In this document: in pieces, positions 1 to 51,569 of the stretch
How the letters are laid out: each line of letters starts with the position of its first letter
Numbering within the stretch: the first letter of the stretch is position 1
From: a bacterium HR30
GTDB taxonomy: Bacteria > Desulfobacterota > Binatia > HRBIN30
Assembly (NCBI GenBank): GCA_002898795.1
Contig: BEIG01000006.1
Location: 1 to 51,569, forward strand
Reading direction: 5' to 3'
DNA: 51,569 nt
The notes under the pieces: model-generated
The model's input: the letters and a program-made list of their open reading frames with translations, nothing else
The model's database searches: none
Told to the model about the DNA's origin: nothing
Position numbers and translations under genes: made by a program

Positions 1-2
1 TC

Positions 3-182
3 GGCGGCACCGAGCTCGCACGCGCCACGGTGGGCCCCATTGGCTTGCGGCTGCTCAAGATCGGGGCGCGGGGGAAACAGTCCGCGCCTCGGCTGTGGTT
101 TCCCCTGGCCAGCGGATGGCCCGGAGGTGCGCTGTTTCTCCCCGTGGTCGATCGATTGGCCGCGCTCGGGCCACCCGGCTGA
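3..182 (+). mobile_element. IS1380-type transposase, C-terminal fragment
   Basis: This is an open frame entering from the left edge and ending at TGA 180-182, giving 59 residues. It contains LRLLKIGARGKQSAPRLWF followed by a LASGWPGGALF segment. That pattern (LxLLKIGA, then an S/R-rich stretch, then a (L/A)ASxxP segment close to the stop) is what I know from the C-terminus of DDE transposases of the IS1380 group. The DDE core would lie outside the window. Part of the element's right end may fall within 183-404, where I see no other gene, and the neighbouring hydrolase on the opposite strand is truncated at about 405, as expected if the IS inserted into it. The family assignment rests on a short tail only. 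Confidence 0.6.
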
Positions 183-404
183 CCAGAGCGAACTGCACCA
201 AAAGACGCCGCACCTCTGGTGCCGCACCTCAGCGCAGCAGCGCATGGCTACGTCCAGCTTCACGCCGCTTGGCTGCTTTCGGCAACGAAACCGATCCATC
301 TCTGCCTTCATGCACCCGATCGCGGCGCCTCCGCCCCCTTGCTGGCAACCCGCAGCACCCAAAACTCATCCGATCCCTTCACCTTGTGCTGTCGGTGGAC
401 GTTC

Positions 405-764
405 ATGAAGAATGCGGGCTGAGGGCGGCGAGCAGGCAGATGAAAGCGCCCCACGAGTTTCCAACCAGGTACGCCGGGGCCAGATCGAGACTCTGGATCA
501 GGCTGAGGAGATCGTCAACGTGTGGCCCCTTCTGGTCGTCGTAGCCCTCGGGGATCTCCTCATTGCGACGAGCGTAACGGCGGCTGTACACGACGACTCG
601 GTGCTCGTTGGCAACGCATCGAGTTGCTGGAGCCAGGTGCGAAGGTCGCTGTAGCCGCCGTGCCCGAACACGACGCTCGGTGCGCCAGCTCCCCGCTGCA
701 CATGAGCGAGCTTAACGCCGTTGAGGACCACGGTTCGAAGCCCTGACACCGCAAAGGCAAGCAT
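405..764 (-). pseudogene. alpha/beta-hydrolase, frameshifted and truncated
   Basis: Two minus-strand reading frames together make the N-terminal half of an alpha/beta-hydrolase. The first (from ATG 764) reads LRTVVLNGVKLAHVQRG, then VVFGHGGYSDLRTWL, which is the oxyanion HG segment. After about position 612 the homology shifts frame to ANEHRVVVYSRRYARR and VGNSWGAFICLLAAL, where GNSWGA is the G-x-S-x-G nucleophile elbow. One missing base near 612 explains the shift. Homology ends at about 405 just after the nucleophile helix, so the cap and the catalytic Asp and His are missing. The gene lies directly after the attC at 907-966 and on the same strand as the other cassettes, so it may be a third cassette that was later cut by the IS fragment to its left. 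Confidence 0.7.
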
Positions 765-906
765 GTGTAGTGCTCCTGTGATGTCGTTGAAAGGTGTAGG
801 GTGGGAAATCGTTAACAAAATTCGCCGCATTATTCACTCGAGTCATTCATACTCTCACCTCCCGATGTGGAGTAATGGGACCCGCAGTCCTTCGGTTAGC
901 CAAGCC

Positions 907-966
907 GCCTAACGCGGCGATGAGCCGCGCAGTTTATTGTCGTCGGTCTCCATCGCCTTGTTAGGC
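907..966 (-). other. attC: attC recombination site (59-be) no. 1
   Basis: The outer arms are GCCTAAC (907-913) and GTTAGGC (960-966), exact matches to the RYYYAAC and GTTRRRY core sites. Inner arms GGCGATG (916-922) and CATCGCC (951-957) are perfectly complementary and set off from the outer arms by two bases on each side. The site is 60 bp long, as expected for a short attC. In the orientation of the neighbouring minus-strand genes it closes the cassette that begins at about 1933, with the crossover expected between 913 and 912. Confidence 0.85.
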
Positions 967-1008
967 ACCGCCCTTGGTTTGCTTGTCATCACGCCTAACA
1001 CGACCGAC

Positions 1009-1235
1009 TCAGTACTGTGGGCGACAACTCTGGTGAGCCACAACCAAGATGAGCAAACCATCCTGCTCAACTGAGTAGACAAGTGAGTACCGGTATTTCC
1101 GGAGTAGCCGCTTCCGGGTGCCCGGTCGAATCTCCTCGGTGGATTCCGGGAATCGTGCGATGAGGCCTCAGCCTGGCTGACTTCTGCAAAGAAGCGTCGG
1201 CCTAGCCCTTGGGCGCGGTTAGTCATCATTTGCAT
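1009..1235 (-). pseudogene. ParE/RelE-type toxin relic in integron cassette
   Basis: The first frame (from 1235) reads NRAQGLGRRFFAEVSQAEA, the usual helix of RelE/ParE toxins. After a one-base loss the next frame continues IARFPESTEEIRPGTRKRLL, then RYSLVYSVEQDGLLILVVAH, then QSCRPQY and a TGA at 1011-1009. The order RxxLLRxxxYSLVY, ILxVAHQ and RP.Y is characteristic of the ParE family. About 25 N-terminal residues are missing because an in-frame stop lies just upstream, and the start overlaps the end of the preceding gene. No antitoxin gene is visible. The relic lies between the BamE-like cassette gene and attC no. 1, so the cassette once carried, or captured, a toxin gene. It cannot make an intact toxin as read. 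Confidence 0.75.
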
Positions 1236-1906
1236 CCGCCATATCCTTCAAAACTCCAAACCCTTAGAACTTCGCCGGAGAATATCAGACGCAGGTAAAA
1301 GGGCGGCACATATGCGGGGCTCGGCCGGTCGACATAGAGAATCATCGTGTCTACACCGTCTTCCTCTACTCGAATTGGCTGAGTAACCTTCTTGAAATAC
1401 GTGGGTGTCTCTTTTTCGCCTCTCCCGAAAAGCTTCCACCATTGGAATGCCGCTGTCAGTTCTTCTCTGGTGGTTACGCCCTTCTTGATGATTCCGTCTA
1501 TCTCCATCCATGTAGGCGGGTCGCACATGCTGGCGTACCATCGTTTGGTTTCCTCGGCGCTCTCGAGGATCCTAAGCCGCCGGCCTGTTTGTAGATGGAA
1601 AAAAGCCCAGTCGGACACTCGCCCGGCGGTGTCGAACCATACTTTCAAAACCGGGGCTGGGACAATCGGGTGAAGTTTCGTACGTATCGGATACCACCAT
1701 TCGGTACCAAGGACGTCAGAGAACACATAGGCAGGCTTGCCGAGCAGCTTCAACACCTCGGACTTCGATGTCTCGCCGTTCCGGAGCCCCTTGACGTCAA
1801 TCGTATAACTGTCAACGTCTGGAACATCCACATCAAACTTGGTGGAGCCAGGAGTCAGCAATAGCCACTGCAGGAGCAAGACGGCTGTAGCGCGACTAGG
1901 TGGCAT
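1226..1906 (-). CDS. cassette-borne secreted protein with BamE/SmpA-like repeats
   Basis: This 226-residue protein begins only 27 bp after the predicted crossover of attC no. 2, the usual short leader of an integron cassette gene. The N-terminus (residues 3-17, ATAVLLLQWLLLTPG) looks like a signal peptide; there is no lipobox Cys. Residues of about 40-95 contain GLRNGETSKSEVLKLLGKP followed by WWYPI and VLKVWFDTAGRVSDW. This is the turn-helix-beta pattern of BamE/SmpA-OmlA-like domains (G.tTk.eVl..lG.P, then an aromatic strand and a gly-rich hairpin). A second copy may start near IIKKGVTTREELTAAF. I infer a periplasmic or envelope role only from the fold; I do not recognise a specific homologue. 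The frame is intact, unlike its neighbours. Confidence 0.7.
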   Translation of the reverse strand: MPPSRATAVLLLQWLLLTPGSTKFDVDVPDVDSYTIDVKGLRNGETSKSEVLKLLGKPAYVFSDVLGTEWWYPIRTKLHPIVPAPVLKVWFDTAGRVSDWAFFHLQTGRRLRILESAEETKRWYASMCDPPTWMEIDGIIKKGVTTREELTAAFQWWKLFGRGEKETPTYFKKVTQPIRVEEDGVDTMILYVDRPSPAYVPPFYLRLIFSGEVLRVWSFEGYGGCK

Positions 1907-1927
1907 AGTGAAGTCACCACCTCGGCT

Positions 1928-1987
1928 GGCTAACGGCCGGGTTCAGCCGCGCCGCTTCGCGGCGTCGGCTGCAACCCGTTGTTGGGC
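1928..1987 (-). other. attC: attC recombination site (59-be) no. 2
   Basis: Read in gene orientation, the outer core sites are GCCCAAC (1987-1981, perfect RYYYAAC) and GTTAGCC (1934-1928, one base off GTTRRRY). Between them is a long imperfect hairpin: CGGGTT 1938-1943 with AACCCG 1973-1978, CAGCCG 1944-1949 with CGGCTG 1966-1971, and CGCCGC 1950-1955 with GCGGCG 1959-1964, with loop TTC. Bases C1972 and T1965 are unpaired on one arm, matching the extrahelical bases that IntI reads in folded attC. It lies 13 bp downstream of the DUF4440 stop codon and 22 bp upstream of the next cassette gene. Confidence 0.88.
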
Positions 1988-2000
1988 GTCCCTGCTCTGT

Positions 2001-2450
2001 TCACTGCAGACACCACGCTTTACTGAGGGCGAGACAGTAGCCCTCGATAATGTCCGTATTCTGTGAGTCGATGATCGGCCATGCACCCGAACTGCGAGCG
2101 AGCACGCTGAGAAGGATCCCGCTGCGTGGGGGCAGTGGCGCGCCCTCGGGAGAGACATACCCTTCAAGAACCCAGCGAGACCTGGCAATGACAATACCCG
2201 CGACAGGGAATCGAACCGAAGCGTCTGCGATCGTCAATTGGCTGTTTTTGAACGTCGTTGCGTGCGTAAGCTCGTCGGCCTTCTTGATTTCATCCCTACC
2301 TTTCCACCAGAGACCCACGACGTTGAGGAACTCCGCATCCGGCGCGAAGAGCTCAGCAAATGTGTTCATGTCATGCCGGTTCCAGCGTTCAGCGAATGCG
2401 TGGACAACTTGCGTTACCTTGCACAGTCCGAATGTCATAGCCGACTTCAA
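2001..2450 (-). CDS. SnoaL-like DUF4440 (SgcJ/EcaC-type) protein, 5' end fused to intI remnant
   Basis: This is a 149-residue NTF2-fold protein. Residues 12-50 (VTQVVHAFAERWNRHDMNT then FAELFAPDAEFLNVVGLWW) match the SgcJ/EcaC and DUF4440 family signature: a helix ending in WNRHD, then F..LFA.DAEF.NV.G.WW.G. The family includes small-molecule isomerase-like and ketosteroid-type proteins, and many members have no known substrate. It ends 13 bp before attC no. 2, so it is a cassette gene. Its first 10 or so codons (2450-2419) are the same bases that encode the GYDIRTVQ motif of the adjoining integrase in another frame, so the present start is a junction product and the native N-terminus is probably lost. 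Function and expression are uncertain. Confidence 0.75.
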   Translation of the reverse strand: MKSAMTFGLCKVTQVVHAFAERWNRHDMNTFAELFAPDAEFLNVVGLWWKGRDEIKKADELTHATTFKNSQLTIADASVRFPVAGIVIARSRWVLEGYVSPEGAPLPPRSGILLSVLARSSGAWPIIDSQNTDIIEGYCLALSKAWCLQ

Positions 2451-3270
2451 TGAGCTACGTTGCAGACGAATGCCTGAGTCTCACAGGTCCCCCTTTTGGT
2501 CAATCCTGCCTTTGCAACCGCTTGCCTGAATGCCTTCTGCAAAACGGATTCATCCACGTGATGACGTCCTTGCTCTGCTGTCTTTTCGTTCTTCCACCGA
2601 TGTTTTTGGGGAAACACGCATTGCCGCCGCCACTTTCTCGGGGCATTCGGACACCTTTGATCCAGCGCGTTTGGCAATGGAACTCTACCATAACCGTCGC
2701 CCCAACCTTTTCGTGCAACGCCTCGACCTTTCGCAAATGATCCTCGAGCGGCTCTTTCAGCGAGTGAGGGCGACATCACCCGGTCTTTGGTGCCCTCGCC
2801 ATCCCGAACCGCGATTTCGTTGTGCACGCAATTGAACCCATTCCATCAGGCAAAAACCAGAACCCGCACACCAGACTTGCCATGAGCCATCTGCCACCGC
2901 GTAGGTGGTGCAGCACTGTGCTCGCCTCTTCGGGAGTGAAAACGACCGGGAGATGGTTCGCTTTGCGGGCGTGGACCACTTTGCCGATCTCGCCGATCTC
3001 CCGATCGAGGGCGTGACGATAAAGAAAGAACGGCCCCGAGAGACCCTGATTCCGCATCGAGACGCCGATCCGTTCTTTCACGGCCAGATGGGTCAGAAGA
3101 ACGTTCGTTACCGGCTCGCCCATGTTGCGGATGGCACTTGCCTTGAAAGAAGATGAATCGTTCGATCCCGGTCGCGTCGGCCTTTTCGGCCCGTGCGCTC
3201 TAGTGGCGAGCGCGCAGCGTGCTTGGCGTGCCTGATCCAAGAACCTGTGTTTCAGCAGGTTGGTGGGCGG
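2419..3270 (-). pseudogene. intI: integron integrase (IntI-type tyrosine recombinase), decayed
   Basis: Segments in all three minus-strand frames align in order with IntI. They are FLDQARQA, then LRARH-stop-SARAEKAD with IERFIFFQGKCHP, LLTHLAVKERIGVSMRNQ with LPVVFTPEEA, the EIAVRDGEGTKDRV strand, GRVPLPNALDQRCPNAPRKW, then RRHHVDESVLQKAFRQAVAK and AGLTKRGT, and finally RLRHSSAT-stop-LIEVGYDIRTVQ. The RHH.DESVLQ.A..RA stretch is the IntI-specific insert and the following motif, that distinguish integron integrases from XerC/D. At least five frame changes and two internal stops are present. The catalytic Arg box I region is scrambled, RHS (box II) survives, and the sequence stops at GYDIRTVQ, so the second His and the Tyr nucleophile are gone. 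It is inactive. Its orientation points into the cassettes rather than away from them. Confidence 0.88.
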
Positions 3271-4656
3271 ATCGAAACCTGCAACGGGCTGCGGCGCACG
3301 GCTCGTGAGCGACCCCTGCCCCCTTGAGACCACCTCGTTGACCGTCCGCCTCTGCATGGAAACGCTGCTTCACCGCGCCCAGCCTAGTGAGCGTCTGGTC
3401 TTTTCAGTCCCGAGACACGATCGCATTTCCCCGAGCAGGCACCCAAAAGATGGAGCAGGAATCTCCTCGGCCTCGAAAAGCGACACTCTGGAACGAGAAG
3501 AGCCGCGTGCAAGCCCGGCCAACGTCCGGGGGCAGTTGCCCCCACGACCTCGGCAAATTCCAAAGGCACGAAGCGTTCGATGCCGTAACCCTTGCTCGTT
3601 GTGGAACCGACCTCGGCCTGGACTGTTTGTCCTTCGGGTAACCGTCCACCCGCGCCCGCTCACCGCAGTCATTCCGCGTTGGCACGGCGTTTCCCCATCC
3701 GTACCACCGCTTGACGAAATGGAACCATCGGAGAAAATGCTCGAAGCCTCAGCCGATCCCGCCGGTGGAGAATCTGGGAACATGCGGCTCCAACAAGAGC
3801 CAAGTGTCTGCGATGTACAAACGGTGGTGGGACTGCCCCCGCCGTTGTTTTCCTGGCGCTCATTCCACTTCCGAAACGTGTGGCTCGTGCGACCCCGTCG
3901 AGAGATGGTGTCTGTGTGGGGTACACTCTACCGCTCGACGATGAAGCAAGCGCGGTTCGGAAGTTTCTTCGGGAAGTGCTTCCGGCGTTTGAACCTTCCG
4001 AGCGGATTCACCCCGAGTCTGGCCTAAGCGCCCCGAAATCTTGGGCCGGCGGCAAATTCCAGAGCAGCATCTGGGTTGTCTCCAAAACGGGCACAGCGAC
4101 CGGGCACGGCCCAGCGAAGACTTCCTTGTTCCAGTGCGGATGGTGCTCGATCATTTGCTGCTCTGCCCCTGTCTAGCTCCAGGCGCCGATGCCAATGCCC
4201 AGATTGCCGCCGCGGAGATCCGAAAAACGTTGGATCCGCTCTAGCGGTCCGCTCGCCCAGTGCATCGATTCCGGCGGGAGGCGGCTAACCGGCGGCAGGA
4301 AACTCGCCTTTGCTCGTCGCGCAGGACGGAAAGTCGGCCGCTACGCGCACTGCTTTTGCCTTTTACACCCTCGGGGAATCGGGGAAAGGGAACACTCTAC
4401 CCTCGCCCATGGCCTGCGTGGACGAGCGTGGCTCGCTGCGATCGCGGGCACCCCATGCGCCAGGCATGTGCTTGGTCTCGCCAAACCCCGCACGAGCGCT
4501 CCGATGCACTGGACAATCACGCTGCGGGCCGGCGTCTCGAGCACAAAACGGGCCATCCTCGAGCCCGGGCATCGCTTTCGCTTCCGCTGGCGGGTTGCGG
4601 AGGGTTGCCCGTTTCTGATAGGCAAGTTCGGTTCACGAAAACCACGGAGAGTCCGT
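3271..4656. other. unassigned region between intI relic and rpsB
   Basis: About 1.4 kb holds no gene I can recognise. Open frames exist on both strands (for example 3260-4027 plus and 3404-3685 minus), but their translations are rich in Arg, Pro and Ser and show no family motif, as expected for shadow frames of GC-rich sequence. Short stretches such as a minus-strand FLRWFHFVKRWYGWGNAVP (about 3680-3740) and a plus-strand FLREVLPAFEPSERIHPE (about 3955-4010) look protein-like and may be remains of decayed genes. The frame of rpsB stays open upstream to 4189, but that extension has no conserved sequence. The rpsB operon promoter should lie in the last few hundred bases; I cannot point to a convincing one. 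Confidence 0.4.
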
Positions 4657-5445
4657 ATGACAGAAGTCAGCATGAAAAGCTTACTCGAGGCCGGGGTGCA
4701 CTTCGGCCATCAAACCAGCCGGTGGAACCCAAAGATGAAGCCCTACATCTTTGGAGCCCGCAACGGCATTCACATCATCGACTTGCAAAAGACCGTTCAG
4801 TTGTTCCAACAGGCTTACGCCTTCGTGCGGGACGTGGCAGCGCGCGGGGGTACTGTCCTATTCGTGGGGACCAAGAAGCAAGCGCAAGATGCTGTGCGCG
4901 AGGAGGCCGAACGTTGCGGCATGTTTTATGTCAACAACCGCTGGCTCGGGGGCACGCTGACGAACTTCCAAACCATCAAGCAAAGCATCGACCGGTTAAA
5001 AAAATGCGAAGAGATTCTCGCGGACGAGAACATGGTGCAAGCGCTGACCAAGCGAGAGATGTTGCGGATCCAGCGTGAGCGCGACAAGCTTTTGGCCGCC
5101 CTTGGGGGTATCAAAAACATGCGCAAGCTGCCGGACGCCCTGTTCGTGATCGACCCCAAGAAGGAAGAAATTGCGGTCCGCGAGGCCAATAAGCTGCGGA
5201 TCCCCGTTGTGGCCGTGATCGACACGAACTGCGACCCCGATTTGGTGGACTACAAAATCCCAGGGAACGACGACGCCATCCGCGCGATTCGTTTGTTTTG
5301 CGCGGCAATCGCCGACGCAGTGATCGAGGGCAAGCAAATCCGAGAGGAACAGGCGAAGGCCTCTGAAATGGAAACGCCCGTGGCTGGTGGCGAGGTCGAG
5401 CCCGGCAGCGAGGAAGAACATGCGTCGGAGGGGGTAGTGGCATGA
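4657..5445 (+). CDS. rpsB: 30S ribosomal protein S2
   Basis: Ribosomal protein S2 binds the 16S rRNA head-body junction of the 30S subunit and is needed to recruit S1. The 262-residue product has the N-terminal signature [19 protein letters not shown] followed by [13 protein letters not shown], the [11 protein letters not shown] strand, the [11 protein letters not shown] motif, and [16 protein letters not shown] with IPGNDDA, all in the family order. The start ATG 4657 is chosen because it follows GGAGA by six bases and begins exactly where S2 homology begins, although the frame is open further upstream. The acidic C-terminal tail ([14 protein letters not shown]) extends beyond the usual core. 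tsf overlaps its end by four bases (ATGA), so the two are translationally coupled. Confidence 0.97.
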
Positions 5446-6065
5446 GCGAAGTCAGTGCGGCCCAGGTGCGCGAACTCCGCGAACGCACCGGCGCGGGGAT
5501 GTTGGACTGCAAAAAGGCTCTCGCCGAGGCTGGGGGCGATATGGAGAAAGCCATCCAGCTTCTCCGCGAGAAAGGCTTGGCGACAGCCCAAAAGAAAGCA
5601 GGGCGGATCGCGAGCCAAGGCATGGTGGGCTCTTACATCCATGCCGGGGGCAAAATTGGGGTGCTGATCGAGGTCAATTGCGAGACGGACTTCGTGGCAC
5701 GCACGAGCGAGTTTCAGGAACTCGTGCGCGACCTGGCGATGCAAGTTGCCGCTGCCAACCCCCGATGGGTGCGGCGGGAGGAGGTGCCGGCGGCAGTCAT
5801 CGAAAGCGAACGGAACATCTACCGAGCGCAAGCCGCGAGCTCGGGTAAGCCCCCTCAGGTGGTCGAAAAGATCGTCGAAGGAAAGCTCGAAAAGTTCTTT
5901 GCCGACACGTGCTTGCTCGAACAGCCTTTCATCAAGGACCCTGATCGGACCGTGGGGCAACTGGTCACGGAGGCGATTTCCCGCATCGGCGAGAACATCG
6001 TCGTGCGCCGGTTCGCTCGCTTCCAACTCGGCGAACTCTCCGAACCCTCTTCTGCCGCCGCGTGA
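5442..6065 (+). CDS. tsf: elongation factor Ts (short form)
   Basis: EF-Ts is the guanine-nucleotide exchange factor that recycles EF-Tu. Residues 5-45 contain the UBA-like N-terminal domain with the hallmark [20 protein letters not shown], followed by [20 protein letters not shown] and CETDFVAR, the EF-Tu-contacting core. At 207 residues it is close to the short single-core EF-Ts of Thermus (about 196) and well below E. coli (283): the second half of the core and the coiled coil are reduced. It starts inside the rpsB stop codon and is followed nine bases later by pyrH, the standard rpsB-tsf-pyrH-frr order. Confidence 0.97.
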
Positions 6066-6824
<759 letters not shown>

Positions 6825-6842
6825 CGCGAAGTGGGGGTCACC

Positions 6843-7406
6843 ATGGCGGAAGCGGAACCCGTGCTGGAAAAGCTCAAGCAGGAGTTGGAATCGACGGTAC
6901 AAGCATTGCGGCGGGAGCTTGCGCGGTTACGCACCGGAAGGGCAACAACGGCCCTGCTCGATGGCATCACCGTCGACTACTACGGGGCACGAACGCCCCT
7001 GAATCAAGTGGCCACGCTCTCGGCACCGGAACCGCGGTTGCTGGTGATTCAACCTTTCGATCGTTCGCTACTCGGCGAGATCGAGCGGGCCATTCAGCAG
7101 TCGGACCTAGGTTTGCACCCTGTCAATGACGGGAAAATCATTCGCGTACCGATCCCGGAACTGACGGAAGAGCGGCGCAAAGAACTGGTACGGCACGTGC
7201 GGAAGATGTGCGAAGAGTATCGCGTGTCCGCACGCAACCATCGCCGCGAGGCGGTAGAACGCCTGCGCACGATGCTCAAGAACAAGGAGCTTGCCGAAGA
7301 CGACGAGCGCAAGGCGTTGGAGAAGGTGGAATCTCTCACGAAAACCTACATCGAGCGCATCGACCAAGCCCTGAAACACAAAGAAGCGGAAATCATGGAG
7401 GTTTGA
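6843..7406 (+). CDS. frr: ribosome recycling factor
   Basis: RRF, with EF-G, splits post-termination ribosomes. The product of ATG 6843 has 187 residues, matching the usual 185. It has the two-domain tRNA-mimic pattern: LRRELARLRTGRATTALLDG of the long helix, VDYYGARTPLNQVATLS and PRLLVIQPFD of the beta domain, then DLGLHPVNDGKIIRVPIPEL and the terminal helices (TEERRKELVRHVRKM). I chose ATG 6843 over the GTG at 6831 because GGGGGT lies just before it and because homology starts there. It is the fourth gene of the rpsB operon. Confidence 0.97.
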   Translation: MAEAEPVLEKLKQELESTVQALRRELARLRTGRATTALLDGITVDYYGARTPLNQVATLSAPEPRLLVIQPFDRSLLGEIERAIQQSDLGLHPVNDGKIIRVPIPELTEERRKELVRHVRKMCEEYRVSARNHRREAVERLRTMLKNKELAEDDERKALEKVESLTKTYIERIDQALKHKEAEIMEV

Positions 7407-7412
7407 ACCCCG

Positions 7413-8183
7413 GTGCCCCGGCCCTTACCCGAAAACCTCGATCTCAGCCGCCTACCACGCCACGTGGCCATTATCATGGACGGAAATGGGCGTTGGGCGC
7501 AGCGGCGCGGTTTGAGTCGGATCGAGGGGCATAAGCGCGGCAAAGATTCCGTGCGTGCCGTAGTCGAGGCGAGCCGCCGGATCGGCATCGAGTATCTGAG
7601 CCTCTTTGCCTTTTCTACGGAAAATTGGGAGCGGCCCCGCCGAGAGGTGGACGCATTGATGAGCTTGCTGCAGCGCTACCTGCGGACCGAGTTGCACCGC
7701 ATGATGAAGAACGGCATTCGCTTAGTTGCCGTTGGCGATCTGCGGCGCCTGCCCCCGCGACTGCAAGCCGATCTCGAAGCTACCGTACAAGCAACCCGTA
7801 ACAACCGCGACATGACCGTGGTCCTCGCCGTCAGCTACGGAGGCCGCGAGGACATCGTGCAAGCCGCTCGCGCACTGGCCCAAGCCGCCCGCGACGGCCG
7901 CATCGACCCCGAGCGGATCGATGCCTCCACTTTTGCTGCGTACTTAAGCACGGCGGGCATTCCGGATCCGGATCTTCTCATCCGCACGAGCGGCGAGTTG
8001 CGGATTTCCAACTTCTTTCTATGGCCGCTCGCTTACAGCGAAATTTACGTGACCGACACCTTGTGGCCAGATTTCCGCGAAGCCGAGTTTTACCAAGCGC
8101 TCATCGCCTATCAGCAACGCGAGCGCCGTTTCGGCCGCGTTCCGGCTGAACGCGAACGGGAGCGCCTGCGTGTTGCGCGCTAG
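7413..8183 (+). CDS. uppS: undecaprenyl diphosphate synthase (cis-prenyltransferase)
   Basis: UppS adds eight isoprene units in cis to farnesyl diphosphate to make the C55 carrier for peptidoglycan and O-antigen. Residues 18-31 (HVAIIMDGNGRWAQ) hold the catalytic Asp at residue 23 and the pyrophosphate-binding residues. GHKRGKDSVRAVVEASRRIG and LSLFAFSTENWERP follow, and the C-terminal PDLLIRTSGELRISNFFLWP with YSEIYVTD is the second diphosphate-binding region. The length of 256 residues is typical. It begins with GTG 7413, preceded by GGAGG at 7396-7401, and overlaps cdsA by 14 bases. Confidence 0.97.
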   Translation: MPRPLPENLDLSRLPRHVAIIMDGNGRWAQRRGLSRIEGHKRGKDSVRAVVEASRRIGIEYLSLFAFSTENWERPRREVDALMSLLQRYLRTELHRMMKNGIRLVAVGDLRRLPPRLQADLEATVQATRNNRDMTVVLAVSYGGREDIVQAARALAQAARDGRIDPERIDASTFAAYLSTAGIPDPDLLIRTSGELRISNFFLWPLAYSEIYVTDTLWPDFREAEFYQALIAYQQRERRFGRVPAERERERLRVAR

Positions 8184-8976
8184 ATTGGCCACGGCAGCAG
8201 TAGCCATTCCCCTGCTGCTACTCGTGATCTTCGCCCCTGTCTCCTGGCCCATGGCGACCGTGGTGTTCGTTGCTGGGATTCTTGGGGCGGCGGAGATTGC
8301 CAATATGGCTTTTTTGCGCCACCCGGCGGAGCAAATTCTCATTGTCGGGCTCACCGGGCTGGTTATGGCCGGGGCGCTCGGCGGGCCGACAAGCCCTTGG
8401 CTCGCCTTGTCGATCACGGCAAGCGTTTGCTTGGGGCTGACCTGGGTACTGTTCCGCCGCTCGGATTTCGAAGCTGGGCTGCGCGACTTAGGCCTAGCCC
8501 TCTTGGGCGCTTTGTACGTGGGCCTGCTGCTTTCCCACTTCCTTTGGTTGCATCGGCTTCCTGGCAACGGCCCCTATTGGGTGGTGTTCGTGCTCGCCAT
8601 CGGCATGGTCGGGGATACGACGGGATATTTTGTCGGAAAGTACCTCGGCCGTCACCAATTGGCCCCGCTGGTGAGCCCGAAAAAAACAGTCGAAGGTGCG
8701 CTCGGCATCGTGGTCGCTAGTGTTCTGACGGGCATCGTCTGCCACTACCTCGTCCTGCGCGACGTTCCGTTCAATCACATTGTATTTTTGGCGACGACCA
8801 TGGGCGTGATTGGGCAGATTGGCGACCTTTCCGAGTCGCTGTTCAAGCGCGCCTTTGGGGTCAAAGACTCAGGGTGGATTTTCCCTGGTCACGGCGGCGT
8901 ACTCGATCGAGTGGACAGCCTGCTTTTCCCCGCTGCCTTCGTGTACTACCATCAAATGCTGTTGCGAGGGGCTTAA
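8170..8976 (+). CDS. cdsA: phosphatidate cytidylyltransferase (CDP-diacylglycerol synthase)
   Basis: CdsA makes CDP-diacylglycerol from phosphatidate and CTP, the precursor used by the pssA and psd products encoded further along in this window. The 268-residue protein has several hydrophobic helices (for example residues 8-25, 36-60 and 62-100) and the family signature near the C-terminus: DLSESLFKRAFGVKDSGWIF then PGHGGVLDRVDS, with the metal-binding Asp residues. GDTTGYFVGKYLGRH and VSPKKTVEGALG are also classic. The GTG start at 8170 lies within uppS (14-base overlap). In many bacteria dxr follows cdsA; here rseP does. Confidence 0.96.
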   Translation: MLRARLATAAVAIPLLLLVIFAPVSWPMATVVFVAGILGAAEIANMAFLRHPAEQILIVGLTGLVMAGALGGPTSPWLALSITASVCLGLTWVLFRRSDFEAGLRDLGLALLGALYVGLLLSHFLWLHRLPGNGPYWVVFVLAIGMVGDTTGYFVGKYLGRHQLAPLVSPKKTVEGALGIVVASVLTGIVCHYLVLRDVPFNHIVFLATTMGVIGQIGDLSESLFKRAFGVKDSGWIFPGHGGVLDRVDSLLFPAAFVYYHQMLLRGA

Positions 8977-8996
8977 AACGCTAAGAGAGTTTGCTC

Positions 8997-10073
8997 ATGT
9001 TCACGACCATCGTTGCTGCCGTTGTTGTCCTTGGTTTTTTGATCTTGTTTCATGAGCTTGGCCATTTTCTCGTCGCCAAATGGTGTGGCGTGGGAGTCGT
9101 CAAGTTTTCCATCGGGTTTGGCCCCGTATTGATTGGCAAAAAGATCGGCCCCACCGAGTACGCCATTAGCGCCATCCCGCTCGGGGGATTTGTGAAGATG
9201 GTCGGTGAGGATCCCGACGAAGAAGTTGTGCAAGCCGACCGGTCGATCGCGTTTCAAACTCAGCCCCTGTGGAAACGTTTCCTCATTGTCTTTGCCGGCC
9301 CGTTTGCCAACCTGTTGTTCGCGTTCGTGGCCTTTAGTCTGGTGTTCTCCTTGTACGGAGCCCGGGTGCCAAGCGACGCTCCCAAGGTGGGCAATGTCGT
9401 GCCCGACATGCCAGCGGCCGCTGCCGGAGTCCAGCCCGGCGACTTGGTGAAGGCGGTGGACGGAAAACCAGTCTCCACGTGGGAAGAATTGTCCCGTACC
9501 ATCCGGCAAAGCGGGCCAAAGCCGCTCACCCTGCAGGTGGAGCGGAACGGCGAGCAGTTGGAGCTTACCGTTACACCGAAAGAGAAAGAAGAAAAGAATT
9601 TGTTCGGTGAGGTTACCGGGAAAGCTTACCTGATTGGCATCGAGCGTGGGCTGGACAAAATCGAGGTGGGCCCACTTGGTGCCATCGGCATGGGCGCACA
9701 ACAGACCGTGTGGTGGGTGGTCACCATTTTCACCAGCCTGGCAAAGATGATTCAGGGCAAAATCCCTGCCAGCGAGATCGGCGGTCCGATTTTGATTGCG
9801 CAGGCAGCCGGGGAACAAGCACGGCTGGGCTTGGAGTACCTGTTGCACTTCATGGCTGTCATCAGCGTGAACCTCGGCGTGCTCAATTTGCTGCCGGTGC
9901 CCATTTTGGACGGCGGACATTTGCTGTTCTTTTTGATCGAGGCCATTCGGCGGCGGCCGCTGGACACACGCTACCGGGAAATTGCCCAACAGGTAGGGCT
10001 CATTCTGCTGCTGGCGTTAATGGTCTTCGCCTTTTACAACGACATTGCGCGCGTGTTGCAGCGCTGGGGATGA
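8997..10073 (+). CDS. rseP: RIP metalloprotease RseP (site-2 protease)
   Basis: RseP is an inner-membrane zinc protease that cleaves anti-sigma factors and remnant signal peptides within the membrane. The 358-residue product has HELGH at residues 19-23 (zinc ligands and catalytic Glu) in the first membrane helix, a second helix near residues 95-115, one PDZ domain (about 120-200, with AAAAGVQPGDLVKAVDGK), and LLPVPILDGGH with the third zinc ligand at Asp305. E. coli RseP has two PDZ domains; this one seems to have one, as in many other lineages. ATG 8997 is preferred over TTG 8991 because AAGAGAG lies seven bases upstream of the ATG. It overlaps tsaB by ATGA. Confidence 0.96.
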   Translation: MFTTIVAAVVVLGFLILFHELGHFLVAKWCGVGVVKFSIGFGPVLIGKKIGPTEYAISAIPLGGFVKMVGEDPDEEVVQADRSIAFQTQPLWKRFLIVFAGPFANLLFAFVAFSLVFSLYGARVPSDAPKVGNVVPDMPAAAAGVQPGDLVKAVDGKPVSTWEELSRTIRQSGPKPLTLQVERNGEQLELTVTPKEKEEKNLFGEVTGKAYLIGIERGLDKIEVGPLGAIGMGAQQTVWWVVTIFTSLAKMIQGKIPASEIGGPILIAQAAGEQARLGLEYLLHFMAVISVNLGVLNLLPVPILDGGHLLFFLIEAIRRRPLDTRYREIAQQVGLILLLALMVFAFYNDIARVLQRWG

Positions 10074-10765
10074 ACATGCGCATTTTGGCCATCGAAACCT
10101 CCACGTGGCTGGCGAGTGTGGCGGTTGCGGAAAACGGGGAAGTGCTCGCAGAATGGGAGGCCCTCACTCGTGGCCAGCATGCGTCGGTCCTGCTGCCAGC
10201 GATCCGCGAGGTGTTGGCGCAAGCAAGGCTCGGGTTGGAACAACTCGACGCGGTGGCTGTTTCCGTCGGGCCTGGTTCCTTCACGGGCCTGCGAGTCGGG
10301 CTGAGTGTTGCCAAAGCTCTCGCCTATGCGCGGAAAACTGCGGTCGTCGGTATCCCGACGCTCGAAGTGGTTGCGCACGCGGCGCCGGCGGATGCGGCTT
10401 ACGTTGCGGCCGCGCTGGATGCACGGAAGGGCGAGCTTTATGCGGCGGTGTTTCGCCGCGTCGGTGCGGAGCTGGAGCCCTGCGTGCCCGAGCGGTTGGT
10501 CTCCTTCGAAGCGTTCCTTGCAAGCCTTCCGCGCCCTTGTACGATCTTGGGCGACGCGGTGGAACGCTACGGCGACCTTTTCCATCAACGCCTGGGCGAG
10601 CACGGCAACATTTTACCGTTTCCGCAATGGGCACCCCGCGCTCGGGTCGTCGCTCAACTTGCTCGCCGGCAGCTTGCGCGGTTTGGTCTGCCCACACAGT
10701 GGCCCGAAGAGCCGCACTACTTGCGGCCGCCCGAAGCGCAGGTACATCGGAGCCGTGCCGCCTGA
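10070..10765 (+). CDS. tsaB: tRNA threonylcarbamoyladenosine biosynthesis protein TsaB
   Basis: TsaB is the partner that scaffolds TsaD and TsaE in making t6A37 in ANN-decoding tRNAs. The 231-residue product has the ASKHA fold N-terminus MRILAIETSTWLASVAV, then QHASVLLPAIREVL, AVSVGPGSFTGLRVGLSVAK with the typical GPGSFTGLR, and a degenerate C-terminal half that lacks TsaD-type metal ligands. The start at ATG 10070 overlaps the rseP stop codon; ATG 10076 is an equally plausible alternative two codons on. TsaD and TsaE are not in this window. Confidence 0.95.
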   Translation: MNMRILAIETSTWLASVAVAENGEVLAEWEALTRGQHASVLLPAIREVLAQARLGLEQLDAVAVSVGPGSFTGLRVGLSVAKALAYARKTAVVGIPTLEVVAHAAPADAAYVAAALDARKGELYAAVFRRVGAELEPCVPERLVSFEAFLASLPRPCTILGDAVERYGDLFHQRLGEHGNILPFPQWAPRARVVAQLARRQLARFGLPTQWPEEPHYLRPPEAQVHRSRAA

Positions 10766-10864
10766 AGTGCCCGCCCTCGAACTCAGGACCGCGTTGGTTT
10801 GACACAAAACTGCCACTGGGCTATCGCTCGCAACACGTTCGCTGGCTTGAAAGGGGAGCTCGTC

Positions 10865-11107
10865 ATGGAACGGAAAGACGAAGAGTTGATCCAACAGCTC
10901 ATCGGCCAGGACGAAGAACTCAGGCGCTACTACGAAGAGCATTTGGAACTCGAGCGCCAACTGGCCGAACTCAATCGGCGACTCTATCTCACCCCACAAC
11001 AGGAATTGGAAAAAAAACGTCTACAAAAGCTCAAGCTAGCGGGCAAAGACAAGATCATGGAAATCTTAGCGCGCTATCGCCAAGCGTCGCGGCCCTTGAG
11101 CGCTTGA
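10865..11107 (+). CDS. DUF465 (YdcH-like) coiled-coil protein
   Basis: This 80-residue charged protein is almost wholly helical: LIQQLIGQDEELRRYYEEH, LELERQLAELNRRLYLTP, then LEKKRLQKLKLAGKDKI. The YLTP turn followed by E..eKkrLkklKLalKD is the DUF465 signature. The family is widespread, small and of unknown biochemical role. I chose ATG 10865 because GGGGAG precedes it and homology begins there; the frame is open further upstream to 10799. It lies alone between tsaB and ilvN and could be cotranscribed with either. Confidence 0.85.
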   Translation: MERKDEELIQQLIGQDEELRRYYEEHLELERQLAELNRRLYLTPQQELEKKRLQKLKLAGKDKIMEILARYRQASRPLSA

Positions 11108-11199
11108 TTTTCACCGCTACGGTCGAAAGCTTGTGAGTCATCGGTATCGCAATCGTTGGCGGCCAGCCGTTGGCCGCGGCCGCGAAGGGTGTTGTTAAC

Positions 11200-11733
11200 G
11201 TGCGACATACAATCTCGGTTCTCGTGGAAAATGAATTCGGGGTGCTTTCTCGCGTTGCTGGCTTGTTTAGTGCCCGAGCATTCAACATTGAAAGTCTAAC
11301 GGTAGCCGAGACGCTCGATCCGACCGTGTCGCGCATCACACTGGTCACGCGCGGGGATGACCGCGTGGTGGAACAAATCGAAAAGCAACTGAAGAAGCTG
11401 ATCGGTGTGATTCATGTGAGCGACTTCACGGGCACCGCGCACGTGGAGCGGGAAATGGCGTTGATCAAGGTGCGCGCCGACGAAACCACTCGTGCCGAAG
11501 TCATGAATATCGTGGATATCTTCCGCGGTAAGGTCATCGATGTCGGACCGAAGTCGTTCATTGTGGAAGTCACGGGCGACGAAGAGAAAATTGCTGCTTT
11601 CATCGATCTTTTACGCCCCCTCGGAATTTTGGAGATCGTGCGCACGGGGAAGGTGGCCATGCACCGTGGCGCGCGTTTGATGTTCTCGGGTAACGAGGAA
11701 TCCGTTCAACAGAAGGAAGAACAGCTCGCATGA
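11200..11733 (+). CDS. ilvN: acetolactate synthase small (regulatory) subunit
   Basis: This is the regulatory subunit of acetohydroxyacid synthase, the first step of branched-chain amino acid synthesis; it activates the catalytic subunit and senses valine. The 177-residue form (GTG 11200) has the ACT domain at residues 3-75 ([20 protein letters not shown] then [11 protein letters not shown]) and the C-terminal domain with [20 protein letters not shown] and [12 protein letters not shown] 11200 is preferred because homology begins at that residue and AAGGG lies ten bases upstream; TTG 11170 would add ten non-conserved residues. The catalytic subunit ilvB, usually just upstream, is absent. ilvC follows with an ATGA overlap. 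Confidence 0.94.
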
Positions 11734-12749
11734 TGAAGGTTTACAAAGATACCGACGCCAATCCGCAGCACTTGAAAGGGAAGAAAGTTGCCGTCATCGG
11801 GTACGGCAGTCAGGGCCATGCGCACGCGCAAAACTTGCGCGACAGCGGCATCGAGGTGGCCGTGGGCCTTCATCGGGGAGGCACTTCGTGGCCCAAAGCG
11901 GAGGCTGCCGGCTTCCGCGTCATGGAGACAGCCGACGCTGCCCGGTGGGGAGATATCGTGATGGTGCTGGTGCCCGACGAGGTTGCCGGTACCCTTTACG
12001 CCAACGAAATCGCCCCCGGACTTTCACCGGGAAAGTACTTGGCCTTTGGTCATGGCTTCAATATTCACTTCAAGCGCATCGTGCCCGACCCGGAGATCAA
12101 CGTGTTCATGGTTGCCCCGAAAGGGCCGGGGCACCTGGTGCGGAGCGAGTTCCAAAAGGGGCGGGGCGTGCCTTGCCTGCTTGCGGTTCACCAAGACCCG
12201 AGCGGCGACACGAAGCAAGTCGGGCTCGCCTACGCACAAGCCATCGGCGGAACCCGAGCCGGTGTGCTCGAGACCACCTTCAAGGATGAAACCGAAACCG
12301 ATCTATTCGGGGAACAAGCTGTGCTCTGTGGCGGGTTAACAGAACTCATTCGTGCTGGTTACGAAACGCTGGTCGAAGCTGGCTACCCGGAAGAAATGGC
12401 CTATTTCGAATGCGTGCACGAGGTCAAGCTCATTGTCGACCTGATTTACGAGGGCGGCATCGCCAACATGCGCTACTCCATTTCGAACACGGCAGAGTAC
12501 GGTGACATGACGCGCGGTCCACGCGTGATCACCAACGAAAGTCGCCAAGCGATGAAGAAAATTTTGGCTGACATTCAAAGCGGGGCATTTGCCAAGGAAT
12601 GGATCACGGAGTACGAGTGCGGGATGCCCCACTTCAACGAGCTTCGTAAAGCCGCCGCGAAGCACCCAATTGAGGAGGTGGGTGCCCGGTTGCGCGCGTT
12701 GATGCCGTGGCTGGCAACGAACAAGCTCGTGGATAAAAGCAAGAACTAA
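11730..12749 (+). CDS. ilvC: ketol-acid reductoisomerase, class I
   Basis: IlvC isomerises and reduces acetolactate or acetohydroxybutyrate with NAD(P)H and Mg, the second step of valine and isoleucine synthesis. At 339 residues it is the short class I form. The Rossmann motif is [38 protein letters not shown] and the metal-binding segments [15 protein letters not shown] and [12 protein letters not shown] (acidic Mg ligands) are intact. The loop after the second beta strand, which sets NADPH versus NADH use, reads GLHRGGTSW, with His where many homologues have Arg. It overlaps the ilvN stop codon by four bases, so the two are coupled. Confidence 0.96.
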
Positions 12750-12776
12750 AACCGGCTGGTCGAAGGGGGCGCCAAC

Positions 12777-13466
12777 ATGGAGCGCAATTCTGTTAGCCAA
12801 GCCGCCCCCTTGGAGCCGTTACGATTGTTCGGCCTTCCCTTGGCTCGTGACGGCGTGCCACACATCGTGGCTGCCTTCCTGTTCGCCGTCGTGCTGGCAA
12901 TTTTTTATGGCCTTCCTGGAGCTCTGACAGGAGCAGTGGTCTTTGCCTTAGTGGTCAACTTTTTCCGCGACCCGGATCGCGTTCCACCCAACGACCCACA
13001 AGCCGTGGTTGCCCCGGCAGATGGAAAGGTCATCCAGGTGGCCGAGGTTCACGAGCCCCGTTTCTTTTCGGCACCAGCCACTCGGGTCAGCATTTTCATG
13101 TCGCCGCTGGACGTTCATGTGAACCGCGTTCCTTGGAGCGGCCGCGTTCTCGACGTTCGCTATAACCCCGGCAAATTCCTCCGGGCTTTTGCGGACAAAG
13201 CCTCGCTAGATAATGAGCAGACCGCAGTGCACTTAGCCGACAGCCAGGGCCGGGAGCTTTGGGTGGTGCAAATTGCCGGTTTCCTTGCGCGGCGGATTAT
13301 CTGCCGCGTGCAACCCGGGGAAACCGTGCATCGCGGTCAGCGCTACGGCATGATTTTGTTTGGATCCCGCGCGGACCTTTACTTTCCCGCCGGTACCGTC
13401 GACGTCTTGGTGCAGGTGGGCGAGCGCACCCGCGCTGGGGAAACGATCGTCGCCCGATGGCAGTAG
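12777..13466 (+). CDS. psd: phosphatidylserine decarboxylase proenzyme (short type)
   Basis: Psd converts phosphatidylserine to phosphatidylethanolamine. The 229-residue protein has a hydrophobic segment (about residues 30-60), the RDPDR and VVAPADGKVIQV motifs, SIFMSPLDVHVNRVPWSG, YNPGKF, and the autocleavage site FGSRADLYFP, in which Gly196-Ser197 is expected to split and Ser197 to become the pyruvoyl cofactor. It is the compact form common outside enterobacteria. AAGGGGG lies seven bases upstream of ATG 12777. The pssA start overlaps its end by ten bases, so substrate maker and user are coupled. Confidence 0.95.
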   Translation: MERNSVSQAAPLEPLRLFGLPLARDGVPHIVAAFLFAVVLAIFYGLPGALTGAVVFALVVNFFRDPDRVPPNDPQAVVAPADGKVIQVAEVHEPRFFSAPATRVSIFMSPLDVHVNRVPWSGRVLDVRYNPGKFLRAFADKASLDNEQTAVHLADSQGRELWVVQIAGFLARRIICRVQPGETVHRGQRYGMILFGSRADLYFPAGTVDVLVQVGERTRAGETIVARWQ

Positions 13467-14299
13467 GCCGCTCCCATCCCCCAGTTTTACAGCCGTTGGA
13501 AAACGGATCGCCCCTCCGCAAAGGGGTTTACCTACTGCCAAACTTGCTCACCACCGGCGGACTGTTTGCCGGCTTTTATTCCATCGTCGCGAGCTTACAC
13601 GGCGAGTTCCAAATCGCGGCCATCGCCGTTTTAGTTGCCAACGTGTTCGATGCCCTCGATGGGCGGGTTGCACGGCTGACTCGAACTTCGACCCGATTCG
13701 GAATCGAATACGATTCACTCGCAGACTTGGTCGCGTTCGGCGTCGCTCCGGCCATGCTCATTTACTGCTGGGCGTTGGAACCCTGGGGCAATTGGGGCTG
13801 GCTTGCCGCAGCTTTGTACCTCACTTGTGCGGCGCTTCGCCTCGCCCGCTTTAACGTGCAGTTCGACTCCGTGGAAAAGCGGCATTTCGTGGGATTGCCG
13901 AGCCCGGCAGCGGCTGAAGCGATCGCCGCAACGGTGCTGCTGTTTTACCGCTTCGGCGCTTACGGCCCTACCGATAAACACCTGCTGCTTCTTCTGATCA
14001 CCTACGGGCTTGCCGCTCTCATGGTGAGCACGCTGCCTTACTTCAGCTTCAAAGAAACAGATTTAGTCCGCCGCCAACCGTTTTGGACCCTGCTGGCCGC
14101 CATCGTGTTATTGAAACTCCTCATTGCGGAACCGCAGTTGTTCTTGTTTGTCGGGTTTTACGGATACGCGCTTTCCGGCCCGATGCGCTTTCTTTGGGTC
14201 ATGGGCCGACGCCTTGCCTCGCGGCGACGCTTTGCCACGAGTTCCCTGGCACCGTCACCGACCGACCCTGCAAAGGCACACAACTCGGAACAAGGTTAA
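13457..14299 (+). CDS. pssA: CDP-diacylglycerol-serine O-phosphatidyltransferase
   Basis: PssA joins serine to CDP-diacylglycerol in the membrane to give phosphatidylserine, the substrate of the upstream psd product. The 280-residue protein carries a perfect CDP-alcohol phosphatidyltransferase motif: Asp65, Asp68-Gly69, Ala72-Arg73, Gly82, Asp86 and Asp90, in the spacing D-x2-D-G-x2-A-R-x8-G-x3-D-x3-D. YLLPNLLTTGGLFAGFYSI at the start and LRLARFNVQ after the motif are typical of type II PssA. Six or more hydrophobic helices follow. ATG 13457 lies inside the end of psd and fits the homology. With cdsA and psd this window contains the whole route from phosphatidate to phosphatidylethanolamine. 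Confidence 0.94.
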   Translation: MAVGRSHPPVLQPLENGSPLRKGVYLLPNLLTTGGLFAGFYSIVASLHGEFQIAAIAVLVANVFDALDGRVARLTRTSTRFGIEYDSLADLVAFGVAPAMLIYCWALEPWGNWGWLAAALYLTCAALRLARFNVQFDSVEKRHFVGLPSPAAAEAIAATVLLFYRFGAYGPTDKHLLLLLITYGLAALMVSTLPYFSFKETDLVRRQPFWTLLAAIVLLKLLIAEPQLFLFVGFYGYALSGPMRFLWVMGRRLASRRRFATSSLAPSPTDPAKAHNSEQG

Positions 14300-14619
14300 C
14301 GGCTGAACCTCGGCTTACGACCTGCCGCAGACGTGCCGACAAAGTACACCATGGCGTGGCCTCGCACTCCGGTTGCCGACCACGCGGCCCCATCCTCGCT
14401 TTTCCGCGCGGCGACGTGCGTTTCGGCACTTTGCTCTGGTGTGCGCAAGCCAACCCCAAGTAGGCTGATCCCCGAGGCCAAATGGGCAGGGCCAACCAAA
14501 TACGAAGATTCAACCCTGCTGGCAACAGGCGCAAGGTCATGGTCATTCACTTGCCAGGCTTACCCTTGTGAGCGTTCGAGCCTCGGGCGCCAGGTGACGC
14601 TAAGTCAAGGTCGAGACAA
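14300..14619. other. intergenic region, no clear gene
   Basis: The 320 bases between pssA and the GH31 gene hold a minus-strand open frame (14296-14550, 84 codons), but its product matches nothing I know and it has no good ribosome site. I see no strong terminator hairpin after pssA and no convincing promoter before the glycosidase. Confidence 0.4.
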
Positions 14620-16986
14620 ATGACCGATGAAACCTTCACCGTCGGGGAGCGGATCATTCGTGCTCGGTTCCTCCTACCGAACGCCGTCCGCATTACCCAT
14701 TCGCCCCCTGGCCAGCCGCTACCACCCGATCGGCCGTGGCTTCGCCACGTGCTCCTTTCCACACCGGAAGTGAAGCCCGAGCACCGACTGCTCAAAGTGG
14801 ACATCGACGATCTCAATGTTCGGATCGAATCTCACGACTTCCGTGTGAGCCTGCGCGAAGCTCTGCCACCGCGGTTCGGCAAAGATGCTGGGCGACTACC
14901 CCTCGGCATCGTTGTGGACGTTCCAGCCTTCCAACTCCGCCTCGAAAACGACCGCGTTCCTGACGCCGTTAGCCTCGCATGGCGGATCGAGCCGGACGAG
15001 AGCTTTTACGGCTGGGGGGAATGGTTCAACGCCTTTCGCCGCGAGCGCGGCCAGATCAAACTCAAGATCCGCGACGCAATTGCACCGCTGCAACACCGCG
15101 AGACGTACTCGGCCATCCCCGTCTTCTACAGCTCGCGCGGATACGGAATTTTTCTCCTCAACAGCCACCCGAGCCGCTGGATCATTGACCCACAGCGCGG
15201 GGTGCTCACCGTCGATGCTGCAGGCCCCAACGCCGATTACATCGTGATGTACGGCCCCTCGCTACGCGACCTGATCTCCACCTACACGCAACTAACCGGC
15301 CGTCCACCACTGCCACCCCGCTGGGCCTTTGGGCTGATGGTGACCGGCTATCCGCAAGGAGCGCAGGACAAGGTTCTGCACTTTGCCCGCGAGCACCGCC
15401 GTCGGAAGCTTCCGCTCGACGCCATCATCCTCGATTACCACTGGGAAGAAAAATTTCACAATTTTCGGTGGCGCCGTTCGCTCTTCCCCGACCCGCAATC
15501 CCTCATTTCCACCCTTCGTTCGTTCGGTATTCGCCTCGGCCTCATCCTCACACCGTTCCAGAATAAGCGCCGTCGGCCCGTGCAAAAGTTCCTCCTTCAC
15601 CTGCTCGCGCACAACGTCAGCCGCGGCGCTTACTACGACGACGAACGTGCCCTGAAAGAGTATGCCGAAGGCACCGCCAAAGGCTACTTCGCACACGACA
15701 ACGTGCGCTGGTGGTTCGGCGCAGGTGGTATGGTGCATTTCACCAACCCGGCAGCCGCCCGCTGGTTCAACGACCTCATGCGCCCCCGCTACGAGGAGGG
15801 TGTAGCGTTCTTCAAGAACGACGATGGCGAGTACCTACCGATGGACGCCCGCAGTCACCTCGGGCTAAGCGGAAGAGAATATCACAACCTGTACGGCTTC
15901 TTTTACAGCCGGGCGCTGTTCGAGGGCATGGCAGAACTGGATGAGCGCCGCCCGTTCATCTACGCACGCTCGGCTTGGGCGGGCTCGCAGCGTTTTCCAG
16001 CCCTTTTCCTGGGCGACCAGCATCCCTCCTTCCAACACATCCGCCGCACAATTCGCGCCGGCCTCAACCTGAGCCTCCTTGGCTTTGCTCACTGGACCGC
16101 GGACGTGTTCGGCCTCGACGGCCGGACGACTCCGGAGACACACGCTCGCTATGCTCAGTGGGCGCTACTCAACCCCACTGCCCGGTACTTCATCCGCCCG
16201 CCCGATATCGATGATACCCGCTTTCCCTGGTCGCACGGCCCAGAGATCGAAGCAAATTTTCGCACTTATGCCGAACTGCGCTATCGCCTGCTCCCGTATT
16301 TCTACGCGCTAGCCTGGGAGGCCCACCGCACGGGCATGCCGCTCCTGCGGCCCATGCGGCTCGAGTTCGAGGAGCCCTGCTTCGACGCCATCGAGGATCA
16401 AGCCATGCTTGGCCCGGCACTTCTCCTGGCACCCGTCCTGACACCTGGGGCAACCAAACGCACCATCGAACTACCCGATGGCGTGTGGCACGACTTCTGG
16501 ACGACGCAGAGTTACGCTGGTGGTCGCGCGATCAACTACCCCGCTCCGCTGTATCGGTTACCGCTGTTGGTGCGCGGTGGCAGCATCGTCCCGCTAGGCC
16601 CGGTAATGCAGTTCATTCCCGACAATCACCGCTTCGACACCATCGAACTGCACTGCTACCCGCCTTATCCTGCTGGATGCACCCTGTACGACGACGATGG
16701 CTGCACGCGCAATTACCTGCGTGGCGAGTTTTGGACGACGGCGGTCAACGCAACTGCCGACGCAGGGCTGGTCAAGGTGACGATCGAGCCAACAATCGGG
16801 CGATACCCCGCAGACGCCGAGCCGAGGCGGATCACCGTCGTGCTGCACCGTATGCAAATGCCGCGTGGGGTCCACGTCAACGGCGAGACTTGGCCGCACT
16901 GGCAGTACGACGTGTGCACGGAAACGTTACGGACACAAGTCACCTGCCCGCTGACGACGAGGACCGTGATCGAAGTGCGCGGGTGA
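14620..16986 (+). CDS. glycoside hydrolase family 31 protein (alpha-glucosidase/xylosidase type)
   Basis: GH31 enzymes cleave terminal alpha-glucosidic or alpha-xylosidic bonds with retention. The 788-residue protein has the N-terminal beta-sandwich with FYGWGEWFNAFRR, then the TIM barrel: PPRWAFGLMVTGYP, DAIILDYHWE, the nucleophile segment FFKNDDGEY with predicted nucleophile Asp401 (equivalent to KTDFGE in YicI), and RSAWAGSQRFPALFLGDQ with predicted acid/base Asp466. C-terminal beta domains follow (LLLAPVLTPGATKRTIELP, then LPLLVRGGSIVPLGP). There is no signal peptide, so it is probably cytoplasmic. Substrate cannot be fixed: the Asn-Asp-Asp-Gly-Glu context is unusual, and glucosidase, xylosidase and glucan lyase activities all occur in the family. 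Confidence 0.93.
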   Translation: MTDETFTVGERIIRARFLLPNAVRITHSPPGQPLPPDRPWLRHVLLSTPEVKPEHRLLKVDIDDLNVRIESHDFRVSLREALPPRFGKDAGRLPLGIVVDVPAFQLRLENDRVPDAVSLAWRIEPDESFYGWGEWFNAFRRERGQIKLKIRDAIAPLQHRETYSAIPVFYSSRGYGIFLLNSHPSRWIIDPQRGVLTVDAAGPNADYIVMYGPSLRDLISTYTQLTGRPPLPPRWAFGLMVTGYPQGAQDKVLHFAREHRRRKLPLDAIILDYHWEEKFHNFRWRRSLFPDPQSLISTLRSFGIRLGLILTPFQNKRRRPVQKFLLHLLAHNVSRGAYYDDERALKEYAEGTAKGYFAHDNVRWWFGAGGMVHFTNPAAARWFNDLMRPRYEEGVAFFKNDDGEYLPMDARSHLGLSGREYHNLYGFFYSRALFEGMAELDERRPFIYARSAWAGSQRFPALFLGDQHPSFQHIRRTIRAGLNLSLLGFAHWTADVFGLDGRTTPETHARYAQWALLNPTARYFIRPPDIDDTRFPWSHGPEIEANFRTYAELRYRLLPYFYALAWEAHRTGMPLLRPMRLEFEEPCFDAIEDQAMLGPALLLAPVLTPGATKRTIELPDGVWHDFWTTQSYAGGRAINYPAPLYRLPLLVRGGSIVPLGPVMQFIPDNHRFDTIELHCYPPYPAGCTLYDDDGCTRNYLRGEFWTTAVNATADAGLVKVTIEPTIGRYPADAEPRRITVVLHRMQMPRGVHVNGETWPHWQYDVCTETLRTQVTCPLTTRTVIEVRG

Positions 16987-17131
16987 TGGTTTCCAGGTGA
17001 CCGCCAACAGGCGAACCAGCAAAGATGCGTTAGCCCCCGAACCGGGGATTGTCAGACGTCGCGGGCGCAGCCATAGTCGGGCAGTCGAGTTCAGCCAAGA
17101 GCCGGCGTTACGTTGAGGCAAAGAGGACAGA

Positions 17132-18016
17132 ATGGAATTACCCGCAGAGATCGGTCGCGTGTTCGACGAATGGCGCCAACGTGGCCACTTTTACCGCCTG
17201 CGTGAAGGGCACCAGGTCTTTGTCGTGCAGGAAGGAACGGGGCCGGATGTCGTGTTGGTTCACGGATTTCCCTCGACCAGTCATGACTTCGCGGCAGCCC
17301 TGCCCGAGCTTTTGCGCCAGGACCTGCGGGTTTTGGTGTGGGACCACCTCGGTTTCGGCTTTTCCGACAAGCCTGAGAGCCCGACTGTCTCTTACTCGTT
17401 GCTGGATCAGGCCCGACGGGCGGGCGAGATCATCGCGGCCCATGGCGTGAGGCGGGCACGAGTGATTGGTCACGACATGGGACTGACCATCGCCGTCGAA
17501 ATGTTGTGTTTGCAGGAGGAAGGAAAGCTTCCGTTCGAAATGGACTCCCTGGTGCTATGCAATGGTAGCCACCTGATCGAGCTGGCCCACCTCACCCCGC
17601 TGCAGCACGCGCTCATGACGGATGAAGGAGCGGCGGCATTTGCCCGCACGTATGATCCAGAACGGTTTGCCGAAGGATTCCGATTCCTCTGGGCTGATCC
17701 CAGCCGCACCCCGGAGGTGGATATTCGGGCCATTGCGTACTGGATCCCGTGGAACAATGGGCTGGCCATTATTGGCCGCATCGCCCGCTACAACATCGAA
17801 CGTCGCACCTATGCAGAACGCTGGCGATCGATCTTCGCGCGCACCAAAATTCCGATCAGCGTTGTCTGGGGAGAGCGCGATCCGATCGCTGTTCTGGAAA
17901 TCGGCCACAAACTAGCCGAGCTCGCGAACACCCGTTGCGCAATCCTCCCCGATGTTGGCCATTACCCGCAAATGGAAGCGCCGGCTTTGTGGGCCAAGCT
18001 GGTGCTGGACCACTGA
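17132..18016 (+). CDS. alpha/beta-hydrolase with Asp nucleophile (haloalkane dehalogenase / epoxide hydrolase-like)
   Basis: The 294-residue protein has VVLVHGFPSTSHDF (oxyanion HG), WDHLGFGFSDKPE, the nucleophile elbow IGHDMGLTIA with Asp115 instead of Ser, WGERDPIA with acid Asp250, and VGHYPQMEAP with base His277. An Asp nucleophile places it with haloalkane dehalogenases, epoxide hydrolases and MEST-like proteins rather than with esterases. The Trp that follows the nucleophile in true haloalkane dehalogenases (D-W) is Met here, so dehalogenase activity is doubtful; an epoxide hydrolase or unknown hydrolase is as likely. It stands alone between the GH31 gene and yebC. Confidence 0.88.
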   Translation: MELPAEIGRVFDEWRQRGHFYRLREGHQVFVVQEGTGPDVVLVHGFPSTSHDFAAALPELLRQDLRVLVWDHLGFGFSDKPESPTVSYSLLDQARRAGEIIAAHGVRRARVIGHDMGLTIAVEMLCLQEEGKLPFEMDSLVLCNGSHLIELAHLTPLQHALMTDEGAAAFARTYDPERFAEGFRFLWADPSRTPEVDIRAIAYWIPWNNGLAIIGRIARYNIERRTYAERWRSIFARTKIPISVVWGERDPIAVLEIGHKLAELANTRCAILPDVGHYPQMEAPALWAKLVLDH

Positions 18017-18117
18017 CCTAGCGTCTCCCCGTTCGGTTTACTCCCCCGCCCCGCTGTGCTAGCGGCTTTTGGAGAAAAACCTCGAGTTTGCTCGCCACAA
18101 GAGGAGGTTTTGCGAAC

Positions 18118-18867
18118 ATGTCCGGGCATTCCAAATGGCACTCGATTCGCCACAAGAAGGCAGCCAAAGACGCCAAGCGGGGCAAGCTCTTCACCAAGCT
18201 CATTAAGGAAATCACCGTGGCTGCGCGCCTTGGCGGTGGGGACATTAACGCCAACCCGCGGCTGCGCACCGCTGTGCAAACCGCTCGGGAACACAGCATG
18301 CCCATGGAAAACATCGAGCGAGCCATCAAGCGTGGCACTGGCGAAATCGAGGGAGCCACGTACGAAGAGGTACAATACGAAGGGTACGGTCCGGGCGGCG
18401 TGGCTGTTTTGGTGCAAGCGATGACCGACAATCGCAACCGAACGGTAGCGGAAATTCGCCGAATCTTCGAAAAGGCCGGGGGCAACTTGGGTGCGAGTGG
18501 CTGTGTGGCTTGGATGTTCAAGAAGCGAGGGGTGATCAGCATCAGTAAAGACGGGGTCGATGAGGAGCGCCTCATGGAAATTGCGCTCGAAGCAGAGGCA
18601 GACGACGTGAGTGACACCGACGGCAGTTTTGAAATTCTCACGTCGCCCGAGAACTTCGAGGCGGTGAAGGCGGCACTGCAAAAAGCCCAGATCCCCATTG
18701 CCAACGCGGAAATCTCCATGGTCGCGGACAATACGGTACGGGTGACCGGTCAGGACGCTCTCCAAACCATGAAGCTGCTCGAAGCGTTGGAGGACCACGA
18801 CGACGTGCAAAGCGTGGCGTCCAATGCGGACTTCGACGAAGACGAACTCCAGCGCCTGAGCGCTTGA
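18118..18867 (+). CDS. yebC: YebC/PmpR family protein (TACO1 family)
   Basis: The 249-residue protein starts MSGHSKWHSIRHKKAAKDAK and continues with KLFTKLIKEITVAARLGGGD, NPRLRTAVQTAREHSMPMEN and the YEGYGPGGVAVLV strand, the invariant YebC pattern. Members were long described as DNA-binding regulators (PmpR); recent work ties some to relieving ribosome stalling at proline runs. The start is ATG 18118, ten bases after GAGGAGG. It precedes ruvC-ruvA-ruvB, a conserved neighbourhood in many bacteria, and is probably cotranscribed with it. Confidence 0.95.
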   Translation: MSGHSKWHSIRHKKAAKDAKRGKLFTKLIKEITVAARLGGGDINANPRLRTAVQTAREHSMPMENIERAIKRGTGEIEGATYEEVQYEGYGPGGVAVLVQAMTDNRNRTVAEIRRIFEKAGGNLGASGCVAWMFKKRGVISISKDGVDEERLMEIALEAEADDVSDTDGSFEILTSPENFEAVKAALQKAQIPIANAEISMVADNTVRVTGQDALQTMKLLEALEDHDDVQSVASNADFDEDELQRLSA

Positions 18868-18907
18868 GGAGTAAGGGCGGCCCGAGAGGGCTAAGGCCAG
18901 CAAAGCT

Positions 18908-19402
18908 ATGCGCGTGATGGGCGTGGATCCCAGTACGGTTGCCACGGGATGGGGAGTTCTCGAGGGGAGTCTGCCAACTCCCCACTGCCTCGGTAGCGGT
19001 GTCGTTCGGTGCCGTGGAACGATGAGTACGCGGCTATCCAAGCTTTACGCGGAGCTCGTGCGCCTACTTACTCAGTACCGCCCGTATTGCGTGAGCTTAG
19101 AACAAGGCTTCTCCAGCAGTAACGTGCAAGCGGCACTCCGCCTGGGAGAAGCGCGCGGTGTCGTGCTAGCCGCCGCCGGTAGTCTAGGCATCGCGGTAGC
19201 GGAATACGCCCCGGCAACGATCAAGCTTGCTGTGACGGGCGACGGCCGGGCAAGCAAGGAGCAAGTCCAGTGGATGGTCCAGCGCTTACTGAAACTCCCT
19301 CGGCCGCCAGCCGAGGATGCTGCCGACGCCTTGGGAGCCGCCCTCTGTCACCTGCAAACGTACGCAATGGAATGGCAAATGGGCCGCGGCCAGCGGCGGT
19401 AG
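18908..19402 (+). CDS. ruvC: crossover junction endodeoxyribonuclease RuvC
   Basis: RuvC nicks Holliday junctions symmetrically in concert with RuvAB. The 164-residue RNase H-fold protein has the four carboxylates in place: Asp7 (GVDPS), Glu65 (SLEQGF), Asp137 and Asp140 (EDAADALGAALCH), matching D7/E66/D138/D141 of the E. coli enzyme. AALRLGEARGVVLAAAG is the DNA-binding helix region. The second conserved loop is slightly diverged (EQGFSSSNVQ instead of the common EEVFvakN). It lies 40 bases after yebC and 47 before ruvA. Confidence 0.94.
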   Translation: MRVMGVDPSTVATGWGVLEGSLPTPHCLGSGVVRCRGTMSTRLSKLYAELVRLLTQYRPYCVSLEQGFSSSNVQAALRLGEARGVVLAAAGSLGIAVAEYAPATIKLAVTGDGRASKEQVQWMVQRLLKLPRPPAEDAADALGAALCHLQTYAMEWQMGRGQRR

Positions 19403-19449
19403 GGAGCGATCTTTCCCTGGGGCGCCGGCTGCGGTAAAAGGGCCACGGG

Positions 19450-20043
19450 ATGATCGCGTGGTTGGCGGGAAGGTTGGCGCAGAAATCGCCTGCGCAGTGC
19501 GTGGTGGATGTGCATGGGGTGGGGTACCAGGTGTTCTTGTCCCTCAACGCCTATTGCGCGTTACCCGAGGTGGGCGCGCCAGTGCAGCTCCACGTGTACA
19601 CACATGTACGGGAGGACACCCTCCAACTTTACGGGTTCATCGAGCCAGAAGAGCGTGACCTGTTCCTCGAGTTGCTAAACGTCTCCGGCATCGGGCCGCG
19701 ATTGGCGCTGACGATCCTTTCGGGCTGCTCGGCGCGCGAACTTCGCGAAGCCCTGGCCAGCGAGGACGTGACCCGTCTTGTCGCCATCCCCGGGGTGGGC
19801 AAGAAAACTGCGGCCCGTTTAGTTGTGGAGCTGCGCGACCGTGTTGGCCGCGCGCCCGAAGGGACGCACCAAGGAGCTTCTGCCGGTCCGTTCTTGCCGA
19901 TCGAGGAACAAGCCATTTCCGCGCTGGTGAATTTCGGGTTCAAGCCGGCAGTGGCAGCACAAGCGGTACGACAAGCCCGTTCGGCGGGAAGTCAGGGACT
20001 CGAGGCACTCATTCGCGACGCCTTGCGGAGGGCCGCCGCATGA
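19450..20043 (+). CDS. ruvA: Holliday junction branch migration protein RuvA
   Basis: RuvA tetramers bind the four-way junction and load RuvB. The 197-residue protein has the N-terminal OB domain ([20 protein letters not shown] with VHGVGYQVF), the double helix-hairpin-helix domain ([17 protein letters not shown] and [20 protein letters not shown]), a flexible linker near residues 140-150, and the C-terminal RuvB-binding domain ([18 protein letters not shown]). The stop codon overlaps the ruvB start (ATGA at 20040). Confidence 0.96.
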
Positions 20044-21134
20044 GGCCCTTGCATGAATCCCGCAAACGATCCGCTCCCCCCAAGGAGTCGTCTTCCCCGG
20101 GCGAACGGCCCACAGCGCTTCAGCCCGCGACCCACGATGACGACCAGCTTTTCGATGCCAACCTGAGGCCACGGAAACTATCCGAGTATATCGGTCAGGA
20201 AGGGATCAAAGCGAACCTTCGCGTTGCGATCGACGCCGCGAAGAGACGTGGAGAAAGCCTGGAGCACTTGCTTATTTACGGCCCGCCGGGTTTGGGGAAG
20301 ACCTCGCTGGCTCACATCATCGCGCGCGAGATGGGGGTGAATATCTACACGACCTCGGGTCCGGTCATTGAGCGGCCGGGTGACCTCGCCGCCATTCTCA
20401 CGAATCTGCAAGCCGGCGACGTGTTGTTTATCGACGAAATCCATCGCCTGAGCCGCGTGGTCGAGGAAATCCTCTATCCGGCGATGGAGGATTATCAGAT
20501 TGACGTGCTCATCGGCCAAGGCCCGAGCGCACGCTCGATCCGGCTCGATTTGCAGCGCTTTACCTTGATCGGTGCCACAACGCGGGCCGGGCTCCTGACT
20601 TCTCCTCTGCGCGATCGCTTTGGGGTGAGCCTGCGACTCGATTTCTATTCCGTCGCCGAACTCACGGAGATCGTTCGTCGCGCCGCCCAAATCCTGAACG
20701 TGCCCATCGACGCCGCCGGGGCCACGGAAATTGCGCGGCGCTCGCGAGGAACGCCGCGAATTGCCAACCGCTTGCTGCGCCGCGTGCGCGACTTTGCCCA
20801 AGTGCGTGCCGCTGGACAAATTGATGCCGCAGTCGCTGACGAAGCGTTGCGGATGCTCGGGGTCGATCAGTTTGGGTTCGACCCCATGGACCGCACCCTT
20901 CTGGCCACCATCATCGATAAGTTCGACGGCGGGCCAGTGGGCCTTGGCACGTTGGCGGCAGCAGTCGGTGAGGAGCGCGACACCATCGAGGACGTGTACG
21001 AACCTTTCCTGCTGCAAGAGGGTTTCCTGGCGCGTACGCCTCGGGGCCGCATGGCTACACGCCTCGCTTACGAAGCGTTGGGCCGAACCCCGCCCCCTCA
21101 TGCACGCCAAGCAAATCTGTTTGTTAAACTTTAG
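20040..21134 (+). CDS. ruvB: Holliday junction DNA helicase RuvB
   Basis: RuvB is the AAA+ motor of branch migration. The 364-residue protein has [19 protein letters not shown], Walker [17 protein letters not shown], Walker [18 protein letters not shown], sensor 1 [20 protein letters not shown] with the Arg finger, and the winged-helix C-terminus ([18 protein letters not shown]-like segment). It has a longer, Pro/Ser-rich N-terminal leader (about 35 residues) than E. coli RuvB, but translational coupling with ruvA supports this start. Confidence 0.97.
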
Positions 21135-21161
21135 CCGCAGCTAGGTGCAATGGAGGCTACC

Positions 21162-21374
21162 GTGTCGGAACTTGGTCGGTTCCTCATTGTGGTGGGCATC
21201 GTGCTCGTCGGTCTCGGACTGCTCCTCAGCCTCGCTGGCAAAGTGCCCTGGCTCGGCCGTTTACCAGGGGACATTTACTACAAGACGGACCACGTCACCA
21301 TTTACTTTCCCCTGATGACCTCCATCGTGATCAGCCTCGTGCTGACGTTGTTGCTGTATCTCTTTCGGCGCTGA
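21162..21374 (+). CDS. DUF2905 small membrane protein
   Basis: The 70-residue protein has two membrane helices (about residues 5-22 and 44-66) flanking the family motif KVPWLGRLPGDIYY. DUF2905 proteins are found widely next to ruvB, as here, but no function is established to my knowledge. GTG 21162 is preferred because TGGAGG lies five bases upstream; ATG 21150 would add four residues. It is 27 bases after ruvB and likely the last gene of the yebC-ruvCAB operon. Confidence 0.85.
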   Translation: MSELGRFLIVVGIVLVGLGLLLSLAGKVPWLGRLPGDIYYKTDHVTIYFPLMTSIVISLVLTLLLYLFRR

Positions 21375-21531
21375 CGCCCTGAGGCAACCACCGGCAAACC
21401 ACGCCAGGCAACCGAAGTGCCGCAGGGAAGCCGGTGAGCCCCTGTTGCAGCGCCCCCTAAAGCGCAACTTTCAGCTTGACTGAGGGAGAGCGAGTCAGAA
21501 AATCTTTTCGGCATCAGGAGGTAGGTCGGCT

Positions 21532-22959
21532 ATGCCAAAGTTCGCACTGTTTCTCACGACAGTGGCCATGGTGGCCGTATTGACCCCAGCCCCGTCGGAG
21601 GCGCTTTCCCCTCAAGCCCAAGCTGCACGGCTTTGCCGAGCAAAACTCACCAGCAAGGGGAAAGCATACGCCAAAACCCGGAGAAACTTGATTTTGGCTT
21701 GCACCAACAAGCTGCTGAAATGTGCTTTGCTCGAGGAAATTCATCAGCAAGACGTGAAGTCTTGCCGCGATACGGCAACGGCCTTCTGTGTGGCCAAGTT
21801 GATTACGCCAGGGCAAGGGCTCATGAAAGCGCGGGACAAGTTCGTGAACGACGTGGTGGCGGCGTGCACTCCTCTGGGAATCGCCCAAATGTGCTCGAGC
21901 GGCCCAGGAGGTTTGAACTTCAATAACCACGGAGCATGCGGCTCCGCGAATCCGAGCGGCTGTGGCGGTACGAATTTGCAAGACCTCGCCACATGTTTAC
22001 GCGGAGTGATCGACTTCGAGGTAGAATTGGAGGTCAGCCGTGTGGCTCCACGAGCTGGCGTCTTGCTCGACAACACACAGTCCGTGGGGATTTATTTTTC
22101 AGCACTGCAGCGGCCTAGCTCCACCACCGTGGTTCTGAGCCCGGCCTCACCAGGTGTGCTGAACAACCCCGGTACGATTAACCTGCCGAGCACCGACCGG
22201 CTAGCAATCGATGCCACGGCTCTTGCCTGCGGCAGTAACTCCAGCAACGGCAAGGTAGAGGTGCGCGTAGGCACTGGAACAAGCTGCAACGACTTGATCC
22301 CGGTGCAAACGGTGGTCTCTCAGGAAAGTTACTTTCCCCCCGTGTATCTAGGTCCCTTCGAGCAAGACTTGCAGTACTGCATTACGTGGAAGGACCCAGG
22401 CAGTGGCGGCTGTACGACTGGGCAGGGCTCGTCGGCATTTGGTACGATCGACGTTACCCCCGATGGCTCTTCCCCACCGCCCTTGCCAGCCTCGACCGTG
22501 TTGGCGTGCCACAAGAGATTTCAAGGTTCCGGCAAAGGTTTAGCCGCTCTCGCCGCCAATAAACTTCACGCATGTGGCGACAAGGTGGCCAAGTGCGAGC
22601 TTGCCAACGAGATCGACGGCGCCGGTACATGCACGCCGTCGTACACAACCCCGTGTTCGACGATCGACTCTGCGATCGACAACAAGCTCAACACCGGGCA
22701 AAGCAAGATCACGCAGCCACTCACGCCCTGCACACTTTTGACCTTCCAGCAGTTGCGGTCGTTCGTTGGAGGCCTTGGATTCAGGAATCCTTTCGCTGGT
22801 TGCGCTTCGGCGCCCGACTTGAACGCGCTAGCCAACTGCGCGCTGACGGACGTGAGATGTTTCGTGGAGATGAGCAGCGGAACTCGCGACCCCCGACTAA
22901 AGCAGTGGCTCACCACTGCCGGGTTAAACCCGACCGCCGATTTTCCCTGCGTGCCGTAA
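21532..22959 (+). CDS. secreted Cys-rich protein with duplicated domain
   Basis: I do not recognise a named family. The 475-residue product has a clear signal peptide (FALFLTTVAMVAVLTPAPS then EA). Two regions share a pattern of Cys, a Gly/Lys stretch, then NK/LxxC: residues about 33-160 (ARLCRAKLTSKGKAYAKTRR and ILACTNKLLKCALLEEI) and about 322-450 (VLACHKRFQGSGKGLAALAA and KLHACGDKVAKCELANEI). Between them is a Ser/Thr/Pro-rich stretch that reads like an extracellular beta domain. There are about 25 Cys, so disulfides are expected after export. AGGAGGT lies nine bases upstream of the ATG, and a strong terminator follows, so it is a single-gene unit. Possible roles (surface, binding or structural) are guesses. 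Confidence 0.75.
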   Translation: MPKFALFLTTVAMVAVLTPAPSEALSPQAQAARLCRAKLTSKGKAYAKTRRNLILACTNKLLKCALLEEIHQQDVKSCRDTATAFCVAKLITPGQGLMKARDKFVNDVVAACTPLGIAQMCSSGPGGLNFNNHGACGSANPSGCGGTNLQDLATCLRGVIDFEVELEVSRVAPRAGVLLDNTQSVGIYFSALQRPSSTTVVLSPASPGVLNNPGTINLPSTDRLAIDATALACGSNSSNGKVEVRVGTGTSCNDLIPVQTVVSQESYFPPVYLGPFEQDLQYCITWKDPGSGGCTTGQGSSAFGTIDVTPDGSSPPPLPASTVLACHKRFQGSGKGLAALAANKLHACGDKVAKCELANEIDGAGTCTPSYTTPCSTIDSAIDNKLNTGQSKITQPLTPCTLLTFQQLRSFVGGLGFRNPFAGCASAPDLNALANCALTDVRCFVEMSSGTRDPRLKQWLTTAGLNPTADFPCVP

Positions 22960-22988
22960 TTGGAACGTCCCAACTGGAATGGGCTCGA

Positions 22989-23025
22989 GGGCTGGACGCG
23001 CCCGAGCGTCCAGCCCTTTTTGTTT
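22989..23025 (+). terminator. intrinsic terminator
   Basis: Perfect 11-bp stem GGGCTGGACGC (22989-22999) with GCGTCCAGCCC (23006-23016), six-base loop, followed by TTTTTGTTT. It ends the plus-strand secreted-protein gene 30 bp after its stop and separates it from the convergent minus-strand genes. Confidence 0.93.
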
Positions 23026-23054
23026 AGGATCAGCCGGATCGAACACGGTAGACG

Positions 23055-23801
23055 TCAGAGGCGAACCCGGAGTCCGTCGTGGGCGAGCTCCAAGCCGAGC
23101 GCATCCCGCCGTGCAAGCACATCCCGCCCCAAGTGCGTGAGTATCATACGGCGGCACCGAAACTGGGGGAAATTTGCTTCGAGGGTGACGTACGCCAGAT
23201 GATTGGGGACTACCGTGTCGAAGAAGCTACATTCGCAAATGAACAGGTCAGCCCCCTCGGAGCGCCCGAGGAGCTCATCCGTCCAACCTGTGTCGCCGGA
23301 ATAAACAACCCGCCGCCCGCCGATGGTTACGGACACCCCGAAGGACACTTCTTCTTGCTGGTGAGGCACGCGGAATGGCACGAGCTGGCCACTGGGCAGT
23401 TCGACGCACTCTTCAGGTTGGACCTCGCGGTAGCGGACTTCGAACGGCAAAGGCCTTCGGCCCACGTCGCGATAGAGCGTGCGAAAGAGCGTGGCCACGC
23501 GGTCGGCCGTACCCGGAGGCCCCACGACTTCCAGTCAGCGTTGGCGATGCGCATGGTAGATCCATTCCAAAAACAAGAACGGTAGTCCGCCAAAGTGGTC
23601 GCCATGCAAGTGGCTGAGAAACACCGTATCGATCGTTCTTACGTCGACTTCATGGCGCTGAAGTGCCGCCAGCGTGGTCACCCCACAATCCAAAAGCACC
23701 GAACCACTGGGGCTCACGAGCAAGTAACCGGCTTGGTGCTGCCCCCCTGAACAAAACGCATCTCCGGCCCCTAAGAACAATACCTCAACGGCCTCGTCCA
23801 T
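23055..23801 (-). pseudogene. metallo-beta-lactamase-fold hydrolase split by an in-frame TGA
   Basis: The N-terminal part (from ATG 23801) has VEVLFLGAGDAFCSGGQ and FLSHLHGDHFGGLPF, with zinc ligands His64, His66, Asp68 and His69. At codon 89 (23537-23535) there is a TGA, and the same frame continues with LEVVGPPGTADRVATLF, then SVTIGGRRVVYSGDTGWTDE, LFICECSFFD and MILTHLG, the remaining metal and fold motifs. Because the frame is unchanged, a single nonsense change (for example CGA to TGA, Arg) explains the break. Restored, the protein has about 248 residues and resembles RNase Z-like and related MBL hydrolases. It follows the glutamate dehydrogenase gene by 27 bases on the same strand. A sequencing error is possible. 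Confidence 0.85.
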
Positions 23802-23828
23802 GATCCTCGATCCTCCCCAACCATGGTT

Positions 23829-26800
23829 TCAGGCCTGCTGGGGCCGTTCGGCGAAGCGCAGAAGCTCGCGCGCAACCACCAGGGTCTGGGCCAGCGTAAG
23901 CCCACGCCCAGCTTGGACATCCCGTACCAGCGCCCGCAGCGCTTGGAGTTCGCCCTCCTGCCCTTTTGCCTCGAAGAGCAAGCACTGCTCCACAGTTTTC
24001 CCATGTTGTCCGCAGGCCAGTACGCGCTCCGTCAGTTTTCGGTGGGCCACGGCGATGTCGCGCAGCACCTCCGCCAGGGCACGCTGTTCCCAGCGATCTT
24101 CGGTGTCGATGCTCTCCACGCTGCGCCGGAGCCAAGCAAGGGAAAACAACTCCGCCACGCCATAGTATGACCGTGCCACGATCACAGGGCTTTGCTCCAT
24201 GCCGGCAGCGATTTCTGCCACCTCGAAAAGTTCGGCTGCGCGTAAGATCACTGCGACACGGGTAGCCAGCTCGCGGGGAACACCCAACGTAGCCAGTCGT
24301 TCTACCGCTAAATTCCACTCCCCACGTGCTTCCCCTTCCAGTACCTCGGGAATCGAGCCCCATAAGTCTGCTGTGGCGCGCCGTAAGGCCTCGTACATGT
24401 CCACGCACGGCACGTCGCGCGGCTGTGTCTCCAAGTACCATGTCACGGCCCGCTGCATTCCCTGCTCGAACAGCAGTAAGGATTCCCGCTCACTCTCCGC
24501 GGAAAGGGTGGAACACAACTCGCTAACTTCGGTCCACAAGTGGTCCCAATCCAACACGCTGCCCACCACGCAAACGGCTCGGATCACCTCGTCCACTTTG
24601 GCGCCGGTATCCCGGACGACTCGAGGCACAAAAGTGATGCCCAAACGATCGATCACGGTGTTCGCCACCTCCACGGCAATGATCTCCCGCCGCAGGGGGT
24701 GGCTCCGCACGGCCAGGCCAAATCGCTCGCTAATGGCCGCTGGAAAGTAAGCGCGCAAGTACGTCTCAAAAAAAGCGTCGTCCGGTAGCGTGCTTGCCAA
24801 CAGTTCCCGCTGCAGCCAACGCTTGCTGTGGGACAACAGCACGGCCAACTCCGGGCGAGTTAAGCCTAGAAATACCGGGCGGCGGGCACGCAACTGATCT
24901 CGGTCAGGCAACTGCTCGGCACGGCGATCGAGCAATCCCTCGGCCTCGAGCTGAGCCATCCACTCGCGGAACTCGTGCAACCTCGTCCGGCTGCGCCAGT
25001 GATCCAAGCTCAAAACTCGGGCCTGGCGCCGGTTGTGATCGAGCACTCGCTCGATCACCTCTGGCTCCACCATTTCCAGCAGACGATTGCGTTCCTCGAA
25101 GGTTAGCTGGCCGGCCTCTACCGCTGTGGCCAGACAGATCTTGAGGTTCACTTCGTGGTCCGACATGTCGACACCGGCAGAGTTGTCAATCGCGTCGGTG
25201 TCGATTCCGCCACCTTGGAGAGCGAACTCCACACGGGCACGCTGGGTAAACCCGAGGTTGCCACCTTCTGCGGCTACCTGAACGCGAAGCTCGCGGGCAT
25301 CCACACGCACGGCGTCGTTCTCCGGGTCGTTGGCCGCCGCGTGAGACTCGTCGCTTGCTTTCACATACGTCCCGACACCTCCGTTCCACAAGAGATCGGC
25401 CGGCATGCGCAAGACCGCACGCACAAGCTCTTCTCCGGAGTACTCGCGCCCCTCGAGCCCGAGCATGGCCTGTGCCTCCGGAGAAATTTGCACGCGTTTT
25501 GCCTGCCGGGGATGCACGTCCCCACCTGGGCTCAAGATGGCTCGGTTGTAATCGGCCCAGCTCGACTGGGGCAGGCGAAACAAGCGTTCTCGTTCGTTGT
25601 AAGATCGCAGCGGGTCAGGGTTCGGGTCTAAAAACACGTGCCGATGGTCAAACGCCGCGCGCAGCCGCAGGCGGCGTGACCACAGGAGCCCATTTACGAA
25701 CACGTCGCCGCTCATGTCGCCAATGCCGACCACGTCCAGGATTTCCTGGTCGATGTTCCGGCCTCGGTCGCGAAAATGTCGCCGCACGCACTCCCAAACG
25801 CCCTTTGCCGTGATCCCTTGCCTCTTGTGGTCGTAACCGTGCTTGCCCCCGGAAGCGAACGCATCGCCAAGCCAAAAGCCCCGCTGGACCGCCACCTCGT
25901 TTGCGAGATCGGAAAACGTCGCCGTTCCCTTGTCTGGCGCCACGACTAGGTAGGGATCGGGGCCATCGTACGCCACGACGCGAGGTGGTGTATCCACACG
26001 TCCTCGGACCACGTTGTCCGTGATCTCGAGCAACGCCTCGATATACGCTCGGTAGGCAGCCGCAGCTTCGGCTGGGGGAACCGGGTACGCTCGCGCACGC
26101 CGCACCACGAAGCCACCCTTGGCTCCTCCGGGCACGATCACTGCGTTTTTCACGTCCTGTGTCAGCATTAGCGCCAGCACTTCGCTGCGGAAATCGGAGC
26201 GGTCGCTTTGCCGAATACCCCCACGCGCCACCCTGGCCGCTCGCATATGGATGCCTTCGACCAGCGGCCCGTGCACGTAAGTTTCGAACAACGGCTTCGG
26301 CCCCGGCCCTGGAAGCCGCCGTCCGTCCAGCTTCAACGTCACCCCGCGAGGTTCTCTCAGCTCATCTGTCGGAACGAAGTACGAGGTTCGCACCGTAGCC
26401 TGGAGGATGGCGAACAAGGCTCGCAGTAACCGATCTTCTTCGATCGCCGAGACGCCCTCCAGCGCTGCCTCGAACCGAGACTGGTATTCTCGCAAAACCC
26501 CTTCCTCCCGTTGACGAGGAGGCTCGGGTCGGTCGGGGTCGAACTTCGCGTGGAAGTACTCCCACAAGGCGTGGGCGCAGGCCGGCGATTCGACCAACGC
26601 ACGCACCAGAACTTCGCGCGCTGCTAGGCGGAGCTGCACCGCGTAGTTGGTGTACGCGCGCAGGAGATCCACTTGCCGCCAAGTCAAACCGGCGCGAACG
26701 ATCAGGCTGTTGAGGCGATCGTTTTCGAGTTTGCCAGCGTACAGCAACGGCAGCGCGTCGCGGACGCGCGGTGCGATTTCTTCCAAAGCAAGGGGCATCC

Positions 26801-28724
26801 CCCGCGCATCGCGCACGGGGAAGGAATGCATTTGCACGCGGCCAAGCCCAGCGAGTTGCAGCTCATGGGCATCTTGGGCCAAGACCTGAAAACCCAGGTT
26901 TTCCAGGAGGGGCAAGAAATCGCTCAGCACCAGGGGCGGGCCAGGCAAATACAATTTGAGCACAATCTCGCTCGGATAGGCGCCGGCAGTTCCTGCGGGC
27001 AGCAAATCCACCTGGGCCGTGCGCGTCGCCAACACCGTCTCGAGGTTGGCCACATCGACCAGCGCTGTCTGCACATCCGTTGCCGCGCGATACCCTTCGT
27101 CAAAAACCGCCACATACCGATCAGCCAAGTTTCGCGCGATTTCCGGGGAGTACCGCTGTTCCAAGAGGGAGCGGAACCGATCCGGCCACGTTTGCGACAA
27201 GGAACGAATCCGCCGGACCAAGTCTTCGGCCGGCATGGGCTTGATCGCACCACTCCGAGAAGAAACGTAGAAGTGCAGCCGAGCATGACGACGCTCGTCT
27301 AAAGCCACGCGGCTTTCGAGAATCTCGGCGCCGCCAAAGTCTGCACGCAACTGATCTGCGACTTGCCGCTCGAGCTCGTGGGAAAAGCGGTTCCGCGGAA
27401 TCGATACGGTCACGAACACGCCACGCTCGATCGGATCAGGGTGGATAATCACCGCGACCTCTTCCGTTTCCTCGGCAGCCTGCAACACCCGGATGGTTTC
27501 CCGAAGTTGCCCGGGATCGAGCGCGAGCAGTTGCACGCGCGAGCAGCTATTGAACAAGGCAACGATTTCCTTGTACGAGTGTGTGCCCTCGTCCGCTCCC
27601 TCGGCCTCCAAGATATGGGCAAGTTTGAGCCGCAATAGCGGCACGCGCATCGGTTCCTCGGCGTACGCGCGAGCCGTGAACAGGCCGAGGAACCTTCGCT
27701 CCCCGACGACCACTCCGGCGCTGTCGACTTGTTTGATCCCGATGTAATCCATGTGGCCCGGCCGGTGAATGGGGCTTTGTGCATTGGTTTTCGAGATCAG
27801 CCAGAGCGGAGGCTCGTTCAACCTTCGCCGCAACGCTTCCGGCAGAGGGCGTGCTTCGAAGTACTGCGAGCGTCGCTCGTTGCGTAAAATGCCTAAACCC
27901 GTTCCTGGGCGCACTTGAGCGACACGCTCGCGCCCATGGCCACGAAACTCGTACTCCCGATACCCGAGGAAGACGAAATTCTTTTGTCCCAGCCAATCCA
28001 AAAAAGCGGCAAACTCATCGACATCCGCCGACCACGGGCGTGGTAACGTGTGGCTACGCAATTCGTCGGCAATTTCTTCTGCCTTGTTGCGCATGGCCCC
28101 GTAGTCGTCGGTCGCCCAGACAACGGCCGTCAACCGCTCCTGCAGCAGCTTGGTGAGTTCCACGGGATCGGCCACACTGTCCACTTCCACCCGTAAAACC
28201 GATTCGCGCTGGCCAAATTCGCCGCGCGCGGTGATCGCCCGCAAATCTCCTGCTTCGTCTCGCTCCACCACGAAGATCGGATGCAGCAGTTGGCGGATAC
28301 GGGCACCGGCAGCGCGTAGCGTTTCCTGCACCGTGTCCACAATGAAAGGCCGGTCGCGCATCCACGTGCGCACCAGGAACACTTTGGCTTGCCGAGAATC
28401 CGGAACGACCTCCACCCGTGGCTCTTCCTTGGCCGGCTGCTGCAAGAAGCGGAACACTTCATGCACCAGCTCGACAACGTCTTCTGGCGCCTCGTGGGTT
28501 AGCAAGTCGGCCCCGGAACGCTGTAACCATTGTCTGGTGAGTCCTTCGACCAGCACTCGCTCCCCTGGGGCCACGCGCTTGCGCAGCTCCTCGAGCACGA
28601 GGCGTAACTGCCCCGATTCATCGCCGGTGGACGATGCCGGAGGCTCTGCCGGTGGCCGCTCGTCCTTTTGCTGTTGGGCTCGTTCGGCCATCAAGCGCGC
28701 GATGGCTTTGGATAGCTCAGCCAC
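23829..28724 (-). CDS. gdhB: NAD-specific glutamate dehydrogenase, large (GDH-180 class)
   Basis: This very large enzyme oxidatively deaminates glutamate to 2-oxoglutarate with NAD, normally in the catabolic direction. The 1631-residue length matches the 180-kDa class known from Pseudomonas, Streptomyces and Caulobacter. The N-terminal ACT-like regions include RTWMRDRPFIVDTVQETLRA (about residue 115). The catalytic domain begins near residue 700 and has KNAVIVPGGAKGGFVV (about 855-870), PYLVVAPDKGTATFSDLANE, GYDHKRQGITAKGVWECVRR and the nucleotide-binding DVVGIGDMSGDVF, with DNSAGVDMSDHEVNLK (about 1180). Two acetyltransferase genes lie upstream on the same strand, the nearest only three bases away. 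The gene is intact throughout. Confidence 0.95.
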   Translation of the reverse strand: MAELSKAIARLMAERAQQQKDERPPAEPPASSTGDESGQLRLVLEELRKRVAPGERVLVEGLTRQWLQRSGADLLTHEAPEDVVELVHEVFRFLQQPAKEEPRVEVVPDSRQAKVFLVRTWMRDRPFIVDTVQETLRAAGARIRQLLHPIFVVERDEAGDLRAITARGEFGQRESVLRVEVDSVADPVELTKLLQERLTAVVWATDDYGAMRNKAEEIADELRSHTLPRPWSADVDEFAAFLDWLGQKNFVFLGYREYEFRGHGRERVAQVRPGTGLGILRNERRSQYFEARPLPEALRRRLNEPPLWLISKTNAQSPIHRPGHMDYIGIKQVDSAGVVVGERRFLGLFTARAYAEEPMRVPLLRLKLAHILEAEGADEGTHSYKEIVALFNSCSRVQLLALDPGQLRETIRVLQAAEETEEVAVIIHPDPIERGVFVTVSIPRNRFSHELERQVADQLRADFGGAEILESRVALDERRHARLHFYVSSRSGAIKPMPAEDLVRRIRSLSQTWPDRFRSLLEQRYSPEIARNLADRYVAVFDEGYRAATDVQTALVDVANLETVLATRTAQVDLLPAGTAGAYPSEIVLKLYLPGPPLVLSDFLPLLENLGFQVLAQDAHELQLAGLGRVQMHSFPVRDARGMPLALEEIAPRVRDALPLLYAGKLENDRLNSLIVRAGLTWRQVDLLRAYTNYAVQLRLAAREVLVRALVESPACAHALWEYFHAKFDPDRPEPPRQREEGVLREYQSRFEAALEGVSAIEEDRLLRALFAILQATVRTSYFVPTDELREPRGVTLKLDGRRLPGPGPKPLFETYVHGPLVEGIHMRAARVARGGIRQSDRSDFRSEVLALMLTQDVKNAVIVPGGAKGGFVVRRARAYPVPPAEAAAAYRAYIEALLEITDNVVRGRVDTPPRVVAYDGPDPYLVVAPDKGTATFSDLANEVAVQRGFWLGDAFASGGKHGYDHKRQGITAKGVWECVRRHFRDRGRNIDQEILDVVGIGDMSGDVFVNGLLWSRRLRLRAAFDHRHVFLDPNPDPLRSYNERERLFRLPQSSWADYNRAILSPGGDVHPRQAKRVQISPEAQAMLGLEGREYSGEELVRAVLRMPADLLWNGGVGTYVKASDESHAAANDPENDAVRVDARELRVQVAAEGGNLGFTQRARVEFALQGGGIDTDAIDNSAGVDMSDHEVNLKICLATAVEAGQLTFEERNRLLEMVEPEVIERVLDHNRRQARVLSLDHWRSRTRLHEFREWMAQLEAEGLLDRRAEQLPDRDQLRARRPVFLGLTRPELAVLLSHSKRWLQRELLASTLPDDAFFETYLRAYFPAAISERFGLAVRSHPLRREIIAVEVANTVIDRLGITFVPRVVRDTGAKVDEVIRAVCVVGSVLDWDHLWTEVSELCSTLSAESERESLLLFEQGMQRAVTWYLETQPRDVPCVDMYEALRRATADLWGSIPEVLEGEARGEWNLAVERLATLGVPRELATRVAVILRAAELFEVAEIAAGMEQSPVIVARSYYGVAELFSLAWLRRSVESIDTEDRWEQRALAEVLRDIAVAHRKLTERVLACGQHGKTVEQCLLFEAKGQEGELQALRALVRDVQAGRGLTLAQTLVVARELLRFAERPQQA

Positions 28725-28727
28725 GGC

Positions 28728-29231
28728 TCAACCCTCCTTTAAACCTTGAGGATGCTCCTCCTGCAGCAAGTCGGCAACGTACCACTGTCCAGCTTGGCGA
28801 AACCCCCCAGCAGCTAAAAGCGGCACGACAGAGCGATTGCTTTCCGAGGCTCGGAAGACCACGACCTGACAATCTCGCTTTTGGGCACGCTTCCGGGCAA
28901 AACTGAGAAGGAACTCTCCGACACCCACATTGGCTACACCGGGGGATACGAAAATGCTACTGATCTCGGCCCTTCGCGGAGCCACTAACTCCCGCACGTA
29001 CACGATGTGCACCAAGCCCACCAGAACATCTCGGGAAAAAGCAAGGTAGAGATCGTTCCCTAAGTCATGCACGATGTTCCGAAAGCGGCGCAAGGTCCGG
29101 CGCTCCGGTAACAAGCTTCCGGCCCCGCACTGTGCGACCAAGGACGCCACCGCGTCAAAGTCACGCCAGTGAGCTCGTCGAATGAACAGCTCCGTACTTC
29201 CCTCTTGCGCCATGGTCCGCGTGCATAGCAC
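28728..29231 (-). CDS. GNAT-family acetyltransferase
   Basis: The 167-residue protein has the GNAT fold: a first strand ELFIRRAHWRDFDAVASLV, then LYLAFSRDVLVGLVHIVYVR, the central strand RAEISSIFVSP, and the acetyl-CoA loop region VANVGVGEFLLSFARKRA (the usual Q/R-x-x-G-x-G is only partly kept). The C-terminal VVFRASESNRSVVPLLAAGGF fits the last helix and strand. Only three bases separate its stop from the start of the glutamate dehydrogenase gene, so the two are probably cotranscribed. The substrate is unknown; regulation of GDH by acetylation is speculation. The start may be ATG 29213 (MAQEGS) instead of 29231. Confidence 0.8.
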   Translation of the reverse strand: MLCTRTMAQEGSTELFIRRAHWRDFDAVASLVAQCGAGSLLPERRTLRRFRNIVHDLGNDLYLAFSRDVLVGLVHIVYVRELVAPRRAEISSIFVSPGVANVGVGEFLLSFARKRAQKRDCQVVVFRASESNRSVVPLLAAGGFRQAGQWYVADLLQEEHPQGLKEG

Positions 29232-29418
29232 GCACTACGCGCGGGATCCCACCTACACGCTTGCGGAACGTTGGTGCTGTTTGCGGTAGCTCCCGCCGAA
29301 AAGAAAATGGCTTTTAGGGGCCAAAGCCGTACGCCAAATTCGTTCTCGTGATTCCCAGAGCGGCAAGAGATCGCAGCTCCCGCACAACGCAGCTTCACTG
29401 GCCCCTGCGGATGGTGCG

Positions 29419-29973
29419 TTACGGGTTGCCAGGCTCTGGGGGAGCGGCCGCCGTATATGCGGCAAAGACCGTGTCTCTGCCGTCGACGACCGCCCGGCGA
29501 ACGATGCGCATTCCCAACTTTTCCATGACGCGGATGGATGCACGATTACCGGCGTCAGCGCTCGCAACGATCCGCCGAATTCCGAGCACCTCTACCCCGT
29601 AACGAAGCACAGCCGTGGCTGCTTCCGTAGCATAGCCCTGCCCCCAGTAGGTCTCCGCCACTCCGTACAACAATTCCAACTCTGGTGGCTCCCGAAAATA
29701 CCAGAACCCAGCAAATCCGATCGCCTCTTTGTCGGTCCGGTGCCGTGCAAGCCACAAACCCGTTCCTTCGCGTTCGTACAGGTTGCAACTCTGTTCAATC
29801 ATCCTGCTGGCTTGGGACCACTCCAGTACCTGTCCGTCGAAGAGAAAGCGCCGGACTCCCGGCGCAATCCAGATTTGGTGCAACTCTTCGATATCGCCCG
29901 CGTTGACCGGACGTAAGACCAGCCTGGCCGTTTGCCGTTGGGGTGACGCGGTGCCGCCAGAGCGTAAAGTCAC
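29419..29973 (-). CDS. RimJ/RimL-type GNAT acetyltransferase
   Basis: The 184-residue protein shows the RimJ-like pattern: TARLVLRPVNAGDIEELHQI, ELELLYGVAETYWGQGYATE with the acetyl-CoA binding Q-G-Y-A-T-E, then IRRIVASADAGNRASIRVME and KLGM. Such enzymes acetylate N-terminal amines or small amines; the target cannot be predicted. GTG 29973 is chosen because it overlaps the stop codon of the upstream MBL gene (GTGA) and because residues before it in the longer frame are not conserved. It is coupled to the ODP-like MBL gene. Confidence 0.85.
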   Translation of the reverse strand: MTLRSGGTASPQRQTARLVLRPVNAGDIEELHQIWIAPGVRRFLFDGQVLEWSQASRMIEQSCNLYEREGTGLWLARHRTDKEAIGFAGFWYFREPPELELLYGVAETYWGQGYATEAATAVLRYGVEVLGIRRIVASADAGNRASIRVMEKLGMRIVRRAVVDGRDTVFAAYTAAAPPEPGNP

Positions 29974-30731
29974 GGCTTCGAGGATGTCGCCTTTCGCTCC
30001 CTGTTCGGAAGCAATGGCGGCGCGCCAGCATCGAGCGCATCCGCCAAGGCACGCAAAAGGCTGGCACCTTCCCCTTTCCAAGTGCTCCCATGCATGCACG
30101 CTAAAGTCGAAGGGGCCACTTGAGCTAGCCGATCGAGGATCGCTCGGGCATTTCGCGTGTGGGAAAAGTAATCCATAGCTTGCCGGAAACTTTCACTTGG
30201 ACCGAGAATATCTCCCTCCGTCATTGCTGGCTGCCCTGAGCCTGGCTGGGTAAACAAATCTCCGCAGAGCAAAGTTCGCGTGCGTTCCTCGAACAATACG
30301 CCACATTCCCACGCGTGGGGTACATGCGGCGTGTCGAACCAGCGCACCGTATGTGCCCCGAGAACGAGCCTCTCGCCGTCACCAAGAGCGCGTGGCGCAC
30401 GGTCGGCTAGGTCAGCGATGGAAACCTCCGCAGCCACCACGCCGCAGAGGGGAACAGCATCCGGGGCCACCGCCAACCATTCGTTCAACGACCCACACTC
30501 GTCTGCCTCGACGTGCGACAGCCCAATGTAGCGGAGCTTTGCCGGAGGCATGAGCGTCGCCACTGCCTCGACCACTAAGGGAAACAAGCGGCGTGGCCCG
30601 GTATGGAACAGTAACGGCAACTCATCGGCGATCAAAAACTGATTGAACGAAAAGCTGTCCGGCACACCTCCTAACGCAACTGGTGTGGAAATGCGGTAAA
30701 TCCCTTCGGCAATCTCCGTAACGTGGGTCAC
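29970..30731 (-). CDS. ODP/flavodiiron-like metallo-beta-lactamase-fold protein
   Basis: The 253-residue protein has the MBL fold with the diiron-type motif H-x-E-x-D rather than the hydrolase H-x-H-x-D-H: GLSHVEADECGSLNEWL, residues His73, Glu75 and Asp77. Glu78 replaces the His usual in flavodiiron proteins. Further ligands are in HVPHAWECGVL (His136 or His139), LLCGDLFTQPG (Asp158) and CMHGSTW (His214). Proteins of this kind without a flavodoxin domain (ODP) bind O2 at a diiron site and have been described as oxygen sensors. Function here is inferred from motifs. Start GTG 30731 is chosen because GAAGGGAG lies about six bases upstream; GTG 30740 and ATG 30797 are alternatives. Confidence 0.8.
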   Translation of the reverse strand: MTHVTEIAEGIYRISTPVALGGVPDSFSFNQFLIADELPLLFHTGPRRLFPLVVEAVATLMPPAKLRYIGLSHVEADECGSLNEWLAVAPDAVPLCGVVAAEVSIADLADRAPRALGDGERLVLGAHTVRWFDTPHVPHAWECGVLFEERTRTLLCGDLFTQPGSGQPAMTEGDILGPSESFRQAMDYFSHTRNARAILDRLAQVAPSTLACMHGSTWKGEGASLLRALADALDAGAPPLLPNRERKATSSKP

Positions 30732-31400
30732 CTTCTTCACTCCCTTCGTTCCCCGACCTGACGCGATCCGGCCACGCCGTGAAACAACATGCTGCACGTT
30801 TCGTGGCTCGACCAGCTAGCTTCGGGTGTTGGATGCTTTGCTCCCTGCATCGCGCCCTCGCCCATGCGAGCGCCCGCTGGGCAAGCTTCCAGCGCCCGTC
30901 CCTCGCAGCGGCAAGGGCTGACAATTTGCGTCAGGAGTTCAAACAAGCCCGCTGCACCCCTTTCGCCAAGCACCGCAGCACTACCGCTCGGTTTACCCAG
31001 GGCTGGCAAATTTGCTGTGCTAGAGCCGTCAGTTGCTTCGCACTCCGGAGGGCGTTTGCCCTCCCACCACACTTCGCCATGTCTTTCCCGACCTTTCAAC
31101 CCTGCCTCCGCAGGGCTCGCTGTTGCTCCGGGCGATGATGAACCGCGCAAAACGAGGTGCGATGCAGGGTGACTTTCCCACCTTGGCAGAGGGGGCACCA
31201 CGCTCCTTCGCACAAAGTCGGAGCTTCTGCCTATCAGCTCGGCACACCAAAAGCCACGTGCAACGAAGGTATTTTGCCGGCCTCGAGCTTACGAGGAGGC
31301 CGCCGGGCTAACATTTGCCAGGGGTCTCCTCCACTCGAGTTCCTGCGCCAAACCCAAGTTCCGGGAACTCGCGAGGGTGACAGCGATCCAAGGCCCGTTT
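30732..31400. other. intergenic region with three hairpins
   Basis: About 670 bases contain no gene I can support. A minus-strand frame (30737-31213) is open but has no recognisable motif. Three perfect inverted repeats stand out: GGAGGGC 31047-31053 with GCCCTCC 31058-31064; CCCTGC 31100-31105 with GCAGGG 31110-31115; and CGGCCTC 31278-31284 with GAGGCCG 31296-31302. None is followed by a T-run, so they are not simple terminators. Confidence 0.5.
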
Positions 31401-33002
31401 TCACCCTCGCCGCCGGACAGTGCGTTTCCGGCCAAGGTAGTCCACGAGGAGATAACGACCGAGGTCCTGCGGATCCGTGTACAAGGCGCGGCCCTTGTTG
31501 ATGCGGGTCATTTTCTCCACGAAGGCACGCAACGCGGGGCTGTCATCGAGCATAAACGTGTTGATGACAATACCCTTTCGTGTCACTCGCTCCACCTCGC
31601 GCAGCGTTTCCTGCGCCGCCCGGATACTAATTCCACCGAAAGAAAGCGGCCACTCGCAGTACAAGCGCCCTCGGGAGAAGTAGGCTGTCGGCTGCCCATC
31701 GGTAATCACGATAATGTGCCGGTTACTAGCGGGGTGCCGATCGAGGAGGTCAGTGGCCAGACGCAGCCCCTCCTGCAAGTTCGTGAAGGGATCGCCCATG
31801 TTCCAGGTCACCTCCGGCAGGTCTTGCACCCGGAGTTCGCGAGCACGGGTGTAAAAACCGACGATGCCAAAGTAGTCGCGGGGGAAGCGCGTGCGGATGA
31901 GCGTTTCCAAGGCCAGCGCCACGCGTTTTGCGGCGGGGAAGCGGCCTTCCCAGCTCATCGACCAGCTCATGTCGAGGAGCAGCACGGTGGAGGTAGTCGT
32001 GGCGTGGTCGGTTTCGTACACGACGAAATCTTCCGGCGCCAACTCAATCGGTGTACCCGTGTTTCGCCACAGGGCGTTTTTCAACGTTTGCACCAAGTCG
32101 AGGTGAACCGGATCACCGAACCGCAGGGGTTTGCTGCCTTCGAGGCGCAGTTGAGCATGGCCACGATGATCGGTGGCGTGGCCGCCAAAGCGGTCGCGTA
32201 ACAAGCCCTGGTAAATATCCTGCAGGGCAAGCTGCCCAAGACGCCGCACGCCTTTAGGGGAAAGTTGCAGGCGCTCCCCGCTACGCACCAAGTAGCCCGC
32301 ATCCTCGAGCATCGTGCGGATCGATTGGAGCTGCTCGACCGCGATGACTGCTTCCACCCCCAACAACTCTTCCAAATCCTCCAGGTCGATTTGGTCGAAC
32401 GCTTGGTGCGCCAAGGCATCTTCGAGGCGCTTCAGCCGCTGGAAGCGATGCATCAACTCGACGGCGTCTTCGTAATCGAGAGATTCCTTCCCCCGGAAGA
32501 GAGCACCAAACTGTTGGATGAACTGATCCAGTTCCTCGGCATCTTCGAACTCCTCCAGGGCACGAGCGAACTCTCTGGCAGCATCGCGATCCACGAAGGA
32601 ATACTGGCGCAACGCACGCATCGTGCGGCTGAGACCAGTGGGAAGCTGATCCAAGAAGTCGAGTTTCTCCTGATGAGAAGGGTGATCGGAAAGCTGCTCC
32701 CGCAACGAGTCGCGCTCGAGCTCGAGAATCTCGTCAAGCCGATCACCCAACCGCTCCAGGGCGCGATCGAGATTGTACCGCTCGAACTCCTCCTGGATTT
32801 TACGGCGCACTTCTTCCAGGAGTTCATCCAAGCCAACCACTCGGACATCTTCCCAATCGATCCCGTGGTGGAGGAGCCAATCGAGGGCCTGGACCAAGTT
32901 GTCCGTATGATCCAGGTAGCGCCGCAATTCGCGGAACACCCGATCGGCGTCGAGCGGGCGCCGTTGGCGGCCATCCCAAACCGTATAGCGGGTAATCAGC
33001 AT
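31401..33002 (-). CDS. VWA-domain protein, partner of MoxR-type ATPase
   Basis: The 533-residue protein has a long charged helical N-terminal region (about residues 1-230, with LDELLEEVRRKIQEEFERYN) and a C-terminal von Willebrand A domain (about 335-525). Its MIDAS motif is VLLLDMSWSMSWEGR (D-x-S-x-S, near residue 343), with DYFGIVGFYTRA, DPFTNLQEGL for the MIDAS Thr, and IIVITDGQPTAYF. Such proteins work with AAA+ ATPases of the MoxR/magnesium-chelatase type to remodel metal centres or complexes. It follows the ATPase gene by 34 bases on the same strand. There is no signal peptide, so a cytoplasmic role is expected; the client protein is unknown. Confidence 0.88.
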   Translation of the reverse strand: MLITRYTVWDGRQRRPLDADRVFRELRRYLDHTDNLVQALDWLLHHGIDWEDVRVVGLDELLEEVRRKIQEEFERYNLDRALERLGDRLDEILELERDSLREQLSDHPSHQEKLDFLDQLPTGLSRTMRALRQYSFVDRDAAREFARALEEFEDAEELDQFIQQFGALFRGKESLDYEDAVELMHRFQRLKRLEDALAHQAFDQIDLEDLEELLGVEAVIAVEQLQSIRTMLEDAGYLVRSGERLQLSPKGVRRLGQLALQDIYQGLLRDRFGGHATDHRGHAQLRLEGSKPLRFGDPVHLDLVQTLKNALWRNTGTPIELAPEDFVVYETDHATTTSTVLLLDMSWSMSWEGRFPAAKRVALALETLIRTRFPRDYFGIVGFYTRARELRVQDLPEVTWNMGDPFTNLQEGLRLATDLLDRHPASNRHIIVITDGQPTAYFSRGRLYCEWPLSFGGISIRAAQETLREVERVTRKGIVINTFMLDDSPALRAFVEKMTRINKGRALYTDPQDLGRYLLVDYLGRKRTVRRRG

Positions 33003-33036
33003 GCGGCCTCTTTCCCGGCAAGCGACACGGGCCTGG

Positions 33037-34440
33037 TCAGTGCCGGTAAGTCAAACGGCCTCCTTGCCGTTCCTTGTTCAATTTTTGGTGCTGGTGCAGC
33101 CCCTCGAACAAAAACTCGGTCACCGACGCAATGAACGCCGGACTTTCAATGCTCCCGAACTGCCTGACTGCATGCTCCAGCCCTGGTATGGCATGCACTC
33201 CCTCCAGGTATTCCTCTGAGGGCATCATGTCCGACACTTCCACGCCCCCGCCCCCTTCGAAGTAACTGAGGATGGGCCGCAAGTCTTCGAGCTTGCACCA
33301 CCGGTCGAACACTTTCAGCACAGCCCGATCGAGCAAGCGGTCGAAGAGATCGACCGGGCTTTTGTCGTCGCCCAGATATTCGATCTCCAACTTACCCGCA
33401 GTCGAGGCGAGCATGGCGTGCAAGTCGCTAATGCGTGGCACGATTTCTGGCTCCTGGTTCCGAATGGCTCGCTTTTCCGCGTTGCTCAGCAAACTTTCGT
33501 AATTGTTGATCGTGGTACGCACGCTCACTCCCGATGTTTGGTTGATCTCGTTGCTAGCCCGTGCCTCGAAGGTAAGCTGAGCGACGATTTCCTTCATAAA
33601 TTGCGGCACGAGCAACGGACGGCTTGCCGACCGCGGAAGGGCAGCCTCTTGCTCCATGATGGCAATCTCGTCCTCTAACCGGCGCGGGTAGTGCGTGCGG
33701 ATTTGCACATCGAACCGGTCCTTGAGTGGGGTAATGATGCGGCCGCGATTCGTGTAATCCTCCGGGTTAGCGCTGGCGACAATCACGATATCCAGCGGCA
33801 ACCGGATCTTGTAGCCTTTGATCTGGACGTCCTTCTCCTCCATCAAGTTGAAGAGCCCAACCTGGACCTTCTCCGTCAGGTCGGGCAGCTCGTTGATGGC
33901 GAAAATTCCTCGGTTCGTGCGGGGAATGATGCCAAAGTGGATCGTATCCTCGTCGGCAAGGTAGCGCCCCTCGGCAACCTTTACCGGGTCGATTTCGCCA
34001 ATCAGGTCGGCAATGGACACATCAGGAGTCGCCAACTTCTCCCCGTAGCGTTGCTCGCGCCCAATCCACACGATCGGCAGTGCGTCACCCAACTGCGCAT
34101 GCTGCTCCCGACACCGCTTGCAAATCGGGGCATAAGGGTTGTCATGAATGGGGCAACCGGCAACTGCTGGGACCAGTGGGTCGAGCAACCGCACCAGCGA
34201 ACGGATGATTCGCGATTTCGCCTGCCCGCGCTCGCCGAGAAAGACCATGTGGTGGCCTGCAAGGATCGCATTTTCGATTTCGGGGATCACCGTGTCATCG
34301 AAACCGACGATTCCTGGTAGGAGAGGCTCACCTCGCTCGAGGATCGCAACTAGGTTGCGACGCATTTCCTCGCGAACCGGCACCACTTCATAGCCGCTCG
34401 CCCTAAGGTCCCCGACGGTACGAATGTTTTCCATTTCCAT
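33037..34440 (-). CDS. MoxR / Mg-chelatase ChlI-like AAA+ ATPase
   Basis: The 467-residue product has Walker A VFLGERGQAKSRIIRS (residues 69-76 core), a Cys-rich insertion CPIHDNPYAPICKRC (Cys96, Cys107 and Cys110, with His99), NRGIFAINELPDLTEKVQVG with the Walker B region, VASANPEDYTNRGRIITPLK as sensor 1 and arginine region, and a long C-terminal domain that ends near the gene boundary. The Cys/His group could bind a metal; this is inference. ATG 34440 is preferred over the upstream ATG 34560, since the 40 extra residues are not conserved. With the VWA gene just downstream it forms a chelatase-like pair of unknown client. Confidence 0.88.
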   Translation of the reverse strand: MEMENIRTVGDLRASGYEVVPVREEMRRNLVAILERGEPLLPGIVGFDDTVIPEIENAILAGHHMVFLGERGQAKSRIIRSLVRLLDPLVPAVAGCPIHDNPYAPICKRCREQHAQLGDALPIVWIGREQRYGEKLATPDVSIADLIGEIDPVKVAEGRYLADEDTIHFGIIPRTNRGIFAINELPDLTEKVQVGLFNLMEEKDVQIKGYKIRLPLDIVIVASANPEDYTNRGRIITPLKDRFDVQIRTHYPRRLEDEIAIMEQEAALPRSASRPLLVPQFMKEIVAQLTFEARASNEINQTSGVSVRTTINNYESLLSNAEKRAIRNQEPEIVPRISDLHAMLASTAGKLEIEYLGDDKSPVDLFDRLLDRAVLKVFDRWCKLEDLRPILSYFEGGGGVEVSDMMPSEEYLEGVHAIPGLEHAVRQFGSIESPAFIASVTEFLFEGLHQHQKLNKERQGGRLTYRH

Positions 34441-35022
34441 GCTTTTAGCGCCTTGCGACCACGAGTCGACGCTACGAATTATACGGGCGAAATTCTGCGC
34501 GGGCAACGGAGAACACGATAGATCGGTGTCCGCCTGGATGTCGTTCAGGCACTGGCGCAAAAACCAACTTACGGGCCTTTCAAGCCCGGAGATGCCTCGA
34601 CCGAAAAAAATCGGAGTTGGCAGATGAAATCACTCCATCGGGGTCGCATGAGCCGTTCGAACGCTCGCTGCGCGGCTTCGCTGAAGCAACCTTTGCTTGG
34701 CTTGCAGATCAGCAGTCGTGGCTCGAAGGCACCACGAGTCTGTGGCTCACTGCATGGGGATTGAGCTCGTTCCCACTTTGGCACCCTGCACACCAAGGCT
34801 CTGACTCTAAAGGGCGACCCACCCTGGAGATACCTGATCAAGTCCGTCGCAAAGCTCGCTTCTTGCGAAGAACCTACGCCACACCTGCGTGGGGTACGCG
34901 CTGCGCGGGCTTCAGAAGATTCACACGTGGTACGAGCAGGAACCATGGAGTTTGGGAACCTGGTGCATCTGTGCAGGCACCCGGAAGGAACCGAACACGA
35001 TCGAGGTGCCAGTAGCCGCGGT
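34441..35022. other. intergenic region, no clear gene
   Basis: This 580-base stretch has open frames on both strands (34617-35015 plus and 34569-35162 minus) with Arg/Pro/Ser-rich products and no motif. It lies upstream of the ATPase gene and downstream of the VOC gene, both on the minus strand, so the ATPase promoter should be in its left part; I see no confident -35/-10 pair. Confidence 0.4.
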
Positions 35023-35448
35023 TCACGAGGACCAATATCGACCAGGGCGGTAGTTCCCGAAGTACCAGTGATTCCCTTCGATATCCTTTGCCATGTAACC
35101 GCGCGCCCCGTACTGTTCGTCCCGAAGATCGTCCGTGATCTCAGCACCTGCTGACTTGGCACGCGCGCAATGAGCGTCCGGATCAGGAACGAACACAGAA
35201 ATCACCTGGTTCACCGCCGGAAGATCCAAGGGGCTAACCCACCCACGCTCGGGCTTGCAGGAGCTCACCATAATGACCCCATCGCCCAGGCTGAGCTCTG
35301 CGTGCAGGATCGATCCGTTCTCGCCCGTTACAACCATCCGTTTGACGAACCCAAACGCGCGGCAAAGCCAGTCGATCGCCGCCGGGGCATCGCGGTAATA
35401 AAGGCAAGGGAAAATATTGGCCGACGTCGTATTCGCCTCACGAGCCAT
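35023..35448 (-). CDS. VOC-family (glyoxalase-like) protein
   Basis: The 141-residue single-domain protein has the VOC pattern of two beta-alpha-beta-beta-beta modules: IFPCLYYRDAPAAIDWLCRA with FGFVKRMVV, ILHAELSLGDGVIMVS, then VISVFVPDPDAHCARAKSAG, and GARGYMAKDIEGNHWYFGNY with the expected metal-binding Glu near the end. The family includes glyoxalase I, antibiotic-binding proteins and dioxygenases; this small type (PhnB-like) has no firm role. It stands alone in a gene-poor region. Confidence 0.85.
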   Translation of the reverse strand: MAREANTTSANIFPCLYYRDAPAAIDWLCRAFGFVKRMVVTGENGSILHAELSLGDGVIMVSSCKPERGWVSPLDLPAVNQVISVFVPDPDAHCARAKSAGAEITDDLRDEQYGARGYMAKDIEGNHWYFGNYRPGRYWSS

Positions 35449-36163
35449 CTGGCTAACCTGCGGTCAGCACTGATGAGACAAACATATCGCGCAGCGCAGC
35501 GTACTCTGGGCGCGGAACAACCAAATTCCCAGCCGCCAAGCGATACGGGACAAGACCTTTCGAAGCCACGCCCTCAGCGCATACCTGACGCTAGAATGTT
35601 CTTCAACACTGGCTGCAAAGCAAACTCATCGACCCGCTTCCGCATGCCGTCGCTGGCTCCCTGCTCTGTCCCGCCGCACTCCACAGTCCACCCGTTGGCC
35701 TCCGCCGCCAACAGGCAGCATTCGACCTCAGGCACCCAGTCGTGGAGGGATGCGCCGCGCCAGTAAACCTGAACCGTAACTCCCTTAGCGCAAAGCTCAG
35801 TTTTCCAACTCGCCTTCGGCCAAGTCCCTCGCGGTCGGGCCGTGACTCTCCCTCCTCCCTTGCGGTCTGCCATTCGCGGGCTGTGACCCGCGTTGAAACG
35901 GCGCGCTGTTCTGCACCTACGGTTGCCGGCCAGCACTCCTTCCGAAAATCCGTCGCGCGCAGCCAAATTACTGGCGGGGTGCCGCAGCGGACGAAGTCTT
36001 CGAACGGGCGCAGGCTTCCACGGCGCAATTCAGCGATGACGTGGGGCAGAACCCATCAAACAAGGGGCGCAGGTCCGGCCCTGTACTCTGTGGCCCACAA
36101 ACGAAAAACTCCCCAGAAATCAGGTTAGCGCGGGGGCACGATCCCGTTCCCTGGAAACGCATT
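35449..36163. other. gene-poor region containing repeat copy A
   Basis: About 715 bases without a recognisable gene. The minus-strand frame 35574-35966 contains a protein-like stretch (VQVYWRGASLHDWVPEVEC) but matches no family I know. Repeat copy A lies at 35954-36045. Confidence 0.4.
35954..36045. repeat. diverged repeat, copy A
   Basis: The segment starting CGCGCGCAGCCAAATTACTGG is about 75-80 percent identical by eye to the one at 36750-36838, including a shared GTGCCGCAGCGGA core and an AGTCTTCGA block. The inverted repeat seen in copy B is mostly lost here. The two copies flank the hicBA pair. Confidence 0.7.
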
Positions 36164-36352
36164 TCAGGACTCGAACTCGCACCGTGGCAAACCTGACTGC
36201 CGGATTATGGATTGCAAGGTACCGATACGGAGTTCCCGCTGATCTGGCACAGGAACGGTCACCGTGCCTTGCGACAGTTTCTTCTGCATGACGATGTGGC
36301 TTCCTCGTCGGCGCACTTCGACGAAGCCATGTCTGGACAAAATCGCGCACAC
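36164..36352 (-). CDS. hicA: HicA-type toxin (mRNA interferase)
   Basis: HicA is a small dsRBD-fold endoribonuclease that cleaves mRNA and is neutralised by HicB. From GTG 36352 the 62-residue product reads CAILSRHGFVEVRRRGSHIV, with the catalytic His in R-G-S-H, then TVTVPVPDQRELRIGTLQSI and IRQSGLP, the complete HicA signature. Codons upstream in frame encode KLRVLSGREV, which is normally part of HicA, but no ATG, GTG or TTG precedes them; only a CTG at 36385-36383 is available. The true start is therefore either the rare CTG, overlapping the hicB stop, or this GTG, giving a protein shortened by about ten residues. The antitoxin gene lies upstream. Confidence 0.85.
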   Translation of the reverse strand: MCAILSRHGFVEVRRRGSHIVMQKKLSQGTVTVPVPDQRELRIGTLQSIIRQSGLPRCEFES

Positions 36353-36377
36353 CTCGCGACCGGAAAGAACTCGAAGC

Positions 36378-36593
36378 TTAGCCAGCGTCCACCTCTACCT
36401 GCGTTACAAAAATCTCCCCGCCAAGACGCCGCTGGATTTCCTCGGGCGAGGCTACCTCAAAAAAAAGTTCCAGCGCTTCCCGAAGGTTATCCCGAGCCTG
36501 TTCCACGGTATCGCCTTGGCTCGCAATGTCCAACTCGGGGCACAAAGAAACATATCCCTCGCCTTCGCGCTTAATGATCGCGGTGAGTTTCAT
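36378..36593 (-). CDS. hicB: HicB-type antitoxin
   Basis: The 71-residue protein is a partial RNase H-fold HicB: MKLTAIIKREGEGYVSLCPE then LDIASQGDTVEQARDNLREA and LELFFE. The short form lacks a separate C-terminal DNA-binding domain, so operon autoregulation may depend on the complex. AGGAG lies eight bases before the start. The antitoxin gene comes first, the reverse of the classic hicA-hicB order but common among these small systems. Its last codons overlap the likely upstream extent of hicA. Confidence 0.88.
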   Translation of the reverse strand: MKLTAIIKREGEGYVSLCPELDIASQGDTVEQARDNLREALELFFEVASPEEIQRRLGGEIFVTQVEVDAG

Positions 36594-37937
36594 GAATCAG
36601 TCTCCTACTTGCACACCCATCCTCTTGCTAGATGCAACGAACGAATAAGTAAGCCAGCAAAGTCCATTGATAAAGGTCCTTCTTCCGGCATTGTTCAGAA
36701 CTCAAGGACGGTACCCTCCCGATCGCAGGCACTCATCCTACGAGGCCATCGCGCGCAGCCGAATTATTGGCAGAGTGCCGCAGCGGATGGAGTCTTCGAG
36801 CGGCTCAAACCACGGCGCCATAATTCGGCTCGGACGTGGCGCGGCAACGAGGCTAACGGCCTCCAAGTGCCTGTTTCCAGCCCTCGCGGCCGGTGGGACT
36901 GCGCCAACAGTTTGGATTTCTTGTCTCAGGGGAACTTTCGTCAATCAGGAACCTGGTCACCGCCTCTGCGACACTCAAAATGACCAGGTTGAAAATGCTT
37001 GGGTTCCGCTTCGAGGCGCTGGCTCTTCCCTACCGTGCCGGAAATAGGAAGAGCCGACACTTTTGAGACTCTCGCAGCTCCGCTGGATGATCGTTGCGAA
37101 GAAGCCAACGCGCCGTTGCCAGCAGTCCACCTCGTGGTGCTTGAACTCCGTATAATGGCAAAGTCTGCGCCCATGTTCAGGGCCGAGAAGCTTGCTCGGC
37201 AAGGCACCAACCGTGTGACCCACGCGATTATGTGCGGTTGCACGACTGGGTCGAACCGACCTTTGCCCAAGCGCGAGGTCGGCCGACGGTGTCTGACCGG
37301 CAGATCGTGAGCGACGGCCAAAGGGAGAAGCCCGGTGCGCTCCGCAAGCCAGATGAGATCTACTGCCATGAGGACGAAAACAACCGGAGCAATTTGGAAA
37401 CCTGAGGCGACGTTCGCTCAACGGGTCTCCTCGAATGTGCCGCCGTGATGCGGCGGGGAGACGGCCCATCTCACAACCACCCTCAGTTCCCCCATCTCTT
37501 GTAGTGTGTGCAAAGCTCGCCACGCTCGACATCACTGGCACACGCACCTTGACGCCGTATTGTTGGGTGTCGGGAGGCTTGGGGCATTGAGTCCCAGAGC
37601 GGCAAATGTCGGGGAATACCGAGCGGGTCTGCGGTAATGCGCTTCGTAGCGCGGCCGTGGCCATCGGACCAGAAACGGCGATGATTTGCATCCCTGACTC
37701 GTTGGGCTGAGCCAACGGAAAGTTGCGTATAGGTGCCGAACGACTCCGGTAACGGTACGTGCTACTCAACCCCGAACTACTCCCAACAAACATGCTGGTG
37801 TTCGCTCCCAACACCCGCCAACACGTCCTCGCGCTTTCGTCAAAACGGCTACGGCCCGACCTTGTCTCTTTGCTAGCCAGGCCATTGACCTAACGATGCG
37901 CCCTCTCCAAAAGTTACTCGAATAAAACCGAGGAATC
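36594..37937. other. gene-poor region containing repeat copy B
   Basis: About 1.34 kb without a supported gene. Minus-strand frames 36975-37814 (279 codons) and 36941-37369 are open, but their products have no motif, signal peptide or family resemblance and no good ribosome sites, so I treat them as chance frames. Repeat copy B is at 36750-36838. The promoter of the plus-strand hydrolase at 37938 must be at the right end; GAGGA lies just before its ATG. Confidence 0.4.
36750..36838. repeat. diverged repeat, copy B, with terminal inverted repeat
   Basis: This copy is bounded by AGCCGAATTATTGGC (36757-36771) and GCCATAATTCGGCT (36817-36830), which are inverted repeats with one extra base in the left arm, so it can fold into a 74-base hairpin-like element. 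Copy A at 35954-36045 is related but has diverged right-arm bases. No open frame runs through both copies. It may be a small palindromic mobile repeat or the remains of an element end. Confidence 0.7.
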
Positions 37938-38834
37938 ATGAGGCATTTGTCTTTGCAGCGTGTCGAATTCGAGGGCTTCGGTGGCGTGCGGCTTCGGGGC
38001 GACGCGTGGGGTTTAGCCTCTGCACCGCCGGTGTTGTTTCTGGCCGGCGGGGGGCAAACACGTCATGCTTGGGGCAACACAGCCCGGCAAGTGGCCGCGC
38101 GCGGCTGGCGAGCAATCACGCTCGACTTGCGTGGTCATGGCGAGAGCGACTGGGCACGGGATGCCGACTACAGCATCGAAAGCTTCGTGCGCGACTTGGA
38201 GGCGGTGGTTGCAGCGTTAGAGGTCGCACCCGTCCTCGTTGGAGCGTCGTTAGGCGGCATCACCGGTCTGCTTCTGGCAGGGGAACGGCAGCCCCGCGCA
38301 TTTGCCGGGCTCGTCCTGGTAGACATCGCCCCGCGCATGGAGCCGCAGGGTGTGCAACGGATTGTCGCATTCATGCGCCGCCATCTGGACGGTTTTGCCT
38401 CGCTGCAGGAGGCGGCCGAGGCTGTGGCATCCTATCTGCCCCATCGGCCCCCGCCCAAAGACCTCTCTGGCTTGAAAAAAAACCTGCGCCGCGATGCGTC
38501 TGGACGCTATCGCTGGCACTGGGATCCCGAGTTTGTTCTTGGCCCCAAAACCCCCGATGCATCCCGTCAGCCCGAACGCCTTCTGGCTGCAGCCAAGAGG
38601 CTTCAGATCCCAACCTTGCTCGTGCGCGGACGCATGAGCGACGTGATCAGTCCTGAAAGTGTGCGTGAGTTTTTAGAGGCCGTTCCCCACGCTCGTTTCG
38701 TTGACGTCGCCGAAGCCGGCCATATGATCGCGGGCGATCGGAACGACTTATTTTCCACCGCAGTGCTCGAGTTCCTCGACAGCGGCCTGGAAACCCACAC
38801 CGCACAGCAGTCGACAAACCAACGCAACCCGTAA
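37938..38834 (+). CDS. alpha/beta-hydrolase (Ser nucleophile)
   Basis: The 298-residue protein has VLFLAGGGQTRHAWGNTARQ (oxyanion segment GGG), AITLDLRGHGESDWARDADY, the nucleophile elbow LVGASLGGITGLL with Ser104, LLVRGRMSDVISPESV with the probable catalytic Asp, and AEAGHMIAGDRND with His262. This arrangement is close to MhpC/PcaD-like esterases and peroxidase-like hydrolases; no substrate can be given. It converges on the lipoprotein gene, whose stop lies 55 bases away. Confidence 0.9.
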   Translation: MRHLSLQRVEFEGFGGVRLRGDAWGLASAPPVLFLAGGGQTRHAWGNTARQVAARGWRAITLDLRGHGESDWARDADYSIESFVRDLEAVVAALEVAPVLVGASLGGITGLLLAGERQPRAFAGLVLVDIAPRMEPQGVQRIVAFMRRHLDGFASLQEAAEAVASYLPHRPPPKDLSGLKKNLRRDASGRYRWHWDPEFVLGPKTPDASRQPERLLAAAKRLQIPTLLVRGRMSDVISPESVREFLEAVPHARFVDVAEAGHMIAGDRNDLFSTAVLEFLDSGLETHTAQQSTNQRNP

Positions 38835-38889
38835 CTGCTCCAGGCTGCGCCGGCGGCTGAACAGCCCTGCTCCCTCTGCAGGGGGCTGC

Positions 38890-39444
38890 TTAAAACTCCT
38901 CGAACGGCAGCGGCTGCTCTTCTTCGTACATGATCGCAATGACTCGTTGGTTCGGGTTGCGGGAGTCCTCGGCAATCGTGACGTTGGCGATGAGATTGCC
39001 TTTCTTGTACGTCATGAACGCATGGTTGGGCCGGGCAAACTGCTGAGTGACATTCCATCCCGCGGCAGCCAGCTTCTCGTGGTAAAAGCGGTTGATCTCC
39101 TCCACCGTTCCTGGTGCTCGGAAAATTACGTTGTGCGCGTTGTTCGGCAGGTCGTGAACCTGTTCCAACTGCGCTCCGGCGTAGATCGGCACATCGGGAG
39201 GGAAATCCTCGGGTAAACTTACGGCTGCTGGGGTGGGCGACTCGGCTCCCTGATCCGTTTTTGGAGTCGGGGTGGCTTTTGCGAGTTGGGGAGATGGGCT
39301 TGGAGTAGAAACACTCGCCGCCCGCTCAGAAAATGCAGCCGGAGTAGGCTCAGGAGCCGGAGGCAGGGCGCGTTCACACGTACACGACGACATCGACATG
39401 GCCACGCCCAAACCCAACACCACCCAGTTTTGCATCGTTCTCAT
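38890..39444 (-). CDS. putative lipoprotein with C-terminal envelope domain
   Basis: The 184-residue protein starts MRTMQNWVVLGLGVAMSMSS then Cys21, a fair lipobox (M-S-S-C). A Pro/Ser/Thr-rich linker (residues 25-80) leads to a compact domain: LPEDFPPDVPIYAGAQLEQV, NNAHNVIFRAPGTVEEINRF, YHEKLAAAGWNV and a final strand pair (NLIANVTIAEDS and RVIAIMYEEE). The DVPIY.GA and aromatic helix pattern recurs in many deltaproteobacterial envelope proteins of unknown function. GGGGAG lies about ten bases upstream of ATG 39444. It is divergent from the zinc-ribbon/TPR gene, with about 118 bases between. Confidence 0.75.
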   Translation of the reverse strand: MRTMQNWVVLGLGVAMSMSSCTCERALPPAPEPTPAAFSERAASVSTPSPSPQLAKATPTPKTDQGAESPTPAAVSLPEDFPPDVPIYAGAQLEQVHDLPNNAHNVIFRAPGTVEEINRFYHEKLAAAGWNVTQQFARPNHAFMTYKKGNLIANVTIAEDSRNPNQRVIAIMYEEEQPLPFEEF

Positions 39445-39562
39445 GCGGCACTTCTCCCCTTTCGCGCGGCAGCAATATAGCGAATGCTCTGTTGCACGTA
39501 ACCCTTGCGTCCGCACCGATGTCACATTGCGCCAATTCCCCGTAGTCGTTAGCGTTGGCAAC

Positions 39563-40702
39563 ATGGAACAGCGCTTTTGCCCCTTTTGTGGCGTTGCTCG
39601 GCAGCCGGGGGCGCGCTTTTGTACTTCCTGCGGCCAACCTTTTGGCACCACCCTTCGCTACAACCTGCGCATCCCCCCACGTTGGGCGCCTTTGTTTGTG
39701 GCCGCCACGGTGCTGCTCCTCTCTGCTGGAGCAGTCGTGCATGGTCTCCTATTTCCCGCCCCGAGGGGAGGGATCAAAAAGGTCGAAACCGCAAGTCAAG
39801 AAACCCTGCCTGCCGACCACCCACCGGTGGAACTTCCGCAGCAGGTCAAGGAGGCAATCCGTGAGCTCGCTGAGCGCGCGAAAGGGGCTCCAGACGATCT
39901 GGCGTTGTGGCGACAAGTTGCGCAAGCCCAGTATCGAGCTGGATTCTTCGACCCAGCCTACTTGAACGAAGCCCGCAGTGCGTATCGGCACATTCTCGAG
40001 CGGGCTCCGGACGACTTGGAGGCTTTGCGTGCACTGGGCAACATCGCCTACGAACAGCGCCAACCGGCCGTTGCCGTCACTTATTATCGCCAGTATTTGG
40101 CGCAGAAGCCCGACGACTTGGAAGTGCGTACGGACCTTGGCACGATGCTGCTCGCGCTCGGAGAAACCGACAATGCGCTGGCAACCTACCAAGCTGTGCT
40201 ACGCGACAACCCCAATTTCTTCCAAGCCCATTTCAATTTGGGCGTTGCTTACCATGGGCTAGGAAAGACCGAAGAGGCCATGGCGGCATTTGCCCGTGCC
40301 AGTGAGACGGCTCCCGACGATCGAATCCGCCAGCAGGTGGATCAGCTCATCGCCCGTATCCGGGGCGACGGAGCCGAGTCGCCAGCCAAGGCAGCGCAAG
40401 ACACACCCTCCCCGCCAGCAGAAAGCCCCTCCTTTCGTGCGGCAGCAGAAAGCCTGTTTCGCCAAAACCCGGTCATGGGCCCCCGCGTGGATCGGATTGA
40501 GTGGGCCAACGAGGATTGGGCCAAAGTGTACGTGCGCGACTTCCCCATGGATCAGATGGGCAACGAAATGCGCAACCTGTTCCGCGAGCGCATGCTCTCA
40601 CGGATTCGCGAGCAAAAAGAGCGGTTTCGGATCGCTCGAACAGTGCGCTTCGAGGTGGTTGACCATACCACCGGCCGGGTCATGGAAACCCTGGCCGAGT
40701 AA
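39563..40702 (+). CDS. zinc-ribbon, membrane-anchored TPR protein
   Basis: The 379-residue protein begins with a double-Cys zinc ribbon (MEQRFCPFCGVARQPGARF with CTSCGQ), followed by a membrane helix (about residues 40-62) and about four TPR units (for example LEALRALGNIAYEQRQPAVA, VRTDLGTMLLALGETDNALA, AHFNLGVAYHGLGKTEEAMA). The C-terminal part has WAKVYVRDFPMDQMGNEMRN, suggesting a separate small domain. Such proteins are membrane scaffolds; the partner is unknown. ATG 39563 is the homology-supported start; the frame is open further upstream without conserved residues. Confidence 0.8.
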   Translation: MEQRFCPFCGVARQPGARFCTSCGQPFGTTLRYNLRIPPRWAPLFVAATVLLLSAGAVVHGLLFPAPRGGIKKVETASQETLPADHPPVELPQQVKEAIRELAERAKGAPDDLALWRQVAQAQYRAGFFDPAYLNEARSAYRHILERAPDDLEALRALGNIAYEQRQPAVAVTYYRQYLAQKPDDLEVRTDLGTMLLALGETDNALATYQAVLRDNPNFFQAHFNLGVAYHGLGKTEEAMAAFARASETAPDDRIRQQVDQLIARIRGDGAESPAKAAQDTPSPPAESPSFRAAAESLFRQNPVMGPRVDRIEWANEDWAKVYVRDFPMDQMGNEMRNLFRERMLSRIREQKERFRIARTVRFEVVDHTTGRVMETLAE

Positions 40703-40713
40703 CCCGCGCGGCT

Positions 40714-41589
40714 ATGCACAACAACGCTGCCGGAACTCAAGAGCCGCCTAGCGGCTTACGTGACCTCGTGGTGGTAGCCTTCGAGAGTCGGCGTGCTGCG
40801 GAGCTTGCCGAAATGATTCGCCGTCACGGTGGGTTGCCGGTCTCCGCTCCAGCGATGCGGGAGGTAGCGCGGGAAAATCGTACCGAACTCTACGATTACG
40901 TGGAGCGGTTGCGAGCAGGGCAGTTCGATGTGGTCCTTCTGCTTACAGGGGTGGGGCTGAGAAACTTGGTGCAGCAAGTCGGAGACAAGTTCGCGCCGCA
41001 GGAGATCGCCGAAGCGTTGCGCTCCGCCACACTGGTAGCACGCGGGCCCAAACCTGTGGCAGCACTTCGGGAACTGGGACTAACCCCCCATTGGGTCGTT
41101 CCGGAGCCGTACACTTGGAGGGAATTGCTCGAGCTGCTCGACCGCCATGTGCCCGTAACGGGCAAAGCGGTTGCAGTGCAGGAATACGGATTACCGAACG
41201 AAGAGCTCCTGGAAGCGCTTGCCCAGCGCGGGGCAAGTGTGCACCGCGTGACGATTTACCAGTGGGACTACCCCGAAAATCTTGCACCGTTGCGCACTGG
41301 GATTCGCACCATTTTGGAAGGCAAGGCGGCCGTGGTTCTCTTCACCAGTGCCAACCAGGTGTACAACGTGTGGGCCTTCGTGGAACGAGAGTTCGAGTCC
41401 GAGTCAGACCTCTGGCGTGCGCGAATGCAAGAGACCGTTGTCGCTTCGGTGGGACCGGTGTGCTCCCAAGCCTTACGGCAACACGGCATTGAGCCCGACT
41501 TGGAAGCATCGCCACCAAAAATGGGCGCCCTCATGCACCTTGTCGCCCAGCAGGCCCGAGCCTGCCTGGAACAAAAACGCCGCAAGTGA
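40714..41589 (+). CDS. hemD: uroporphyrinogen-III synthase
   Basis: HemD cyclises hydroxymethylbilane with ring D inversion to uroporphyrinogen III. The 291-residue product shows the two-domain pattern: LVVVAFESRRAAELAEMIRR, FDVVLLLTGVGLRNLV, ALRSATLVARGPKPVAALRE with LGL, then a second domain AVVLFTSANQVYNVWAFVE and ASVGPVCSQALRQHGIEPD. HemD is poorly conserved, but the T-G-x-G and G-P-x-x-x-x-A-L-R motifs and the position just before hemE make the call firm. hemE follows 87 bases later. Confidence 0.9.
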   Translation: MHNNAAGTQEPPSGLRDLVVVAFESRRAAELAEMIRRHGGLPVSAPAMREVARENRTELYDYVERLRAGQFDVVLLLTGVGLRNLVQQVGDKFAPQEIAEALRSATLVARGPKPVAALRELGLTPHWVVPEPYTWRELLELLDRHVPVTGKAVAVQEYGLPNEELLEALAQRGASVHRVTIYQWDYPENLAPLRTGIRTILEGKAAVVLFTSANQVYNVWAFVEREFESESDLWRARMQETVVASVGPVCSQALRQHGIEPDLEASPPKMGALMHLVAQQARACLEQKRRK

Positions 41590-41676
41590 GCAGCAGCGTG
41601 TAGGAAGGGCGCCTGCCGTGTCGAGGTCAGCCCTCGCTTTACCCCAGTTGTTTTTCTCTCTACACAGCGAGGCACT

Positions 41677-42714
41677 GTGACAGAAGCGCCGTTTCTTGCC
41701 GCTTGCCAGCGCTTACCGGTCAGCCCGACCCCGGTGTGGTTTATGCGTCAAGCCGGACGGTACATGCCCGAGTACCGGCGGGTACGTTCCCGACACGGCT
41801 TTCTTGAACTTTGCCGCTCACCAGATTTAGCCGCGGAAGTCACGGTGACGGCAGTGGAACGACTTGGAGTCGACGCCGCCATTCTGTTTGCGGACATTTT
41901 GTTGCTACTCGAACCGCTTGGCGTGGGACTCGAGTACTCCCGCAACGATGGCCCGGTCATTCACCGGCCGGTACGTGGCCCGGAAGATGTCGAGCGCCTG
42001 CCTCGCATCGATGCCGCAGCAGAGTTGCCGTACGTGTACGAAGCCGTTCGCTTGGCACGGAAAAGCCTGCGGGTACCTCTTATTGGATTTTCCGGAGCCC
42101 CCTTTACGCTGGCATCGTATATCGTGGAGGGCGGAGGCTCCCGCCACTACCTGCACACGAAAACTCTCATGTACCAAGCCCCGCAAGCCTGGCACCAGCT
42201 CATGGCGTTGCTCGTGGACAACGTGATTTCGTACTTGCGACGGCAAATCGAGGCTGGGGCACAAGCCGTGCAAGTTTTCGACAGTTGGGTAGGTTGCCTA
42301 TCGCCACACGACTACCGGCAATTTGTCTTGCCTCACATGAAGCGGCTGTTTCAGGGCCTACCAGCACATGTTCCCACCATCCACTTTGGCACAGGTACCG
42401 CGGGGTTCTTGGAGCTTCTTCGTGATGGCGGAGGCACGGTCATCGGGCTGGACTGGCGTGTAGACCTTGCCGAAGGTTGGCAGCGGGTTGGGTTCGACCG
42501 GGCCATTCAGGGAAACCTCGATCCAGCGGCACTGCTGGCTTCGCGAGACCTTCTTTTCGAACAAGCGCGAACGATTCTGGATCGCGCCGGAGGGCGACCC
42601 GGGCACATTTTCAATTTGGGCCATGGCATCCTGCCGCAGACTTCGGTGGATCAAGTTCGAGCCTTGGTCGACTTTGTTCACGATTACAGCCAGGCGGCCG
42701 GAAAAAACGGGTAG
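41677..42714 (+). CDS. hemE: uroporphyrinogen decarboxylase
   Basis: HemE removes four acetate carboxyls from uroporphyrinogen III to give coproporphyrinogen III. The 345-residue product has the N-terminal signature TPVWFMRQAGRYMPEYRRVR, ILFADILLLLEPLGVGL with the catalytic Asp region, GFSGAPFTLASYIVEGGGS, and the C-terminal GHIFNLGHGILPQT. The GTG start at 41677 fits the homology. It is in the hemD-hemE-hemH-hemG cluster with short gaps (30 bases to hemH). Confidence 0.96.
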   Translation: MTEAPFLAACQRLPVSPTPVWFMRQAGRYMPEYRRVRSRHGFLELCRSPDLAAEVTVTAVERLGVDAAILFADILLLLEPLGVGLEYSRNDGPVIHRPVRGPEDVERLPRIDAAAELPYVYEAVRLARKSLRVPLIGFSGAPFTLASYIVEGGGSRHYLHTKTLMYQAPQAWHQLMALLVDNVISYLRRQIEAGAQAVQVFDSWVGCLSPHDYRQFVLPHMKRLFQGLPAHVPTIHFGTGTAGFLELLRDGGGTVIGLDWRVDLAEGWQRVGFDRAIQGNLDPAALLASRDLLFEQARTILDRAGGRPGHIFNLGHGILPQTSVDQVRALVDFVHDYSQAAGKNG

Positions 42715-42744
42715 CAGTCCAGCAGAAAGACCAGTCTTGGCGCT

Positions 42745-43674
42745 ATGTACGATGCGGTTTTGTTGATTGCGTTCGGCGGCCCTCGGTCGCCCGAGGAAAT
42801 CGACCCGTTTCTTGCACGGGTGGTTCGGGGCCGCAATGTTCCACCAGAACGCGTGGAGGCAGCGCGCCAGAACTACCTGGTCATTGGCGGGCGCTCTCCT
42901 CTTCACGACATCACCTTACGCCAAGCAAAGAGGCTCGAGGCAGAGCTTTGGTTTCGAGGCCAACATTTGCCCGTGTACATTGGCATGCGCAATTGGCACC
43001 CGTTTCTGCACGAAACGCTGGAGCAGATGTGGACCGAAGGGGTAAGGCGGGCCATCGGCATCATCATGTCACCTCAAGAGTCGGAAGCGGGGTGGCATCG
43101 CTACGTGAGCGACGTGGCCGAAGCCCGCGCCGCTGTTGGGGAGCAGGCCCCGGCAATCGACATCTTGCCATGTTGGAACGATCGAGCCGGCTTTCGCGAA
43201 GCAATGGCTTGCCATATCGCCCAAGCGCTAGCGGAGTTCCCCGAACCGGAACGGGCCCGAGTACCCGTTGTGTTTACCGCGCATAGCTTACCGGTAGCCA
43301 TGGCCCGGCAAGCATCTTACGTTCAGCAACTCCAGTCCACCGCTGCCGACATCTGTGCTCGCTTGAAGCACGAACGCTGGGAGTTGGCGTTCCAAAGCCG
43401 CAGTGGTCCGCGGGGAGAGCCTTGGCTCGAGCCTGACATTTCCGATTGTTTGGCTCGTCTGGCCGGCGAAAAGGCCGATGCCGTCGTGGTCGCACCGATC
43501 GGCTTTGTGTGCGATCACGTGGAGGTGCTTTACGATCTCGACGTTGTCGCTCGCAATACCGCCAACCAGAAAGGCATTCGTTTCGTGCGGGCGCGCACTG
43601 TCGGGGAGCATCCAGCGTTTGTCCGTATGCTTGCAGAGTTGGTTCTGGAGCAAGTCCGAAAGCCGCACGTATGA
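42745..43674 (+). CDS. hemH: ferrochelatase (protoporphyrin or coproporphyrin type)
   Basis: HemH inserts Fe2+ into a porphyrin. The 309-residue protein has AVLLIAFGGPRSPEEIDPFL, YIGMRNWHPFLHETLEQM, VVFTAHSLPVAMARQASYV with metal-binding His180, and VVVAPIGFVCDHVEVLYDLD with Glu260. The length and motif match ferrochelatases; the -SLP- and D-H-V-E-V-L-Y-D-L-D motifs are diagnostic. It overlaps hemG by four bases (ATGA). Whether it uses coproporphyrin III, as in the Gram-positive-type pathway, or protoporphyrin IX cannot be told from sequence by eye. Confidence 0.95.
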   Translation: MYDAVLLIAFGGPRSPEEIDPFLARVVRGRNVPPERVEAARQNYLVIGGRSPLHDITLRQAKRLEAELWFRGQHLPVYIGMRNWHPFLHETLEQMWTEGVRRAIGIIMSPQESEAGWHRYVSDVAEARAAVGEQAPAIDILPCWNDRAGFREAMACHIAQALAEFPEPERARVPVVFTAHSLPVAMARQASYVQQLQSTAADICARLKHERWELAFQSRSGPRGEPWLEPDISDCLARLAGEKADAVVVAPIGFVCDHVEVLYDLDVVARNTANQKGIRFVRARTVGEHPAFVRMLAELVLEQVRKPHV

Positions 43675-45164
43675 TTCCTCGCGTTGCCATCGTCGGTGGG
43701 GGAATTTCCGGGCTCGCAGCAGCCTACTGGCTCGTGGCCCGATCGGAGGAAAGCCGCCTTCCGGTGGAAGTTGTCGTCTTAGAAGCCGCGCCCCGAATTG
43801 GGGGTGCCATTACCACCGAAGAACGCGACGGCTTCATTTTGGAGGGTGGTCCAGACTCCTTTCTGACGGAAAAACCGTGGGCCCTCGAACTTGCCCGCCG
43901 CCTGGGCTTGGAGCACCGACTGATTGGTACCAACGAGGCTTATCGCCGCACTTACGTTGCCCGCGGCAATCAACTGTACCCTCTCCCAGAGGGATTCCTG
44001 TTGCTTGCACCTACCAGGCTTTGGCCGTTCGCCACCTCGCCTCTGTTTAGTTGGCGTGGAAAATTCCGTATGGCAGCAGAGATCTTTTTGCCGCGGCGCA
44101 TCCCGCGCGACGACGAGAGCTTGGCTTCCTTTGTCGAGCGTCGCTTTGGTCGCGAAGCCCTAGCGAGAGTGGCGCAACCGCTGGTTGGAGGGATCTACCT
44201 CGCGAACGCACAAAAATTAAGTTTGCGCTCGACGATGCCGCGCTTTCTTACCATGGAAGAGCAGCATCGTAGCATCATCCTCGCGATGCGTGCACAAGCA
44301 CGCGCGGCACGGGCAGCTGGCTCCGGGGCACGTTGGAGTCTCTTTGCATCGTTTGACCGCGGGCTCCAGCTTCTCGTCGACGCACTCGCTGCTCGTCTGG
44401 GTACCGGTCGCGTGCGGTGCTCGACGGAGGTAGTTCGGCTCGAAAAAGCCAAAGCCCATTGGCAGCTTGTCACCAAAGCGGGAGAGGTCCTGTTGGCCGA
44501 TGCGGTGGTTCTCGCTCTTCCGGCTTTTCGAAGCGCAAAGCTCCTCCTGTTGGCTTCGCCGAGCCTGGCGAAGGAACTCGAGCAAATTCCGACGCTTCCC
44601 TCGATGACGGTAAACCTGGCGTACCAGGCTGCCGCCATGCACAGGCAGTTGGCAGGCTTTGGCGTGGTTATTCCTCGCACCGAAGGAATGTTGACCTGGG
44701 CCACCACGTTGAGTCACCTCAAGTATCCGGGCCGAGCTCCTGAAGGCATGCTCCTGATCCGTGCCTTTCTCGGGGGCGAAGACGAAGCTGAGCTTTTGCA
44801 CTGGGATGACGAGCGGCTGGTGCTCACCGTACGCCGCGAAGTGGAACCTCTACTGGGCATCGATCGTGCTCCTGTACTCGTGCGGGTCCATCGCCACCCA
44901 GAGACCATGCCCCTGTACCAGGTCGGCCACTTGCAGCGGGTTCAACGAATCGAAGAACTCGCGCGCACCGAACCCACGCTGGCCTTGGCTGGGAACTCCT
45001 ACTACGGGGTGGGGATTCCCGATTGCATCCGTGTGGGCGAGCAAGCAGCCGAGAAAATCTGGCGTGCTCTGTCGAACAGCCCGTGGAGATCGCCAGCGCG
45101 TTCGGAAACTGGTGACCGACCGACAGCATCGCCAACACCGGTCGACAGCTACCACCGGCGTTGA
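43671..45164 (+). CDS. hemG: protoporphyrinogen/coproporphyrinogen oxidase, HemY type
   Basis: This FAD enzyme oxidises protoporphyrinogen IX or coproporphyrinogen III by removing six electrons with O2. The 497-residue product has the N-terminal Rossmann motif RVAIVGGGISGLAAAYWLV, VVLEAAPRIGGAITTEERDG, FILEGGPDSFLTEKPWALEL, and AGNSYYGVGIPDCIRVGEQA at the C-terminus, which all fit the HemY family, not the unrelated FMN HemG of E. coli. I therefore use the symbol with caution (hemY is a common alternative). ATG 43671 is coupled to the hemH stop. Confidence 0.93.
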   Translation: MIPRVAIVGGGISGLAAAYWLVARSEESRLPVEVVVLEAAPRIGGAITTEERDGFILEGGPDSFLTEKPWALELARRLGLEHRLIGTNEAYRRTYVARGNQLYPLPEGFLLLAPTRLWPFATSPLFSWRGKFRMAAEIFLPRRIPRDDESLASFVERRFGREALARVAQPLVGGIYLANAQKLSLRSTMPRFLTMEEQHRSIILAMRAQARAARAAGSGARWSLFASFDRGLQLLVDALAARLGTGRVRCSTEVVRLEKAKAHWQLVTKAGEVLLADAVVLALPAFRSAKLLLLASPSLAKELEQIPTLPSMTVNLAYQAAAMHRQLAGFGVVIPRTEGMLTWATTLSHLKYPGRAPEGMLLIRAFLGGEDEAELLHWDDERLVLTVRREVEPLLGIDRAPVLVRVHRHPETMPLYQVGHLQRVQRIEELARTEPTLALAGNSYYGVGIPDCIRVGEQAAEKIWRALSNSPWRSPARSETGDRPTASPTPVDSYHRR

Positions 45165-45219
45165 TATACCGCGTGGCGCGCAACGCAGCGCACAAATTTT
45201 TTGAAGGGGTAGGTCACCA

Positions 45220-46608
45220 ATGGCTAGTTGGCTTGTCGTACCACCAGGGGAGAAAATCCGTTGCATCGACGGCAAAATCGAAGTGCCCGATCGTCCCATC
45301 ATTCCCTTTATCGAGGGCGATGGGACAGGACCCGACATCTGGCGAGCGGCACAACGTGTGTTCGACGCCGCCGTCGAGAAGGCTTATGGGGGCAAACGGA
45401 AAATCGCCTGGATGGAGGTGCTCGCCGGGGAAAAGTCGTTCAACAAGTTGGGAACTTGGCTGCCAGACGAAACCGTTCAGGCCTTTCAAGACTACATCGT
45501 TGGAATCAAGGGCCCGCTGACAACGCCTGTTGGCGGCGGCATTCGATCTTTGAATGTGGCGCTTCGGCAGTTGCTCGACCTTTACGTGTGCCTACGCCCC
45601 GTTCGGTATTTTCCCGGTGTTCCGAGTCCGGTCAAGCAACCGGAACTGGTCGACATGGTCATCTTTCGCGAAAACACGGAAGATATTTACGCGGGAATCG
45701 AGTGGCCCGCCGGATCCCCAGAAGTGCGCAAAGTGATCGATTTCCTCCAAAAGGAAATGGGGGTCACAAAAATCCGCTTTCCGGAAACGAGCGCCATTGG
45801 CGTCAAACCAGTGTCGACGCAAGGTACAGAGCGGCTCGTTCGGGCCGCTATCGAGTATGCCCTACGGTACAAGCGCCGAAGCGTCACCTTGGTGCATAAG
45901 GGCAACATTATGAAGTTTACCGAAGGCGCGTTCCGCGACTGGGGCTATGCGTTGGCCAAGCGGGAGTTTCGGCAGCAGATCGTCACGGAGCGGGAAAGTT
46001 GGATTCTCGCCAACAAAGAACAAAACCCAGCTCTCACCGTTGAGGAAAATGCCCGGCTCATCGAGCCCGGCTACGACATGATGACCACGGAGCAACAGGC
46101 TAGGGTACGCGCCGAGGTGGAAGCCGGGCTTGCCTTGTGGGAGACCCACGGGAACGGCCAGTGGAAGAAAAAGCTCCTGATCCGGGACACGATTGCGGAC
46201 ATCACCTTGCAACAGGTACTCACTCGGCCGCGGGACTTTGATGTCATTGCGACCTTAAACTTGAACGGAGACTATTTGTCTGATGCGCTAGCCGCACAGG
46301 TGGGCGGTATTGGCATCGCGCCGGGAGGGAACATCAACTACGTCACCGGCCACGCCATCTTCGAAGCCACCCACGGCACGGCACCGAAATACGCTAACCT
46401 CGACAAGGTCAACCCCGGTTCCGTAATTCTCTCGGGGGAAATGATGTTCCGCCACTTAGGTTGGAACGAGGCTGCAGACTTGATCCTCCGCGGTATGGAA
46501 GGAGCCATTGCAGCCAAAACGGTGACGTATGATTTCCATCGTTTGATGGAAGGAGCAAAACTCGTGAAGTGCTCGGAATTTGGCCAGGCCGTGATCGACC
46601 ACATGTGA
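45220..46608 (+). CDS. icd: isocitrate dehydrogenase (NADP)
   Basis: Icd oxidises isocitrate to 2-oxoglutarate in the TCA cycle. The 462-residue protein resembles E. coli Icd: [40 protein letters not shown] with Ser110 equal to the regulatory phosphorylation site Ser113, [15 protein letters not shown] for substrate binding, and [19 protein letters not shown] with the Lys-Tyr pair that selects NADP. It has a slightly longer N-terminus than E. coli (416 residues). A minus-strand terminator lies downstream. Confidence 0.96.
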
Positions 46609-46661
46609 GCAGGCTCCTCCGGCACGAAGATCCGCTAACTGACCTTTGACCAAGGGTTGGG

Positions 46662-46709
46662 AAAAAACGGCGCGGTGCCAAGCGACTCGCAATCGCCCGG
46701 CACCGCGCC
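46662..46709 (-). terminator. intrinsic terminator for minus-strand genes
   Basis: Eleven-bp perfect stem GGCGCGGTGCC (46669-46679) with GGCACCGCGCC (46699-46709), 19-base loop. On the minus strand the stem is followed by a T-run (AAAAAA at 46662-46667 on plus). It would end transcription of the zinc-ribbon and secreted-protein genes, and may also slow readthrough from icd. Confidence 0.75.
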
Positions 46710-46776
46710 GCCATCTCCAAAGCTTATCTGAGTCCCTTATGGAACGCGCCTTCCAGTTCGCCTCTGTCGAGACTGG

Positions 46777-47001
46777 TCACGCTGCCACGGCCGTGTCCGC
46801 AGGTTCCAGGATTGGGCGATGAGGTAAGGGCCGACAGCGGTCCTGCCAAGCACGCCAGCAAGCGGAACAAAGGTCGTGCCGTCGATCCCACCGTACTCGA
46901 CCTCGGTACTGGTATTTTGCTTGCCGCTGGCCACACCAACGGCATACCTTTAGATCTTTTCGGCGCTTGCTCCGAAATCGTTTTTGCTGTGCGTTTCTCA
47001 T
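46777..47001 (-). CDS. small zinc-ribbon protein
   Basis: The 74-residue basic protein has MRNAQQKRFRSKRRKDLKV then CRWCGQRQAKYQYRGRVRW and LCSACWRAW, a C-x2-C ... C-x2-C zinc ribbon preceded by an Arg/Lys-rich tail. The frame extends upstream to 47082, but ATG 47001 begins the conserved-looking part. It resembles ribosomal or nucleic-acid-binding small ribbons by composition only, and I know no exact family. Its place downstream of the copper-monooxygenase-like gene on the same strand, before the terminator at 46669-46709, suggests a real gene. Confidence 0.6.
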   Translation of the reverse strand: MRNAQQKRFRSKRRKDLKVCRWCGQRQAKYQYRGRVRWDRRHDLCSACWRAWQDRCRPLPHRPILEPADTAVAA

Positions 47002-47119
47002 GGGCACGAGCCTACCCCTGGGGGAATCGAGAACGCAAGGGGCAACCCCAGGGATCCCCTGCCTGGGCAATGTTGCCGCCAAGGGTTGACACGCCGCCCG
47101 GGGTGCGCGTTCAAACGGC

Positions 47120-47153
47120 GGGTACCCCCGGCCGTCAAAGGCCCGGGATACCC
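47120..47153 (-). terminator. imperfect hairpin after secreted-protein gene
   Basis: GGGTACCCCCGGCC (47120-47133) pairs with GGCCCGGGATACCC (47140-47153) at 12 of 14 positions with a six-base loop. It sits 37-70 bases beyond the stop of the minus-strand gene at 47190. The T-run after it on that strand is weak, so termination or 3'-end protection is only a possibility. Confidence 0.4.
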
Positions 47154-47189
47154 ACCATTTTACCGCCAGCCTGACCTAAACGCAGCTAC

Positions 47190-49196
47190 TTAAGGAGCGA
47201 TGTAGTATTGGCCCATTAAGATGAACATCTCGTCTTCGGTTGTCACACCACCAGTGAGCGGACAGGCATCGCACAACCCATCCCCAGCTCCCTCGCTGCT
47301 ATCGCACGATGCGTTGCGCTGGCGCTGGTTATTCCCAGAACACGGAGCCCCAACCTTACCCTCGACACAGTGAGTCGGAGTTTGGCACGGGCCCCCCACC
47401 CCAGGAATGGAAACCGGCGGCGAGGGCGACGTGGATTTCCGTTTGACCTCCCGCGGATCGGTAAAACCGTTGTCGTATAGGGCGCAGTAGGTAAACGTGC
47501 GTTCCCTGTCGGAAACAGCATCGTATTTTCGCGGCGGGTCGAAGTTCAGAACAACCGGATCGTTATAGATCAAGCTCACGTAGAGGAGACTCTCGTTCGG
47601 GTCTCTCTCCAGTGGGGCTGGCACCCCCGCTAACACCGAGTTGACCCCACGGAGGATCTCGTCCACGGTGATTTGCTCGTCGTCGTTGACATCGGCATCG
47701 ACGCACTCGCGCACGCGATCCTCTCCCAAAGCAATGCGTACCGCCTTGACCAACTCGCTGACCACAACTTGGCCGTCTTCGTTACAGTCTCCTCCACGTT
47801 GCCGCTTGAATGCCTTGCAGGGGTAACCCTGACATACGTCCGGACTCGAAAAGTCATACCCCAGTGGGCTGCAAGCCTGGCCGTTTGCCGGGCCACCCTG
47901 ACAAGCAAACTCCCCCTCGAACGTGCGCCAACGTTTCATCCGCTTGTGAGCGTGCGAGCTTAGTTCGTAGAGGCGCGCGAATCGGGGAATGGTGTAGTGG
48001 CTACAGACCTCCTTCGTTTGAAAAGCGGGGACTGGAGTCATTTTAAAGATCGTGCGGGTGTCGAAGATCTGCAACGCCGGGGTGACTTGTTCCTCGGGCG
48101 GCGCAAACTCGAAGTTCAGCCAAGCACGTAGGAGGCCAGGTTTGTCCGTCAGGTTAAAAGCGTGCGAGTTCCAGATGACCATGCCGCGAATCGGTACCTC
48201 CCGATACACGCCGGGTGGAAAACGAAACTCAGAGGCCGTTTCCTGGGTGCCGGTAAAGCCCGAGGAAGCCAGCCCCAAGTTCAGGTCGTCGGGTCCGAAG
48301 CCGATGCACGCAATACTGTTGACGGGGGTCGTAGAGCACACGCCCTCGCCGCAAAAATCGAGGTCAGTGGGATCGCACGGCGTGCCTTCCTTATCACCAC
48401 CCCGGCAGGCAAATGCCCCCCACGCGGGATCGTTTGGCGGGGTCCGGCCGGTGTACAAACTCACAATGAGATGATGGCTCAGGGGATCCTGCCGAATCTC
48501 GTTCCGTTTATAGCGAAACGTGTTTCCGCTTGGGCCGCGGAACTCAGGTGGCACCTGATCGCTCACATCGTAGTAACTGACGAAACAGGTTTCTCGCTCG
48601 GAGTGGGGCGCCAACGTGTACGGAGGCATACGGATTTGAACGCCTTGACCTGGGGGAGGCGGATCCAGGGGCTTGATCGCGATGGGTTCCGGGGGTGGCA
48701 AACAAGCATTCAGCAACTCGCCGGTTCCCGCCACCACCCCAGTGCGCGGGGCACCCGCTTCGATCCAGCGGCGGATTGCCTCCACTTCATCCCGACTCAG
48801 CGCCGGCAGTGGATCGAGCGGCATCGGGCGCAAAGGTGCCTGGTACTGCCCCGGCAAGGTCTTGGCTGCCAAGTTCAGAAACAAAAGGCTCAAGTCGCGT
48901 CGGCCAGGCACAACCCGCTTCCAACCTGGCACCGTGGCGGCGGCTACATCGATCAAGGCATCGTAAGAGGCGTCGGCGCGGAGATCTAATCCTCCCGCAC
49001 GGGCCTCTCCGTGACAAACTTGGTTCGTACAACCCTTGTTCTCAAAAACCGCCCGCTGAATTAGCTCGTACGTGCTAGAAAACGTGTTGGAACACTCCTC
49101 CGCACGCACAAGCCTCGCCCCTGTCCCCAGCATCACCGCTCCTACTACCAGGGCGAATAGAGCGCCACCAACTCGAGCGAACACTTGCCTCCGCAT
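47190..49196 (-). CDS. secreted PHM-like copper monooxygenase fused to cytochrome-like and dockerin-like domains
   Basis: The 668-residue protein has a signal peptide (FALVVGAVMLGTGARLVRAE), then a CX4CH motif at Cys56-Cys61-His62 in a Planctomycete/Myxococcus-type cytochrome-like domain (residues 45-150, ending LSRDEVEAIRRWIEAGAP). The next 500 residues carry the ligands of peptidylglycine-hydroxylase-like enzymes in order: HisHis at 241-242 (DPLSHHLIVSLY), His345 (WNSHAFN), His-x-His at 415-417 (SSHAHKR) and DEMFILMGQYY with Met657. Between H-x-H and Met lies a dockerin-like pair of EF-hand loops (residues 469-520, DCNEDGQVVVSEL and DADVNDDEQITVDEI). Many extra Cys suggest disulfides. Substrate unknown; function inferred from ligand pattern. 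ATG 49196 follows AGGAGAGG. Confidence 0.7.
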   Translation of the reverse strand: MRRQVFARVGGALFALVVGAVMLGTGARLVRAEECSNTFSSTYELIQRAVFENKGCTNQVCHGEARAGGLDLRADASYDALIDVAAATVPGWKRVVPGRRDLSLLFLNLAAKTLPGQYQAPLRPMPLDPLPALSRDEVEAIRRWIEAGAPRTGVVAGTGELLNACLPPPEPIAIKPLDPPPPGQGVQIRMPPYTLAPHSERETCFVSYYDVSDQVPPEFRGPSGNTFRYKRNEIRQDPLSHHLIVSLYTGRTPPNDPAWGAFACRGGDKEGTPCDPTDLDFCGEGVCSTTPVNSIACIGFGPDDLNLGLASSGFTGTQETASEFRFPPGVYREVPIRGMVIWNSHAFNLTDKPGLLRAWLNFEFAPPEEQVTPALQIFDTRTIFKMTPVPAFQTKEVCSHYTIPRFARLYELSSHAHKRMKRWRTFEGEFACQGGPANGQACSPLGYDFSSPDVCQGYPCKAFKRQRGGDCNEDGQVVVSELVKAVRIALGEDRVRECVDADVNDDEQITVDEILRGVNSVLAGVPAPLERDPNESLLYVSLIYNDPVVLNFDPPRKYDAVSDRERTFTYCALYDNGFTDPREVKRKSTSPSPPVSIPGVGGPCQTPTHCVEGKVGAPCSGNNQRQRNASCDSSEGAGDGLCDACPLTGGVTTEDEMFILMGQYYIAP

Positions 49197-49636
49197 AGCC
49201 TCTCCTATCCGTGTTCCGGCTGACACACTACAAGGTTAGCTTCTAGTTTCATGACACATGGCTTTCAAACACGGAAGTGCGGGGCGGCTGAAAATCTGGC
49301 ACAGAACGCAGCGGACGGACCTAAACTGTCGAATTTTTTGCGCGAAGGGCGCTGCAGTTCCTCCTCTAAAAAAAGCACCTAGACATGGAACCCTCGGCCA
49401 CCGGGACAGCGCTCCAACTCGTAGTGAACCATCGCACGTTGGGCACACGGCTTTCTGTTCCGGATAACCGCGCTTCTTCCCAAGCATAGCTAACCCCTCG
49501 TGCCGACGCCTTACTTCGGAGCGCGAAGCCTGGATTCGCAAGGTCCGGCAAATACCATGGCCGTGCTCCCGACCGCTGCCTTCCCCCAGCAGCTCGCAAC
49601 CCTCATCTGCCGCGGAGTGCGGCCTCCCCTCCTGGC
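49197..49636. other. intergenic region, no clear gene
   Basis: About 440 bases upstream of the secreted-protein gene hold its ribosome site, the possible promoter above, and short open frames on both strands (for example 49258-49467 plus and 49236-49541 minus) that have no family resemblance. Confidence 0.4.
49240..49268 (-). promoter_or_regulatory. possible sigma-70-type promoter of the secreted monooxygenase-like gene
   Basis: On the minus strand TTGAAA (49268-49263) and TAGAAG (49245-49240) are separated by 17 bases, 43 bases before the ATG. The -35 is one mismatch from consensus and the -10 is poor. This is a motif match only. Confidence 0.25.
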
Positions 49637-50020
49637 TTAGCGCGACTTTGACTTTCTTTTGCTGCCCAAGGCAGTGTTGAGAAATTCTCGAATAACGACG
49701 GCTTGGTTGCGCTCGCGATCTCGCGCTCCGTAAAGCAAGGTCACTACCGGGTTGCCACGCACCAATTCGAGCAAACGGCCAACTGCCGCAGCATTCTCAC
49801 GGAGTTCCTGTTCGTAACGTTTTTTGAACAAGGGGAACCGGGCCGGATCGTGACCGAACCACCTCCGCAGTTCTTCGCTCGGCGCGATCTCTTTGAACCA
49901 AAAATCGATTCGAGTCTTGTCTTTGTTCAACCCTCGGGGCCACAGTCGGTCAACAAGCACCCGGAGTCCATCCTCTTCTTCCGGTGGTTCGTAAACTCGC
50001 TTGAGGCGGATTTCTCCCAA
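49637..50020 (-). CDS. DUF488 (YeaO-like) protein
   Basis: The 127-residue protein begins MGEIRLKRVYEPPEEEDGLR and continues VLVDRLWPRGLNKDKTRIDF, then FKEIAPSEELRRWFGHDPAR and VVTLLYGARDRERNQAVV, the DUF488 signature (R-x-V-D-R-L-W-P-R-G and LLY.A.D). The function is not established to my knowledge. It follows the amidotransferase gene by 13 bases on the same strand and is likely cotranscribed with it. It ends in a Lys/Arg/Ser-rich tail. Confidence 0.9.
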   Translation of the reverse strand: MGEIRLKRVYEPPEEEDGLRVLVDRLWPRGLNKDKTRIDFWFKEIAPSEELRRWFGHDPARFPLFKKRYEQELRENAAAVGRLLELVRGNPVVTLLYGARDRERNQAVVIREFLNTALGSKRKSKSR

Positions 50021-50033
50021 CGCGGTCGTCCCC

Positions 50034-50777
50034 TCACCTTCCCTGGATCAAAGATTCGCTCCTTTCCAGGGAATCGAGCCAACTCTCGAAACAACGCCGC
50101 CGCCCAGGCAACGTGCTCGGCCCAAGTTCCCGTGCTCGATCTCGCAATGCGCGTGGATCGATGCCCGCCGCGGCTAGCTCGACCGCATGGCCGATTAGCC
50201 ACTGCTCGAAGCGTGTTAATTCCCATTCGAGATGGAACTGGAGAGCCAGAACCGTTCCTCCGAAGTCAAACGCTTGTTCCGGGCAAACTCCAGTAAAGGC
50301 GAGCCGGCGTGCACCTGGCGGAAGGCTGTAGGTGTCGCCGTGCCAGTGCAGTACTGAAACCCCGGAGAGGACCTGCAACGCTGACCGTTCCCCTGCTTCC
50401 GTCAGTTCTACAGGGGCCAAGCCGATTTCTTTCCTGCCAAGAGGAAAGACCCGTCCCCCAAGGCAGCGCGCCAGCAGTTGCGCACCTAAACAAATGCCCA
50501 GCGTTGGCCGCCGCTGCGCGCACCGGGCCTCCAATAGGCGCAGCTCCGCGGAGAGGAACGGGTAACGGTCCTCCTCGTACGCGCCGATCGGGCCACCCAG
50601 CACCACGAGCAAATCCGCACGTTGTACAACCTCGTCTTCGAGGGGATCCACGCCGGCATCACGGTACGTCACCGAGTAACCGCGCTCTCGGAGCACCGAT
50701 TCGAGAATGCCGAGATCTTCAAACGGTACGTGGCGAATCGCAACGACCGACTTTGCTCCACGCGCACGGTCTTGCAT
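50034..50777 (-). CDS. class I glutamine amidotransferase-like protein (GuaA-N type)
   Basis: The 247-residue protein has the triad of class I amidotransferases: LGGPIGAYEEDRYPF, PTLGICLGAQLLARCLGG with nucleophile Cys96, VLHWHGDTYSLPPGARRLA, and LALQFHLEWEL with His182 and Glu184. It is the free-standing type that occurs in many bacteria as a putative glutamine or gamma-glutamyl hydrolase; no synthase domain or partner is adjacent. The start ATG 50777 leaves a short basic leader (QDRARGAKS). Confidence 0.88.
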   Translation of the reverse strand: MQDRARGAKSVVAIRHVPFEDLGILESVLRERGYSVTYRDAGVDPLEDEVVQRADLLVVLGGPIGAYEEDRYPFLSAELRLLEARCAQRRPTLGICLGAQLLARCLGGRVFPLGRKEIGLAPVELTEAGERSALQVLSGVSVLHWHGDTYSLPPGARRLAFTGVCPEQAFDFGGTVLALQFHLEWELTRFEQWLIGHAVELAAAGIDPRALRDRARELGPSTLPGRRRCFESWLDSLERSESLIQGR

Positions 50778-51046
50778 TGCAACCCGAAGGCTACGTCACC
50801 ATGGCAAGCCACGCAATTCACCCGTCACTCTTTGGAAAACAAGCTCTGGCGACAAGGCGCGCGAGGCCGGGCTTACTCGAACCAGCACCTCGGGGCGTCG
50901 CTCCTCATGCAAGGGGAATGCGTGTCGAGCCCTCAGCGGTGGCGAACTGGATCACAAGCACGTGTGGGGGGCGGGGTTTGCGTCTTGCAGAGTGAACCCA
51001 AATCCCGTAGCTCACACAATAGAAGCCGTCGATCGAGGTACACCAT

Positions 51047-51569
51047 ATGGCACCTCAGTTTTCTCCAGCGGCCCTAGCCGTGTTAGAGGAACGCTACCTC
51101 CTGCGCGATGAACGCGGCGAGCTGATCGAAGATCCTCCAGCGATGCTGCGGCGTGTGGCCCGCGCCGTTGCTGCCCCAGCAAAGAACTTCGGTGAATCGC
51201 CCGATGAATGGGAGGAACGGTTTTACCACCGCCTTATCGAGCTGCAGTTTTTACCCAACTCGCCCACACTCATGAACGCAGGCCTTCCAGAAGGGCAACT
51301 CGCTGCTTGCTTTGTGTTACCGGTGGAGGACAACCTCGACTCGATCTTCACCGCCCTTTGGCGCATGGCGCGTATTCACCAGACTGGCGGCGGCACGGGG
51401 TTTTCGTTCAGCGCCCTTCGCCCGCGGGGCGATCGTGTTCGTTCCACCGGCGGAATCACTTCCGGCCCGGTTTCGTTCATGGAATTGTTCGATCACACGA
51501 CCGCCGTTATCCGCGAGGGTGGGCGACGGCGCGGAGCGAATATGGTTGTGCTCCGAGTTTCACACCCGG
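51047..51569 (+). CDS. nrdJ: adenosylcobalamin-dependent ribonucleotide reductase, N-terminal part
   Basis: Class II ribonucleotide reductase makes deoxyribonucleotides with B12 and a thiyl radical. The window ends at residue 174. Present are ERYLLRDERGELIEDPPAML, IELQFLPNSPTLMNAGLPEG, LAACFVLPVEDNLDSIFTAL and QTGGGTGFSFSALRPRGDRV, characteristic of NrdJ (ACFVLPVEDNLDSIF and SPTLMNAG). GAGGT lies eight bases upstream of ATG 51047. There is no ATP-cone domain at the N-terminus, as in many class II enzymes. The 269 bases upstream hold no gene; I looked for a cobalamin riboswitch B12 box and saw none. Confidence 0.94.
   Translation, partial: MAPQFSPAALAVLEERYLLRDERGELIEDPPAMLRRVARAVAAPAKNFGESPDEWEERFYHRLIELQFLPNSPTLMNAGLPEGQLAACFVLPVEDNLDSIFTALWRMARIHQTGGGTGFSFSALRPRGDRVRSTGGITSGPVSFMELFDHTTAVIREGGRRRGANMVVLRVSHP

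Follow-up and report, generated by a model that had tools for sequence, protein, structure and literature searches.

Gene content of the window

The window, that is, the whole 51.6 kb stretch of DNA analysed here, is the entire contig C6 of a 3.73 Mb genome (G000) assembled in 211 contigs and estimated to be 95.8% complete. Its left end lies within a cassette array, whose features, together with an intI relic and the border of the island, are listed in Table 1. Rightwards from about position 4657 follows a run of genes which, by our own ORF reading, we take to be rpsB, tsf, pyrH, frr, uppS, cdsA and rseP.

Table 1. Features of the integron island, in window coordinates
Feature	Position	Strand	Description	Evidence
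IS1380-type (DDE_Tnp_1_4) transposase, C-terminal end	3..182	+	cut by the contig end	PF13701 positions 381-433, E 1.1e-6
Alpha/beta hydrolase gene relic	403..830	-	frame-broken, truncated	PF00561, E 7.5e-5 for 403-591
attC site 1	907..966	-	60 nt, GCCTAAC...GTTAGGC	R1, 35.6 bits, E 1.2e-6
Complete cassette	913..1933	-	1021 bp between two G/TT crossover points	read from sequence
Cassette ORF in 913-1933	1226..1906	-	226 aa, weak BamE domain	PF04355, E 4.9e-5
attC site 2	1928..1987	-	60 nt, GCCCAAC...GTTAGCC	R1, 59.2 bits, E 2.5e-12
First cassette gene, SnoaL / SgcJ-EcaC type	2001..2438	-	intact ORF, 145 aa	TIGR02246, E 1.5e-18
intI pseudogene	2419..3243	-	IntI residues 1-283 of 315; 7 frameshifts, 2 stops	
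Right border of the integron island	4577..4657	+	homology to the congener's rpsB leader restarts	

Two attC sites on the minus strand

Since Rfam at gathering scores gave no match in the window, we built our own attC covariance model (R1) from 16 attC sites of relatives, none of the window's sites being in the training set, and scanned the 51.6 kb with filters off. Exactly two strong places were retrieved, both on the minus strand and both where the initial annotation had located attC sites; the best unrelated match reached 13.3 bits. When read on the plus strand, site 2 scored 22.9 bits and site 1 scored 16.0 bits (36 and 20 less than on the minus strand), which identifies the minus strand as the cassette (top) strand. 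Site 2 is close kin of an attC site in the relative G007.

The foldable arms and extrahelical bases that had been ascribed to the two sites are also present. Compared with shuffled sequences, folding as single-stranded DNA gave z values of -5.4 to -5.65 for site 1 and about -4.8 for site 2. On the minus strand, the 5' arm shows extra unpaired bases, which fits the polarity usual for attC sites. Cores were found in both sites; the right-hand core of site 2, GTTAGCC, shows a single departure from GTTRRRY. A pattern search combining paired RYYYAAC/GTTRRRY cores with folding returned 907-966 in the window and many sites in the integrons of relatives. In the minimum-energy structure of site 2, the R boxes are paired in the bottom (plus) strand and unpaired in the top strand, a modelled difference that is in keeping with bottom-strand recombination.

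A dead integrase of the IntI type

The stretch upstream of the sites had been described as an intI relic spanning 2419-3270 with at least five frame breaks, and it carries more than that (Table 1). A frameshift-aware alignment runs from 3243 to 2419 and includes a gap of six codons, the two stops lying at 3202 and 2457; homology thus begins at about 3243. The stretch aligns as IntI residues 1-283, with 164/270 identities to the IntI of a genome of the same genus (G001) and 149/283 to that of G009. Matches to the NCBIfam profile TIGR02249 (integrase_gron) come from the two longest minus-strand frames, with E values of 3.6e-24 (positions 147-263) and 1.5e-14 (positions 37-127). The IntI-specific insert, or additional domain, lies inside positions 147-263 and is also present in the alignment with IntIs of the class, marking the relic as an IntI rather than another tyrosine recombinase.

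The alignment ends at DIRTVQ, residue 283, about 14 residues short of the catalytic Tyr of TTMIYTHV, at about residue 297. The nucleophile is gone, as had been noted, the cause being a 3' deletion of the C-terminal 32 codons and not a point change. No attI was found beside intI, where integrase homology passes directly into the SnoaL cassette at 2419/2420 and no space is left for such a site; this absence may be read as a secondary loss, and we file the locus as an integron relic rather than a complete integron. Searches for a LexA-like box (CTG N10 CAG) were negative both in G001 and in the DNA 5' of the relic. Other TIGR02249 matches in the same genome, on contigs C33 and C51, read as intact Xer-like recombinases, and both lack profile positions 190-239. 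No further IntI was found in the genome, so cassette excision or capture would, as previously proposed, need an IntI from outside.

The intI-SnoaL junction and the cassettes

The TIGR02246 match starts at residue 11 of the TTG-started SnoaL ORF, at about window position 2420, whereas intI homology stops at 2419. This abutment indicates that a deletion joined intI to the first cassette gene. The first six to seven codons of the SnoaL ORF are out-of-frame intI DNA, and homologous SnoaL proteins begin aligning at about residue 6-14. An ATG at 2438, within intI DNA and outside the intI frame, is the predicted start codon of the gene. We infer that the deletion took attI and the cassette's left edge along with the 3' end of intI, leaving the SnoaL frame open. 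SnoaL homologues within the class are 26-34% identical, and none was found in the congeners.

The two attC sites had been described as lying between minus-strand cassette genes. The strand is correct, but just one complete cassette is enclosed by the two sites. Outside this genome, no homologue of its BamE-domain ORF turned up in a 145-genome sample of the class. The hydrolase relic, whose ORFs at 498-830 and 403-591 sit in different frames, is probably a one-time cassette.

Probable position between rpsB and ribF

In the congener G001, rpsB and ribF are divergent neighbours. Positions 4577-9306 of the window match positions 4737-1 of the G001 locus L096 at 82% identity, while positions 5371-10716 of a second contig of the genome under study, C121, match positions 5358-10702 of the same locus at 75% identity; in G001, about 621 bp separates the two matched stretches. 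The congener G002 has the same rpsB/ribF order, but different genes between them.

Scanning the whole genome with R1 revealed an additional strong attC on C121, at 2252-2311 (53.6 bits). The gene order on that contig is a methyltransferase, the attC, RibD_C-type genes, a 3-demethylubiquinone methyltransferase-type gene and then ribF, with the cassettes pointing to ribF. Moreover, C121 carries at 3-425 the N-terminal part of a PF13701 transposase (positions 3-146), whose direction matches that of the fragment at the end of C6. A further PF13701 copy, on contig C76, comprises the middle and C-terminal part. The simplest reading would be a single array running from intI to ribF, in which the assembly was broken by the IS1380-type element. 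The adjacency of C6 and C121 is drawn from synteny and the split transposase, the contigs not being joined by sequence; with one array across both, every strong attC on them points from intI to ribF.

For the 1.3 kb gap between intI and rpsB (3260-4576), the ORFs tried matched nothing in Pfam, and the congeners' rpsB loci contained no matching nucleotide sequence; it is probably decayed DNA. Elsewhere in the genome, contig C12 (L186) has attC-like sequences on its minus strand at 2996-3056, 3492-3562, 4202-4266 and 4781-4843 (27.2, 13.5, 31.4 and 20.2 bits), the 13.5-bit one falling within chance. Spaced at about 500-700 bp on one strand and accompanied by no IntI, this degenerate cluster is a probable decayed CALIN.

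Orientation of intI and cassettes among relatives

In canonical integrons, intI is divergent from the cassettes. Here, intI and both attC sites are on the minus strand, with the attC downstream of intI, which agrees with the shared direction originally described. Among 98 genomes of the class, 34 of which have an IntI above the curated cut-off, a tally made by hand from tables gave 26 co-oriented loci with attC downstream of intI out of 29 readable ones, the other three (L070, L078 and L082) being divergent. All readable loci of the window's family and order are co-oriented. A set of named loci comprised 10 co-oriented ones (Acidobacteriota, Omnitrophota, Planctomycetota and Cyanobacteriota) and 17 divergent ones (mostly Pseudomonadota). 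The annotation had likened the layout to that of a few lineages such as Treponema; the likeness holds, but the layout is found in the four former phyla and throughout the organism's own class as well. Two genomes, G064 (L077/L078) and G079 (L081/L082), each have one co-oriented and one divergent integron, with IntIs from separate parts of the tree.

We mapped orientation onto an IntI tree of 53 rows, from which the Xer outgroup, the long-branched L082, L042 and L164 were left out, and in which the two Treponema rows carry a co-oriented label taken from PMC3607928 and not from array reading. A single change of the label is required, compared with a mean of 15.8 after shuffling, on a branch supported by 94/97. 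The relic belongs to a 14-row clade with the two Treponema IntIs, with support of 100/98 without Xer and 99/99 with it. Given one change on the tree and co-oriented kin, the layout here is best explained by inheritance without a local inversion. Co-orientation is a shared trait of one IntI branch, not a local accident.

Adding L082 and Xer raises the count to two changes. In the Xer-rooted tree, the rows near the base are co-oriented, and all divergent rows except L082 form one clade (99/98). It is conceivable, though rather doubtful, that the IntI tree divides into a co-oriented and a divergent part and that the layout changed essentially once, the co-oriented form being older and the divergent one (class 1, Vibrio) derived. 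The outgroup branches are long and L082 and Xer may attract each other falsely, so that any ancestral layout read from this rooting is tentative. L082 (5270-6199, G079), which is divergent, and L075 (9261-10187, G051) make up a deep, long-branched IntI lineage that joins beside Xer.

History within the genus

The two congeners also carry broken intI genes, at other loci. These genes (L038 in G001 and L039 in G002) have one stop, and six frameshifts and one stop, respectively. Their different places rule out vertical inheritance at one locus. A single clade for the three congeneric relics is compatible with the data without being established (AU p 0.297). The integrons of this genus may thus have changed position or arrived repeatedly, and transfer is plausible given that several phyla are represented among neighbouring IntIs on the tree. 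The genome G021 contains three related integrons (L061, L062 and L063), in each of which intI is matched incompletely or in separate pieces.

An extinct co-oriented integron

The degenerate chromosomal integron that had been proposed is upheld by the IntI-type relic and two attC with cassettes. We consider the locus a chromosomal integron of the co-oriented ('inverted integrase') type that was inserted into the rpsB-ribF interval and is now extinct (probability of about 0.93). By the known mechanism and by comparison with intact relatives, a working IntI would have integrated cassettes at an attI lying immediately 3' of its gene, giving an array that extended from intI toward ribF on one strand throughout. 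A deletion then stripped intI of its last 32 codons, that of the catalytic Tyr among them, and also took attI and the first cassette's left edge, fusing intI DNA to the SnoaL-type gene. In whichever order, more frameshifts and stops built up and an IS1380-type element entered the array. Without IntI in the genome, the cassettes are frozen, although the attC-flanked unit 913-1933 might still be excised if IntI were given in trans.

That last point bears on whether the island still works through an outside IntI, as a CALIN used in trans. A complete cassette flanked by two foldable attC is available, and C12 has degenerate attC clusters as well, but no IntI was found in the 95.8% complete genome, the first cassette lacks its left edge, the core of site 2 is changed and the hydrolase cassette has decayed, all of which makes continued function improbable. 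Still less credence can be given to a canonical divergent integron whose intI segment was later locally inverted, an alternative raised by the initial annotation. Divergent intI is the canonical layout and three such loci exist in the same class; against this, co-orientation is seen at every readable locus of the same family and order, the relic clusters in one clade with co-oriented IntIs, including the two from Treponema, and a single change of orientation suffices on the tree, so that an inversion is unneeded. Finally, TIGR02249 is also matched weakly by two Xer-type recombinases of this genome, which could hint at an Xer- or phage-type recombinase, with the palindromes as unrelated hairpins. 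The IntI insert in the relic and the specific, strand-biased attC matches leave that reading almost no room.

Relation to known integrons and significance

Treponema chromosomal integrons have intI and cassettes in the same layout (PMC3607928), and Treponema IntIs fall in the supported clade of the relic. Unlike those integrons, this one is from another lineage and has a dead intI, a short decayed array and an rpsB-ribF location. The 'inverted integrase group' of IntI phylogenies is named in a passage of PMC10500605 that cites Domingues 2012; the relic falls within this group, which it matches in co-orientation and in phylogenetic placement with Treponema members. Pseudogenes account for nearly one third of intI genes in one survey (PMC2426708) and 43% in another (PMC3108266). 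As in such pseudo-integrons, frameshifts and stops have killed the integrase while cassettes stay; unlike them, the relic is also joined at its 3' end to the first cassette gene, the ORF of which now begins in intI DNA. Clusters of attC without an integrase (CALIN) may arise through loss of a recognisable intI, listed as mechanism (ii) in PMC8618304. The locus resembles CALIN in having attC cassettes and no working integrase, and mechanism (ii) fits. However, intI remains recognisable here, which makes the locus a stage toward CALIN.

Given how common intI decay is (PMC2426708, PMC3108266) and that co-orientation was already known, the locus is a known kind of element. What appears to be new is its place between rpsB and ribF, the intI-SnoaL fusion and a clade-level explanation of orientation. 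It illustrates the death of an integron, with a deletion joining intI to a cassette, an insertion sequence in the array and cassettes stranded among housekeeping genes. Our survey suggests that the co-oriented layout, for which Treponema is usually cited, predominates in this class and occurs across several phyla. If layout tracks IntI phylogeny, as suggested here, the question of the ancestral integron layout becomes testable.

Follow-up and report, generated by a model that had tools for sequence, protein, structure and literature searches.

The copper chemistry of PHM and DBH is known from animals, where it uses ascorbate, and is best known from hormone-making enzymes. A different copper fold is found in lytic polysaccharide monooxygenases. 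These latter enzymes are reported to receive electrons from dehydrogenases that carry a cytochrome or from c-type cytochromes (PMC5960967, PMC8981238), so that a secreted copper oxygenase is likewise combined with a heme electron source. The ligand set of PHM consists of H107, H108 and H172 for CuH and of H242, H244 and M314 for CuM (PMC6627586 and, for part of the set, PMC6123673). A further point of reference for this study is the type I dockerin (Dockerin_1, PF00404; 5NRM and 6KGE), which is built on two calcium loops of the D/N/D..E pattern.

In this study, we have examined P0001, a protein encoded in a window of 51,569 nucleotides (the whole stretch of DNA that was analysed) from an uncultured bacterial class, for which the use of C1 compounds and alkanes has been reported (PMC8262859). 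P0001 resembles PHM and DBH in its fold and copper ligands but differs from them in being bacterial, in sharing only ~12% identity, and in carrying a fused cytochrome domain, three Cys-rich loops and a dockerin; unlike in lytic polysaccharide monooxygenases, furthermore, the heme domain and the copper core are in one chain. In our view, P0001 is most likely a type-II dicopper monooxygenase with the PHM/DBH fold, secreted to the periplasm or the cell surface, which has a built-in c-type cytochrome and docks on cohesins; copper, heme, docking and activity are all inferred, and a probability of about 0.7 is given to this reading. In the literature searched (open-access only), neither a bacterial cytochrome-PHM fusion nor a cohesin in Binatota has been reported, and the passages available from the Binatota paper (PMC8262859) do not contain “dockerin,” “cohesin” or “peptidylglycine.” If confirmed, this large and so far unannotated bacterial family, in which heme donor and copper core share a chain, would show how electrons can reach such a dicopper core when ascorbate is not used and would offer a bacterial system for the question of long-range electron transfer between CuH and CuM.

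Layout of P0001 and the predicted fold of its copper core

The features of P0001 are summarized in Table 1. While the program listing open reading frames had placed the start of the gene at a GTG, the ATG adopted here is ten codons downstream, and a helix in the model (residues 2-26) is within the proposed signal peptide. When P0001 was searched against Pfam and NCBIfam, neither a PHM nor a cytochrome family was matched, and only EF-hand_7 was weakly hit (E 0.25); by sequence annotation alone, therefore, P0001 would remain a hypothetical protein.

Table 1. Positions in the window of the P0001 gene and of the features discussed in the text
Feature	Position	Strand	Basis
Whole gene P0001, 668 aa	47190..49196	(-)	ATG start at 49196, stop 47190-47192
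Ribosome-binding-like site AGGAGAGG, directly before the ATG	49199..49206	(-)	Sequence
Signal peptide, residues 1-32 (VRA, then EE)	49101..49196	(-)	By eye
Putative c-type cytochrome domain, residues 34-165	48702..49097	(-)	Domain model and profile/fold matches; related members
Heme attachment motif CX4CH, residues 56-62	49011..49031	(-)	121/121
Met125, candidate axial heme ligand (inferred)	48822..48824	(-)	122/122
PHM-fold core, first part, residues 173-427	47916..48680	(-)	Foldseek and structure alignment of model
H241-H242, CuH ligands (PHM H107, H108)	48471..48476	(-)	124/124
Cys-rich loop 264-297, between CuH ligands	48306..48407	(-)	Sequence and 124-member alignment
H345, CuH ligand (PHM H172)	48162..48164	(-)	124/124
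H415-x-H417, CuM ligands (PHM H242, H244)	47946..47954	(-)	124/124
Cys-rich head of loop insert, residues 428-464	47805..47915	(-)	Alignment and comparison with relatives
Dockerin-like module (EF-hand pair), residues 468-528	47613..47795	(-)	Sequence, fold match, relatives
Calcium loop 1, residues 470-481	47754..47789	(-)	Loop alignment
Calcium loop 2, residues 502-513	47658..47693	(-)	Loop alignment
PHM-fold core, last part, residues 533-668	47193..47600	(-)	Model and structure alignment
Cys-rich loop 604-645	47262..47387	(-)	Sequence and 124-member alignment
M657, CuM ligand (PHM M314)	47226..47228	(-)	122/122

The earlier note on this DNA had proposed a PHM-like copper core and named superposition of a predicted structure on its animal counterparts as a check. 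An AlphaFold2 model of P0001, which was built from 43 aligned family members with no templates (pLDDT 89.3, pTM 0.82), agrees with that proposal: in a Foldseek search of the PDB, human DBH and rat PHM took all of the top 21 places. Using VIA-align, residues 174-668 of the model were aligned with residues 45-325 of the chain of rat PHM (1PHM, 5WJA) at Z 16.2 (rmsd 3.4, 265 residues aligned) and with DBH (4ZEL) at Z 14.6, in both cases over the whole core (residues 173-668), and the first unrelated row was PNGase F at Z 7.5. The model thus has the double jelly-roll fold of PHM. The six ligands occur in the same order as in PHM, and their positions along the chain also correspond; namely, H345 and H415 are separated by 70 residues as are H172 and H242 in PHM, and in both proteins the Met ligand stands 11 residues short of the C-terminal limit of the alignment (M657 and 668 in P0001, M314 and 325 in PHM). 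Distances among the ligands in the model were, nonetheless, not measured.

Profiles of the sequence hardly reach this kinship. P0001 is below the Pfam cut-offs of PF03712 and other family models, and of 43 relatives, PF03712 picks up no more than 3, with a lowest E of 0.0071. Two of our profiles (A1 and A4) hit nothing in the PDB at E up to 10, and the profile of a divergent set (A5) met PHM only at an insignificant E of 1.5-1.9, with HH and DEMC aligned; the DDEMC of the relatives was there set against SDEMC of PHM (E 1.5, not significant). Because these links are weak or not significant, the assignment rests on fold and ligands, and on the predicted model, the core of P0001 is a relative of PHM beyond the reach of sequence profiles. 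Among 297 genomes of the phylum searched with PF03712, a single match over the cut-off was found in a genome of the same class (G021). The protein concerned, L116 (L116:1477-2436), is a stand-alone PHM-like protein without a cytochrome and has His where the CuM Met is expected; the five His of P0001 align with it, and a search with the sequence of L116 alone returned only unrelated matches and no PHM.

Conservation was examined by collecting the 185 frames that matched our profile of the core; 179 of them had the full core, and 124 were unique, the incomplete and duplicate ones being left out. This set takes in the deeply diverged L121, L141 and L147, and its gapped alignment rows are short sequences. 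Each of the five His ligands is present in 124 of 124 members and M657 in 122, with two gaps. Residues H241, H242, H345, H415, H417 and M657 were correctly numbered and ordered in the earlier note, its CX4CH corresponds to C56-X4-C61-H62, and the loss of ligands in relatives, which would have refuted it, was not observed in any sequence of the set extending that far. Its reading of the architecture is supported, and the three-part order that it had described, cytochrome, copper core and dockerin, needs qualification. A cytochrome domain precedes the core in 124/124 members, while the dockerin is optional (43/124) and confined to one taxonomic order; as judged from sequence, the family in general consists of two parts, cytochrome and PHM, and the third part has been added in that order alone.

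Several members deserve mention on their own. Three Cys-rich loops of P0001 (264-297, 432-460 and 604-645) were not mentioned in the earlier note. In the divergent L120 and L121, the cytochrome and a PHM core with DDEMC are followed by a C-terminal PD40/TolB-like propeller; another divergent frame outside the set of 124 (L146:12923-15025) has the same motifs by eye. One member (L131:7947-11354, in G012) is split into two frames ~1.2 kb apart, which cover profile positions 11-296 and 300-655; an insertion or an error of assembly may lie behind this.

The insert between the CuM ligands and its candidate cohesin partners

The dockerin-like module lies between the CuM ligands H417 and M657, and all 43 copies with it belong to the taxonomic order of the window, where it is carried by 8/9, 1/2 and 34/40 members of families f1, f3 and f4, respectively, and by 0/2 of f2. 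None of the 71 relatives from families outside this order has the module; in 50 of these 71, the HxH strand is followed by a turn of ~4 residues, and the same site holds 105-109 residues in the dockerin-bearing copies. On this alignment, the cytochrome-PHM family is apparently the wider one, to which the dockerin was added at the level of this order.

The calcium loops are duplicated as in type I dockerins, with D1 in 42/43 and E/D12 in 43/43 copies in both loops. The fold was also matched (model residues 463-526, Z 6.0-6.2 over 59 residues), albeit in the middling range, and P0001 is below the Pfam cut-off of Dockerin_1 (PF00404), which matched 6 of the 43 relatives. The sequence hence supports the dockerin reading already given in the earlier note, for which the fold is weaker evidence. 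Unlike type I dockerin, the module of P0001 is inside a loop of the enzyme and not terminal, its first loop carries a Cys residue (C471, 43/43), and no cellulosome setting was seen.

Five copies from the same order (L101, L171, L172, L173 and L174) have an insert of only 39-43 residues without dockerin, and the three that were read (L101, L171 and L172) are rich in Cys. In our tree, the five short-insert copies split off immediately beneath the main dockerin clade, and the insert might therefore have grown in two steps; the hairpin of the CuM domain would then have been extended in the order of the window, first by a four-Cys mini-module and then by a calcium-dependent dockerin. In this quick tree, 41 of the 43 dockerin copies form one clade (SH-aLRT 90), and the other two, L164 and L165, are among insert-free copies. 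A single origin of all 43 inserts was disfavoured in the same tree (p-AU 0.0124), and whether L164 and L165 gained the insert a second time or by recombination remains open.

Since a dockerin implies a partner, cohesins were searched with PF00963. The own genome has four matches over the Pfam cut-off, three of which are in one protein, L234, and the fourth in a cohesin-linker-dockerin protein, L236. L234 (L234:2172-4598, contig C93; 808 aa) looks like a scaffoldin; in addition to its triple cohesins, it has a Pro/Thr-rich linker and a signal that, read by eye, is lipoprotein-like. L236 (L236:4428-6935, contig C8) has a cohesin-like N-terminus, a very long Pro/Thr/Ser linker and a C-terminal dockerin, and about 47 dockerin-like modules were counted in all. 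In the class, cohesins are found in 20/148 genomes, namely 14/15 of the order of the window versus 6/133 elsewhere (Fisher p 4e-14, although the genomes within an order cannot count as independent samples), and dockerins (PF00404) in 41/148, namely 15/15 versus 26/133. Six of six copies in G014 have the insert, and no cohesin match was found in that genome. The link between cohesins and the insert is a correlation at the level of lineages.

Instead of docking, the insert might act as a calcium-stabilised spacer or as a disulfide-rich decoration of the loop, and we regard this explanation as a serious one that is only somewhat short of an even chance. Indeed, many different proteins of the own genome contain modules similar to the dockerin (45 other places, by module-only matches), 22 of the 26 dockerin-bearing genomes outside the order have no cohesins, and a genome with 7 cohesin matches (G007) has the insert in 0 of its 2 copies. 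These observations are to be weighed against the presence of four cohesins in the own genome, three of them in the lipoprotein-like L234 with its linker, and against the concentration of cohesins in the very order that bears the insert. As a docking module, the dockerin would plug the enzyme into cohesins such as those of L234, apparently a lipid-anchored protein; docking is inferred, and because insert and cohesins occur together in these genomes, the idea of a docked redox enzyme is open to direct test.

Proposed copper chemistry and the putative cytochrome domain

By analogy with PHM, CuM (H415, H417 and M657) would be the site of O2 activation, the second electron would come from CuH (H241, H242 and H345), and the substrate, which has not been identified, would be hydroxylated. 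A covalent heme, attached at C56/C61-H62 and probably with M125 as an axial ligand, would re-reduce CuH and hence take over the job that ascorbate has in animals. All of these steps are inferred, as is any oxidase or monooxygenase activity of P0001. A peptide with a C-terminal glycine is probably not the substrate, because other residues occupy the places of R240, N316 and Y318, which in PHM presumably bind the peptide carboxylate; mapped by offset only, the family has mostly S/T/N, I/L/V and L/I/F/M there.

The copper sites might also be real without serving a monooxygenase, for example in copper binding, storage, electron transfer or a peroxidase-like reaction with H2O2. No activity has been shown, the expansion of the family (at least 18 matches in one genome) could suit a role in binding, and the PHM-like L116, which is without a cytochrome, has His in place of the Met; we nonetheless consider this explanation unlikely, given that no member extending to these positions has lost any of the six ligands, Met among them, and that a cytochrome attached in 124/124 members suits an enzyme in need of electrons.

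The evidence for heme is of several kinds. A c-type heme is usually attached through CXXCH, not CX4CH. In the members reaching the motif, the CX4CH spacing is kept in 121/121 (C56, C61 and H62 in 121 of 124, with three gaps), M125 is present in 122 of 124 with two gaps, and W144 in 124/124. The profile of the domain met FoxE (E 0.17) and hydrazine synthase alpha (E 0.77) only weakly, with CH and the WIxxGA region coinciding and MP found also in FoxE. A related domain in L124 matches PSCyt1 (E 0.00098) and part of the SO2930 diheme cytochrome model (E 2.1e-7), and that of L083 matches PSCyt1 (E 0.0003), all below the curated cut-offs. The CH, MP and WIxxGA motifs of P0001 align with cytochromes of the PSCyt1, SO2930, hydrazine-synthase-alpha and FoxE kinds, from which P0001 differs in its CX4CH and in the weakness of its own matches. 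Cytochrome c assembly proteins (PF01578) gave three matches in each of 7/7 genomes tested, including the own genome. Because CX4CH is kept, related domains match cytochrome profiles, and assembly genes are present, heme on this domain is likely, though not shown. The cytochrome-like domain claimed in the earlier note is supported by its motif, by a Met that is conserved and by profile matches, which are weak or cover only part of a model.

Modelled alone, the domain reached pLDDT 92.7. Its best structural match was hydrazine synthase alpha (residues 664-797), with a middling Z of 7.0 and 24% identity over 104 residues, while cytochromes c gave Z 2.4 and 2.1; this realignment included only 7 chains, and other cytochromes are not excluded. 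Foldseek returned a single match for the domain (E 7.8).

It could be argued that the domain is a degenerate cytochrome fold without heme, having a structural or substrate-binding role, as the motif is not CXXCH, the profile and fold matches are weak, and the pLDDT of the full model is low around the motif (77 for residues 51-60 and 57 for residues 61-70). This is quite improbable in our view, since such an alternative has to face the fixed spacing of C56, C61 and H62 (121/121) together with M125 (122/122) and W144 (124/124), the matches of related CX4CH domains to PSCyt1 (L124 and L083, just under the cut-off) and to part of the SO2930 model (L124), and the presence of Ccm genes. A frame artefact is ruled out by a full-length paralogue with 62% identity to P0001 in the own genome, and a chance assembly of the motifs by the conservation of ligands and heme motif in 124 relatives.

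Neighbourhood and distribution

No conserved operon was found over 75 loci. Beside an isocitrate dehydrogenase gene, the window contains hemD, hemE, ferrochelatase and a protoporphyrinogen-oxidase-like gene (40714-45164); these adjoining genes of heme biosynthesis were rejected as a meaningful context of P0001, as their order is common only to three loci of the same genus. Genes for quinoprotein-type propellers are present in 5 of the 75 loci. At one of the loci (L129:7380-15677), three consecutive cytochrome-PHM genes are followed, ~50 bases on, by the gene of a PQQ-type dehydrogenase that also bears this CX4CH domain. This pairing may recall, by analogy, the dehydrogenase-fed copper oxygenases of fungi and is too rare to carry an argument. 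It is conceivable, albeit doubtful, that Binatia-type bacteria present dicopper oxygenases fed by heme on a non-cellulosomal surface assembly based on cohesins, in some cases next to quinoprotein alcohol dehydrogenases (the CX4CH domain is shared by one of these); the dehydrogenase would then oxidise the alcohol made by the oxygenase, and the electrons would return through the matching cytochromes.

The core profile matches 42 of the 148 genomes of the class, and the close relatives that have names are MAGs of Candidatus Binatia. At least 18 matches were found in one genome (G039; 17 candidates scored), which, if these proteins are oxygenases, would point to an unexplored oxidative capacity in this uncultured class. 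A plasmid search gave no match to P0001, and one with L121 gave only matches to the propeller half or one weak match. With a profile of the whole protein, 8 of 395 genomes of the phylum were hit, one of which (G122) was matched via the cytochrome alone. The stand-alone CX4CH cytochrome in G122 (L083:1492-1959), which is elsewhere in the phylum, is lipoprotein-like and adjoins a protein containing CXXCH.
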